Shown: positions 1-64,000 of the stretch, piece by piece
Layout of the letters: every line of letters starts with the position of its first letter
How positions within the stretch are numbered: the first letter of the stretch is position 1
Assembly: GCA_030765065.1 (NCBI GenBank)
Contig: CM060990.1
Location: 674,590,118 to 674,654,117, forward strand
Source: Deroplatys truncata
Taxonomy: Eukaryota > Arthropoda > Insecta > Mantodea > Mantidae
DNA: 64,000 bases
Direction of reading: 5' to 3'
Notes under the pieces: model-generated
Databases searched by the model: none
Seen by the model: only the letters and a program-made list of their open reading frames with translations
Told to the model about the DNA's origin: nothing
Position numbers and translations under genes: made by a program

Positions 1-930
1 TCACCAGTATTAGTCATTGGAGTAAGTGAATACACGGGCAGGTGAGCGAGATCTCGCCTCGAGCTGTGTCGGCTTCAGGTATCTAAAGGGCGACTACACA
101 AGCTGAATTCTTTCTACCGAGCTGAACCCCCATGTCGGGAACATCAGAGCGAAGTGACTCACAGAAGCCAACATGGAAGTATTTCGCCACACACTGAACT
201 TCTGTAAACGTTCAAACACGTGGGAAATACAGCGTGAGCATTCTTATGATGCGACGAGGAAAACTGCCCAACCACAAATCAGGCGAGCGCTTCTCCGAGT
301 ACATACTCGGATTACGCTACGGAAGTCCGCGAAAAGAACAATGGATAGGCTCGCAAATGTGTAGACAGCTTATAGACTGAGAATGAGTCACCTAGCCATG
401 TGAATGAAGATACAATGGAATGTGATACGTCAGCTAAATTAGCTTCATTTAGAAGTCAGTTAACGCTGCAGGTTACATCTCTCCACCTGCATGATTTCAT
501 TTAGATATAAGAGTAGATTGATTCACCTACAACTTAGGCTGTCAAGGCAGGTGCCAGGAAGATGAATCTCGCAGTACTTTACACAGTACTAGTTATCTAA
601 AAATACTAGATATACATCAGTATCTCAAGCCCGAGGTATCGACAGTATTACGGCTAATTGCATGATAATCCAGGCAAGCTTTTGCAGAAATACCTCCATT
701 ACCTATTTCTTTCTACATACAAGAGGGATGCAGGAGACTGCAGCGATAGTCAAATGTTTATAAAATCAGTTGCTATACGATGACCCTGAAATTCCAGACC
801 CTTTTCATGACATTGCGGGAAACAACTGAATGGTGGCAGCACTTTAAAGGATAATCAGTACTGAAAAATTGAAAGCAACAACGGATATCCAAACACGTGT
901 TTGAATTTAGTGCCTTAGTGTTTTAACACG
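1..930. other. No gene recognised
   Basis: AT-rich DNA with no reading frame resembling a known protein. A 63-codon frame at 173-364 is basic and low in information, with no recognisable motif, and I do not call it a gene. Confidence 0.5.
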
Positions 931-1275
931 GGTGTTGCCGTAGCCGAATGGTTAGACCACTCACCGCTCAATCCCAGGAAACCGCACGTGGGATTTGTGG
1001 TGGACAAAGCGGCGTCTGGGTGGGTATTCTGTGGGTTCCCAGTTTCCCCCGCCATTCATTCCACCAATTGCTCTATCATCACCTTTCGTTACATTCATCT
1101 CACCGTCATTCCATATCATCTCCTTCCTCGCTCTCATACCAGGCTTCAGGCTGATCGCCCATCCTGGCTGTTCTCTCTGATCCATAGTCTGTGTCCCCCG
1201 ACAGGCGTCTGAACCCATGCACCCGCTTGTAAGTGGGGTATAAGCCCTAACAACGGGGAGAGCAAACAGAGAAAG
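931..1275 (+). repeat. tRNA-derived SINE, type B
   Basis: The head reads GCCGTAGCCGAATGGTTAGA (936-955), a good match to a tRNA D-arm and RNA polymerase III A box, followed by a diverged B-box region and then a C/T-rich body (cccgccattcattccacc and similar). The stretch is much richer in GC than its flanks. Short open frames on both strands here are by-products of the repeat. No target duplication was found. The body differs from the type A SINEs at 2.2, 4.8 and 5.6 kb. Confidence 0.6.
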
Positions 1276-2202
1276 AAGAAGTAATTTAATACATTATCGA
1301 TTTTTTGGGAACTGGAGAAAGACACAATACTTTATTATTTTTGAAGGAAGAGTTTCCAAAAAATTTTAGCCGTTGACTGTAAAGAACCGTGCTCAAAAAT
1401 AATATACGGAATCTAAAACTTTAATACGTTAAAAATTTTACCACGTGTGGCATTTCATATTTTACTTAATTATCACTCTTAAAATTATTTTCTCTGAAAC
1501 CTTGGGCACGTAAGACCGCGAAAATTAATGCTCTATTATAATTATGTTGAAACAATCTGTGTTAACAGTTTCAACTCGGTTGAAATTTGTGGAAATAACA
1601 ATTTTGGTATCGAGTATCTATCCTTAAAAGGTTAAAATTCATTAATTTTAGTCAAGATTACCTGGTTGCTAACAATGAGGAACATTTTGATAGAACTTAG
1701 AATTTACGTCTATAATATGAGTGAAAAAGCAATTTGTAATAAGATCTAGCAAGGAGTTACCAACTTTTGCAATATAATTTGTATTACAGTTTCATGGTCG
1801 GGTTAAAATTTTAAGTTGATAAATTAAGCTTTGCAAATTTTAATACGTTCACTGAGCAGCTGCCCTAATAAGAAATAAGACAAATCGAAAAGACAAATTA
1901 CTCAGGGGACCCTGCTTAGATAATATCCACGGGAAGGCGTTTTGTATTTTATTACACCGATGTTACTCTTTTGGACGGTTTAAAGTCATTTTAACAACTC
2001 AGGTCATGGAATGGTTAAAATGAATAGTGCAATGAACCCAAGGAGCGCTAAGCTGAGAGTTATCAGATTTTGCCATATGAAGGTAAGGGAAAATCCCGAT
2101 AAAAAAAATTATCTAGGCAAATCACCTCAGGCTAGCATAAAGATGGGCCTCCCATGTACAAGAACAAAAAATGGAAATTATGTTTATCCAAATAATACCT
2201 CA
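1276..2202. other. No gene recognised
   Basis: AT-rich unique-looking DNA. Nothing recognisable; the 64-codon frame at 2011-2205 has no known motif. Confidence 0.5.
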
Positions 2203-2600
2203 TGAAACCGAGGGCGACTTTTCAGGCTCACATTCCAGAGGTCGCAGATTCGATTCCCGTTGGACCGCCCATGCTGACTGGATTTTTCGTGTTTTTTCCA
2301 GTTAGGTAGTCGAATGCTGGGGTGTATTAAATACTACCACAAATTTTTCCGTTCTTCGTTTCCTCTCATTTTGGTTCAATATACATTTTCAGGGTGGCAG
2401 GGCCAGGCGGGGAGCACGGTTGTGTGCGGCATATGCGGTGGATGTGCTTTAAGAAGAGAAGTATTTCTTCGTTGCCCTGTAGCCTTCTGCTTGAACCCGT
2501 TCGTCGGAATAGCGTGGCAACAAAGGGGCGTCCGGGGATGCTCATTCTGGAAACTTAAGCAGCCCGCTGCGTCTGCCAACCTTCGTATTCTCTCACCTCT
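2203..2600 (+). repeat. tRNA-derived SINE, type A, diverged copy
   Basis: A B-box-like GCAGATTCGATTCCC lies at about 2244-2258, followed by the same body seen in the copies at 4.8 kb and (reversed) 5.6 kb: a 'ccgcccatgctgactgg' segment, a 'cgaatgctggggtg' segment, a 'tactaccac' segment and a GC-rich stretch with 'cagggccaggcgggg'. The A box is degraded. Probably an old copy. Confidence 0.6.
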
Positions 2601-3391
2601 TCCCTTACTCCTGGAGTTTTAGTAAACCAAATAGCCCTAGCCTTGTACCCATTGTTGATATCCTCCACCGGTTCTAAGTCCTATCCCTGTCCTCTAAGAC
2701 CTTATGAAGAAATAAATTTAATTTTAAAAATATGCATTCGGTATGACTCTTTTAACACAATGTTTCCTTTTATTAACAGATTAGTATTGGCATTGATCGA
2801 GTTTCTTTCCCAAAGATTATATCTAAGCACCCAATAAAATAAGGTGACTATTAAGTATAAAGTGTTAAACGTAACTAATAAGAATATTATGTACTGACTT
2901 GAAAACTTTTATGTTTAATCTGAAGTTCAGTTTTGTTGCGACATTTGTTTCACTCCAATTTATTAAATAATTTAGTTGTAAGAAAAACTTATTATTTTCT
3001 GGTGCAAAACTCGACAGAAAATCTGGGTGAAGCAGTTTTCTGTGATCAGAAATGAATCATCGACTACATGAAGATAGTCACATTAATCTACCTCGACGTC
3101 ACACGGTGCATGTGACTAATACAGATGGGGTAATTATATAACAGATCATATGTGCCGATAGCCTGGCCCTGGATTCTATATTATAATTTTCCTGTAATCA
3201 CTGTTTAACTACACTGCTGGTGTAATAAAACGTCCCACACAAAGACGATTTCGTCATGGTCTGTATATTCCTTTTCAAATCTCTACATAATATTGTGCTG
3301 GGTGCTTTATTCGCGAGTAACCACAACAGAGACGAGAGGTTTCGCCTTCATTTAAATGAATGTATGATCATTTGAAGTAACAAAGAAATAC
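2601..3391. other. No gene recognised
   Basis: AT-rich; no coding or repeat signature noticed apart from the flank of the MITE that follows. Confidence 0.5.
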
Positions 3392-3776
3392 TACACAGGG
3401 TGGACCATTTAAGTTGAGACGCTACAATATCTCCAAAACTAAGCGTTGTAGAAAGAAATGTCGTGAATAAAACTTGCTTGATATTAGGGGGGAAAGTAAA
3501 TGCCATTAATTAGTTGTGTTTTGTTTGGAGGACGTTATGGTAGTCATTTTAGGGTCAACTTAATTTTTTTAAATGGAAACCTACAATTAGGTTGAAATAA
3601 ATTGATCCTAAAATGACCATCACAACGTCCTCCAAATAAAACACGATTAATGACATTTACGTTGTCCCATAATATTAAGAATTTTATCAAAGATATTTCT
3701 TTCTACAACGCTTAGTTTTGGAGATATTGTACGGTCTCAATTTAAATGGTCCACCCTGTGTAGTATTTCTTTGTTA
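3378..3776. mobile_element. Palindromic MITE, copy 1, inserted in a palindrome
   Basis: A near-perfect inverted repeat: the left arm starts CACAGGGTGGACCATTTAAG and the right arm ends with its complement, with a short loop near 3580. The element proper is 3394-3760, flanked by TA on both sides (3392-3393 and 3761-3762), as expected for Tc1/mariner-type MITEs. Beyond the TA the flanks are themselves exact complements for 14 bases (taacaaagaaatac against gtatttctttgtta). Two further copies lie at 6629-7822 and 28311-28903 with different interiors. It encodes no protein; the mobilising transposase is unknown. Confidence 0.8.
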
Positions 3777-4817
3777 GTATTCACAATTCCAATACTAATG
3801 CTCTTTAATATACCTATAGTTTTCCATAGAAACCGCCATATGTTTTGGTAAACCTTCTATTTGAAGAAATCGTTTTCGAAACCTGTCCCCCTAAATTTCT
3901 ACCAACGTGCCCATCATACGCACAGGATTCAAGCATTGTAGATGTTTAATAAGAAATTTATGTAGAAGAATAAAATTTAATGCCTCCAGCTCACTTATGA
4001 AATTCCACGACTTTCAAAGAAACAAATTATCCAAAATTAGAAACAAAAGAGAAAAACTCTAATGCCTATTATATGGTATCTTCTTTTAGATATAAAATAG
4101 CTGTGCAGGCTACTTGATACTACAAAACATACCAAACCGGTATATACTTTAGGCCTGTAGAACATATTTGGAGAGCAATAACAGTGAAGCTTTCTGAAAT
4201 AGTGTGTCACTTTTACACCTTGTTTTACAAAAATTTCCCTTATTCAGTACATTAGTGTTTTATTCATTAATATTTATTTTTTCAGCTTTGTTCTTACCTT
4301 TTGCTAAAATAATCCTCCAATATATGTATTAATAGAAAGGTTATAATAAGAACTAATTTAGAAAATTATTAACATATTCGCAATTCCTACTTCTTCCGCT
4401 CCATTACCTGTGGTATGTAGTGGAAATATCTCATTCCACCATAAAATAAGATTTCGAGATCCTACTGCAAATATGTGTTTTGAAGCCCAGTGAACACAGC
4501 GCATTAAGACCCTTCTAGAAAATTGTCTGCGAGGCGTGTGCGTGTGTCCTCTTTAATCTTTGAACAACACGATGAAGCAAACCAAGGACTGAATAAATGC
4601 TAAACTTCTATTTCCCCTCGAAAGCATGCGATGCTACAAGGCAAAAGCTTTCGAAATCTCGCTGCCAAAATAAAGTCGTACACAGTAACAGCTTCAATAC
4701 GACGTTAAACGTTTATATCACGCAAGTAAAGTGTTAACGATAATGCTATGAATAGTTTTTGAGAAAAGTAGATCCAAGGTTTAAAAATCCAAAGTTATAC
4801 ACCTCCCCTTAAATATA
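3777..4817. other. No gene recognised
   Basis: AT-rich DNA with nothing recognised. Confidence 0.5.
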
Positions 4818-5300
4818 CCGAGCCGCCTCGGCTTCACGGTAACGTTTGGGGCTCGCATTCGGCAAGTCCCGCGTTCGATTCCCGGTGGCCGCCCACTCTA
4901 ACTATGGGTTTTCATGATTTTCTTTGGTTGACAATGCTGGAGCGATATATTCTACCACGGCTCTCCTCTCTCCCGCATTTCTCTCATTTTATCTCCCTTT
5001 TATGTTTCAGGCTTACTTCGGGGCTATGTTTCGGCCTGTATCGGGCAGATGTCGCAGAGGCTTTTGCTTTGGGACTGTTTCCACTGTCCCACTGGAGGAA
5101 CGTCTCCGATCGGCCCTCCCGTGGCCGGGTGATCAAACCTGGAGCTGTTAGGGAACTCTGCGCGTCTTTGTCCACTTGCAACCCGTGGTTCCGTCACCTC
5201 ATCCGTTCCTCCCGGAGGTGTATGTACAATACATCCATGAGGATGCAGTGCTAGGTGTCCCCTCCGTTCACTAGTCTAGTCCAGTCCAGTCCCCTTACAT
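4818..5300 (+). repeat. tRNA-derived SINE, type A
   Basis: Starts with a tRNA-like head: A-box-like CCTCGGCTTCACGGTAACG, then B box GCGTTCGATTCCC (about 4871-4883), then 'ggccgcccactctaac'. The body shares blocks with the reversed copy at 5555-6057 (ttctaccacggctctcct against ttctaccacgactctcct). GC-rich and about 480 bp long. Frames of 116 and 75 codons run through it but only translate the repeat. Confidence 0.7.
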
Positions 5301-5554
5301 TTAGATAATGTCTGCAAAAGCACTCACTTTCCTGGAGAAAACAATATTTTAACTAAGGGAGTGTCAAAGAGTTAAACCAAGAGTGGCTTACTCCCTGGGA
5401 TGTAAAATTTACATATCCGTAGCGACATTCAGAACTTTATATGTGTAATTCACTTGTCGTTTTCCTATGTGAAGGAGTTGCTATCTGTATTCTCAGATAT
5501 TAAAACAAGGTTTGTATTCCGAGACATAGAGATAATAATTCTATGTCTATCATA

Positions 5555-6057
5555 AGGTATAGGTAAAAGTACGTAGCACGGAACCGGAGCAGAGCAACGC
5601 ACGCAGGCCAGTCGCCCACTGTGCTTCCAACGTCACCCCTGGAAGGGAAGGATGAGGGGAGAGATCCGAAGCATGGACGAGTTCCCTAACATTTCTAGTT
5701 AGAACGCATCCAACGCCGCACGGTCCCTGCTCACAGGCCACCAACCTCCAGGTTCCCCGGAGCGGAGCCCCACGCTGAGGAGAGCGGTACCACAGCGACG
5801 CCAGGGAAGAAACCTTTACAGAGCACAAACCACCGTCCTGCCGCAACCCGCCGAACACCGTCGCCTGGTCCTACAACCCTAAAATAGATGACAAGGAGAG
5901 TCGTGGTAGAAGATGAACCACCCCAGAATTCGCCTGGCGACCCGGGGAAATCACGAAAAACCCTGGGCCAGAGTGGGCGGTCGCCGGGGATCGATCCCGG
6001 GACCTCCCGAATGCGGGTTTCAGACGTAACCGCCTGAGCCATCCCACTCGGTTTATG
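5555..6057 (-). repeat. tRNA-derived SINE, type A, minus strand
   Basis: Read on the minus strand the head has an excellent A box, GATGGCTCAGGCGGTTA, and B box GGGATCGATCCCCGG, followed by 'cgaccgcccactctgg', 'ggcgaattctggggtgg' and a GC-rich body of about 400 bp. This is the best-preserved promoter of the type A copies here. It lies in inverted orientation only 255 bp from the plus-strand copy at 4818. The 102 and 103-codon minus-strand frames are repeat translation. Confidence 0.75.
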
Positions 6058-6628
6058 TCTATCATACTTTGTCCTCAGTTAAATTTCTCCTTCTCCTGAG
6101 GATAAGGTCAAAGTAGGGCCAAGATCTCCTACATTTGAATATTATTCAATTATTCCTTTAAGGTGAATTATTCATCGGTGAAATTCCGTAAAAAATGCTA
6201 AACTTTTCGATTTTTTTATTTGTGCAATCTTATTATACTTATAACTTATACTTTAATGATATACAATTGCTTTTTAGCATCAAAAAATTATAACCACGAA
6301 TGTCTATTTAATTGGTCCTGTAACTTTTAAGTAAAGTACCGCGTTGAACTTTAAACGCAATTTTTTATCAGTTCCTTTCTTTCAGAACTTTTCACTGCCA
6401 AAATGCTCATTAGATTACAGTAAATAACTTATTGGCTATTTTCAGGAGAGCTTCAGGAATTATAGATTTAAAAATGTCGTGCATTAGCTAAAAATATGAA
6501 ATAAATTAGCTGAAATTAAAATCCATAACTCATATTGCAAAAGTTGAAAAATTTAATAATATATGAACAAAAAAGCTTTCTCTTAAACTATCTCAATTAA
6601 GAAATGCCTGTACAACAATTTCGTTATA
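6058..6628. other. No gene recognised
   Basis: AT-rich spacer between a SINE and MITE copy 2; nothing recognised. Confidence 0.5.
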
Positions 6629-7822
6629 GAGGATGGACCATCTAAGTTGAGACTGTACAATATCTCCAAAACTCAGCGTTGTAGGAAGAAATGTCTTGGA
6701 TAAAAGTTGCTTGATATTATGGGGTAAAGTAAATGCCATTAGTCGTATTTTATTTGGAGGACGTAATGATGGTCTTCTTAATGTCAATTTAAATTTTACT
6801 TTCTCAACTACGTATAGTAAGCAGGGGAAGTATTGCATTTCACCCAAAAATTCGATATCGAGATTTCACCGAAAATACAAGTTTTGAGGCGCATTTTTGG
6901 AAAAAGGTCCGTGTGTGCGTCCGTGTGTCTGTGAACAGCATAACTCAAAAACGAAAAGTCGGATAAATACCAAACTTAGTATTTAGGTTCAGTATCTTCC
7001 AAAGTTGCAACACGAAGATTTTAAAGAAAATCTCCCCATCCCAAACTACTCTTTACATGGAAAATTTTTCGAACATTTTGATTTTCTCAAAAATGGCTAT
7101 AACGATTTTGATTAAAATATCACACGTTTAAGATACTTTCATGGCAAATGAAATCTATATCTTGAATTTTCTGGGAATGTCCCCAAAAGTCGTCTTCATT
7201 CTAAATAAATTTTCCATAACTGCATAACTAAAGAGATAGACAAACTTTTACTACACAAAAATGCAGATCTCGTTAAAACCCACAATTTTATATCATATAC
7301 ATGTTTTTGAACCATTTCCGAGATATTGTTTGTTATTTGTTTGAATTTTCCAATACATTTACTTTTCTCAAATGAGAATTCGTTATTCGTATTTTTTAAT
7401 TTTTTTTTAATATTCTGGACATGCAAAGAGAACGGAATGCTTCACATAGCAACCAGCTCTTAAACATTTGACTATCGCTTAAAGCCTACTATATTCCCCT
7501 TGCACCTACAATCTTAGCAATAATATACTACAATTTTTATATCGATTAACATGAAGTAAGTGAAGAATAAGCGTTTGTAAAAATAGTTTGTACAAAAGTA
7601 TAGAAAGACATGTGAGTATAACACATCAGATTTTTTAAATAGGAACCTACAATTAGGGGCAATTTAAATTGATCCTAAAATGACCATCAACAACGTCCTC
7701 CAAACAAAACACGACTAATGCATTTACTTTCCCCAATAATATCAAGCAACTTTTATTCATGACATTATTCATAAAACGCCTAATTTTGGAGATAACACTT
7801 CCAACTTAAATGGTCCATCCTG
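6629..7822. mobile_element. Palindromic MITE, copy 2, split by another repeat
   Basis: The left arm (6629 to about 6794) starts GAGGATGGACCATCTAAG and the right arm (about 7633-7822) ends with its complement, TTAAATGGTCCATCCTG. TA flanks both ends (6627-6628, 7823-7824). The arms match copy 1 at 3394-3760, but here they are about 830 bp apart, and the gap holds a member of repeat family R (about 6795-7440). The simplest reading is insertion of R into the MITE loop. Confidence 0.7.
6795..7440 (-). repeat. Dispersed repeat family R, copy a
   Basis: Shares an ordered series of blocks with the copy at 38505-39035 in reverse orientation: 'aagtattgcatttcaccc', 'gatatcgagatttcacc', 'gaacagcataactcaaaaac', 'ctttacatggaaaattttt', 'ggctataacgattttgat' and 'aaagagatagacaaac'. 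No coding potential or terminal inverted repeat was found, so the class is unknown. It sits inside MITE copy 2. Confidence 0.6.
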
Positions 7823-7974
7823 TATTTGTGTACTAAGCTCAAATTAAAAATTTGGGAGCTTATGATTAATCGTAGAGTCCAAGAAGATTTCATATTACCA
7901 TTTCAAAAACGAATTAACCATGAATAAATAAAGAAATTATGCTTGTTTTATGTTCTTGTTGGTATGCAGAAGTA

Positions 7975-9254
7975 CGAGGGCAGACCCAGAAGTACCCATC
8001 TGATGTATAGATAGTGGTTGTTGTTTCACACAAATGGCTTTAGTAGAAATTACCAATCTTATAAAGCTTAATTCTGAAGTTTGACGATGCTACGTCGTTT
8101 AGTAATTGTTTGGCAGCCACGAATAGTGAGCTCTCTAAGCGAATTTGTAAACATGGATAAAACTGGTCATCGTTATGTGATGCAATACTTTCATTTGAAA
8201 GGTCTTAGTCCAACTAATATTAAAGCTGAGCTTGATTCTAATCTGGGGGAGTCTGCTCCTTCGTTTACAACAGTAAAATATTGGGTGGCAGAGTTTAAGC
8301 GAGGTCGTACGAGATGCCAAGACGAACATCGCAGTGGTCGACTAAATGAAGTGACCACGCCAGAAATTGTGAGGAAAATCCACAGAATGGTATTGGATGA
8401 CCGTCGACTAAAAGTGCGCGAGATAGCAGACATCGTAGGCATTTCAAAAAGTGCAGTAGATCGCACACTAACTGAAAATTTAGACACGAGAAAGCTGTGC
8501 GCAAGATAGGTGCCGCGTTTACTTACAATAGAAGAAAAGCAGCGTCTTGAGGATGTTTTAGTCGAGTGTTTGGCGATGTTTCGCTGCAATAAAGCCGGGT
8601 TTTTGCGCCGATTCATAAACATGAATAGAACATGGATCCATCACTTCACACCTGAGACGAAGAAACAGTCAAAACAGTGCATTGAAAGGGGAGAATCGGC
8701 CCCAAAGAAGGCGAAGACAGTTTCATCTGCAGGCAAGGTCATGGCGTCATTTTTTGGGATGCGCATGGAATAATTTTCATTCATTATCTTCAAAAAGGAA
8801 AATCAATCAATGGTGAGTATTATGCAAACTTATTGCAGCGTTTGAATGATGAAATTTAGCAAAAACGGCCGTATTTAGCGAAAAAGAAGGTTCTGTTTCA
8901 TCCAGACAATGCACCAGTTCACACATCCATTATCGCCATGGCCAAAATCAATGAGTTAAAGTTCGAATTGCCTCCTCATGCACCCTATTTGTTCCCTGTG
9001 ATTATTTTCTATTTCCAAAGTTGAATAAATCTTGGTGCTAAAATATTTGCCAACAGTGAAGAGCTGAAGTCTGCAAGTAATGGCTATTTTACAGAACTCG
9101 ACGGTTCTCACTATAAACAGGGTATCGAAGCTATTGAACATCGCTGGGAAAAGTGTATGGAGCTGAAAGGAGACTATGTAGAGAAATAAAGATATTTTTT
9201 CCCAAAGTTTTTGTGTTTTCTTTGTTAGGTCGGGTACTTCTGGGACAGCCCTCG
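7975..9254 (+). mobile_element. mariner transposon, mellifera-like
   Basis: The ends are inverted repeats: the left begins CGAGGGCAGACCCAGAAGTA and the right end reads CGAGGGCTGTCCCAGAAGTA on the other strand, two mismatches in the first 23 bases. TA lies directly outside both ends (7973-7974 and 9255-9256). At 1280 bp it has the usual length of a complete mariner and encloses one broken transposase. The inverted repeat and protein resemble the mellifera subfamily. It is decayed and not autonomous. Confidence 0.92.
8153..9189 (+). pseudogene. mariner transposase, broken
   Basis: The start codon at 8153 gives MDKTGHRYVMQYFHLKGLSP, the standard N-terminus of this mariner group, followed by a paired helix-turn-helix region (ADIVGISKSAVDRTL). 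An in-frame TAG at 8507 stands where the family has Trp in 'CARWVPRLLT', and the same frame then continues to 8773. A frameshift near 8755 moves the reading to the frame carrying the first catalytic Asp (WDAHG, 8758-8760) and the second (HPDNAP, 8905-8907). A TAG interrupts this at about 8858, and the block that should hold the third Asp (SPD..P.DYF) is damaged by small deletions near 8980. The C-terminus survives as YKQGIEAIEHRWEKCMELKG up to the TAA at 9187-9189. It would have catalysed cut-and-paste transposition at TA sites; it is certainly inactive. Confidence 0.92.
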
Positions 9255-9256
9255 TA

Positions 9257-9672
9257 GGAACATTATATATATATATATATTAATTCTCTGTGAAAACATT
9301 GCGTTCAATGTGGTGTGATAAAACCAAATGTAAGGAACACTACATTCCTACAAAACCCTCATTCTACACTTCGATGGCTGTAGCCTATGTTTTCACCATT
9401 GCTTTACTAGATACTTACAACAAACTTGAATATTCTTAACCCTGATCGGGTCCCTAAACGTTTCTACTTATTGCCGCTAGGATCACTCGATCACACCATA
9501 AAGCCACGAAAGTTGCTATTGCTGTACGTTGCGTAATTGTCAAAGTGAATTATTAATTACTAATTGCATTTCTATTATGAAACTTAGAACCAAATTAGAG
9601 TATAGTTATGTTGATTTAGGATTACTAGTAGTGTTAAGATCGCCATTTTCGAAAGTACTTTTTTTTGTGATG
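9257..9672. other. Spacer with a short AT run
   Basis: AT-rich spacer between two DNA transposons, with a short (AT)n run at about 9267-9281. No gene. Confidence 0.5.
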
Positions 9673-9674
9673 TA

Positions 9675-10803
9675 GGGGAAAGGTCCCTAATTTGAACCGT
9701 CTCTTAAATTGAACAGCCCCGATATTTTCTAAACTATTCGTCAGATGTCACCATAATCCTATCAGAAGCGTGGTGTGGTCAGCTATGAATTCTTGGAGTT
9801 GTTGATTTTGCATTCTGAGCTGTGGTTTGAGTTCTATGAAGTGTGGTATGTTTTTGGTGCTTCAGAAATAATATTTGACTCATCTAGCTAAGCTTATATG
9901 ACCAATTAGGCAAGTTTAAGATGCTCTATATATTGCATGTTATGAAGTGTTTATTTAGCAACAATATTTATGTATACGTTTTTTCAAGCAGCTTCTCTTC
10001 TAGTCAGATAGATGCTAAAGTTTCCAAAATGGCGTGCCTCGTAAATTGAACCACTGTTTTAAACCTATATTGAACTGGTCCAATTTAGGAAACCTATTGA
10101 TGTTCTAGGATTATTCAACTGCGAATAGTATATCTTGTGAATAAATATTGATATAATATGTTAAGTTAAAAAAATCATGTTAAAACAGTGGCTGACATGA
10201 ATATGTGAATGTGAATTGTCTGAAATTATGGAGATGATGCAGTGTATGAGTTGTAGGATATGGCTTCACCAAAAGTGTGCAAAAGTTAGTGCTAAGAAGA
10301 AACTGTTTTATAGTGAAGACTGTGTATAATTGGACTCTTTTGTATAAGAGTAAAAATTAGTGAAAACTATATTTGCAAATAATACCTATTTCAAAAACCA
10401 AGTGACTGTCATTATATAAAAATACAAAATGTTCAAGGAAATTGCTATTCTTATCACAATTTTGGACTCTACTTTTGTTGCTGATAGCATATTTGTTTGA
10501 ATGTACAATAAAATATGTGTATTTTGTATTAATAAAAATACTTTTAAAATTTAAAGTATGTAGTTCATTTTAAGACACGGGTGGTTCAATTTAAGAACCA
10601 CGCTCCTAATTTGAACCGATTTACACCATCTCACTTTTTAAATGTTATTTACTTGATAATTGTATTAATTTTAAATTGTGTTGAGGATATTGATAGCGCA
10701 AGGATTTGTCACTTTAACGCTTATGTTTCTGAAAATTTTGATTTGAAATTATAATTATTATTTACTATTTAGGCGTAAGTGGTCAATATAGGGACCTTTC
10801 CCC
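9675..10803 (+). mobile_element. Pogo-like deletion derivative
   Basis: The ends are inverted repeats of GGGGAAAGGTCCCTA, each flanked by TA (9673-9674 and 10804-10805). The phrase 'ctaatttgaacc' recurs near both ends (about 9688 and 10610) and looks subterminal. The interior has no transposase core but keeps a short frame at 10228-10329 that resembles the PHD-like cysteine/histidine tail of insect pogo/jerky-type DDE proteins. I infer a non-autonomous element made by internal deletion of a pogo-type parent. Confidence 0.72.
10228..10329 (+). pseudogene. C-terminal remnant of a pogo/jerky-type transposase
   Basis: A 33-codon frame beginning MEMMQCMSCRIWLHQKCAKV and ending in FYSEDCV. It has the spacing CxxC, then W-L-H-x2-C, then a final C, like the last half of the PHD-like finger found at the C-terminus of many insect DDE (jerky/pogo) transposases. 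It lies in the right half of the element at 9675-10803, where such a tail should be. Too short to function alone. The family assignment is an inference from motif spacing. Confidence 0.5.
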
Positions 10804-10805
10804 TA

Positions 10806-11615
10806 CCTACCTACATTGTCTTCAAGATTAAGCAACATATTTGGAGATTAAGGCAGCTTGTAAACATTGCTGGATAAATTGAACATGAAGGTTATGATTA
10901 AATCAGGCTAATGGGTGTTATTTTAGCATTTTGACGTAAAATTCCGATAGTAGTGACGCATAATGGACCCAATATTGACTGTCATTTAGATACCGAAATC
11001 TGTAAATGTTGCTCGTAGCCTCTAATTGTAACGTAATATATAGCGATAAAAATGTGAATGCATAGAAAGTTCTGTATTTTACCGACTCACTATAGTGTTT
11101 CAATTCACAAATTGCTATGCACCGTTTCCGTATTTCTGTTTTAGTTCATTGTCTTTAAATGAAATGACAAGCCAGATTCTTTCTTCTGTTTTGAGTTGCA
11201 GTAATATATACAGCAATAAAGAATTTTATTTAATTATAGACCAATGTGCAAATTTTTCATATTTTACTTTAGAGAAATTAACCTACACAGACACACACAC
11301 ATACACACAAAATAAACAGACCATTAATTAACTGAAAACCTTTGCGTGTAAAGCTATTGCACATTGGAGAACCCTAATAATAATTTAGTTTCCGTCAATT
11401 CAACGATTTGCGATATATATTGAGGTGGTATAGCAGGGGAAAAAGGAAAAGATGCTGGGGGTGGATACGTGTAGGTATGCTTACGTAATATTTTATTACA
11501 GCGGAGCGTTAATCTTTTATGTTTTTATGTAATTCGAATCTAGAATTAATAAAGTCCATTTATAGCATCATGAATATGAAACATAAAGAATATTTTAAAG
11601 AAATCGTCAGGAATT
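10806..11615. other. No gene recognised
   Basis: AT-rich DNA with a short ACACAC stretch near 11286-11308. Frames of 61 and 78 codons have no recognisable features. Confidence 0.5.
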
Positions 11616-11617
11616 CG

Positions 11618-11775
11618 TTGCTATTTTCATACTTGCAACGCTGCCGGGCGTAACGTTTTGACTTGACTGTTCCGAGTTGCAGTATAGACATAACACTTCG
11701 CTACTATTTTCATACTCGCGCCGCTTTCGGGCGTGACGTTTTGAGTAGACTAATACGGGCAGCAGTGGCTGGCGC
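11618..11775. repeat. Diverged 70-bp direct duplication upstream of the MADF frame
   Basis: Two successive units share 'gctattttcatac', then a 'gcc-gggcgt-acgttttga' block, then 'agact' or 'tgact' (first unit about 11618-11670, second about 11697-11750). They are less AT-rich than their surroundings and end just before the MADF start codon. They could be promoter-proximal repeats of a small gene or subterminal repeats of a transposon. Confidence 0.45.
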
Positions 11776-11779
11776 GAGT

Positions 11780-11962
11780 ATGATAGAAATACCCTTCACT
11801 AGTGCAGAAGATAGCTTCTTAGTTAAGCTAGTGGGGCAATATCCTGGTCGTTATGACCTCAAATGTGATAATTACAAAAATCACATCACGGGGAATGTTT
11901 GGTCAGAAATATCAGAAACAATGGCAGAATCAGCCAAGGGCGTATTGAATAAAAATTTCAAG
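11780..11962 (+). CDS. Candidate first exon with a MADF-type domain
   Basis: An ATG at 11780 opens a 61-codon stretch up to AAG followed by GTAATT, a good splice donor, at 11963. The protein holds FLVKLVGQYPGRYDLKCDNY and NVWSEISETMAESA. This is the MADF (Myb/SANT-like) pattern: hydrophobic start, YP-x-x-YD, YK, then W-x-x-I. MADF domains bind DNA in insect transcription factors (Adf1-like, MADF-BESS) and in proteins accompanying PIF/Harbinger elements. The frame also extends upstream to 11663 and reads into the presumed intron to a stop at 11989. Only the first part of a MADF domain is present, so the rest should lie in a downstream exon, which I could not identify. Host gene fragment and transposon exon are both possible. 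Confidence 0.5.
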
Positions 11963-12347
11963 GTAATTTCACATTATTGCAGCTCCTAAAATACATCTTG
12001 TTTTATATAGAGGTGGTGCACATAAAGTGTCTCTTAAACTAATAGAAAAAAAATTCTAAGAATTCCAAATCTTATAGAAGAAAGGGGCCTTCCAAATTAA
12101 GATATGGAAAATATTTCCATGTGACCCCTTGGGCCCAGCCTCAGAATTTTAAATGAAACTATGGTAATTTTTATATACTGGTTTCTCTCAATAAACTAAA
12201 CAACTTTTATTAAAACATTTTTGTTCTAAAATGAATTGTTGAGCTCTTAAAGCGCGTTTTCACAAAAGTATACAATAGTAGAAAACAGCACTAAACGAAT
12301 AAGTAGGCAAGTCAATAAGTATCCCGTGATTGCTTTAAATTACAGTA
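11963..12347. other. Possible intron, no second exon found
   Basis: Follows the putative donor at 11963. AT-rich, with no convincing acceptor and MADF continuation seen. Confidence 0.4.
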
Positions 12348-13290
12348 TTAGTGCCCAAAATAGCCTCCATTAACATCTAAACACTTGGTAATTCTTTTGG
12401 AAAGGTTTTTTCTAACTGTAAACAACATACAGGGGCTAATAGTACGACAAGCTTCACGTTTTCGAAATTCCATATTCTCTTTGGTTGTAGGTGTTTTAAA
12501 CACGACTTTCTGTTTTATGTATTCCCATAAAATGTAGCCCAAGAGTGTTATGTCGGGTGAACGCGGAGGCCAGGTAATAGGTCCAATCCATCTATCACCA
12601 AATTTCTCGTTTAGCAGCTGACGTGTGCATATTGCAAAATATGATGATTCACCTTTCTGCTGATACCACATTTCTCTTCTCACACTGAGGACACGTTTTC
12701 CAGTAAGGGAGTTAATTCATGGTTGAGAAAATGGCAATATGATTCACCAGTAATTTTGCCTTCATAGAAGTAAGGGCCGATGACAAGCTTATCAAGAATT
12801 CCACACATTCCACAAAGGCACATTTCTCATCCATTTGGGGTTTTCAGATGCCCAATAATGCATATTATGTCTATTAACTTGTCCAGTATTTCAGAATGTT
12901 GCTTCATCCGAAAAGAATATGTTTGCCAAGAATGAATCATTCTCTTTGTGTGAGCTCGTCATAAAAAACATTTATGGTAAGAATGGTATTTCTGCTGCTT
13001 TAGTATCCACTGTACTGAAGTGCGGCTAATCCCACTGTCTTTTGACAACTCATATTGGGATTTATTTGTGGATTTACTTCTACAGCAGCAAGAATATTGA
13101 TAGTATTTTCATGATTCACTTTTGATTTCACTTTCAATCGAATCTTGTTCTTTATACTTCCACACTTACGTAGTTGTGTTTCCAGGCGTTTGAATTTCAT
13201 ATGCGATATTTTCATCCCGTATCTCTCATTGAACACTGCAGATGAGTTCGACAATTTCCCCTACATACGCCTAGCACTTAAATCATAGCT
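12348..13290 (-). pseudogene. Tc1/mariner-superfamily transposase of the DUF4817 type, broken
   Basis: Read on the minus strand from about 13255: an N-terminal segment FNERYGMKISHMKFKRLETQ and NILAAVEVNPQINPN, the linker and helix-turn-helix region of insect DUF4817-containing transposases. Next come ILFSDEATF (first catalytic Asp), RHNMHYWASENPKWM, GPYFYEGKITGESY (in shifted frames), then WYQQKGESSYFAIC where the family reads QQDGAPPHF, so the second Asp is replaced by Lys. FGDRWIG, WPPRSPDIT (third Asp kept) and LWEYIKQKVV follow to 12348. The reading crosses several stops and frameshifts between 13000 and 12680. No clear terminal repeats were found, and the Tc1 element at 13292 directly abuts its N-terminal side and may have split it. 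Confidence 0.8.
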
Positions 13291-13519
13291 ACAGTCCCGT
13301 GCGAATTAATCGGAGCCAAGTAAATTTTGCTGAATTTTCCCAAACAATTGTCAGCACTGTGCTTATAATGAAATAGAATGCGCTCTGGCCATTTCTGCTT
13401 GTTTTTTCACATGTGAATCGTTGTGTGATAGTTGGTTTTCAGTTCAAATGTGCATTTATTTCGATGTGTTCGAGTTTTATAGTCCTCTTGTAATAGGTAT
13501 TTGTAAATTTCGGTCTTCG

Positions 13520-14482
13520 ATGGATACGACTTCCAGGAAGCGAAGTGCGATTCTGGCATTAACACAAAATACTCCTATGACGGAAAGAGTGATAGTTCGG
13601 TGTTGGTGTAGTCACTACACATACAATTATTGATCAGCACAAAGAGACTGGCTCCATTACACCAAAGAAAAAGGGGAAATCTGGTCGGAAAAAGAAAACT
13701 TCACCAACCGATGACCGCTTTCTCCTTAGGAAAAGCAAAACAAACCCTAGGCTCACTGCTGTGGTCTTGGCTCGCGACCTGAGAGACAGGGGAGTGAATC
13801 TAGATGTATCTAATGTTCGCCATAGACTTTGATCAGTTGGAAGAAAAGCCAGAAAACCCGTGAAAAAACAACTTCTTACACAAGCAATGCGCAAGAAAGG
13901 CCGCTTATGAGCGTGTGCTCATCGGAATTGGAAAAAAGTTATTTTCTCTGATGAGACTCATTTCGAAGTGCAAGGTCAGAGGATTCAGTATGTGCGCCGA
14001 GCAAATAATGAACCTGCAAATTCAGCATATTTTCAACGGACTGTAAAACGCCCTGAGAAGGAAATATTTTGGGGCTGTTTCACCTATGAAGGACTAGGAC
14101 CTTTAATTCCAGCTGAAGGCATGATGAAAAGTGATCAGTACATCACAGTACTGGTGAGAGCTGTTCGTGAACTCCAGAAAAGGTTTCCGGAAGGTGAATT
14201 ATTCAGCAAGATTTAGCCACCTGGCACACTTCTGAGAAAGTGAAGAAATTCTTCAAAAATAACAATGTTCGTGAGCTTGACTGGCCAGGAAATTCCCCTG
14301 ACATTAACCCCATAGAATATTTGTGGGCTATTTGCAGAAAGAGACTTGCAAACTTTGACTGTTCTACAAAAGAACGTTTGATATTAGCTTTAATTAAAGT
14401 ATGGTTTCATGATGATGCTCTCAAAAATGTGTGTTCGAATTTTGTGGAGTCAATGCCTAAGCGTGTAATGAAAGTTATATAG
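13520..14482 (+). pseudogene. Tc1-type DD34E transposase, broken
   Basis: The ATG at 13520 gives MDTTSRKRSAILALTQNTPM, a typical Tc1 start ahead of a helix-turn-helix domain. Frameshifts near 13590 break the helix-turn-helix, and an in-frame TGA lies at 13908, shortly before the catalytic core. The core then reads WKKVIFSDETHFEVQG (first Asp, 13950-13952), WGCFTYEGLGPL, and after a one-base shift near 14202 QQDLATWHTSEKVKKFF (second Asp, 14210-14212), NSPDINPIEYLWAICRKRL (Glu, 14315-14317). Exactly 34 residues separate Asp and Glu, which defines DD34E. The frame ends at 14482 with KRVMKVI. All three catalytic residues survive although the frame is broken, so decay looks fairly young. Confidence 0.92.
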
Positions 14483-14899
14483 TAGAAAGGAGGAAATATT
14501 AAGTATTAAGAGATGTAAATTGGAAGTAATTTATGATGAACTTCATGAAAGTATGAAAAATGTTGTGTTATTGTTCTGTTTTATAAAATAGAAAGGAGGA
14601 AATATTAAGTATTAAGAGATGTAAATTGGAAGTAATTTATGATGAAATTCATGAAAGCATGTAAAATGTTGTGTTATTGTTCTGTTTTATAAAATAGAAA
14701 GGAGGAAATATTAAGTATTAAGAGATGTAAATTGGAAGTAATTTATGATGAAATTCATGAAAACATGTAAAATGTTGTGTTATTGTTCTGTTTTATAAAA
14801 TAGAAAGGAGGAAATATTAAGTATTAAGAGATGTAAATTGGAAGTAATTTATGATGAAATTCATGAAAGCATGTAAAATGTTGTGTTATTGTTCTGTTT
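14483..14899 (+). repeat. Four 106-bp tandem units inside the Tc1 right end
   Basis: Units begin TAGAAAGGAGGAAATATTAA at 14483, 14589, 14695 and 14801, an exact 106-bp period. Units 2 to 4 are almost identical; unit 1 differs at several sites (for example 'gaacttcatgaaagtatg' against 'gaaattcatgaaagcatg'). The last unit runs straight into the right inverted repeat. The pattern suggests recent amplification of the second unit type. Confidence 0.92.
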
Positions 14900-15059
14900 C
14901 GATTAATTTACACGGGACTGTACCTCCACATCAAAATCTGCCAATTTTTGAAGAGGCACAGTAAATAATAATCAATTAGAATAATTACATACAGAATTGA
15001 ATTGAGTTTTATTTATGGACGCTCTTTAACTGCTGTGGTCCTTAGCGTCCCATTCTATA

Positions 15060-15265
15060 TTGGGCGCGAAAGACCGGTAATTTTGCTCAGAGGCCTCTTT
15101 ACCAGGCTTGAGGTTCTTTTACGTGCCGTAAATCTACGAAACGGGACCACCGACTTTGCTTGCCTTCTGAAGGAAGCCATACTAAGGATTTTTACGCCCG
15201 AAAAAAATCCATTGCCCTCCGCCGGGTTTGAACTCGCGACCTCGGGAACCAGAAGCAACGAAGAC
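15060..15265 (-). repeat. tRNA-related SINE, type C, minus strand
   Basis: On the minus strand the head carries a B-box-like GAGTTCAAACCCGGCGG preceded by 'cccgaggtcgc'. The body continues with 'ggatttttttcgggcg', 'ttagtatggcttcctt', 'ggtggtcccgtttcg' and ends near 'ggtctttcgcgccca'. The copy at 60125-60318 has the same blocks in the other orientation. The A box is not obvious. Confidence 0.6.
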
Positions 15266-15664
15266 GAAGTGTTGTATTTTAGGAGTTCAGGTGCCTTTGA
15301 AACCACAATACCCATGTTATTTCATTTGATACCCAATTTCCTCCTATAGCTCATGGAGTATAGCATCTTCAATGAAAGCATCCTATAACAGCTCAACATT
15401 TTAGAAAAAAAACAATAAATAAAAGCTGCTTGGTTTATTGAGGGGAACCAGAATATAAAAAAGGTATCATGGTTTCATTTAAAATTCTGAGGTTGGGCCC
15501 CGCGTGTCCTATATCTAAGTGGCCCCATGAAAACGTTTTCCATATCACAATTTGGAAGTCCCATTGCTTCTATAAGATTTGGAATCCTTGGCATTTGGCT
15601 TTTTCTATTCGTTTAAGATATAGTCATCCAAATACGTCATATGGAATATATATATATGTGTGTG

Positions 15665-15700
<36 letters not shown>

Positions 15701-17374
15701 GTACACACATTATGCAGACGTTCATTACATAAAATGGCGGTTTGCCTTACTTGTCCGAAAAGAGGATTTTAATATTACGTAAACATACTTTATTGCATAT
15801 TCTGCCTTTGAAATTCAGAATAAAGTGAGCATACTTTAGAATGTTGCGCCAAACAAGCTAGTTTTCTTAAACAATGAGTTTTTTCACCTGTTATAACAGC
15901 AGCGAATTACGCAAACATGTGATGTTTGACCTTGAAACAATCTCAAACCTTCTTGATAAATTATGCAAAGGTTATTTGGTTTTAGAATTTAAAATCTTTT
16001 AACATTAAAAAATGACGCTCCTTTTAAGATTTAAATTTGTTTCTCAAACCTCCCATTTGTACGGCTAAGGGCTGCCTTTAGACGGAGAATTTAGACACAT
16101 TGTACTCTCTGGATTATGAGAACATTTGGCGATATTTATTGTACGTCTTTATGTGCTGACACTTTTAAGTGTTGTAATGAGAGGAATGGCAATAAAAGCG
16201 AAATACGAGTACTTGAACAGACATAAAGAGTACGGAAAATGCAGTGTTACAGCGCCCAAGTATTGTTTTTGTCTCAATCCTCCCACAACTCTATCTAGGT
16301 AATAAGTTACAATAAAACATAGAATACAACGTAAGCAATTAAAAGAGTACTAAATGAATTAAAATAAGGCGTGAGCTGTATACAAATTTGTAGATCGTAC
16401 TGCAATGTGTGCTTGGCCGAAACGGAAGCTCATGATTTCATCAGTGTCAGTATGGTTATGACAGCTTTCCAAACAATGCAGGAAAATCTAAAAAAAGAAC
16501 ACTGTATGTACCCTTGTTGCTGAGGAAGAAATTCCTCTTGCAACTTGCTCTTCTCAGCAAGAGTCTCATTTCTGTCCGAAAATATCTCGAGCTAGTAGGA
16601 TGAAAATCGGCTACAAGAAAATATTTTAAACCTGCCTATAGAGAGTTGCAAATGATGCACAAAATCAAGATGCCATAAAAAAAGGATGCACACAATAATT
16701 ATTTACATTTCTTAATACGACCTTATCAGAAAAAAAATTTCACCTCTTCTAAGTGCCTTAAGTAAAAATAAAAATGTACAAAATAGTTTCTGAATTGGAA
16801 ATTTGGTCACACAAACCTATTTCCATTGTGTTCGTCGCTCATGAGGAGGAGGTAAATACAGAGGACAATAAATATTTGCAACTTTAATTAGGTTTTATGT
16901 CACGTACTTATTTGGGCAATTATCTTTGTATTAAGAATTGTTTTTGGATTGTTCTGTTCATCCGATTTAATCATTCTATAGTTTTGCATGTATTTTAAAA
17001 TAGTATTCATAGCCCAGTGTTTACGAATATTTAATTAATAATTAATACCTGCCTTAAGAAAGAAATTAACAAAATAAATATTGTTGTAAAAGCAAATCTT
17101 TCACATAATCACCGTAATTATTCACGCTTATGCAATAAATAAAGATTTAGGTGCCTATAGCATAAGTGTTTACAAAGTTAGATACTGCAAGTTTTTTCAG
17201 CAGGCGTTATTGTTTTCCCTGCTCTTCGCCTCTACTTCGATCATGCTTAGGAAATAATTGAACTCATTCACATTTAGTCGAAAAAATTCCCTAAATTTTT
17301 GTTCATTAATCGTCTATTTATCTATACGGTGCTGAAGGTTTCAAGTGCCCTCGTGTAAACAAGTGGACTAACTT
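15266..17374. other. No gene recognised; contains a GT microsatellite
   Basis: AT-rich DNA of about 2.1 kb. A (TG)n tract with one interruption lies at about 15656-15700. The 115-codon frame overlapping the SINE and the 87-codon frame at 15469-15732 are not protein-like. Confidence 0.5.
15656..15700. repeat. (TG)n microsatellite
   Basis: About 22 TG dinucleotides with one interruption near 15670, preceded by a short (AT)n run. Confidence 0.95.
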
Positions 17375-18821
17375 CAGTGGCGTAGCCTGATTATCAGACT
17401 CGGGTATGCAACTCAACGCATATTGTGAAATTCGTTAAAATGTGACCCAAACTAAACAAAATTGCCCATATCAACATATTTAATCTCAGCTAGAGAATCT
17501 CCTTTTCTCTCAGAACTTACATCTGCAAAGCAAATAAACCTCTCTTCAACATTTCTCTCAACGGTTATGTATCGCAAAACGGTAGAGTTGTTTACTACTT
17601 ATGTCAGGAGTTTCATCTAATATCAGTGAAACACAGAAGGCACTAGAAATTCCTTCTCAATTTCACGCATCATGACTTCACTCACACTTTAAATTAAGTC
17701 ATTCTGAATATCAGGTGAAGTTGCACGAAAAACAAGACGACTTTTCCAAGTGCCCTTTCAGAGAGGTGTCATATTATATTGCTAATCCATTTAAATACTC
17801 AATATAGTTGTCCCTGTTTGAAGATCCTTCACTCTCATTATGACCACGAAGAGCAAGTGCTTGCTTTCCTAAAAAAACAATTATAGCCCGTACAACGTGA
17901 GAAAATAAAGCTCTATTCTTTTTCACTTCATTGTTATACTGTTCAACTGAGAGCTTATACTGACTATCCAAAGAAAATTCTATTCTGGGAGTTTTACCAA
18001 AAAGTTTTAGTTGTTTTTTGGCTGCCTTATAAATTTTATTTAAATCTTTATAACCGTTGGAATTCCATATGCATTTTTCATTTGAAAAAACAACCATGAC
18101 TCACTTTCATAAACGTTGATGCCTTACACATCTTTTTAATCTTAGTTGTAATGTTGAGTATGGGCTTTGGAGGACCTGATTTAATTACAACTTCCTTTTC
18201 AGAGAAATTTAATGACTGGAAGCTTCTTAGCTTGAGCTTGTCGATCACACAACAATTTGTTTCCATTTTCGTTGCTACAACCACACTGAAACAATGTATT
18301 GTTTGCTATTGCACTTCGTGACCTGCCTATGTACATACCTTCCTCCCAGAACCCGCGCAAATATTAACCTACATTTGCTTTGATAATGAGTAACCAAGTG
18401 TCCAAAGCCCGCTTAAATTTTCCCAATTGAAGAAACACACATACAAGAAACAAAATAACTCGCGAATTACTCCCTATTCACGTTTATACATGCAATTGTA
18501 TGAGCACGATTTTTAACACGAGATGTACTCCAACTGAGTACATTCCATGGGTCACCAGGGTCAAGCATACGGCACCAGTTTCCTCCAGCTGACGGCAGGT
18601 GCCGTTGACCACAGCCTTGTCTCGATACAGACTACAGACTGCGTTCAAGTTATCGCAGCGTGGCGCGAATTCAAATTATAATATTTAGGAAAGCTCGATT
18701 TTTAATGATATTAGGACGTTGTGTACTACAAAATTACAATGAACACCAATTTTGCCACCAGTTTGAGGAAAATTACAGGGTGTGTAACACATCTCTCACA
18801 TCCATTGACGCTACGCCCCTG
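17375..18821 (-). mobile_element. hAT transposon remnant, ZMYM1-like
   Basis: The left end reads CAGTGGCGTAGCCTG and the right end, complemented, CAGGGGCGTAGCG, a hAT-style inverted repeat. The sequence just outside on the right, agcttcag (18822-18829), closely matches aacttcag (17370-17377), which overlaps the left end, a possible 8-bp target duplication with one change. At 1447 bp it is shorter than full hATs and holds fragments of a DUF4371-type transposase on the minus strand. The target on the right is a copy of repeat family R, whose second copy at about 19257 shows the same site uninterrupted. Confidence 0.75.
17430..18284 (-). pseudogene. ZMYM1-like hAT transposase (DUF4371), N-terminal two-thirds, broken
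   Basis: Minus-strand frames 18284-18078 and 18097-17774 give SLNFSEKEVVIKSGPPKPIL, then VVFSNEKCIWNSNGYKDLNK, RIEFSLDSQYKLSVEQYNNE and FLGKQALALRGHNESEGSSN, the hallmark of insect zinc-finger-MYM-type-1-like hAT proteins ahead of and into DUF4371. Further broken frames down to about 17430 read SPDIQNDLI, EVMMREIEKEF, STVLRYITVE and VEERFICFADVS, the next blocks of the same family. The zinc-finger segment between the first two frames is mostly missing. The C-terminal dimerisation region is absent. Confidence 0.82.
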
Positions 18822-19560
18822 AGCTTCAGCATCTTTTAGAGATACGAAAAGAATATCTTCAAGGAAATTCCCCTATCCCAGACTACCCTTTACATGTAGC
18901 ATTTATTGAAAATTTTGTTTTTTAAAAAAATTGCTATAACGATTTTGATCAAAATATAATATATTTAGGATATTTTCTTGACAAACAAAATATATATCTT
19001 GAATTTCGTGGGAACGTGCCCAAAATTCCTGATCTTTCATAATGATATTTGAATAACTGGTAAACTGTAAGAGATAGACGAATATTTCTAGACAAAAAGT
19101 GTTGAGCTCGCTAAAACACACAATTCATGTCACAAGCTTCAATATATTATATGTTGATCAAAATCGTTATAGCAATTTTTTTAAAAAGCACAATTTTCAT
19201 TTTTGAGTTGTTCTGCTCAAATTCATGAAAGAACATACACACACCCACGTTTGGTAATTAGCTTCAGCATCTTTTAGAGATACGAAAAGAATATCTTCAA
19301 GGAAATTCCCCTACCCTAGACTACCCTTTACATGTAGCATTTTTTGAAAATTTTGTTTTTTAAAAAAATTGCTATAACGATTTTGATCAAAATATAATAT
19401 ATTGAAGCTTGTGACATGAATTGTGTGTTTTAGCGAGCTCAACACCTTTTGTCTAGAAATATTCGTCTATCTCTTACGGTTTACGAGTTATTCAAATATC
19501 ATTCAGAAAGATCAGGAATTTTGGTGGTAAACCGTAAGAGATAGACGAATATTTCTGGCT
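18822..19560 (-). repeat. Repeat family R, copy b, with internal inverted duplication
   Basis: Two near-identical direct copies begin gcttcagcatcttttagaga (18823 and about 19260) and run about 140 bp with few differences. A segment at about 19063-19140 (gtaagagatagacgaatatt onwards) recurs inverted at about 19400-19485, and its tip recurs again near 19535. The blocks match R copies at 6795 and 38505. The high identity between the internal copies implies a recent rearrangement. Confidence 0.65.
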
Positions 19561-19694
19561 AACTTCTTTTTAACTTTTTAATCTGCTAGCAACATCCAAA
19601 TAAGATCATCATGCTCTAAAAAGACGTCACACATCTCATATGATCTAGAAGCATTGCCGCGCCGAATCCCTAGTAATCAGGCGTAGCTTCGTTG

Positions 19695-19805
19695 CTGCTG
19701 CCTTGCTTATACGCTTGAACGCCACGGCTTTAACAAAGCGTACCATGAGTGAATATGCTGTACCAGCTGAGCTACCAGCTGACTCATGGCATTGACCTCG
19801 ATACG
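19695..19805 (-). repeat. tRNA-like SINE head
   Basis: On the minus strand TGGTAGCTCAGCTGGTACAG (about 19778-19759) is a strong tRNA A box, and GGCGTTCAAGCG follows at a plausible B-box distance. There is no tRNA cloverleaf that I can complete, so I read it as a SINE promoter region and not a tRNA gene. Confidence 0.45.
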
Positions 19806-20061
19806 TCTGGTGTACACTCGCGGCCAGAAAAGGTGTCTTATTCCCTTAGATCGCAAAAGTGTTTTTTCTTCCGTAAAGTTTCCGTATTTGTATACCGACA
19901 CTAATGACTAGAGCTCGGATTTATGTGCAGTATAAAGTATGATTATATGCATGCATCCATGCACTAAAATCTGTAAAATATGCACTTAAAATAACGCATA
20001 TTAATTTAATTTTCTCACATTTATTAATCTTGAAAATCTTATCACATCTTGGAGCATACTA

Positions 20062-20091
20062 AGTTTGAACTATTTTTTTTTATTTATGCTG

Positions 20092-20160
<69 letters not shown>

Positions 20161-20410
20161 TTGCTAAAGACACTCGAAACGTGTATCTCTGATGAAATCT
20201 CGGTAACGAATTTTTGCGTAGAATGCACTAGTTTTTTTTATTTATGCAGTTCACACACATTTGCTAAAGATGTTTCTTTTTAATTCAGGCATTCTCAAAA
20301 CGTGTATCTCTGATGAAATCTCGGTATCGAATTTTTGCGTAGAGTGCAATACTTCCTCTACTTGCTATACGTAAGTGATAGTGAAATTAAAATTTGTTTC
20401 AAGACGCAAG
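20062..20410 (+). repeat. Repeat family R, copy c (right end, duplicated)
   Basis: Two adjacent versions of the block 'tttatttatgc-gttcacac ... acgtgtatctctgatgaaat' are present (20070-20230 and 20232-20345), then 'tacttcctctacttgctata', as in the right end of R at 38850-39035. The first version contains the expanded CA tract. Confidence 0.55.
20094..20158. repeat. (CA)n microsatellite
   Basis: About 32 uninterrupted CA units grown from the 'gttcacacac' site of an R repeat copy; the neighbouring R copy at about 20250 has only four. Confidence 0.97.
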
Positions 20411-20948
20411 GACTCGGATGTGTGCTGATATAAACAGCTATTTAAAAGAGAAAATATAAAAGGTTGCGCAACATTTTCTTCCAGAGGCAAATGAAACACG
20501 AGGTGGACCTTCTAACAATGCTGAAAAGATCCTGGCGTGTTTTCATCTGGGTACCACTTCCTCGGAAATAATGGCTAGATGGTATCTTTAAAAAGGCATT
20601 GTTTAACAAAAAATGGCTAGATATAATTGGCGTCTAAAAGTACCCATAATTTGTTTGCAGAAGTTAAGCCCCATAAAGACATTCTAAATATTATAATTGA
20701 TTAGATAAATCCATAATATTTAAATATTGTAAAAGAATAATTTATTTAATATAAAACTGAAATGGAATAAGGTATATATTTTTGCTAAGCACCAACACCG
20801 TACGTGTTATATAATTGAAATTCTTTGGGTAAAATATATAAAAACTCATCAATTCTATGTGTCAAAAATCATAAATTTTGGGCGCATACTCCAGAAAGTC
20901 GACCTAATGATCAGTACACATTTTGATAACATGCCATGACTCATGATT

Positions 20949-20952
<4 letters not shown>

Positions 20953-20992
<40 letters not shown>
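20953..20992. repeat. (TAA)n microsatellite
   Basis: About 13 TAA units inside the non-autonomous hAT. Confidence 0.95.
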
Positions 20993-20993
<1 letters not shown>

Positions 20994-22505
20994 TAATTAT
21001 AATACAACTGGGGATTCACCCTAACCATTTATTCCTTTTGCATAGCTAAAGTGCAGATGAAAGTATGCTATTTAGGCTAGATTTTGGCTAAGGCGTTTGT
21101 TAAATAGGTTGGATTTCAGGCTATAAGCATTTTACGATTTTATATGGCTAAACGCCACTGTAAAACTGCTAGATTTAGCCATAAAATAGCTAAGTTGGCA
21201 ACACTGCTGGGTACTATAATGCTAAACAGAATGTGAGGTCATAGCAAGCCGCTCTTATTACCGGAAGACAGTCTGATAATATAATCAAAGCGATATACAA
21301 ATAAACACTTAGAGCAGAATGTTCGCACAAATCAAAACCGGATTGTAACTGAAGAATTTCAATTAAAACCAAAGTTAAGTTTAACTTTCAAATGAAACTC
21401 TTTAATCCAGTTTAACTTTAATTCATGATAACATCTTATAAACTCTTGGAATTACGTAGTGATATTTTATATAGATGCAGAGGATATCAATATAAAGATG
21501 CAAAAACCGAAATACAAATAATCTACTTTCAATATATCAGTTGGTGACACGTTTGTAATGCTATCAAATAAGGAAATGAGGGATTTTCTTTAGAAAGGGG
21601 ATGAGCGTTATCTGTTAAAAGTTGGGTGAATCTCAATGTCTGTTTCATTTGCGAAATCTTTAATTATAATTGTGTTATTTAAAATTTGCATGTCTATTAG
21701 ATTTCATAAATGAGAGTATGATTAACATGAATGAGTATATGTATATTTAGGTGCAGTAAAGATTTAAATCGCCTTGATAGCTCTACGAAGAGGGGAAATT
21801 TTTATTTATACCAAACCACGACCTGATGCTCGTTTCTCAACTTGCTTGGAGCCACAGCTCACAAGCTTTTGCTTGTTTTTATTTATATCACCCATTTTAA
21901 TATTCCGTTTCCTATTGCTTACATTCAGAATACACACTAGTTACAAGTTTAAGAGTGACTGAAAACGGCACCTTTTATTTCTTGGAAATGTTATCGTTGC
22001 GTCAGACGGCTTCGTTTGTGTAACGTTAATACAAACCAATCTAGTAACAATGGCCTCGCCGAACTTTAAAGATTTGCCGCATGATTGTTGAACGCTTTCT
22101 ACTTTATCTGTTGACGGCACATTTTTATGTCAGAAAGCGCTGGTTATTGATAGCTATGTTCTCATTTTCGGCGACCTGTTATGCATTTAGTAACATGATA
22201 GCTTAACAGTTCTACACAAACAGAACAACAAAAGAGAAATTTTCTCTGAACCCTCTCTTTCTCATAAAGTATCGTTGTGAAATACAAATTCGTACTTCAT
22301 GAATAATTACGAAAAAGTAAAATATATGCAAAAATATGCAGAAATTAGTTAAATATGCACTAACCCCTTAAATATGCATTTATATGCACTATAAAACTTC
22401 CGTAATAAACTCCTTACAATATGGAATAAATTTATTACATACTTGCATACGTCTATCAAGGAATAAAACATGCAAATATGCAAAAATCCTAGCTCTACTA
22501 ATGAC

Positions 22506-22675
22506 TAATGCCTACCGAGAGAGAAGCCTCCATTGTAATGTGTGAGGCTCGTATTTGGAAATGCCAGGTTCGATTACAGTCGGCCCAGGCTTTCTGACAA
22601 TCTTTATTTTTGTTTTTTTGTTTTTTTTTATTTCCGGGGGTGTTAGACGAATGCTGGGAACTTCCCCTCTACCAC
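22506..22675 (+). repeat. SINE head fragment, type A-like
   Basis: Contains a B-box-like CCAGGTTCGATTACAG and the 'gacgaatgctgggaactt' and 'tctaccacggga' blocks of type A SINEs, separated by a T-rich stretch. It ends abruptly where the minisatellite starts. Confidence 0.5.
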
Positions 22676-23533
22676 GGGACAGGCACAGAAAGCAGTCTTC
22701 ACATTTAATGCACTAACGTGATTAGAGCTGTGGATTTTTCTATTTGTATATTATAATGTTTCACCACCAATCCTGAGTTAACAACGTGTACATACACTAA
22801 CGGACGGACTGACAGAGGGACAGGCACAGAGAACAATATTCACATTTAAATCACTAACGTGATTAGAGCTGTGGATTTTTCTATTTGTATACTATAATAT
22901 TGCATTGCCAATCCTAAGTTAACAACGTGTACATACAAAAAAGGACGTATGACAGAGGGACAGGCACAGAGAACAATATTCACATTTAAAGCACTAACGT
23001 GATTAGAGCTGTGGATTTTTCTATTTGTATATTACAATGTTTCACCACCAATCCTGAGTTAACAACGTGTACATACACTAACGGACGGACTGACACAGGG
23101 ACAGGCACAGAGAACAATATTCACATTTAAAGCACTAACGTGTTTAGAGCTGTGAATTTTTCTATTTGTAGGTATATTATAGTGTTTCATCACCAATCCT
23201 GAGTTAAGAACGTGTACATACGAAAAAGGACGTACTGACAGAGGGACAGGCACAGAGAACAATATTCACATTTAAAGCACTAACGTGTTTAGAGCTGTGA
23301 ATTTTTCTATTTGTAGGTATATTATAGTGTTTCATCACCAATCCTGAGTTAACAACGTGTACATACACTAACGGACGGACTGACAGAGGGACAGGCACAG
23401 AGAACAATATTCACATTTAAAGCACTAACGTGATTAGAGCTGTGGATTTTTCTATTTGTATATTATAACGTTTGACCACCAGTCCCGTGTTAACAACGTG
23501 TAATTACAAAAAAAGGACGGATTGACAGACCAA
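22676..23533 (+). repeat. Minisatellite, six units of 140-145 bp
   Basis: Units start GGGACAGGCACAGA at 22676, 22817, 22957, 23098, 23243 and 23388. Each carries 'attcacatttaa', 'gcactaacgtg-ttagagctg' and 'gagttaacaacgtgtacata'. Two end types occur (ctaacggacggac or aaaaggacgta), and units 4 and 5 have an extra 'ggta' step. Duplicate 67-codon frames on the minus strand come from the repeat. Confidence 0.95.
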
Positions 23534-24292
23534 TTTCCTCTTAATTATGCTGGTGTATTCATATTGAATCGTGAATTTTAGAAACCCCACGTGTCCACTT
23601 TTTTCACAAAATTACTTTTCGTTAAAACTGAATTGTTCTTTAACACATATCTATCATTTAGTAGCGTACTCCTAAATGTCCATGAACTCATACTGGTTTT
23701 TGAAGTGCACGTGTAGCTTCTGAAATTCAATCAGAATGAGTTCTGAATAAAAGCGTGAACATAAATTTGGAACGTTGGTCTACCTGTACATTATAGCATT
23801 GATAGATTAGATTAAATTGGATTGCATTCTGTGAGTTCACTAGCAGCCATAAAGGCTAATGAACATAGAACATGTCAAGGAAATGTACACAAATTACATA
23901 TAGATATAAATATTACACAGAATATAGAACATTTAAAATAAAATAAAGACATACTATATGCTGTCAAGGAAATGTACAATACAGTTACATATATACGTAA
24001 ATATTACATAAAATACAGAACATTTAAAATAAAGACAAATTATATACAAAATGAAACAAAGCAGGTGTAATTTTGTACAAAATCGAATACCTCCCTACCG
24101 TTATAACAATAACATATTTATAGACAAGAATAGTTATTTAAACTTTCACTAGGCTTGTATCTACATTTTACCCCATTCCCTCTCTTATTAGGTATACAAT
24201 GTTTTGGGACAAGAAGAGATTAAGAGCCCTATTTCTGCAATGTTAAATCTGCTAAATTCATGACCTATTAACATTAAAAGCTATTTACGATA
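23534..24292. other. No gene recognised
   Basis: AT-rich. A loose 100-bp duplication is visible at about 23873-24040 ('catgtcaaggaaatgtacac' and 'ctgtcaaggaaatgtacaat', each followed by 'atattaca-a-aata-agaacatttaaaataaa'). Confidence 0.5.
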
Positions 24293-24345
24293 CAGGGCCG
24301 GCTCCAGGGGTTTTGTCGTCCCGTGAGATAATTGCAAGTGCTCCG
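24293..24345 (+). mobile_element. Solitary hAT end
   Basis: CAGGGCCGGCTCCAGGGG is a typical hAT terminal sequence. No matching right end was found, so this is a truncated remnant. The assignment rests only on the terminus. Confidence 0.4.
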
Positions 24346-25762
24346 ACATAACCTAATTTTTATCCGCAATGTCCGTCCTCCATGAATACTAGTTCTCACA
24401 TAACTTATATTATATTGGCATGGGTGATCAATAAATACAACTAAAAAGGAATTACGTGTGGTGAAAGAACATGTTTGACTGAGCGAAGGATAAAAATAAA
24501 TAGTCACACAATATTTCGGGTTTAGTAACTTCAGCAGGAGATTAAACACCTACACAAAGTAAAAGCACGTTTGACGTTCGACTCCACTGATTAATAATCA
24601 TCTTTATTATAGGTTAGGGTGAGGGGGAGCAATTTGGCACAAATTATAAGTTCTATTCTTTTAGTTTTATTACAGCAACATTTCAGCTAATTCTGCCATG
24701 GCAATATTCTATAAATATCTTTAACAGTATCTATTAATAATTGCGTCATTATTTTTCGGCCACTTAAAGTTAAAAATTTCAACTTTTCAAACCATTGCGT
24801 AGTGAGTGAACTTACCCCACCTAGGAAGCAGGTAGGCACAGGATGTGGGGTAAGTTGGTTACACGTTATTTAAATGGAAAATGTGCGTTTTAAATAATAC
24901 ATTACAAACAAATATCAAGATCAAGTTATTAAGAACACTTCAGATATATAATTACAGATTCATCATATTAAACACTACAGATATTCATTTGTCACCAGTT
25001 TCAAACAAAAAATCTCCACAAAGTTGCTTGCATTCCATTCTATTTTCAAATACCTTGTTCATGTTTTACGATTTGCCGTCTCTAAAACCCGCCGCCCTGG
25101 GCGTGGCATGGCTCAAACCCCTACAGCATGCCCTCTAAGTACCTACAGTGATCTGCTTTTGACCAGTAAGTTTTTTTTCAAAACAACCAAGCCTGTTATT
25201 AACACCAAAATAGATCGTAACAGAATTTAGAGGTCACTTTTATCATCCTAAAATTTAATTTAGCTATCCTTAAAGGTTTCTGAGAAAACGAGTCATTTAT
25301 TCTAGAAACTTCATTCACAGAAAAAAACTGTTCACAGCAAAATTGAGAAAATAAGCTCGCATATATTTGCAAAGAAAGAAACCATGTGCTTGAGCAAACA
25401 GAGAACCTGTCATATTTAAAAGAAGTACCAATTTGTAGAGCAAAAATTCTCCTAAAAGACGAACTAAAGTTTACTTTCTACATCAAAGAGTACAGAAGTT
25501 AGGATATTTTCTTTGAAGTGGTGCAGAATTCGCAGTATAAAATGACAGATGCAGTACATTTGTTTAAAAACATATACATAGAATAATACAATATATATCA
25601 AATTAAAGAGAAAGCTCTATTTAATCAGATTGCAGAAAAATAGAGGTGTAATATTTTGGTGACTATTCTTTACAGCTGCTGTATGTTACATTGACATACT
25701 TTGTGACGTCGAATATTGAACGTTGTGTGTGCTTTAATGAAATCTGCAATCTTTGTTTATTA
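24346..25762. other. No gene recognised
   Basis: AT-rich. A 'ggggtaagttgg' at about 24847 and 'gaacttaccccacc' at about 24810 form a small inverted pair that could be the end of an unrecognised element. No coding sequence. Confidence 0.45.
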
Positions 25763-26483
25763 AAATTTTGGGTAATTCTGTGCGACGACTATGGCGACCG
25801 CGCGCAGAGCCTTATTGAAGTGCCAACATTAGAACTGTATATTTGCGGTATGCCAGCCGCTACCAACGTAATATTTAACATCGCTAGACGTTAAACAAAC
25901 GTGAAATGTTGAAATGTCCATGAGATTTTGAAAGCCCATTTCGAACAAGAGAATAAGCTGAAGAACCAATGGATGTCACACGCAATGAAGACACGCGTAA
26001 AATAATTAATGCGTGTTTTCTGTAAGGGGAAAAGTGTGCATAAACATGGGTATAACACACATAAATATGCGCGGATTGTGTGCGAAAATACAAAAATGAA
26101 AAACAATGGCGCCGTAAAACAAAATACATAGATGAAGCCAAACATTATAATGTTTAAAGCATAAGTAAAAATGAAAAATTTTCGATTTTTCTTGCCAGTT
26201 TATGTATGCTTTCCTTCAAACATATATGCGCATATTTCTGTGCGTTATACCCATGTTTATGCATATTTCACTGTTTATTTACCCTTATAGAAAACATGCT
26301 TTACTTATTTTATGCGTGTATAAAACATCAAATACACCATACTCACATTTCAACATCTCCTGTGTGTTCCCTGCTTCTTTAACGTCTAGCGATGTTGTTA
26401 TTTACATATTATGTTGGTATCCAGCGCGCGGCCGCCATAGTAAATACAGTCGTCGCACAGAATTACTAAATTTTGTGTCTCTT
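25763..26483. mobile_element. Fold-back element with arms of about 340 bp
   Basis: Left arm 25763 to about 26130 and right arm about 26165-26483 are complementary along their length: 'taattctgtgcgacgacta' pairs with 'cagtcgtcgcacagaatta', 'taacatcgctagacgttaaa' with 'tttaacgtctagcgatgtt', and 'cataaacatgggtataac' with 'gttatacccatgtttatg'. Loops and small indels separate the blocks. No protein is encoded. It directly abuts repeat R copy d. Confidence 0.75.
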
Positions 26484-27510
26484 ACGGTTTATAAATAATA
26501 GAAAAGTCATTCAGAATGAAGAGAACTTCACAGGGCATTCCCAGGATATTTAAGATAAGCATTTATTTATCATGTAAATATCTTAAATATTTTAATCAAA
26601 ATCTTTACAAGCATTTTAGAGAAGATAAGAAATGCCTAAAACTTTTCCATGTAAGGAGCGGTTTGGGATGGAGAAATATTCTTGAAATTCTTCGTGTAAA
26701 ATCTTTAGAAGATTCAACGGACCCTGGGACTGAGTTTTCTGACCTTTTTAGTTTGAAAATCGACACACTACAATGAGTAAATAAAGAAATGGCTGTGCCA
26801 AAGCTCAAATACTTTCTCAGGTAATATAATTAAATATTTTTAATTAGCAAAGAAAATGCAAATTTTCTAAAACTGCCTTATGCATTTCAAATTTGTCAGA
26901 GAAGTGTGATAGTGACATTTTCTGATACTGTAGTGCAGTGAAAATAAATTTAAGTGGTTGAAGTTGATGTAATTAGCTGTAGAAAAATAAATTTTTATTT
27001 TTATGAAGTTGTTGGTGTTAAAATTTACTTTGTTTCTCACTATACATTATTTTTTGTGAGCCACTGTATAAAGCAATCATAAAATGCGTGCTTGAATCCT
27101 TAGATAGTACATTTTAGATGATGTATGCAAATTTACATACAAATCAAAGTCAAACTGAAATGCAAGGGATAAATTTCATGCGCAAAAATGTAAAACTACG
27201 AAAAACGCATAGTACAGAAAGGGTCCAGTGAGGTTTATATGGAGCACACGGGTGATTAAACATGTATAATTCAAAAATCGAAAATGTTTTCATTTTCACC
27301 CAAAAACTCACTCCCAGTGTCTCTTAAAATCAAATTATTTAGCCAAATTTTCGCTTTTAAGCTATGCTGTTCACACACAGACACAAACAATGACTTCTTT
27401 TTGGATTAAGCAGACCTAAAAACATGTCTTTACGGTGAAATCTCGATATCGAACTTTTAGGTGGAATAGAATAGGTACTTCCTCCACTACCAGTTACGTG
27501 GTAGGAAAAG
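26484..27510 (+). repeat. Repeat family R, copy d, split by a Kolobok-like element
   Basis: The left half (26484-26718) has 'tctcttacggtttataa', 'cattcagaatgaagagaac' and 'cttgaaattcttcgtg'; the right half (27324-27510) resumes with 'ttaaaatcaaatt', 'agctatgctgttcacaca' and 'gaaatctcgatatcgaac'. These are the two sides of the continuous copy at 38505-39035, interrupted here at a TTAA. Confidence 0.65.
26719..27323. mobile_element. Small Kolobok-like element, internally deleted
   Basis: The right end ...CACTCCCAGTGTCTC is followed by TTAA; the left end GGACCCTGGGACTGAG is the complement with changes. Inside, the blocks 'gtaaataaagaaatggctgt', 'tttttgtgagccactgtata' and 'gcgtgcttgaatcctta' match the 31.2-31.5 kb part of the large element at 30406-34483. 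No transposase remains in 605 bp. It is inserted in an R repeat at a TTAA. Confidence 0.65.
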
Positions 27511-28310
27511 TAAAAGGGCACGCTAGAGTATCTCCTACAATAGACTATTTATGACAAAGAATTCCCTTTCGAGAGTTTTCTGTTCTTAAATGAAGCAGTT
27601 TTTATATCTCCTGAAAACTTTTGTTCAATGGATACGTGAAGTTTCTGAAATTAATTATGCATATTGATAATTCTGAGAACATACCTAATGAGTACACAAT
27701 GGTGATCCAGAATAAGAGCTCCACACCACAATCTAACAAAGCCTTCACACAAATGATGAAATGTCGCTTCTAGAAAGAGAACAGAAGCGCTAAAGGCACG
27801 TGATCTGAGAGGAACCAATGAACGGGTTTCTTCTCCGACGAACACATAGGGCGGAGCTAGGGCTTTTTCACTTTGTAAACTTGCAAGGCTTCGATAAGCC
27901 AACGCAGGGGAGTGAAACGTGCAGCGAGGACGCCAAATGTGGCCTAACAAAACATTTCAATAGGTATATAAAGCTAATTTCTTCTTGATCTGTGGCGTGT
28001 TTCTTAATGTATTGTAAGAAATATATAGATACATAAATAGGCACTAGCATTACAGGAAGAGCTTTAGGTGAACCATCATTAGTGCTACGAGGTAGTGGAT
28101 GAAAACCAAGCTGATGTTTTGAAAGAATTGTTTATTTATTCTCTAAATATTGTTGATAGGCAACCTGAGAAGTTAAAGGAAAGGCCAACACTGTCAACGT
28201 GATTATTTACAGACTTTCAATAATTCCCTATTAGGTAAGTCTTCTTTTATTTGTTATACTTTCTCTTTAGGCTTTTCGCTCTTTATCAGTCACATACCCA
28301 CAGGGTCAGC
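27511..28310. other. No gene recognised
   Basis: AT-rich with a moderately GC-rich patch at 27700-27930. The 99-codon minus-strand frame there has no recognisable motif. Confidence 0.45.
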
Positions 28311-28903
28311 CATCTAAATTGAGACTGTACAATATTTCCAAAACTAAGCGTCGTAGAAAAAAATGCCTTAATAAAAGTTGCTTGATATTATGACATTGTC
28401 GTATTTTGTTTGGAGGGTGTTATTATGGTCATTTTAGGATCAATTTAATTTGTTTAAATGGGAACATACATTCTGTATGCTGTTTTCTCATTAGAAAATG
28501 ATTTATAAAAAGCTGTTTAGTTTGTGATGAGGAATAAGGAAACAAAATAAAAAATGTTGGTTCGCAATTACGAAACGTAACTTGACCCTCAAATGACATT
28601 CATCGCACTCTTCGTGCACAGCCATTCAGAAGATTCGTTGTTATTTACATTGGTGCAAAGTACTTTATACAAATTTTGTTTAGTTTTTTATGAGGAGTAA
28701 GCATGCAGCATAAAAAGGGTAGGTTCCCATTTAAAAAAATTAAATTGACCCTAAAATGACCATCACAACGTTCTCCAATTACAACACGACTAATGGCATT
28801 TACTTTCCCCCATAATGTCAAGCAACTTTTATTCAAGACATTTCTTTCTACAATGCTTATTTTTGGAGATATTGTACAGTCTCAACTTACATGGTCCAGT
28901 CTG
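28311..28903. mobile_element. Palindromic MITE, copy 3
   Basis: The left arm CAGGGTCAGCCATCTAAATT and the right arm ending 'catggtccagtctg' are the arms of the 3394-3760 MITE. They are separated by about 240 bp of interior (28470-28710) that itself contains a weaker inverted pair ('tttagtttgtgatgaggaat' and 'tttagttttttatgaggagt' side by side in related positions). TA follows the right end (28904-28905). Confidence 0.7.
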
Positions 28904-28905
28904 TA

Positions 28906-29317
28906 TATGTTTTCAGCTTCCTATAACGTAAATTGTGAATAACTTTTGATTCAGTACATACCAAATGGAGGCTAATAGGATCTGAAACATCTCCCGAAAA
29001 AAGTTCTGCTGCAGCTTATAAAAGTTTTCGTCTGCTTGAGACAGTTATTTAGCTAGAATTTGTAGATAGCCAAGGTGGTCCTGGTCGCAAAGGAAAGTAA
29101 AAGCACTACACAACCTCAAAATTATCGCCCGTTTGTGTCCTGCCTCTTAGGAATTTTTTACGAGAACTTAGTATTTCTTTTAGTACACGTTCCATAAAGC
29201 TGCTGCTTGTGGGACAGATAACACATCTAGACCGCTGAAGTCGTTACAGATGCCTTTAGTGGCGTAATAAACAAAATCCAAATGGCGATGACTAGTCATA
29301 CCAACTTTAACAGGGTT
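28906..29317. other. No gene recognised
   Basis: AT-rich spacer; nothing recognised. Confidence 0.5.
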
Positions 29318-29321
29318 TTAA

Positions 29322-30070
29322 GGGGACAAAGTGGTCTGAACACATGCAAATTACACCTTAAGAGTGTTAATTTACCACTGCTCTGAAAATCCTCAATGGT
29401 TTGTCCTGAAATTCTTATGAATCATTCTATATATCATGAAAATTATTTCAAGTGTTTGTTAGCATTGATAGCTTATGTAGTTAAATCCATAAAATTTATT
29501 TCATTCGGCAGAAAAATAATAAAATTTACTCTTAAAACATGTGAATTCATGTACCATTTTCTCTGATACTACTTGCAATACAAAATCACACTTTTGCATG
29601 CTTATTCTTAGTATAATCAGCTATGTTCTGAACCTTAATTATTTAGTTATGTAAATAAATTCACTAGAAATTGAAAAAAATGATTAGCAAAGCCAAAAAT
29701 GTAAATATGTGTAAAATTTGCAATGTTATTGCTTTCTTAATATCACTAATATATATTATTAAATTATGATTGTGATTGAAGAAGTTTAACTGTGTGTTGT
29801 ATACATGTACTGAAAATTTCAGCTCTCTATCCCTCATACTTTCTGAGAAAAAGGTGCATAAGTATCCAAAAATGTTGTTTTGTGAAAACTGAATTTAAAG
29901 TTTGAACATAAGCAACGCAGACTAGCATTTAAATAGTATTTAAATGTTTTAGAAACCTCTTAACCTCCAAAAAGTATATATTTTCTCAAACTGGAAATAA
30001 TAGAGATTTTATTAGTGCCTAAAACATAAAAAGTTATTTTTGGCCATTTCAGAGTAGGTATCCTGCCCGC
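29322..30070. mobile_element. TTAA-flanked MITE, tentative
   Basis: TTAA at 29318-29321 is followed by GGGGACAAAGTGGTCTGAAC. The right end complemented reads GCGGGCAGGATACCTACTCT and is followed by TTAA at 30071-30074. The inverted repeat is imperfect. The interior is AT-rich and non-coding. It would fit a piggyBac- or Kolobok-type non-autonomous element. Confidence 0.4.
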
Positions 30071-30405
30071 TTAAACAAAATACTTAATCATAAAATAAGA
30101 AATGTAAGCCAAGAATGATTTTTATACTAATCATAAGCTTTTGCACCAGTATTTAAATGCAATATATTCCTTCTCAATGTTTGTGGTTCGGATTGGAATT
30201 TCCCTGGTATTTTCACCCATATTTTTAGTCACATATTTTGTTGTTTGGAAACGAGTGTTCAGAATAAGCACTGATTTACATCCACATATCGTATTGTTAC
30301 GGTCAATAATTTCTAGGAGGGTTGGTACGGTTCATTCAGAATTCAGGCGCCTGTGAGAATATGTCAACAAATTATTGACGTATTTATACCACTTATAGGT
30401 ATTAT
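30071..30405. other. No gene recognised
   Basis: Short AT-rich spacer. The 71-codon frame at 30141-30356 is not recognised. Confidence 0.45.
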
Positions 30406-30949
30406 GGGACACTGGGAGTGAATTTTCAAATTTCTATCCTATTTCTGTATGGATTTTTCTGAAACTTTCACTGTGATTGCATTGCTATTAAATTAATATG
30501 AATACAAAAGTCACTTAAATTGGACAGATACTTTGCGAGCTAAAAATTATTTCATAAGTTTTGTTATGTAAATCTATCGCATAATCAAAATGAACCACGT
30601 GTCCCAAAAGTTGAGAAAATCAGTTGGCTTTTTGGAACTGGAGCTTTAAATTACATTAAAAATAGTATGTCTTGAAAGTTCAGTATATTTTGTTGAGTGA
30701 ATTATCATAATTTTTTTAACACGTTAGAAATTTTAATCTCTAAAATTAATCATTTTTTGATAAGAAATGTTTTTTTTTTTTTGGAAAATGATTATTGGTG
30801 TTAGCATATTTTGATAACATAAAACATTACAATGGATACTTCTGTAGATTCTGAGAAATTTTAGCTGAATTTAAAGAAGAGCTGAGGGGCGTGTTGAATT
30901 TTGAATGTGTGAAAATGAAGTTTTGAGAAAAACATTGATTTATAAAATA

Positions 30950-31285
30950 TTATGCTGGGAAACCGTGAATTGGTATGCTTTGAATATCAGAACTCTCCTG
31001 ATTTATAATCCAGCGTGTTTGTAATTCCCTTTGTGTCCTTTTTCTGTTTTTTGTGCCCTTTGTGCCACGTGCAGATACTTTTTTGTTTGTGGCAGCAAAC
31101 CTCCTCTCGTAGAGTCGAGCTGTATCAAGGTGTGACTGATCTTTAAAGGAACTGCGACTGAATTTTGTACCCTTTTTAAAGCTATTTACTGTAAAATTGG
31201 TACATTTAATTATTGGGTAAATAGAGAAATGACTGTGCAAAAGCTTAAAGCTCCAGTTCAAATAGTTTATCATAATATAATTCAC
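30950..31285 (-). pseudogene. Conserved basic region of the Kolobok-like element, unknown function
   Basis: The minus-strand frame contains LDTARLYERRFAATNKKVSA and NRKRTQRELQTRWIINQESS, rich in Arg and Lys. The copy at 46260-46460 gives TTRLYDSRIYAATKKDLQVA and KMTQREVQAHRSINHEDSDM, an unmistakable homologue. Conservation at protein level in two diverged copies indicates it was coding in the parent element. It may be the C-terminal part of a second ORF or a 3' exon. I do not recognise the domain. Confidence 0.5.
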
Positions 31286-31639
31286 AGAAGTATGATATTG
31301 ACATGATCTTATAGTTTAGTACAATGAAAAGAAATCTAAGTTTTTTATGAAGTTGATGTCAAAATTTTCCTTGATTTTTAGTATAAATTAATTTTTGTGA
31401 GCCAATGAGTAAAGCAATGATAAAAATGCATACTTGAATCTTTATATAATTACACTTGAGAAGATGTGTACAAATTTAAATACAAATCAGAGCAAAACTG
31501 AAATGCAAGGAATCAATTTCATGTGCAAAAATGCAAGACTGAGAACACAGTAGGACATACTTCTAAAGCATGCACATTTTTTTTAAAATTTGCAGCTTAG
31601 CAGGTACTTATAACTGCCCTGAAGCATATGTTTTCTCAT

Positions 31640-31897
31640 CCTTTATTTATTTGGCTTCCTCCTTTTTCATTTTTCGTAATTTATTCTTCTTGCGAGCTGT
31701 TTTCATCTTCTAAGTTGAAGATCGAGCACGCTCATATTTTCTTCTGTTGTCGCATCTCTTCATAACACACTGATACACTGCAAATTGTAGAATTCTTAAT
31801 AATAGATTTGATTTCTTGTGTAACTGAGTACCCCATATTTAATTCTGACCAGCGTTTATTACAGCAATTGTGATGCTCTTCTTTGATACAAATATTT
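31640..31897 (-). pseudogene. C-terminal part of the Kolobok-like transposase
   Basis: Downstream of the retroposon insertion (minus strand), broken frames give MGYSVTQEIKSIIKNST and, after a frameshift and one in-frame stop, a Lys/Arg-rich end KMKTARKKNKLRKMKKEEAK followed by DEKTYASGQL and a stop. A basic tail ending in a short 'Y-x-x-G' phrase is usual for these transposases. The segment between the conserved TQN motif and this tail is largely missing, so the insertion was probably accompanied by a deletion. Confidence 0.5.
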
Positions 31898-32100
31898 CGC
31901 CAAAAAGCAGGCTGCTCTAGCGGCATATGCCTTGAAGGCTGCCGCACCACCGCTGATTGCCACCGCCAAAAAGCCGGCCGCTCTGCCGGCATCTGCCTTG
32001 AAGGCTGCCGCACTTTTTTTTTTCTTTTTTTTTAATAGTGTGGCCCCGCCTCACCGCTGATTGCCACCGCCAAAAAGCCGGCCGCTCTGCCGGCATCTGC
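31898..32100 (+). repeat. Three 5'-end monomers of the retroposon
   Basis: The phrase CGCCAAAAAGC-GGC-GCTCT, then gc-ggcat-tgcc, recurs at about 31898, 31964 and 32068. Units 1 and 2 are contiguous with a period of about 67 bp; unit 3 is separated from unit 2 by a T-rich stretch (about 32011-32034). The layout resembles the tandem 5' UTR monomers of some LINEs, which act as promoters. Confidence 0.65.
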
Positions 32101-32191
32101 CGCCAGAGTTGCGACACCACCGCCGGTGGCCGGGCCTTCCTTTGCCTCGGTCACCACCACACAGCAACGACAATGAGAACCAGCACCTCTG

Positions 32192-33301
32192 ATGACAACA
32201 TCGCCACCAGCACACACACCGCCGGCAACGCAACCACCTCTAAGATTCAGCACGACGCAGCACTTCCAGCCGCAGCCAGCACCAGTGACATCGACTGCAC
32301 CACCACCTTTGCACCCACACCGATCCAGTGTTGTGGTCAACGAGTTCCCCGGGATCTGCCAACAAGGTTCATTCTCGCCGCCGCTCGGCATCACTTCTTC
32401 CCGGGGCCCAACATCACTCGTCCGCCTGGAATTGGCTGACACGTCCGACTGCGAAGCAGCCTTGAGCTCGGGCCTGCCCTTATTAGGGCGAGTTCTCCGA
32501 CTTGAGGCTAGCCGAGCAGAAAGCCATCAGCCATGTCGCCGCTGCTGCACCTACGGCCATGCGGCTCACCTCTGCACCGCCACACCGCGTTGCCACTACT
32601 GCGGCTCACCTAGTCTCACCGCCGATTGCAGAGGTCATGACCTTCGACGACGACGCCGGTACTGTGCCACCTGTAATGGCTTCGGCCACTATACGGGTCA
32701 GGCACGGTGCCCAAGATATCCTCGTCCGCCGAGGACCACACCGCCAGCTACCGCAGCGCCACCAGCTCCACCACCGGCAGTCCACAGCTTTGGACCACTT
32801 CACCAGCATCCAACAGCACCTGAACAGCCTACACTGCCTCACAACACTTCCGAGGAGCGCCTCCGGGAGGCCGTCCAGGACCTGCACTCTGAGGTCCTGA
32901 CGATAGGCGGCCGCCTTGGAGACGTCGCCGAAGAAGTCCACACCATCGCAGAAGACAACACAGAAACCCGTCTGCGACGCCTTGACAGCATCGACGCCTC
33001 CATCCAGGGGTTACGTGACCAGATGACAACATTCACTACTGAGTTCAACCACCTGCACATGCTCCTCCAATCGCTGCAGGAGCGTGTCCATCAACTACAC
33101 GAGCTACTAGACCATCAGGACAACTTCACAGAGTCTACATCAACACAGTCTTCACCTACAGCACCAGCCGAATCTCCGCAGCTCTCTCCACGGAGTGCTC
33201 GCGCCCGACGAAACCTACGTTTCTTCGAAACATACATAAGTCACAACCCTAATGAATACTATTCGAGTCACCGCAACAGGAACAGCGGCAACCACCGTTA
33301 A
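32192..33301 (+). CDS. Gag-like ORF1 protein of a non-LTR element, intact
   Basis: 369 codons from ATG 32192 to the stop at 33299-33301, without interruption. Residues about 1-75 are Pro/Thr/Ser-rich. Residues about 76-110 (SLVRLELADTSDCEAAL, then LPLLGRVLRLE) resemble the small fold before the knuckles of jockey/I-type ORF1 proteins. Cys/His knuckles follow at about 113-170: CRRCCTYGHAAHLC (a true CCHC), CHYCGSPSLTADC and CATCNGFGHYTGQARC. A Pro-rich linker leads to a predicted coiled coil at about 225-320 (EERLREAVQDLHSEVLTIGG onwards), then a Ser-rich, basic tail. Such proteins bind element RNA as chaperones in cytoplasmic particles. The start chosen is the first ATG of the open frame; upstream ATGs lie in other frames. 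Intactness among decayed neighbours suggests a recent insertion. Confidence 0.82.
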   Translation: MTTSPPAHTPPATQPPLRFSTTQHFQPQPAPVTSTAPPPLHPHRSSVVVNEFPGICQQGSFSPPLGITSSRGPTSLVRLELADTSDCEAALSSGLPLLGRVLRLEASRAESHQPCRRCCTYGHAAHLCTATPRCHYCGSPSLTADCRGHDLRRRRRYCATCNGFGHYTGQARCPRYPRPPRTTPPATAAPPAPPPAVHSFGPLHQHPTAPEQPTLPHNTSEERLREAVQDLHSEVLTIGGRLGDVAEEVHTIAEDNTETRLRRLDSIDASIQGLRDQMTTFTTEFNHLHMLLQSLQERVHQLHELLDHQDNFTESTSTQSSPTAPAESPQLSPRSARARRNLRFFETYISHNPNEYYSSHRNRNSGNHR

Positions 33302-33379
33302 CACAATAAAGAAAACCATCCTTAATCCCTTCCTACTCCTTTCACGAACCTCCCCGTGTGTGGCGACCAGGGACTAAAA

Positions 33380-33640
33380 AAAAAAAAAAAAAGTTGATTT
33401 TGTGTAATATCTCTTACACATTTATGCAGCAGCTCATCACACTCTAGTCTTTGATAGATAGGCATTATCTTGGAAACAGTTGACTCAGAAAGCTGTATGG
33501 ATATTTTATCACTGGTATCAGGTTGTATACCATTAGCCATACCTTTGTTGTAAAAGCACCAGGAGTCTGTGCCAGTGGGATATTTGCCATGCTAGGATTT
33601 GTTGTCTGTTGGCATGCAGTGATTGAGGATAATATAAATA
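33380..33640 (-). pseudogene. Kolobok-like transposase, central block
   Basis: Read on the minus strand: AIYIILNHCMPTDNKS, stop, HGKYPTGTDSWCFYNKGM, then MANGIQPDTSDKISIQLSES, IMPIYQRLECDELLHKC and DITQNQ. The order H...P-x-G-x-D-SWC-x-Y..., I-x-P-I-Y..., L-L-x-K-C..., TQN is that of the Mutator-like domain of Kolobok transposases found in insects and cnidarians, where TQN continues into NES. The protein breaks off exactly after TQN at the poly(A) end of the retroposon. One in-frame TAG is present. Confidence 0.65.
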
Positions 33641-34482
33641 GCCTTTTTCATACCACATTTTTCAGGAATATTTTCTACTATAGTATTTCTATTGGTAAAA
33701 AAATTAATTTGCTAAAAATAACATTACACATTTCAAATGGAAACCTCTAGCCTTTTTTATCCTTAATGGCACGATTGAGGAATATTTCTGTGTAGGGCTA
33801 AAACCACAATTTCTGCACTTTCAGGCATAATTTTTTAGCAAAGCCATGTCTTTCTCTAATTTGTAGTCACATTTGGACATTCACATTCACTACAGTAGGA
33901 ATTTTCAAACAACTCACTCAAAGTTTGCTTTCAATACCGAAAGCATATGGTACATAAACAACAAAGTTTATCAAAAGATCTGTAAGATAGACATATAAAC
34001 AAAGCCTTAAACAACCAATAACATATTAAAATAACTGCTAAATGCTGTAAAATAAGATGATATGAGTAAATGGAGAGAATTTTAATGAAATAGTTTCTTA
34101 CAGTACCAAAATATAATTTTTTTTCAAAGTTCTAAACTTGTGTTCATTACGCAGTAAATAGTTATGCATTTAGGTGCTAGATTGAAAGCATAAAGCAGGC
34201 AATTACAAGAGATGCCATAACGCGGCCAAATAAATCGAAAAATATACAAAAATTAGCAAATTATGATGCATTACATATAGAAATAGGAAGTGAGCGGATT
34301 CAGTAGAGTTTTAAAGGAGCGCACGGATGGATTTATACATGTCTGGCCTTTTAAAAATGGCAGAAAGTGCAAAATGTTTGGCCAAAATGATTCACAAGTG
34401 TCTATACAATATTTACCTATATGATATAATTAAAAAATTGAACATTTTGTCATTTTCACCTACAAATTCACTCCCAGTGTCC
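33641..34482 (-). other. 5' part of the Kolobok-like element, decayed
   Basis: AT-rich; only short fragments, with no clear N-terminal transposase domain. It includes the right inverted repeat (34462-34483). Confidence 0.4.
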
Positions 34483-34547
34483 CTAAGGGAATGCAGCTAT
34501 GCATTGTGGGTAAGACATCTGGTGTAGGTCGGTATGTATATAGATAT

Positions 34548-35163
34548 ATGCTGGGTGAGCCACCTAAAACTACCAATATCTGACACAAAAATAGGAACTG
34601 AAAAAACAATTTTCACGGGCATAAATGTAGATGAGGGGCTCATTAAAGTAGATGATATGAGATATTCAAAAGCATAAATAAACATGATTTTCAAGATAAA
34701 CTTGTCATTTTAAATGGAAATTCTGTATTATTTTTGATAACATGGAACTTAGCATTAAGAATTACGATTGTTGCATCGCAATAGGTCAATTATAACCCGA
34801 GAAATTATAAGGTGAAGTTGACTTTGAGATACAACTAAATGCACATCCTGAGATGATTGAAATATTACCATTTGAAAAAACTTTGTGTTATCAGTTTCAC
34901 TGGAAATAGAACAGATAAAGAAGAAGAAGAAAAGAAAAATAAAGAAATAAAGCTTTATCTCTTTCGTTGTATCTAAAGCGTCAATTCCACGTTACAATTT
35001 CTCGGAATGTAAGTCAGTGTTGAAAATTATATTTGCTTACATTTCTGAATGGGCTATATTATCTACTTTAATGAGCCCCTCCCCTACCTCCATGCTTGTG
35101 AAAGTCCTATCTTTGTTTCAGAGATATTTCCGGTGATAGGTTTAAATGACTGGTCCTGTATAA
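34548..35163. mobile_element. Long-inverted-repeat MITE, diverged
   Basis: The left side 'tgctgggtgagccacct' with 'gaggggctcattaaagtaga' at about 34634 is mirrored on the right by the complement: 'gaggggctcattaaagtaga' again at 35073 reversed, ending 'atgactggtcctgta'. Arms are about 130 bp with several indels. It is AT-rich and non-coding; ends abut TA-containing sequence. Probably a Tc1/mariner-type MITE. Confidence 0.55.
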
Positions 35164-36704
35164 TAAACATTTTTGAATTTTAAACATTTTGACCTAATAT
35201 GGCTATGAGTACCTACCCACAACTTTAGTACTAACGGAATTAAATAAAAATAAATAACAGCTTACAAAATTAGTGTGGTCACCCAACCAAGCGCTGACCA
35301 GTCCAATCCGTGATTGGATTCAATAGACATCCTAGATGATAAACTCCGCTGCTGGGTGTGGGAGGTGATGACATTGAGCAATTTAACACTGGGGCTTCAA
35401 TTTTGGCGTTACTTTTGAAAGTAAAGTCAGCTTTTGACGGCCTTGGGTATAATGGTCTTATTTAAAAACTGCTCCGCAATCTTCAAAAGTATCTGTTTCT
35501 GCTCACCATGCTTTCCAACAACTGCAGCAGCGAGCGGAGACGGAAAACATTAAAAGAATAACGATGTTTTGGCGGACTCGCCTGTCGCCGCTCGCCCACA
35601 CATTTTTCCAGGTTCAAGGCCACGTCAAGTTGCAGCAAAGTATGCCATTATTCTCTAGTCTAACCGGCACAAACAGCGAAAACTGTATACATACATTAAC
35701 CTAAACAGAGTTCTGTTGTTTGTAAACAGGTATAGTGTTTTTGTGCTCAAGAAGTGTTTGTGCAGGAACATAAACAAAAAATGCATAAAAAAGTGACCCA
35801 TTTCCCTAGATTGCCATATGTCTTTCCCTCCTTAAGGTTTCCGTATTCAAGTCCCCAACTTTTGAATCAACTCAGCCGGTTTCAGTTCTTTGTTTGACTG
35901 GCCTGAAAAAAAATCCAGAGATACAAAAAAGAACCAATAAACGATGTTTATAATCTACATATGTGGAATGAAGGGTTGGTATGGATACCACATTTATGAA
36001 AGAGTTTCGCCACGATTGGTATACAAGGTAAGGCGTTTCACATTACAATGTAATTTGGCCTTCTAGAGGAATATGAGAATAATTACTTGCATGTGAGGTT
36101 AAACTGAACGACAACTAGGGCATTTACATATATGAGAGTTTTGATCAGCGACATGGAGACGAAGGTTAAGTTATTGCCGCTGCTAAACGGCAATAAGAAA
36201 ACCGGCATTAACAAAACAGTAATGTAGCATGAAAATATATGGTTTATGTGGTAATATTACACTTCGGCAGTTGGGCCATACTTTGTGGGAGATAAACTAC
36301 CCTACCAATACGCTGGTAGATTTATGCTCGAAAAACAAAGGTGATCACCCCGTAGACTCTGTCAGTACCAACATAAGCAGCTCCGTTCCATTACTGGGCC
36401 ACGTTTTATGCACGCCAATATACTTAAGACGCAGGTTGATTTGACAGAGATTAAAATGAAAACGTAGTTATAAAATAGAAAAATATAAAAAATGCAGATT
36501 TTGTTCCTCTAAGCTGGGCCCATACGGACCCGTACCAGACAATGAGGTACTGAATCTGTACTTTATTTCTCAAAATTGCTAAGGAAAGTTTTTGTTTCCT
36601 TAAAGGATGCTTGAGTATGAAATATGGTATTTATTCTATTTTTCGGCTTTTGAGTTATGCTCTTCGTAAACGACAGACTGGCAGAAAACACCTATACACA
36701 TTGT
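35164..36704. other. No gene recognised; 5S-like motif and a hairpin
   Basis: Holds a 5S rRNA-like motif (separate entry) and an imperfect GC hairpin at about 35529-35590 ('gcgagcggagac' pairing with 'gtcgccgctcgc'). The 71-codon frame at 36229-36444 is not recognised. Confidence 0.45.
35276..35345 (-). repeat. 5S rRNA-like promoter fragment
   Basis: GGTCACCCAACCAAGCGCTG (35278-35297) continuing into acc, complemented, resembles the internal control region of 5S rRNA genes (consensus form GGTCACCCATCCAAGTACT), about 19 of 23 positions. The rest of a 5S gene is not present, so this may be a remnant of a 5S-derived (SINE3) element or a chance match. Confidence 0.3.
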
Positions 36705-36795
36705 CACCAACAAGGGTGACCGAGGTCGTTAAGGCAAGAAATTATCAACGAGAGGTCCGCGGATCAAATCCAAATCTTGTTGTACATGGCATTTA
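36705..36795 (+). repeat. tRNA-like SINE head fragment
   Basis: 'gaccgaggtcgttaaggc' looks like an A box and GCGGATCAAATCC like a B box about 35 bases on. No SINE body follows. Confidence 0.4.
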
Positions 36796-38504
36796 GAATC
36801 TGACAAAAATGATAAGCTATGCTATAGGGACTTAGTTTGAAATCCCTATTTTCAATTTATAACATACAAATCAACACTATTGATATTTCTACACAAACTT
36901 TGAACCTACACGCATGCCATAGGACTCAGCAAATATTATAGGCTAACTTGAAATTTTCCAAAACTATCTCTAGCTTATTTTGAAACCCTTACTTAGAAAT
37001 CTGCACTATTTATCCCAGTCAAAATATTTTGCAATTATATCTAGTATAGAACATGGCAAAAGTAAAAAATGATGTTATAATTTAAAAGAAACAACATATG
37101 TTCAGCCATACATTAACTCGAAACTTTTAAAAACTATCCTTACGCTATTTCTTTTCAACACCTTATATATAAAACTATACCAATCAGGATTCAAGTTGTA
37201 CACTTGAACTACAGGACTTGGTGATAATTACAGTATAGCTACCTTACACTTGAAGATTATAAACCTTACTCTTAGGTTTAATCTCTTGTGTAAAAATATT
37301 ATCATTTCACTAATCTGGACAGAATTTTAGACACGAGTTAAAATTGTAGACTGCACAAGGCCTTCAAAAACCACCCATGTTTTTCTTTCAACCCCTTTAC
37401 TTACGGAATGTATCGGTGCAATGGCGGGTAAGAAAGCTCGTAAAATAAATTACACATAGCACTGGTCACTCGAGCTATGATTTTATGTATGTGAACTCAT
37501 GGAGCATAAATTAAGGTTGGCGCTACATATTCTGTCTGCCCTCATGTTGGCTAGCCCAATCTGACCAAATAATTGTAATCTGCTGCGTTGGTATTTATTA
37601 TCCAGTTCATAATCTTTCATTTGATTTATTCCGTTATTAGATTGTCCATATATTTCAGACATTATATTATCGTCTGAATGTGCTTGTTTTCACAGCACAC
37701 GTTTTCGCTGTGCCTGATCGTAAAGGAGCAAGGGATAATGGTTATAAATGATCGATATAAAGTGTTACGATTTGTCGATATCTTACACTTTCTAGCACAT
37801 GATTGGTCTATATCAGAAATCTGTAAGTTATTGTTTCATCTCTATGTACTATAGAACTCCCACATTTTAAATGATTTTATTTTTAAATTGCAGGATTACC
37901 TTACAAAAATATTACACAGTCCAGGGAAACTATTTCAGAAGTTACATTCTGATAACTTAAAAATTTCATCGTGAGGACCATCTTAAGACACGGAAAATGT
38001 CTAAAATTATACAACCAAGAGAAACACACCGGAAATTTTCCTCATAAAGCTAGCCTAAAATTTTGCTTATGTATTTGTACTACATAGTGTTAATTATATA
38101 AAAAAGATACTGTGATATCTCCCATAACTTTCTCTAGCCACTAGCATTTATTTTCAAATAGCCTCTAAAACCTATTCTTACGAAAGCTTATTTTTCCATA
38201 TACTTCATTTTAATCGAGATAAGTGCACGCAGATATTGTTTCATTACACATTTCATTGCGAATACAAGTGAAAGAAGAAACGGAATTGATAGTCTGATGT
38301 TTATAAGGCAGGAGATAACGACTGTCAAATGTCTAAACATTGGACGCTATATGCTGGCCTTCAAATTCCATACTCTTTCCATGCAATAGCAAGAGACAAC
38401 TGAACGACGACAGCACTTTAAAACAATGATAAAACATTGAAAAATTCGAACCGATAATAACGGACGTTTCGGAAACTCGTGATGCCACAAAAAGTTATTT
38501 GAAA
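36796..38504. other. No gene recognised
   Basis: AT-rich DNA; only very short frames. Confidence 0.5.
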
Positions 38505-39035
38505 TAAATTGTGTGCTTTAAAAATATCTACATTTGTTTGTTTAGGAAACTATATCTATCTCTTATGGCTTAGCCGTTTTGCAAAATTAAAGAGAATTTC
38601 TTTAGAATGAAGAGGACTTTACAGGATATTTCCAGAAAATTTAAGACATGACGTTTATTTGTTATGTAAGTATGTTTACATGGTATTTAATTGAAAATTG
38701 TTAAAGCCCTTTTTGTTAAAATAAAAATATCTAAACATTTTTCATGCAAAGGGTAGTAAGGGCTGTTAGAATTTTCTTGAATATATTTGTATGGCGTTTA
38801 TGAAAGACACTGAACTTAAATATCAAGTTTGGTGTTTAAGCAAAATTTCGTTTTTAGTTATACTGTTCACAGACATGCACAGAAGGACCCGTTTCTAAAA
38901 ATGATTTTTTATTTTTACAGAGAATCTCAAAACACGTATTTCCGGTTTAATCTCGATAGGTATCGAATTTTATGTGGAATACAATACTTACTCTACCTAC
39001 TAGGCGTATCTACGTGGTAGTGAAAGTTAAACATT
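38505..39035 (+). repeat. Repeat family R, copy e (uninterrupted)
   Basis: A continuous copy: 'atctatctcttatggctta', 'tttagaatgaagaggac', 'gtttatgaaagacactgaac' followed by TTAA (38815-38818), 'agttatactgttcacaga', 'aatctcgataggtatcgaa' and 'actctacctactaggcgta'. It gives the empty-site version of the interrupted copies d and b. No coding capacity seen. Confidence 0.65.
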
Positions 39036-40012
39036 CAAGAATTGGTTTATAATGAAGTCCTGCATACAGCCTTCAGGTTGATTGAACTATTCTCCAGTTG
39101 TTAGTTTTCGTTTACTTCCGCATCATTTTAAACTAGGTATTACAAAACATCATTCCACTAAACGCATATTAAACCAGTTTATTAACACCACATGAAAGAG
39201 CTGAAAAGTCAATGCGATTTTCAAAACATTTTTAAACTAATAAATAAAAAACCCTCAAAGTTGCCAGAACACGTAAACTCTAATATCGTTTGTGCTTCCT
39301 ACAAATTAAAAACTAGAATATTGTCTACGTTAATTTGGCTGTAAGAATTGTAGTTACTTTCTAGACACTGTATAGCTTTCGTTATGTAAGCTCGTATTGA
39401 TTACCTAACAAAGTTATATATGTTTGTACATACTTAATTATTAAAATAGCATTTTCTACATCACCAGTGAGTTCGTAAAATGTTCTGAACAATTTTGAAA
39501 ACTGACGTTTCATTAGAATCTGTTTACATTGTACATGAATTTACATTGAAGAGCTATAAAATAAAAAAATATTTACAAATCCATAGGTAGTTAATATCTT
39601 ACTGACAATTAAATACATGTAATTGATAACGCCAGACCATTTCCATTGAAAACAAAAAAACAACATATGCTTGTCTAGCATTATAGGCTTTGGATGCAAA
39701 ATGCAATAAAAACTCAGAACTCGCCTGTGTGTGCTGCTTACGTTTTGCGCTGCATATTTTCTCAGCGGAAACAAACGAATACCATGCTTTATATTAGGGA
39801 TAATGACTTTGGTACGTAGTGGGGGTAAAACATGGATAAGATATACTCACCATTATAGCGTCGCGATCTAACCGAGCACCAGGCGAGTTCTCAACACTGT
39901 CCAGAGGCCAGTCATATATTTAATTGACAATATTCAATACAAAACTCTAAGAAACCATTTTTTGGGGAAAACGTGATTTGTTGGTCGAGGCAACAGCCCC
40001 TTTTAGAAGTGA

Positions 40013-40013
<1 letters not shown>
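39036..40013. other. No gene recognised
   Basis: AT-rich DNA with nothing recognised. Confidence 0.5.
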
Positions 40014-40091
<78 letters not shown>

Positions 40092-40400
40092 CCATAATTA
40101 TTATGTACCTTTGTTTCATCCTCTTTCGCTGATAAACTAATTATTCGTATGCAATATGTGAGTTTTATTTTTTCATGCTTGCCGTACGATTAGCATTTCC
40201 TTTTTTGTTTTGCCATTGTTTTGTTTCTTTTGTATTTGCATTTTTACGTTTATAGCACATACATTTACAGGGATACAAAACACACGTGCTCGAAGCTGGG
40301 GTTGATCCGAAGGTCCTCTAGGCGGAATACTGACCATAAGCTTCAGTAACCATGATCACCACCATCCTCTGTAGTCTGGCGGTTTTCCTGCTAGCGTTTC
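40014..40400 (-). repeat. SINE type D, copy A, with (ATT)n tail
   Basis: On the minus strand, a tRNA-like head near 40300-40400 with B-box-like CGGATCAACCCCAGC is followed by a body containing 'gcaaaaatgcaaatac' and 'cgaaagaggatgaaac' and ends in a TAA/TTA microsatellite (40014-40088 on the plus strand, 25 units). Copy B at 40422-40760 has the same order, so the microsatellite is the element's 3' tail. Confidence 0.6.
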
Positions 40401-40419
40401 TACTGTTTTTCCCTGTAAG

Positions 40420-40421
<2 letters not shown>

Positions 40422-40492
<71 letters not shown>

Positions 40493-40760
40493 ATTATATT
40501 TATCCTCTTTCTCCGATACACTAATTCTTTGCACGTAATATGTAGATTTTATTGTTCCTGCTTGCTGTACGATTAGTTTTTCCTATTTTTCCTATTCTTT
40601 TTTTTTTTTTTTACATTTACAACACACATATTTATAGGAACACAAAATAACCATGCCCCGGCAGGGCTCGAACCCACGATCCTCCACGTGATGGATATAA
40701 AAACTAAAATCCTCAGTAACCATAGCCAGGAATATCTGCCACCTCTGTGGTCTAGTGGAT
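40422..40760 (-). repeat. SINE type D, copy B, with (ATT)n tail
   Basis: The minus-strand head has GATCGTGGGTTCGAGCCCTG, an excellent tRNA T-arm/B box, at about 40682-40663. Body blocks match copy A: 'agaatta-tgtatcgg-gaaagaggata', and the tail is a TTA repeat (40422-40490). The two copies lie in tandem in the same orientation. A possible second, plus-strand tRNA head overlaps its upstream end at 40738. Confidence 0.6.
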
Positions 40761-40830
40761 AGCATGCCAGCATCTAATTCCAGAGGTCCCGGTTCGGTTG
40801 CTGGCTAGAGGGAGAGCATTTTTTAAGCGG
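40738..40830 (+). repeat. tRNA-like SINE head, plus strand
   Basis: TGTGGTCTAGTGGATAGCAT (A box TGGTCTAGTGG) and GGTCCCGGTTCGGTTGC (B box) are spaced as in tRNAs. The following DNA to about 41.6 kb is C/T-rich and may be its body, but I cannot mark the 3' end. Confidence 0.5.
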
Positions 40831-42244
40831 TGTCATGATCATTGTCACTAGACATTGTCTTTGGTGTTATCCTAATATTACTATCCTCTAGTATCCTCTT
40901 TTGCCCCGAACATTGCATCCATTCACCCTTCTTTCCACTGCATGTTATAGCAAAACATTTTTTCTATCTACTCGCCCAGGAAATTCTTTTATCTCTTCCT
41001 GATACGAAATACCATCGCTCTCCGTTCATCCAAACTTCCTAAAACAGTTTTCATTGTATTTTTCTGTGTCCGCATCACTGAAACCATTCTTCTCCATATT
41101 AGCATTTCAAAATCTTTTATCATTTTCCCATACTTCGTCACAATTTCCGCAATACCCAAATGATTTCATTATTCTCTTTCTTAGTGCTCTCATCAAGGTT
41201 CAATACAGAATTCTTTTCCAGTTAGAAGTTTTCTTTGCCATTGCTCTGCTCTCTTTAGCTTCTTGGAAGCAGCTTAAATTTATATTGTTATATTAACAAG
41301 TATCTAAAGGTCTCCATTAGATTCACTGCCTTCTCATCGTGCTATGCCTTGTGTTTTTTTTTGCTAGGAAAAATAAATGTGGTGTCTTCCCGTTGCTTTC
41401 TGCACACCCATTTCTTTCTCTTGCTCTTGCTCTCTCTCTCTCTTTCTTTCTCATCTCAAGATCGCAGGAAGGCAGAGTGTGGAGGGAGAGGTTTTGACCT
41501 TTGGTCCCTGTGGAGTTCATTAAAATTCACTATTTTCATCAGAAATTCTGCACCAGAAAACCCTACTTTTCCTGAATTACTCTGTATATATTGTTAGACC
41601 GGTATCAGCCAACTGAATGCTTTGTGACATCAGCGAACAAGTAGGTATCTCCTTGCTCCCGGCTCTCAGCTAGGAACTCAGAGAAACGTGTAGGGCAGGT
41701 AAATCAAAATGAAAGTCAAAGCTAGCGTCAGCGAAAGACTATCGGGGTAAGGTAAATGCATGTTGCGCTTTGTGATCACATGGTTGTAAGGTACAAAACC
41801 TGCCCTTCCTTTTCCTCCCCGCCGCTTGACAACAAATCCCCGAAAACGATGTTACGTTACAAAACTATGATATGTCACACTTAATTGACCTGACTCTAAA
41901 TTACATTTTGAAAATATGACTAAATGAATATATTTATTTAAATAACAGTATACATATAGAGATCCCTATCAATCGCTCGGATCTACAGACCGTAAGTGTT
42001 GTTTTAATACATAGAATACTAAACAAGGTTAATAAAATTGAAGGAAAGGACAAAAAATACCGCCAAAAGAAAACACCATTGCAACAAATAAGTAAGATAA
42101 ACATATTGAACCACCATATTGATTATAAACAACCCACAGAACAACGGTAAACCATATTCCGATGCATTACTACGTCCTATTACAGTAAACAAAGAACAGT
42201 TAAGAAAATAAATAAACACATTAACAATAAGTGATTAAATTAGT
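40831..42244. other. No gene recognised; C/T-rich
   Basis: Pyrimidine-rich DNA with a (CT)n patch at about 41427-41452. Several frames of 65-82 codons rich in Phe, Ser and Leu reflect composition only. Confidence 0.45.
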
Positions 42245-42520
42245 TAATAAAGCAGTGACACCAACGTTTAGCTCTTCTTCCAACCCTACTATCAGCCTTC
42301 TCAGATCTTAGCTGCCTCACTCCCTTTCCCTCCACGTCATCCCTGCCTGCCAGTAGCGTCCAAGACGCCCTTAGCTCTGCAATCAAACCAAGGTGGTAAA
42401 GGATAGGGGTGAATGTTTTCCCCCCCATTCCTCCGTACCCTACAGCTTGCCAAGATATGAACCCACGATTCTTCCTACTCGCAAATGGGGCAGACTCTCC
42501 TACCATTGTCATTAGTGATT
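42245..42520 (-). repeat. tRNA-like SINE, type F, minus strand
   Basis: On the minus strand a B-box-like CGTGGGTTCATATCTTGGC follows 'caatggtaggagagtctgcc' (A-box-like), then a GC-rich body of about 230 bp. It contrasts with the AT-rich surroundings. The minus-strand 90-codon frame is repeat translation. Confidence 0.45.
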
Positions 42521-43730
42521 TTTACCAGTATAAGCCACGCGAGCCCTCGTTTTATGAGTTTGGTGCCTGTTTTATGTATTTCTCCACACCCCACTTAAAT
42601 ATTAGCCCAGATTGTACTTCCAACGAAAGCTTCTCCGTGCATTGCGCAATTATTTGTTGCCTATGTTATCATAGAGGTGGTTCACCCTTGCCTTGTGTTT
42701 CGTGACGCCATTATGGCTCGTCCATCGTAAGGTTGAGTCCTAAGTAAACAAACTTTTTAACGTTTTTCAGCGTCTGTCGACCATTAATCAGGGCTATTCT
42801 GTAAGGTTTTGTTTATGTTAACAAATTGTTAAAGCCTCTAACCAATAGTTAGTGCTAATGAGCATTCTGTAGATTCGTAGCAAAATTAAAATTTGTTAAG
42901 AATAAAGATTTGGTTGTTGAACGCAACAAAACCTAAGACACTCTTTCTAACGCGTTTGTTACACAACAGATTCAATTTGACCTCGTTTTAATGCTGCAGT
43001 AAGAGGAAAAGCATAATTGAAATTTGACATTTTACTTATTAAATGTTTATTCTTTTGTTGTAGATAAAAAATAAATGTAACAGACTACATTGAGTAAGCA
43101 GTCGGTCGCTACAGCTGTTTATAGAGCTCCGCGCGTGTAGTGTTTGTCCTTTTAAATCAGCCAGTCACATTTTCTTGCTTGTTCGTACCAATTACTTGCG
43201 TTTTTCCATTTTCTGTGAATTTTAAACCAAATTTTGCTGTTCTAATTGATAAAATACAATGTATCTGCTTTGCGTTGCCACCTGTTGCGTATTTTGGCAA
43301 TTATATGAAAATGTTTATAAAATAAAACACATGTTTATTGTGCTATATTTTGCTGTAATTGTGTTATATTCCTTATATAGTGTTTCTTATAAATAAAAAT
43401 ACGTCTTATATATATGAAAATTTAGCCTACCTGTATGGCCATTTTCCATATAATACGCTTCTATTTGCGCATTTAGAAATTATTTTCTGTGTTTGAGAGA
43501 GGGAAGTATGCATTCCATTAAATTAAGATGGTATTCTTTAAAAGAAAGGCCAATTACAGGAAAAAGATAGTTGCAGGCATTACGAGAGAGCCAGAAGAAA
43601 TTAAAGAACAATAAACCTGAGGTGAATGTAAATAAAAGTGAAAACACGCAGTGTTACACAAAAGTAAATTCTTTTGGGTGCCTTTAAATAGGTATAAATT
43701 TTATTGCGATTTAAAATCCGCAGAGACTGA
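42521..43730. other. No gene recognised
   Basis: AT-rich. 'agggctattctgtaaggtt' at about 42795 looks like a transposon end, with 'aacaaaacctaag' complementary to part of it at 42926, but no element can be defined. Confidence 0.45.
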
Positions 43731-43734
43731 AAAT

Positions 43735-45690
43735 AATGCTTATCCTTGTGTCAGAACTATGAATCACTTGGGGAACGAGAATTAAATATTACAACATTTA
43801 GTTTCAGCCTACTGTAGCACTGATACAAAAAGTATGTGCTTCATGATATTCTATTTTAGAGATACATATTTAATCACATATTTTCATTCATTCATTCCAT
43901 AGATCATTGATGGCGAAATCGCGACTCGCGAGGCACTGTGACTCGCAGGAACAACTCCTTTTCTCGCCGTTTGTTTTCAATGTGCTGCTGAGTGGTGCAG
44001 TGCGTGTTTCATATTTGATGACTCGAGAGAGAAAGGCATTTTCGCCACCCTTGCCATAGATAATAAAACAAATATTACTGCAAGTCTAATGTGAAATTAC
44101 CTGCTATTTTATGAAACTACACCAAAATGAATAAATAATGTTAATCCATATGGTGTTAGCTCCAATTTGCGAACATGTTTTGGATATAAAGTATGAATTG
44201 CTTTTGAATCTATAGCTCAAAAAGTCGAAAATTAAGCTTATCTATGTATCAGAACCAACAATCAGTTGGAGAACAAACCATTTCTTGGGAACTAGCGAAC
44301 AAATACTTTAATATTTATGTTTTAGGTACTGTAGCTGTCATACAAAAATTATCGTGTGCTTCATGACATTCTATTTTAGAGATACATATTTAATCGCATA
44401 TTTTCATTCATTCATTACATACATATTAGAATTTGAATAAAAGAAATATTACTGCAAGTCTAATATGAAATTACTTGACATTTTCTGAAACTACCCAAAA
44501 TTAATAAATAATTTTAATCCATATGGTGTTACCCCAATTTGTAGACTTGTTTTGGATATAAACTATAAATTGTTATTCAATTTAGAGTCCACAAAGTCAA
44601 ATATTATGCTTATCCATGTATCAGAACCAACAATCTGCTGGAGAACAAACAATTACTTGAGAACTGGAGAACTAATTGTGAAACATTTAGTTTTACTCTA
44701 CTGTAGCTCTCATACAAAAATTGTTGTGTGCTTCATGACATTCTATTTTAGATATACATATTTAATCACATATTTTCATTCATTCATTCCATACATAATA
44801 GAATTAGAATAAAACAGATATTACTGCAAGTCTAATCTGAAATTACTTGGCATTTTATGAAAATACACCAAAATGTAATAAATAATGTTAATTCAGGTGC
44901 AGTTACCCCCAATTTGTAAACTTGTTTTAGATATAAAGTACAAACTGCTTTTCAATTTATAGTTCAAAAAGTCTAAAATTATGCTTACCTATGTATCAGA
45001 ACCAAAATCACCTAAAGAACAAACAATAATTTGAGAACTGGAGGAGAAATACTGCAGCATTACGTTTTAGCTACTGTAGCTCTCATACAAAAATAGTTGT
45101 GTGCTTCATTACATTCTATTTTAGAGATACGTATTTAATCACATATTTTCATTCATTTCATACATAATGAATTAGAATAAAACAAATATTACTGCAAGTC
45201 TAATGTGAAATTAATTGCCATTTTATGAAACTACACCAAAATTAATAAATAATGTTAATTCATATGGTGTTACCCCAATTTGTAAACTTGTTTTGGGTAT
45301 AAAGTATAAATTTTTTCAATTTAAAGTTCACAAAGTCAAAAATTATGCTTATCTATATATCAGAAGCAACAATCAGCTGGACAACAAATAATTATTTGAG
45401 AACTGGACAACAAATATTGCAACATTTACTTTTAGCTACTGTGGCTCTCATACAAAAATTATTGTGTACTTCACGACATTCAATTTTGGAGATAATTAAT
45501 CACATATGTTCATTCATTCATTCCATACATAGGTAATATAATTATAGTAAAATAAACATTACTACAAGTCCAATGTGAAATCGCTTGTCCTTTTATGAAA
45601 CAATTAGAAAGTAACAAATCATGTTAACTCAGATGGTGTTACCTCCAAGTGGTTAACTTGCACGCTGAAGTTAGAAACTATTGAAAGACC
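43735..45690. repeat. Tandem array, five units of about 370 bp
   Basis: The phrase 'gcttatc-atgtatcagaac' recurs at about 43739, 44238, 44608, 44984 and 45347, and 'atattactgcaagtctaat' with 'tttcattcattcatt' recurs once per unit. Spacing is about 370 bp except for the first interval, which is about 500 because a 149-bp element is inserted there. Units differ by scattered changes and small indels, so the array is not recent. Short frames such as 44552-44812 and 45345-45536 are homologous because of the repeat, not because they are genes. Confidence 0.9.
43905..44053. mobile_element. 149-bp hAT MITE with 8-bp target duplication
   Basis: Directly flanked by ccatagat (43897-43904 and 44054-44061). 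The ends CATTGATGGCGAAATCG and, complemented, CAAGGGTGGCGAAAATG are inverted repeats in the style of hAT elements. It is GC-richer than the array, and the other array units give the empty site ('cattccatacataatagaat'). Confidence 0.82.
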
Positions 45691-46249
45691 AAACGTTACT
45701 ACACAACTAAATCTTGACATATGTAATTGCTTGCTCTCCAGCTAATTGTTCTTTCTGACACATGGATAAACATGCTTTTCAGCCAATTCAGAAGACCAGA
45801 AAACTGCCAGTATGTTAAATAACCTCATTGTTTTATTGTTAAATATTTATTTTAAAAGTTGTAAATTCGCCATATGACTAATATGTTAAAGCGACTATAA
45901 AGTTTCAAAATAAATAAAACAAAGATCAAAAATGCCCCACAGGATCAGATTCTTGGTGTTTCCATAATGCAAGCATAGCTAGTGGTGAAACTCCGCAGAG
46001 CCATTCCCAGATGTCCGTTCAGTTCGATGATAGTATGGTTAGAAGAATTGTTCTCATATATCAGATACTAGCTTGCTCTGAGCTACTGGCACGCTGTGCT
46101 CGTGGAGGGGCTCAAAATTTAAAAAAAAAAGTGTTTTCTCACTCATTTGAAAAACTTGTCGTATAGAAAATATTATTTCTAAGAAGCGTTAGAAACTGGG
46201 CATTAAATAGTGTTTCCACTTTTAATATGGGCTGATCAACTTCTGAGGA
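45691..46249. other. No gene recognised
   Basis: AT-rich; nothing recognised. Confidence 0.5.
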
Positions 46250-46929
46250 GCTAAGATTTGTGGTAAGGGGTGAGGGATGTCCATCAGCTACATCCAAGAT
46301 CAGTCAGGCCCTGTACACAACTCGACTCTACGACAGCAGGATCTATGCTGCTACAAAAAAGGACCTACAGGTGGCAAAAAGGGCACAAAAGTACAAAAAG
46401 ATGACACAAAGGGAAGTACAAGCACACAGGTCTATAAATCACGAGGATTCTGATATGTAAAGCATAGATTCACTGTTTCCCAGCATAATATTTTATAAAA
46501 TAGTGTTTTTCTCAAAACTTCATTTTCATACATTCAAAAGGTTCCATACGTCTCAATTTTTGTTTAAAAACAATTAAACATTGTATCCATTGCAATTTTA
46601 GAGATTAAAATTTTAACATATTAAAAGATTATCATAATTTACTCATAAAATGGATTAAATTTTCAAGCTGTGCCATTTTTATGTGGTTCAAAGCTCCAAT
46701 TTCAGAAATACCAACCAATTTTCTCAACTTCTGAGGCACGTGGAAGATTTTGATTGTGCAATGTATTTACATAATAAAATGTATAAAATAATTAATAGCT
46801 CGCAAAATGTTTATCAAATTTGAATGCAGTTTGGTATTCAGATTAACTTAACAGCAATGCAATCACAGTAAAAATTTTTAAAAATCCATACAAAAATATC
46901 GAATTTTGAAAATTCAATCCCAGTGTCCC
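46250..46929 (+). mobile_element. 3' part of a third Kolobok-like copy
   Basis: The end ...CAATCCCAGTGTCCC at 46929 is followed by a perfect TTAA (46930-46933). The preceding 430 bp match the complement of 30407-30960 in order: 'cccagcataatattttataa', 'tttttctcaaaacttcattt' and 'gcaatgcaatcacagt'. The 5' end is lost or unrecognisable before about 46250. Confidence 0.7.
46260..46460 (+). pseudogene. Homologue of the Kolobok-element basic region
   Basis: 66 codons including QALYTTRLYDSRIYAATKKD and KYKKMTQREVQAHRSINHED, ending at the TAA at 46458. It aligns with the 30950-31285 frame, in the same position relative to the element end. The N-terminal side is truncated. Function unknown. Confidence 0.5.
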
Positions 46930-46933
46930 TTAA

Positions 46934-49250
46934 ACTGCTGTTGCTGGTTTGGTTGTCAAAACTGACAGCCATCTATCACTCACCTACGCCTTTTGGTAGT
47001 AGGGTATAAAATCGAAATGAGACGTTAAAAAAAAGAAAGAAAGAAGGACGCATGGTAGCGTCAACGTGAATAGGTTTTTGCAAATCAGAGCAAGGTAACC
47101 TCAAGCCACGGTCTTTAGTTCACGATTTGTGCCATCTGTTTTATATAAGCGTAATTAGTTTTCACAACATGTTCATTATAACATTAATATTACTGTGCCT
47201 TTAGTACAGATTTCTTATACTACACAATCCAAACATTAGGTTGATCTGGAGGTCTAGGGCACCAATCAATTCGGGGTTCGTGAGAGGAGCTTGCGTTTCA
47301 AATTCACATGTCACCCTTTTTTATTCATTCCCTTTACATGGTTTAGCTGTTATCTATTATGTTCATCTCAATGCTTTCTTAACATCTAACCGTATGGTTC
47401 ATGTATCTGTATCCTTTGCTAGTAGGTCCTTTAGGTTAACTGCCAATCCTTGAGGAATGTATAGACTGGGCACGTGTTGGTTTTCCTGTCCTGTATTTCC
47501 CAGAACCTTTTGCCCCGCCTTAGACACTTATGTACAAGTAAACATCAATTTATTCCTTGATGGGATGTTTGCCCTTTGGAAGAATATTCCTCAGTTAGCG
47601 TGATTCCTAATAGTGGACACTAGTTTTTTCTCATCCATTGGGCAATCGCACAAATTTGTGACAGACGCTATTTTTTTCTTTACAGGTTCGCCGAAGGTCG
47701 TCTTGTGTTTGTGGGACACATGAATGCCCAATTAAAAGAAGTTGCTGTTTCTATACAAACTTTGTGGAACTGAATGCGTTACTTGATTATTGGATACTTG
47801 AGCAACAAAACACGATATTCTGGTTCGTGCAGCATACTTCCGGAAGAAATTTGAAATTACAGCCAAAATGTCTGCAGTGCCAGGCCTATAAGGTCTGTCA
47901 CATCAACGGCATTCACATCCCATTTCGACATGATCAAACATACTTTTGCAGCTGTCGTCTTCCAAGTCCTTAGATCTATCCATTTCCTGGCGCCACTCAT
48001 GTTTGTATTTATTTTAATCTACATTTCATGCTCTCTACTCCACATGGTGTTCGGTGGACCAGTTCATCTACAGGAGGATGTATGTGACTGCATTTGGTGT
48101 TCTTCTTCTTCATCTTCATGCAAATGTCTGCTTTTTATTTTTTAATTTTATTTAGTAATGCTAGTTAATTTACAATATCTTTAATGCACATTTTTCAGAT
48201 CAGGTATCAGTCAGAGATGGTGCCATGGGACAAAACTTTTCTAAAGGCTCGTACGACAATTGTGTTGGTCGATGGCTCGGTCTTCCTCCTCTTCCCAGGG
48301 AAGTGCGTCATGGAGTTAGGGGAAATAATGAACTTAACGAATTGCCCCTTACCCCACATTTGTCGTCCGAGACATAACCCCCACATCTCTCTATTTACAG
48401 ATTTCCGTAGTATACATAGGCACACTCACTTCTGGCATTGGTTACTGACTTTAAACAAATGTTCAGTATTTCAAGTCCTAGAGTAAATTAAGAGAAAATA
48501 TTACTTATACACAGAGAACTATTAAAATGCTACATGGCTATACTCTTTGAGATAGGCACCTCTATTCATACAATGGAAATGTAAGCAAACCTGTAAAATC
48601 CTTAAGATTATTACTTCAGAGTAAATTACCTTCACATCTAAAACTCTAAGTCATAAAAAAAATTCAATATAACTTGAAATTCAATGCATATGTCAACCTT
48701 TTTAAGTTAAGAGTTGTGGGAGGTTTATGTTATACGTGTACGTGATACAAATGTTAATCTTTTTAATTTACAAACAAAGCCATTTTTATTAAACCTGTTT
48801 GTGCATGTGGGTTAAGACCTGATTAGTAAGAAGTGTTATAATAAGTACTTAAAATACAATAATTATTTGCTATCTCTTGGAAATATATCTATTATACTAT
48901 ACTGTAGTTAATGTCTACCCAGACAATGTCATCCCACCAGTTCATTGTTAAGCCAAATAATTCTTTACACGTAAATAGTCGTTTATTGCAACAATTCTGA
49001 CTCAGGGACAATGTTATGGTATAATATGTCCTGATGGTAGGGAACGTCATACGATATGGGACAGCATGACCTTCGACACAGATGCTAACTTGAATGGATA
49101 GCTTCCCTTACTTTATCTTTGACAGCTTCAGTTTTTTGGGGTATCTTGAATGAGTGAGACGGATTTTACAGGCTCAATTGCGATTTTCGAACTTGCTCTG
49201 TATTGGAGTAAAGCTGTCCGAGTCATTACATTCTAAAGATTGCTTCTAGG
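46934..49250. other. No gene recognised
   Basis: Mostly AT-rich. A tRNA-like fragment (ggaggtctagggcacc and tgcgtttcaaattc) is at about 47248-47310. Frames at 47764-47973 and 48184-48486 (69 and 100 codons) have no recognisable domains. No ribosomal or transport RNA gene. Confidence 0.45.
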
Positions 49251-49560
49251 CAGGGGTTTTCAAAGGGTGTGCCTCGACTCACAAATATACCTTGAAATTG
49301 CTAGACTGTGTCGTGGAAAATAAACTGACCTGGAAAATACATACCAACCTAAATTTTTTTTAATCTGTTAACATGGATTGTTTTTCAAGTGATTAAACAT
49401 TTGTGATATTTTTTAGCTTACTGATGCATTGTTACTTTATTTGTTTTATAAATAGAATAAACTATGTTATGTATAATTATATGAAGTCTTGTTGAAGCAT
49501 AAACAAGATCTTCAGACATGTATCTACTGATCGTTCAATGAAAATAAAGGAAAATTATAA
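49251..49560 (+). mobile_element. hAT end, Charlie-like, remnant
   Basis: CAGGGGTTTTCAAAGGGTGT is close to the CAGGGGTTCTCAAACTGTG terminus used by many Charlie-type hATs. No right end was found, so the element's true limit is uncertain. Confidence 0.4.
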
Positions 49561-49772
49561 ACAGTTAAAATATCATTTACATACAAGATACTTTCCTAAT
49601 ATTCGTTGCTCCCCAAGTCATTATATATACTACCTAGATTATTTTATTCAAGAGTATCTACATAGCATCAGCAGCATCTACATTACTTCATCATCAAATA
49701 ATGCGCAATTTAGGCCTCTTGGCCACTTTCTGCTTCATGTTTTTTTTTTTTAAATTGGTCCTGTATTATTAT

Positions 49773-51740
49773 CAGGGGTAGGAAGTTCATGCTCTAAAAT
49801 CTCTTGTAATATGCATGCAAATATGCCCTTAAAATGTGCGAAATATGCACCAAAATATGCCCTAAAATTATTATATTTAAAGACAATGTGCACATGCAAA
49901 CTTACATGTATTGCTGAGAAGTAGATGCACATGACTCCACATCCAAAATGAGGGATGAATTACAATTTACCACTACTGCATGACGGAGACTTTCCATGGT
50001 ATATCTTCGTCTGTTGTCTCTCAATATACTTTTGTATCTTGAAAAACTTGTTTCAACGTCACATGAGGATATTGGTGCATACTTAAAAGTTGATGGTTGT
50101 TCCACAGAAAGAGACAAGTCTTCAGGTATCCCTAAAGGCTTTCCTTCAAGAATTTCTCGTATTTTGGAGATATGTTTATACCCAGGGTTTCTTAAAAGAA
50201 CATAGTTTACTTTGTCTTTTTTATTTTCTGCCCTACATTACCTGGAATGGACACCAAACCAGAAATGGTAGTATGGAATACTTTTAATGACTGATATAAG
50301 GGAAGACTGTTGTTTCCAGGGATTTAATTGCTGCAGGCATATTGGAAAACTGTGTTAATATAAAGGCAAGATTTCCTTCAAGTTCATCTGAGAGAACATT
50401 CTGTGCTATATGAATTGAAACAGCATCATCTGATTCTAATGAATTAATAACTCTTCTGACTGACGCTAAATGTTTAGCATAACACAATGCAGCTGTTATC
50501 CAACTCCCCCAAGGGGTTAAAACAGGTTCAGGTGGTAGTGGAATATTAGGCGGCATCTTTTTGAAAAGCTGGACCCTAGATGCAGATTTAAGAAACACTT
50601 TTTTCACATTAGAGATTAACTTATCTACTTTAGGAAAACGTAACCTAATTGTTTCTGCAATGCGATGAAGGGCATGAATAAGATAAGTTAAATGAATGCT
50701 CTTAGGAAAAATTTCTCTTAGTGTTTTCCCCGCTTTGATCATATAGCTTGCTGCATCAGTTAAAAACACGTTCACAGAAACAACAGCACATCGCATATTC
50801 AGTGCATCTCACTTCTTATTTAGGTTGGCAGTACCCACTCTGCATAGAAAAATGGCTACGTTTGTTGTTTTCCTCACGCTATTTGCCTATATAAGTGAAA
50901 CACCTAAAACTGGTGGGTAGGTGGGCACCAGATGTTGGAGAGACCACATCATGTTGTAAACTCACTCCTAAGGTAATTTATTTCATTATTTTTCACTTAT
51001 TCCTAATTTAGCCTTCATTTCTGTCACTTTTTTCACAATCACTTCCCTGTGCTTTGCAGTATTAATATGTTGAACGATCTGAAACCGTTTTTCACTCCCA
51101 ATATTTTTTTCACATGCCTTACATTATAAGATTCTACCATCTGTACTAATAAGATCACTAGAAAATTCACTTTGTAAACTCTTACGTCTGTCGCATTACT
51201 TGGTTTCACCTTCGGCATTTTTAATACTGTAGGTATTCATACCACCTCGTCACAAACAAACTACTGTAGTAGTAGTAAATTAGTAGCTGCAATGGCTGCT
51301 CGATCAACACACACACTCTTATTGCTTAATCTATTCCCCAGTACAGCGGGGATTTCCCTATCTTCCAAGCCATCACATGATTCTTACCAGTATTGCATCA
51401 CTCACTCTTCACATGATCATGAATCACTTGCCTCAGTGATATTGGCAGAGAGCGAAGCGGGATCCTTTCTTTAGCATCAGTTTACAGAAAAACAAGTTGA
51501 CCAGTTAACCAAAATAACTCATTTTAAAAAGTATTTCCCGTTTAAGTGTTAAATATGCCAAATAAACATGCTATTTACTAAATATGATGCAGTTACTTAA
51601 AACAGCATAAATATGCAATTATATGCCCAATAAAAATCACTCAGAGCACTAGAAAATTCATAGTTCAGGAAGATAATTTATCAGCATATCAATAACATGC
51701 TTTGAAAAAAATATGCAAATGCATGAACTTCCTAACCCTG
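49773..51740 (-). mobile_element. hAT transposon with 8-bp target duplication, CGGBP1-like
   Basis: The left end CAGGGGTAGGAAGTTCATGC and the right end, complemented, CAGGGTTAGGAAGTTCATGC differ by one base. Both are directly flanked by attattat (49765-49772 and 51741-51748), a perfect 8-bp duplication. 'atatgc' motifs cluster inside both ends, as in the hAT at 19909. The 1968-bp interior codes a broken transposase on the minus strand with a zinc-finger N-terminus and a hAT dimerisation C-terminus. Complete at the ends but not autonomous. Confidence 0.93.
49905..51218 (-). pseudogene. hAT transposase related to CGGBP1, broken
   Basis: The start MPKVKPSNATDVRVYK at 51218 is typical of the CGGBP1-like/hAT group; a shifted frame then gives SDLISTDGRIL, stop, CKACEKNIGSEKRFQIVQHI and NTAKH, a C2H2 (BED-like) finger. 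The next 200 bp are poorly preserved. The frame 50796-50284 (170 codons) carries VFLTDAASYMIKAGKTLREI, HALHRIAETIRLRFPKVDKL, PPEPVLTPWGSW and ALCYAKHLASVRRVI, the conserved centre. After two further shifts the C-terminus appears: LRNPGYKHISKIREILEG and CDVETSFSRYKSILRDNRR, the hAT dimerisation motif. Several stops and frameshifts are visible. Human CGGBP1 derives from the same group, but this copy is a transposon, not that gene. Confidence 0.87.
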
Positions 51741-51748
51741 ATTATTAT

Positions 51749-54337
51749 GTTGGACATTATTTGACTTGTAGGGCGATGCTACGAGAAACAGCGCTTTAGA
51801 AATATTATCATTTATCCGGTAGCCTATACCTAAATTTGTAATGTTTATCATAAACTCCCCAAGGTCCAGTTTCCGAGATTTGCTGTATTGGTCCTGTATG
51901 TAATTTGCTAATAACGAATTGTATGCCCAATTTAAAAGTGATTTTCGCCATTTGGATGATTTTGTCTGGGGTTATTTATGTCTTGGAGGCATTATAGATT
52001 CGCTGCAGCTTCCTAACTTGAGTCTTGACTGACCCAAAATGCTAAAGTTTTTCATTATCGATGTCCTGATCGATACCATCTCTCAAATTGCAGTTGGTTA
52101 TATGCTGGCCTTCATATTCCCTTTTTATATCCACGAGAAACAAACGAACTTGCACTCTCTGAAATGTATTGATTATGGTAATGGAAAATTCAAACAAATA
52201 GGAGATATCTGGTAAAGAATTAAAGATATGAAAATAATTATATAAGAAAGTTTTGATTATTTGAACAAGTTCCACGTTTTTGGTTGGGAAATTGCTACTC
52301 TCTCGTACATCTTCCCAGGTATATAGAATTCTCTAAAATTCCCTGGCAATAAACAGGACTCGTAAGCGAAGTAGGCTTTTTCCATAATGAAATAAAATGT
52401 ACTAGACGCATCAAATACTAGGGCTACGTTTAAGAAAACAAGCAACGAGTTTTCACTCATATTAAGAGTATACAGAAGTATTGAATTTTGTATTATTGTC
52501 CATTTCTTCCACATTTTAAAATCTTTTGAGTTATTCAGCTTATATCAATTGACCTACTTACTTTATAATGATATGTATTTAACAAACTCTTTTTCAAATC
52601 TGCACCGGAAGATTCCATTAAGAAGGAAAATAGAAAATATCTGTTAAATGGGGCTCCATTTAACTGTTGTATACGGGTCCATATGTATTTTTTGCTTTTC
52701 ATCATTGCAACTTGTCACTGTTCTGAACTAAATATGCATTAACTGGGCTTATCAAAGATTGATAATGCAAGCGTAATCACAATAATATTAAGCACTTCAA
52801 CAACCTATTTTAAAAAGCTTAATATGTTTAAAAAATTTACTGAGAACTATATTCCTAAGAAGAAGGCCAAAAAAAATGTTAATACATGAAATAAATTTAA
52901 GTAATTACCATTCACAATCAAACTGTAAAACAAAAACTTTGCTTGGGCTGTTAGAAATGCAAAAAAAAAAAAAATAGATTTATATATTGCACACTCAGTA
53001 AAATTAAGTTTCTCAGTACTGGAATTATAAAATCACAAACATTTCTTTGTGCTATTCATCTCTTGAGAGTCATAAAATTTGACTGTTATATTAACTGACC
53101 TAACATTCAGTAAGGGACTTCTGTGAAATAAGAGAAGATCTCACTCAACAGTTTACATTTTTAAATGAGGTTGCTACTAGCCCAATTTGATGAATGAGAT
53201 TTGTGTGCTTTATAGCCTCAGTAACAGATAAATACTATGAACTTCCAATACCTTTACATTAAGCATGGCAAGGTGGAAGAAGCAAATGGGATGTATCTAT
53301 AGCTCAAGAGATGGCATGATAATTTGTATTGCAGTTGTACACTGTTTTAAAATATGCAAGTGCAAGCAGAAAGTTTGAAATAAACAAACTTCTATGTTAA
53401 CGACAGTGTAAAATTGGTCCTGAAACTAAAAGCTTTTGAGTTTAAAAAATTATATATTCTTAGTTTTAAACAATCCCACATGAGTTTCTCCGTCCATAAA
53501 GGGTTTTAATGTGGAGGCACCTTATTCCTATGCCCATATTTATATTAAATTGCACTTTTCCCCAACTTATATTTTAGGTGCATTTATTTCTGTAATCCAT
53601 TAAGGTGCATCGATGAAATTGTCAGTCTAGAAGCTAGCTTTTCCACCCAAAATTATTGAACAAATTGCTAATTATAATTTATCAAAAATTACCTATATGT
53701 AAAAATTGGAATTATTCCTATGTTACAAATGTAAAACGCTTTTCTTTGTTTCTGATCATAAGAAAAACTTCTAGCTGGAATTTTTCAAGGAAGCCGTCAC
53801 AGTTTTCAAAAAGTTCGCTCAAAAAATGTGCAACTGAAGATTCTCCCAAAAGTGAACATTTTAAAAGAAAAATATGTGGTTTTACGATATGTGCACAACT
53901 TTTAGCATGCACAGATCAGTTTACGTTGCTTATGTTTGGAAAAAGATTTTCTCAAATTAGAATCTATGTTGGCTGTCATAGTCAGAAAGTAACATCTGAC
54001 TATCCAGTGCTCTTGAATGTCTTGTTTTAATTAGTGTGACAACACTTAAAAACAGTACATGAAGTGAAATGTGTTTTAAGCAACATTTTTTATTTAAGTT
54101 TTCTGTTACTTTTTTTAAAAAATCTGTATGGTAATAAAATTAAACTAAAGAAAACTAAAACTCATCCATATTGTTTATAACAATAAATACAGCATGATTT
54201 ATGCCAGTTAATTACTGACTGGATGCTTGGTGATGACGTAGCATTGTAACCAGAGAACACGTTGACTGAGAATGTCTGTAAATAAGTGCATGTACAACGT
54301 AATATAAAACATCATATTTATAGCATTACACTGATTA
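51749..54337. other. No gene recognised
   Basis: 2.6 kb of AT-rich DNA. The longest frame, 124 codons at 53656-54030, is Lys/Ser/Phe-rich without a recognisable domain. A poly(A)-like run of 14 A lies at about 52962-52975. Confidence 0.45.
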
Positions 54338-55935
54338 ATAATAATAATAATAATAATAATCTTTATTGCCCATAGATTTGTTTTATACAAATATCAACCA
54401 TAGTCATTTGTATTACAATTTTACAATTCATTCATAGAATACATACATTTCGTAATTAAATATTCTTTAAGTTCCTTTTTAATATAGGTTCATTTTGAAG
54501 TTTTATATTAGTTGGCAATTTGTTGAAAAAAATAGTTCTCATAACGTATACATCTTTTTCAGTAGATACTTTACTAAATCCAGTCCTGTAATAATCTGCA
54601 TTATTTCTCATGTTATAGTTATGTACATTATTGTTTGTTGTTAGATTTCTTTCCCTTACAAATAGTATTGACTTATATGCATATAGCGAATAGAGCGTAA
54701 GTACATTATTGTTTATAAATGCGTTTCTACATGATTGTGTGGGTGACATATTATTTATAATCCTAATACACTTCTTTTGAAGAATGAATAATCTATCCAT
54801 ATATATCTTTGCTGCTGCTCCCCATATCTCTATACCATATAATAAATTTGTATAAATTATACCATAATATAACAACCAAAGAATATACTTATTTGAAAAT
54901 AATCTAAAATGTCATAAGAGATATACTGATTTACTATTTTTTGCATACATAATTAATATGTTCTGCCTAGGTTAACTTTTCATCCACTATTATGCCTAAA
55001 AATTTATGCTGTTTCACTTTAGTTATTTGTTCATCATTTACAATTAAACTAATTTCTGTGCTATTTCTCTAGAACGTAATTCCAATAGCATATAAGTTGT
55101 CTTTTTTATGTTACAGAGAATATTTTTTGATTTAAAATATTTTAATAGGTTTCTTAAAGTATTCAACATATTTGTTTTTAGTGAATTATAAACCACATCC
55201 CAGCAATTTACAGTTGTGTCATCAGCGAAGGAAAAAATACCAGAATTTTTAGTCACAGTAACATTATTTACATAAAGAATAAACAAGAGAGAGCCCAGTA
55301 CTGTATCTTGAGAGACTCCATATTCAACTATGTAATAATCTGACTCTTATTATATTTATTGATTCTTCTGTCTTATATGGAATTTGCACTGCTTGTTTCC
55401 TTCCTGTTAAATATGATGCAATTAGTTTCTTAGCTATTCCCCGTACCCCATATTGCTCCAATTTATTCATTAATAAATCATGCTTTACTGAATCAAAAGC
55501 TTTCGTTAAATCAAGAAAGATAGTACCAATTTTCCCACCCTTTTCAAGTTTACTAAAAACTTCATGTATGAAGTCAGCGATTGCTGTTATAGTTGAAAGA
55601 CCTCTCCTAAAACCATGTTGAAAATCACAAATTACATTATTTAAATTTATAAAATGTACCATTCGGTTTAAAATAATTTTTTCAAACAATTTAGCTAATT
55701 CGGATAATAAGGTTATAGGACGATAATTATTTATATTTGCCTGATCACCTTGTTTATGTACTGGTCTAACTAATCCTATCTTCAGCAATTCGGGAAAAGT
55801 TCCTGCCTGAATTGAAAAATTTATAAGGTGTTCAAGAAGTTTTACTAACTGCTCTTTACAATGTTTTAATATCTATGGGCTTACTTCATCCCAACCACAT
55901 GAGTTTTTCTTTGTTAAGCGATTAATTTGAAGCAT
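54338..55935 (-). pseudogene. LINE reverse transcriptase, 5'-truncated and broken (jockey/CR1-like)
   Basis: Minus strand, C-terminal part of an ORF2. Blocks in order: NSCGWDEVSP, stop, CKEQLVKLLEHLINFSIQAG, LLKIGLVRPVHKQGDQANIN, NNYRPITLLSELAKLFEKII, GFRRGLSTITAIADFIHEVF, FLDLTKAFDSVKHDLLMNKL, then after a shift GVSQDTVLGSLLFILYV and SFADDTT, which keeps the catalytic Asp pair, then KFLGIIVDEKL, LLYGIEIWGAAAKIYMDRLF and LQKKCIRIINNMSP. The stop lies at 54456-54458. The 3' UTR ends AATAAAG followed by (ATT)n (54339-54361). It copies element RNA by target-primed reverse transcription. No endonuclease domain is present; the 5' truncation abuts the Harbinger remnant. At least four disruptions. 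Confidence 0.88.
54339..54361. repeat. (ATT)n 3' tail of the LINE
   Basis: About seven TAA units (plus strand) exactly at the 3' end of the LINE, directly after its AATAAA. A simple-repeat tail instead of poly(A) is known for several LINE clades. Confidence 0.8.
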
Positions 55936-55959
55936 TGCCAAAATGACGCTGAATGAATG

Positions 55960-57050
55960 TTTGTTCAATCACTCTACCTCTGTCCGTTTCTCTAACAGTA
56001 AGTGCTTCTATGGCTAGGTTATCCCAGGCATGCTCATTCCCTTCCACTGGAAAATCTTGGGGCCAATATTATGGAGAACGGTACATGCAGCAATTATTCG
56101 AGTGGTTGTTCTTAGCTTATTTGTAAGCTTCTGTCAGAGGAAATCTACGCTTAAGTGCACCAAATGTTCTTTCAACACAATTCCTGGTTGGAATTAGTGC
56201 ACTGTTATAGCGCTGCTCAGGAACTGTTTGTGGGTCTTGCACTGGTGTATACAGATATTTGGTTTGGCGATAACCCCCATCACCAAGCAAAAAGGAGTTC
56301 CTGAGGTCCCTCTCCTCAAGACGTTCCTTAACCCCACTATTATCAAAAATTCTGGAATCGTATGTTGATCCAAGCCATCGTATTACTACATAAAATAGCT
56401 GAAGCTGAGGTTCTGTTACAGCTTGGACATTTGGGTACACCTCTGCATTTTGACCTCCAGGGTTTATAACGGGTATATGTGTACAGTTTATGCATCCAAG
56501 GAAATTTGGGAAGAATCTCATATTTAAAACGCCAATTTTCACTTGACGTCTTCCAGCTTCAGTCTGAGGAAAATGTGCAACATTAAGTAAATATCTTGTC
56601 AATCTTTCTGAAATCTCTCTTATGATTCTGCAAGCACTTGTCTGAGTGATTTCTGACACATCCCCACATACAATCTGCAATTTAGAAATAAAGTACGTTA
56701 AAGCAGAGAGGATATTATTAGAATTACATAGAAATTCAGAAAATAAGCTAATTAACCAAACAGTCCCCAAATGTATCAAGACCAAAATGAAAAGGTCTTA
56801 CCTAGTAACTTCTTGCAGCATAAAATCTCAGTGCAGTTGTCAGTCTTATATTGGGGGAACTGGCAAATCCCTCTTTGTTTTAGGTTCTTGCAAAGTTACA
56901 GGCATTATATGATGCACTGCTGGAAAATCCAACTTCTCAGAAACTGGGCACTATTTGTGTAATGGATTCTCATAGTCCGGAAATAATCGTAGAACATTCT
57001 CATATAAGTCGTCGGCCATTACATAGTTCATAAACTCAATAAAATCATCT
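55960..57050 (-). pseudogene. PIF/Harbinger transposase (HARBI1-like), two exons, broken
   Basis: Exon 1 (about 57050-56802, minus) includes ADDFIEFMNYVMADDLYENV in one frame and IRLTTALRFYAARSY in another, then TAG where the family has Gln, then donor GTAAGA (56801). The acceptor AAATTGCAG ends at 56675, giving a 127-nt intron. Exon 2 begins IVCGDVSEITQTSACRIIRE, then FFPNFLGCINCTHIPVINPG, LQLFYVVIRWLGSTYDSRIF, FLLGDGGYRQTKYLYTP, EQRYNSALIPTRNCVERTFG and ALKRRFP. Family catalytic residues: the first Asp (GCIDCTHI) is Asn here, the second Asp (STYDSRIF) and Glu (VERTF) remain. Several residues are missing after PGGQNAEVYPN. A frameshift after RFPL continues as RTTTRIIAACTVLHNI. The enzyme would cut and paste into 3-bp TWA targets with a Myb/SANT partner. 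Terminal repeats were not identified. Confidence 0.88.
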
Positions 57051-58304
57051 GCAAGCAAAGCTATTGTGCTATCTCTTATGCACCAGCATAATCTCAAAAG
57101 TGCATGAACGAGAAACAAAGGTAATTCTTTAGTTCTGCAGTATTTAAGGAAAGGAACATTCCTTTCCTTCTTCTTTACAGTAAAGGAAGCTTTATGAATA
57201 GTAAAACTATCCTTCTTAAAACTCTAAGGTGTCTTCCTTTCCTAAATACAACAAGGGCGATTTCAGAATTCGAAAAGCTATGTAAGTAGGACTGAAGGTG
57301 CATTTTAGGTGAAGGAGCTTCAAAGGAGTGTTTGAGAATTCCACCTTAGGTTTTACGAAAACTTGCCATATCTACACGTCGTGGGCTTCGTGGATTACCA
57401 CAAGATGAAAGTGACAGCATATGAAGAAATTTCCGGGCAGATTTCCGAACGTACAATAATGGATTAATGCAATGTTGTATAGCATAGTTAACAAAGTCGT
57501 GTTATTTCGATTGTATTGTTTAATCGTAATCTGATTTCATGGGCTATAATACGTGAAAGTGCTATGTAATATTACGTAGAGAGCAATCTTTTATTGCAAA
57601 TTGTTATATCGTGACGCTAATAGTAATTTACTTTGCACGTGATGATATCAATGTGTTCTGAAGAGCTTAAGTTTGGCAAAGGGATAGCGTCAGTTCTTGT
57701 CAAGTCTTGTCCAATCTTGTCAAATGTTGAAAAATATTTGACAATTTTGCTTGTAAACTCTTGAATTGTAAAAAGTTTGATCATATACAAGAGGCTTAAC
57801 CGTATTATTACTTCATCAACACTTTACTCTTAATATAATTTATTTAGTCTTGTAAGGAGATTATTGTTTCACAATTTTATTGCTACTGTTTCTTCCATTC
57901 GTACATTTCTTCACATTACTGGACTGAATTTAAACCTCTGTAATTTGGTAGGTACCTATACTTATATTTAGGTATCTTCCTAGCCGTAAATTTTATTTTC
58001 ATAAGTTTGTTAATAATATGAGTAAGAATTTCTTAGACTATTATTCACCAGAAATCGGTTTCTGTTAAAATGGAAAGAAAAGAAGGAAAACACGAGAGAG
58101 GTTAACCACTCATGGCCTGGTGTATGCACCATATTTGTTACAAAGGTGTTTTTTTTAGGTTTTTTAATGTGCTTTTTTCTAACATCATATTATACTATGA
58201 TTCAGCAATAAAATTTAGCTATTTATAGCTGTTTTACATTGTAAAAATATTAATTTTTTCAATTAAACTGTGGTGCGTTGTTTTAATAATAAGTAAAATC
58301 CATT
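57051..58304. other. No gene recognised
   Basis: AT-rich. A 'cttgtcaagtcttgtccaat' region near 57700 is internally repetitive. It may include the 5' part of the Harbinger element, which I could not delimit. Confidence 0.45.
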
Positions 58305-58411
58305 CGACTGCAGTCAAATGTAACCCCGTCAGCAAGCAAGCGTGTCATCACACCGGTTATTTTACTTGTGCCCTCCACGTCCTTTGAAACCGGCACATTT
58401 GACTGCAGTCG
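58305..58411. repeat. Small inverted-repeat element or hairpin
   Basis: CGACTGCAGTCAAATGT (58305-58321) and its exact complement ACATTTGACTGCAGTCG (58395-58411) bracket 73 bp of moderately GC-rich DNA. The first ten bases are themselves palindromic around CTGCAG. It could be a tiny MITE; no flanking duplication was found. Confidence 0.6.
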
Positions 58412-58836
58412 CTGGGACTCAAGTCGCGACGTTTGGCTTTGAATGGATATCCACTCCATTTCGTCTCGCTCTCTCGATCACGGCTATAAAAACGGTTAAG
58501 GAATAGAGGAAGAGGGGCACATGTAGCAAAATAATTCCGGCAATAAAAGTTAAGGTAGAAAAGAGAACCGAAGAAGGTGGTTTTTGGATTAGAAAGCCCA
58601 AAACTGAATAAAACTATATGTATATGCTAAATTGTGGTATCTGAAAACGGCGCTGTTACGCTCTCCGTGTAAAACATCAATGACTAGTGGCGTTACTTAA
58701 AGGATTTTTGGGATTAGTATAACTGGTGCGATTTCCTTGTTCACGTGGAGCATAAAACGGCACGTCAAGCAGGCAGAAGGTCAAGTTATTGGTTGTAGGG
58801 AGAGGGGCTACAGTACCATACAATGCGTGCATATTT
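58412..58836. other. No gene recognised
   Basis: Mixed composition; the 60-codon minus-strand frame at 58419-58601 is not recognised. Confidence 0.45.
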
Positions 58837-59110
58837 TTACACATAGTCTTGCCTAATGGCGAAATATAAAGTCCATACTGCAGGATTTATTGATGGCTCT
58901 GGTGTTAAATGCCTCCATCTCAGAAGCGATGCTCTTCTCCATGAGCAACACTGCCGGAGCGACCTGGTGATTCTCAAGAACGTTTTTACTAGTTTTAAGC
59001 ATGTGAAGCATCTTTCTGGTTCAGCAGCGGTCATAGGCGTTGTGATCAAAATGTTTAGCAAAGTTACCACGTCGCAAAATGAGTCTTGCAAAGTGTTAGA
59101 GATTATATAT
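58837..59110 (-). pseudogene. hAT transposase C-terminal fragment
   Basis: The minus-strand frame 59091-58837 reads VVTLLNILITTPMTAAEPER, then CFTCLKLVKTFLRITRSLRQ. This is the start of the hAT dimerisation region in ZMYM1-like transposases (usual form TTAEPERCFSTLKRIKTFLRN). The rest of that domain is lost to frameshift. A further minus-strand frame at 59399-59181 may be a more N-terminal part of the same remnant but is not clear. No ends found. Confidence 0.7.
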
Positions 59111-59413
59111 TACAATAATTGCACAGCCCCATCATTATTTCCTAAGTCAGACCTTGCACACAGAAAAATGAGCCGTGTATTTAGCTTGTTCTTGTCCAGT
59201 ATTGTATATGTGGCCTCAACAGTTCACTCTCGGAAATTGATTTAAAAAACTGCCAAAGAATTTTCAGTTTAACAACTTTGCTGCATCGAGATGACTCAAA
59301 GACTGTAAATGACTTCCTCAATAATCGCACAGTCCTTTTGGCTTTTATTTTCAGAGACTCCACCTCTTGACGTTTGATCATTGATTCAGATGGAAACATA
59401 AATATGACTCATG

Positions 59414-59417
<4 letters not shown>

Positions 59418-59489
<72 letters not shown>
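59418..59489. repeat. (CA)n microsatellite
   Basis: About 36 CA units without interruption. Confidence 0.97.
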
Positions 59490-59490
<1 letters not shown>

Positions 59491-60124
59491 ACAGAATGAA
59501 TCAAGCCACGGCATTTTCTACTTTAAATGCCTGTTATCTCTATTGCAGCTGATTATAAGGATATCTGCATGAGGTATTAAAGAACTTCAACCAAGAAAGG
59601 AAGTTCTATATTTTAATTAACGCTGAACTCCATTTGCTTCCAGACAACTCTTACCATGAGCAGATTTTCCAACTCCAAAAAATACTGCAGCAATTATTCC
59701 TGATTTTAATAACCTTTATTAACTGTTTTGGATCTAAAATTCCATCTAGTTGCAGAACCGCCAGGAACACTTCTGACCACCGTAGATTCTAGGGCGGCTA
59801 AACGAAGTGGAGATCTTGTGAAAAAGGCAGCAAAGCTGAAATATTCTGGCAGACTTATTCTGAAAAACTGCACCTCCCATCACTAAAATCAACTGATGTG
59901 CATAATACTATGCATATAAAAACTCAGATTGGACTCATTATCGAGGCTCAATCGTAACTTTGGACAACGAATTTGTGAGGTTTGTTGGTTTTTTAAAAAA
60001 ATCTCATACGGCAATTAATTTTCTCTTACCTGTATAAATACAAGGCATCCTTTTAAAGTAGGTAAGCACCGATAATTTTTTAAAAAATAACAGAATATTA
60101 TTTTCCAAATACTTTATTATCATT
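59490..60124. other. No gene recognised
   Basis: AT-rich; nothing recognised. Confidence 0.5.
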
Positions 60125-60318
60125 CTAGTTCCCGAGGTCGCGGGTTGAAACCCGGTAGAGGGCGATGGATTTTTTCGGACGTAAAAATCCTTAGCATGGC
60201 TTCCTTTGGAAGGGAAGTAAAGCCGGTGGTCCCGTCTTGTAGATTTACAACAAGTAAAAGAACCTCAAGCCTAATAAAGAGGCCTCTGAACAAAATTTCC
60301 GGTCTTTCACGCCCATTA
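60125..60318 (+). repeat. tRNA-related SINE, type C, plus strand
   Basis: Head 'cccgaggtcgcgggttgaaa' with B-box-like GGGTTGAAACCCGG, then 'gatggattttttcggacg', 'cttagcatggcttccttt', 'ccggtggtcccgtcttg' and 'aatttccggtctttcacgcc'. These blocks match the minus-strand copy at 15060-15265. It abuts the C-terminal codons of a mariner remnant. Confidence 0.65.
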
Positions 60319-60720
60319 TGGAATGTGTTCAGACACTTGTTGTAACGGGGAACCAGTTTTTGTATGCCTTCGTCAAAGAATGATGCCACCGGTGATAAAA
60401 AACAAGTCTGACGATTTGTTTCACATCATCGTTGTAAAAATGTTTTCCACTACGGAATTTCTTCAGATGAAGAAAGACATGAAAGTCGCTTGGTGCCAAA
60501 TTTGAACTGTAGGGAGGATGGTCCTATTTTCTCAAATAGATCTTGAGTTTGTTTGGTTGTGGGTCTAACCCACTTCCTCACTACTCCATCACTCATTATT
60601 GTTTCCCCATAAACCTCACACAATTGGCGTTGAATTTTTACTGGCGTAAATTTCTCGCATTCAAAACACGAATCACTGACCTGACTTCACAGCGGCGTGT
60701 CGTTCGATTGTTTTGAATAT
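60319..60720 (-). pseudogene. mariner-like transposase with internal deletion
   Basis: On the minus strand, from about 60710: EVRSVIRVLNARN and then, in other frames, CEKFTPVKIQRQLCEVYGET and MSDGVVRKWVR, the N-terminal helix-turn-helix region. At about 60530 this joins directly to the far C-terminal part: SNLAPSDFHVFLHLKKFRSG, KHFYNDDDVKQIV, then ASFFDEGIQKLVPRYNKCLN. The whole catalytic core with the first two Asp residues is missing; the third (normally SPD) reads SNL. The family is the mariner-like group whose proteins end RYDKCLN..GDYVEK; that last part is replaced by the SINE. Confidence 0.78.
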
Positions 60721-62540
60721 TTCAAAACGCCCTAATAACAGGAAAACACAAAATGAATACCGCTGACGTTGCGTCTGTCTTACAAATTAATGGAGGAAAT
60801 GATCGCGCGTGCTCAAAATCGCGACTGCAGCGGCAAAATAATAAAACGGTTCTTAGTTTGAAAACACGCCTCGTGCTAGCACAAGCTATGGCTGATGAGA
60901 GACATCTGTCATTTCATCTTCTGTAACAGCACAAAGTCATTTTATTTCATTTCCTCCGTTTTATCCACCTTACTCATGCTTTACCTTCGCTTCTTGGTAA
61001 GCACGCCTTAACTAAGTCACAATATTCATATTGACTAAAGCACTTATATCTTGAACATTGTTTAAATTCTTTATACTTTGTGTTTGTTAATAAGAAAATT
61101 AATATGTCCTAGATTTATCACTGCCGTCGTCCTAAAAGAATCATTGTTTCCAAAGAGAAAACATGTAAAACAGAAAAGAGCATCCGTATATGTGTTTGTT
61201 GTAATACCTAATTATTTGACGTGTAGATATAAATAATTCAGAATAAAGAAATAACAGTAAAAAAGAAAAATAACTGCAATAAATAATTTGCGTAATTAAA
61301 TTAATGTATAATGTAATAAAATTGAGTTGAAATGTTTGTCCGGAAAGTCGAAGGTAATTAGGAAGTCAGGTCACTGAAAGTCATTAGCATCAGCGAAGTA
61401 GCGAACGCATTAGCTTAAAGATTCTGGGAATTCTGTTAGATTATAAGCTCAGTAAGTTTGCAGGGTCACGTAGGCAGCATTCTGGAAAAGAGAAAGGTGC
61501 TTAGATTCTGAGATTTTAGCCAAGCATCCTAGTAACAACGTTAAGAGGCACACTAGGAAGTAGGCGGAGCTAAAAGTAATAAAGACGTGCAATTTTAAAT
61601 CAGAGAGTTACTAATCTGGTACCGTCACCGGTACGTACTGCTAGCGACGCGCTTATGTAAGTAAGATTTCGCAGCTATCGCGAGAGATCACGCCGATAAG
61701 CTTTTTAACGACTCACGGCAAGTTACGCTTCAAGTTTCTTTTACTGCTGAAACAGTTATTTCCAACCGTAAAATAGATGCTACATAAGCTAGCAGGTATA
61801 ATAATTCAGTGGTTACAATTTTGAGTGCTAGGGTTCATAATCAGTTTCATTCCTTATCGTCAATCGGTCGGCAACTCGCTTCAAATGTTCAAATATTAGA
61901 TCACATTAAATGTCTCAGTCCATTTAAACTGAAGTTATCCCTTAACAATACGCCCACGCATATCCTAAGAGAAAGATCTCATGGTCTACCACTGGAGCAG
62001 CTGGTGCACGAGACAGCAGAAGGAGCTACGAGATTACGGCAGCAGAATCAACAACGAACCAGGTAAAGTATCTACCTACATATACTGCTTCAAAATTGCC
62101 GACGATTGTCTTGCTTCAAACTGACGCCTCGTCGTGGTGCAATCATGCTGTATCAGTGGATTTTGAGGTTAATCGGCAGACGCAATTGTATCAACACCAA
62201 TTAGATGGCAATGGTTACACTATAACAAACAGCAGGAATACTTTTGTGCTACAGTTTTTTTTCTGGGGCGGCCCCACACCCGCTGCCCCCGGTGACGATC
62301 ATCCTCAAAGGCTACATCGTCTCCCCATACCCATGCAGTTAGTACAAACAGCGCCAAAGAAAATCTTCGGTGGATTTTTTATCGTTTTCTGGAGTCTTTT
62401 GAGGTGAGTCCTTTACCTTACCTATCGCAGAGCGTGGTGGCTTGATAATACAGCAATAAGGGGGAAAAGAGGGGAAGTTGATGCCTTTGCTTTTTCAAAA
62501 CATGTTTATTGTCTGAGAACCAGTCATGCCGTAAACTAGC
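60721..62540. other. No gene recognised
   Basis: Moderate GC, especially 61370-62060. Frames of 85 codons (61809-62066) and 103 codons (62096-62407) have no domain I recognise; the second includes a Pro-rich stretch and a T-run. A degraded element of unknown type is possible. Confidence 0.4.
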
Positions 62541-62544
62541 GAAA

Positions 62545-62770
62545 TTACTCGTGGACGTCAATGTGGCTAGATAACTAACGTGAACGTATCGTGGGTATGT
62601 GGGAGGCTGGTCGCACTGTTACAGCAATTGCAACAGCAGTGCATAAAGTGTTTTATAGTAAATTACTGGATAAAAATATTCCAGGAAAGTGGGGAAGACG
62701 GTCTACATACTCGTCAGAAAGTGGGCACTACCCGTAAAACATCCCAAATGATGATGTTCGTTTACTAAAT
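62545..62770 (+). pseudogene. Tc1-like transposase N-terminal fragment
   Basis: Combining overlapping frames shows RIVGMWEAGRTVTAIATAVH, a Tc1-type first helix-turn-helix, then FQESGEDGLHTRQKVGTTRK and, shifted, SQNDDVRLLNAN. These correspond to the DNA-binding domain and the linker of a Tc1 transposase. No catalytic part follows. Two frameshifts are visible in this short piece. Confidence 0.6.
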
Positions 62771-64000
62771 GCAAATTACTCTTTTGTTATAATTGACTGA
62801 TCAAGTTTAGATACTAAAGATAAATATGTATATCTATATGGGTTACCGAATATGACGTACATATTATCGCAATAAAATTGGGTTATATTTTTGTCCCTGT
62901 TGTATTCCTATGAACAGCAATATGTTAGTAAAGGTATATTAATCAAGTATGGTTTGAATTAGAGGGAAACATGCTGATTTATTTATTATTTAGTTATGTT
63001 TGCTTCTATGCAGTAACAAGCATTGATACCACTGTGAGAATACATTTCTGCTTATTTTTTGTTATAAGGGATTGCTATATATTTAATGAGTACCATTCAA
63101 GCTTTAATTTTAAAATATTCTCACACTGTACATTCTACATTTCGCTAACCTGGGCGCCCATAAAGTTTTCCCCTTAGCTTTTAACCCTTTCAAAGGCTTG
63201 TCCTGCACTAGCCGATAAAGTATGGGCTACCAATCACGATAAGAGGTCTGTATGACAAACTGAATGCACTCACTCTACCTCTTTCTCTTTTGGCCAATAC
63301 GATCAAGAGTGTAAACATATATTTCCTTTCTACGTCATTTTGTAACCTTTGTTGTGGTTATTGGTGCAACTATTTAGCAGAAGGACTGGCGCATCCTTGC
63401 ACCATGGCATGGCAACGATAAATAATGTGACATAGACGCGAGGTGCAGTGAGATTTTCTTTGGCGCTCTTTGTACACTAAACATGCAGGTTGCAGGGTGG
63501 TGCTTTGTTAGTATTACTGCAGTGGGTTAGTCGGGTTCCGCGGAAGCACCCCGCTTAGTATCGGTTATTGAAATGCTGGCATGCAAAGATGCGAGCGCGT
63601 CATTGCTGTGTCCAGGGGTCCACACATGGTCGAGGTTCTGCGGGGATCGCTGGTGTTAGTGGTAAGAATCATGGATGTGAGAGAGGTCAGGTGTTAGCGG
63701 TAAAGGTTTGTGTTAAGTTGTGGTATCTAGAGGTTAATACTAATCTTGAATCAACGTATGTACAAGGTGGGGGCAGGCATAATTGATTATTACCGTTCAT
63801 GGCGTGGTTGGGTGTAGAGCTAAGTCCGTTCCGTGGATCTCAGTGGTTGTCCAGTCGTCATGGTTCTTGGCAGCAAGTCCTGTAAAGAATCAATTGAATA
63901 GCAGCTAAGGAATGTAGCCACTGATGCGAGCGAGATGTAGGCACACGAGCATCAATGGCGTCGGAGTTGTGTGTGAGTGTTCGGTCAAAGGCTGACAGGG
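62771..64000. other. No gene recognised
   Basis: AT-rich to 63.4 kb, then more GC- and G/T-rich to the end of the window. The 72-codon frame at 63568-63786 has no recognised motif. Confidence 0.45.

Follow-up and report, generated by a model that had tools for sequence, protein, structure and literature searches.

A truncated copy of a probable ORF1-only non-LTR retroposon family in the mantis Deroplatys truncata

HAL1 elements of mammals are described as non-autonomous retroposons that derive from L1, carry ORF1 only, and are thought to be moved in trans by a LINE (PMC5753468, PMC4859970). HeT-A, at the telomeres of Drosophila, is reported to code in one ORF for a gag-like structural protein and to take its reverse transcriptase (RT) from another element (PMC4700185). 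In the Jockey superfamily, the type I ORF1 is described as an RRM plus three CCHC motifs (PMC4120745). LINEs of the stringent type are reported to need a 3' stem-loop, which is shared within LINE/SINE pairs (PMC4176376), and a short, internally deleted element derived from CR1, Persaeus, is described from Lepidoptera (PMC6740152). Judging from titles and the first lines of abstracts, in a collection that leaves most subscription journals outside its coverage, we saw no ORF1-only arthropod family other than HeT-A.

We analyzed a stretch of 64,000 nucleotides of the mantis Deroplatys truncata (assembly GCA_030765065.1, contig CM060990.1, positions 674,590,118 to 674,654,117 of the forward strand), hereafter the window. 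In an initial annotation, the block at 31898-33392 (+) had been described as an intact, ORF1-only retroposon with a poly(A) tail. Our main conclusion, to which we assign a probability of roughly 0.8, is that this block is a defective and fairly recent copy of a family of ORF1-only (gag-only) non-LTR retroposons, whose RNA would make its own packaging protein and would rely on another LINE to supply RT and endonuclease in trans.

Part of the earlier description holds. The block is GC-rich (61% at 32001-33000), it contains the only long frame of the window (369 codons from ATG to TAA at 32192-33301, on the + strand like all features of the block, the runner-up among ATG ORFs having 170 codons), and it ends in a run of 17 A, with no RT anywhere in 31898-33392. 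None of 1000 dinucleotide shuffles of the block gave such a long frame (maximum 340 codons), so that it is not the product of chance; for the shorter stretch 32150-33301, one shuffle in 1000 reached 369 codons. Direct reading of the protein revealed three zinc-knuckle-like motifs (32534-32713). The first (CX2CX4HX4C, aa 115-128) and the third (CX2CX4HX6C, aa 158-173) are Cys/His knuckles as annotated, whereas the His is missing from the middle one (aa 134-146), here and in the relatives read. Matches to Pfam are weak: zf-CCHC_6 gave E-values of 0.033 in the window ORF and 0.0036 in a relative (L050), both below the cut-off, and no RRM or knuckle match reached the cut-off in the window ORF, a read-through version of it (see below), or the relatives tested, two of which (L010 and L012) matched 0 families. 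An RRM-like region ahead of the knuckles was recognized by eye. Comparison of the ORF1 protein with the PDB gave no match at accepted levels, a scan of viral contigs with the knuckle region gave no relative, and the searches for Rfam families (at the gathering score) and for tRNAs returned 0 hits each. The AlphaFold2 model, computed from the single sequence with no alignment, has a mean pLDDT of 55.0, and its sole confident feature is a long helix at aa 220-319 (32849-33148), with pLDDT of 84-93 over aa 221-310 and 61 over aa 311-320. The helix is probably a coiled coil, and the annotated coiled coil is retained at that strength.

To place the block in a family, we searched the 4.29-Gb assembly that holds the window. 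The DNA search gave 56 match rows (40 of 2213 candidates scored), with the best relatives matching at 83-90% over nearly the whole length; we fetched 30 regions around these rows, and then nine more. At the protein level, 135 rows were obtained (132 of 15847 candidates scored), which form groups near 74, 66-70, and 51-55% amino acid identity. By our own count, 28 of the 135 are open over at least 500 aa without a stop. Three rows of the 74% group lie on one contig (C56). Together with an alignment of 30 sequences, the DNA search assigns the block to what we call type A. A full open ORF1, starting at MGRKK and with no ORF2 behind it, was found in L048 (type C) and in two loci of type D (L049 and L050). 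In L053 (type E) the frame stays open for 480 aa, as far as the fetched sequence reaches, and the remaining loci fetched from the protein-search groups have broken frames. The element in L048 measures 1.8 kb, with a frame of 508 aa, an A tail, and a target-site duplication (TSD) of 12 bp, TCGAAACTGGTA. That of L009 has 11 bp, CACCTAGCACA, and TSDs were also found in L011 (12 bp), L016 (9 bp), L027 (9 bp), and L051 (11 bp), i.e., in six loci in total, with some extra bases between TSD and element in L011 and L016. A convincing TSD is absent from L013, L017, L023, L025, L049, and L050, and the scan left out L010 and L014, where its anchor was not found. The family thus has the A-rich 3' tail and the TSDs of non-LTR insertions. 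We conclude that a full member spans about 1.8 kb, in which a single ORF of about 500 codons lies between a short 5' UTR and a structured, hairpin-bearing 3' UTR; the tail is C/A-rich or plain A. The ORF starts with Ala/Pro-rich repeats, followed by the RRM-like region seen by eye, the three zinc-knuckle motifs, and the long coiled coil. Many of the tails in L009-L045 end in a variable C tract and then a few A, e.g., CCCCCCCCCAAAA, and others are plain A; slippage of the RT may account for the C tract. Members of the family adjoin or sit inside other retroelements in L013, L027, L055, and L062, and in L013 a type-E tail immediately precedes a type-A copy.

The initial annotation had suggested comparing synonymous and nonsynonymous changes among copies, and this comparison indicates purifying selection in the sources. 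Over 32405-33298 in 30 aligned copies, leaving out alleles seen twice, singleton alleles are distributed over codon positions 1/2/3 as 177/183/176 and alleles common to at least three copies as 49/39/124. The counts are similar without the window copy (177/181/175 and 48/39/122) and in type A alone (155/145/151 and 22/17/70). Synonymous and nonsynonymous changes number 139 and 375 among singletons (plus 15 stops), and 105 and 101 among shared alleles (plus one stop). There is no third-position bias in the Pro-rich part at 32192-32330 (13/11/11) or in the tested piece of the 3' UTR (20/22/18). Over whole aligned frames, dN/dS ranges from 0.26 to 0.40 in 10 of the 11 pairs computed, and is 0.57 in the close pair L049/L050; the lineages compared diverge to dS values of 0.6-1.3. 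Since shared changes concentrate at third codon positions and private ones do not, the source ORF1s evolved under purifying selection. Once inserted, copies decay freely, while the sources have retained a functional ORF1.

The 3' UTRs of types A to F align around the motif GGGCYTCGG, and the pairing of their main hairpin is kept through changes on both sides. Covariation in the 13 sequences tested was 0.359, compared with 0.161 +/- 0.022 in shuffled alignments (0 of 500 reached it) and at most 0.120 when the structure was slid, for a structure that had been predicted on the same alignment. In 13 sequences, hand-picked for diversity among the 24 printed, the hairpin has 23 pairs, 93.6% of the cells are paired, and 9 pairs show double changes. 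Other measures are less decisive, as the count of doubly changed pairs was reached by 27 of 500 shuffles and that of pair types by 119 of 500. A model of the structure matches 47 of 50 loci, 10 of which had helped to train it, and misses L032, L033, and L046; it is present in all 11 of the loci L048-L058. The family thus has a conserved 3' stem-loop, as expected for a partner of a stringent-type LINE. One locus of 6 kb (L058) carries several diverged versions of the structure, as if members of the family had repeatedly inserted side by side.

These results bear on the possibility that the copies are processed pseudogenes, i.e., LINE-made retrocopies of a small host gene family coding for a domesticated gag-like protein, with selection acting on the genes. 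This scenario, too, predicts A tails and TSDs, single copies that decay neutrally, and a source under purifying selection, and the failure to find an autonomous partner (see below) also agrees with it. We nevertheless consider it unlikely, given that there are several diverged groups, that 28 rows have long open frames, that the structured 3' UTR is kept by compensatory change from type A to type F, and that the protein is gag-like, with knuckles and a coiled coil.

The initial annotation had asked whether all other copies run into an ORF2, which would make the window copy a single deletion product. This is not the case in the loci read: behind ORF1 come the shared 3' UTR, a tail, and other sequence, as expected of an ORF1-only family with many copies. 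No ORF2 adjoins ORF1 in L048-L058, and the idea that type B or E copies continue into one was not borne out in those read. We also approached the question from the 3' end. An exact search of the genome with 26 nt of this UTR as pattern gave 279 matches, and 0 with a reversed control; 100 of the matches were listed and 12 were read about 750 bases upstream. Five of these reads contain the known ORF1 end (tblastn), two are reduced to the 3' UTR, and five show the end of another coiled-coil ORF, recognized by eye (type F). No RT was found upstream of the 12 matches, by eye or by a homology check with one RT query.

The homology check covered 64 loci (L009-L072) and used as queries the RT relic of the window and the endonuclease of L055; with a single type of RT as query, other RTs could be missed. 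It identified an RT fragment behind the element in L027 alone, in the same direction, beyond the tail and about 240 bases past the 3' structure. Since a TSD lies between the two, we read this RT as part of a LINE into which the copy jumped. An endonuclease was found in L055 and also in L062, where it is antisense and precedes a truncated copy; we think that the 3'-UTR piece of L062 lies within such a LINE. In Pfam, the endonuclease ORF near L055 matches Exo_endo_phos_2 (E 2.1e-13). We rejected it as the ORF2 of the family because its LINE starts after the type-E element's own tail. A related LINE is abundant, with many open frames of 909 aa, and 25 of the 121 rows of its search lie on contig C88. 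Tested as a partner, it gave no acceptable match to the 3' structure in the 601 bases behind ORF2 of one copy (best 7.4 bits, on the opposite strand). Mobilization in trans fits the class to which the family belongs. The partner LINE assumed by the initial annotation was not found, nor was any autonomous element sharing this 3' UTR or ORF1 among the best-scored candidates of the genome. Genome searches score the best candidates only, so that a relative with ORF2 may be missed.

Could the copies be repeated internal deletion products of an autonomous LINE with ORF1 and ORF2, the selection on ORF1 being that on the parent? HAL1 is described as having arisen several times independently from L1 (PMC5753468), and the ORF1 studied here looks, by eye, like a Jockey-superfamily ORF1 of type I. 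On the other hand, the ORF1 stop and the 3' UTR adjoin identically in types A to F, which is explained more simply by one ORF1-only ancestor, and no relative bearing ORF2 was recognized in the 50 ORF1 loci or in the 12 loci where we read the sequence ahead of the 3' UTR. Recurrent deletion therefore seems to us a little less probable even than the origin from host genes.

The window copy is damaged, and incomplete at both ends. In its first part (31898-32131), repeat detection found a unit of about 66 bp present three times, which in the frames of relatives codes for the Ala/Lys/Pro-rich repeats of the ORF1 N-terminus. There, the frame is open upstream through the repeats back to the MGRKK start. 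The repeats are therefore no 5' UTR, which rules out the idea of a promoter-like region, and the window copy begins within them. The second repeat carries a T-rich insert of 38 nt (32014-32051), delimited by comparison with the other repeats rather than by a base-by-base alignment; the matches of relatives mostly stop or restart around it. In the alignment, an in-frame TGA (32174-32176) replaces the AGA or GGA of relatives. The true ORF1 has about 500 codons in relatives, and the window frame starts past the nonsense codon, at an internal methionine. Further on, about 15 codons (32342-32387) are out of frame between a deletion of 1 nt and one of 32 nt, whose borders are ambiguous by a few bases. 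They damage the RRM-like half, identified by eye, that precedes the knuckles; a deletion of 9 nt is in frame. The window ORF appears intact because the 1-nt and 32-nt deletions jointly restore the frame. Another idea, based on visual inspection and a weak codon-position score, took the N-terminal 75 codons to be out of frame and the frame of the ATG at 32173 to be the true one. Relatives refute it, since the N-terminal frame is correct and the shift is limited to 32342-32387; the corresponding read-through protein had no better matches in Pfam or the PDB, and a mean pLDDT of 52.3 compared with 55.0.

The 3' end is also incomplete. The 3' UTR of about 75 bp in the initial annotation (33302-33375) turned out to be just the first part of a family 3' UTR of about 220-230 nt, and stops in the loop of the conserved hairpin, leaving out its 3' arm. 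The A17 tail follows (33376-33392) where relatives continue: all 27 fetched type-A loci that cover this point run on past it (L009-L028, L039-L045), even if another insertion interrupts L043 four bases beyond. The loci that do not cover it are deleted there (L032, L033, L036) or end earlier (L046). The tail of the window copy thus lies in the conserved hairpin of the 3' UTR, about 155 bases short of the family's end, where full 3' UTRs mostly close with a C-rich/A tail. No fetched copy has the 3' end of the window copy, an outcome that had been named beforehand as speaking against a half-LINE.

Taken at face value, a frame open for 369 codons could mean that the window copy is itself a half-LINE, intact and complete from its 5' UTR to the end of a 75-bp 3' UTR. 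Given the internal start, the nonsense codon, the out-of-frame stretch, and the loss of part of the 3' UTR with one arm of the hairpin, we regard this as highly improbable. The assignment to A-tailed, ORF1-only retroposons with the layout of HAL1 and HeT-A thus stands for the family; the window copy is an internal fragment of a member, truncated at both ends and with no recognizable TSD. Recent movement is supported in part, by its terminal branch of 0.025, in a ladder-like tree built from the first-fetched loci (leaving out the nine regions fetched next and all later loci), and by 7 private substitutions in 971 sites. The open frame, which had been taken as an argument for it, does not show that the copy works.

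No TSD was found around the window copy, the best shared word having 8 bp and lying 72 bases into the 3' side. The 3' flank is the relic of a protein-coding repeat (33394-33591, - strand), which matches a relic at 45918-46163 with 48% identity over 63 aa (blastp, E 4e-23). Pfam had no match in the flank relic; we take both relics to be Mutator-like transposases, and presume that some tens of bases may be missing at the insertion. The 3'-UTR structure of the family occurs once more in the window, as a short and diverged relic at 63524-63667 on the - strand (model R1, 36.7 bits, E 7.6e-10), with no recognizable ORF1 upstream, including 1.2 kb beyond the window. The window also holds the relic of another LINE (54336-55872, - strand; RVT_1, E 4.5e-18), with a (TAA)8 repeat close to its 3' side, and relics of DNA transposons at 56120-56797 (-), 8078-8506 (+), 14198-14479 (+), and 50287-50808 (-), with matches to DDE_Tnp_4, a Mos1-type HTH, DDE_3, and DUF659 (the last below its cut-off).

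Returning to the ORF1-only family, we propose that an intact copy would be transcribed and that the ORF1 protein, translated from the element's RNA, would package RNA, perhaps its own. The RT of a LINE would then recognize the 3' hairpin in trans, and target-primed insertion would create the TSD. The window copy probably comes from an RNA that was cut short and polyadenylated early, inside the hairpin, and would have been inserted 5'-truncated, without a recognizable TSD. That it has a poly(A) tail despite the loss of one hairpin arm suggests that insertion does not always require the hairpin. A more specific proposal, to which we would give slightly less than even odds, is that the family is an old and self-standing gag-only lineage, which acts in cis, has kept its packaging ORF through its subfamilies without an RT, and borrows one from an unrelated LINE by means of the conserved 3' hairpin. 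Under this proposal, the packaging ORF was selected through several subfamilies without RT, so that the RNA from which the ORF1 protein is translated must itself profit from it. Non-autonomous elements are expected to lose the proteins that they can borrow. Since many ORF1-only copies are open and the source ORFs look selected, the family provides a natural test of whether the ORF1 proteins of LINEs act in cis, on the RNA they come from.

We can now compare the family with known systems. Like Persaeus, it would be a non-autonomous, LINE-derived element of insects, Persaeus being described as internally deleted. As in stringent-type LINE/SINE pairs, a conserved 3' stem-loop could be read by an RT in trans; in contrast to them, the family codes for a protein, and a LINE with the same tail was not found here. 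Its ORF1 recalls the Jockey type I ORF1 in having an RRM-like region (by eye) followed by three knuckle motifs, and differs from it in the absence of ORF2, the second knuckle without His, the coiled coil C-terminal to the knuckles, and the lack of a significant Pfam match. The gag of HeT-A has knuckles. The family shares with HeT-A the single gag-like ORF and, as proposed, an RT coming from elsewhere. Unlike HeT-A, TART, and TAHRE, the loci read lie inside long contigs, with TSDs in six of them, and no telomere arrays were seen among these loci. With HAL1, it has in common that it codes for ORF1 only and has no RT of its own. It departs from HAL1 in having zinc-knuckle motifs followed by a coiled coil, and in lineages diverging to the dS values given above, and no match to an L1-type (Tnp22-type) ORF1 was found among the Pfam rows of the window ORF, L050, and L052, or among the best 25 of 31 rows for L048. 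By the tests made, the family works like HAL1 and HeT-A, yet it is neither.
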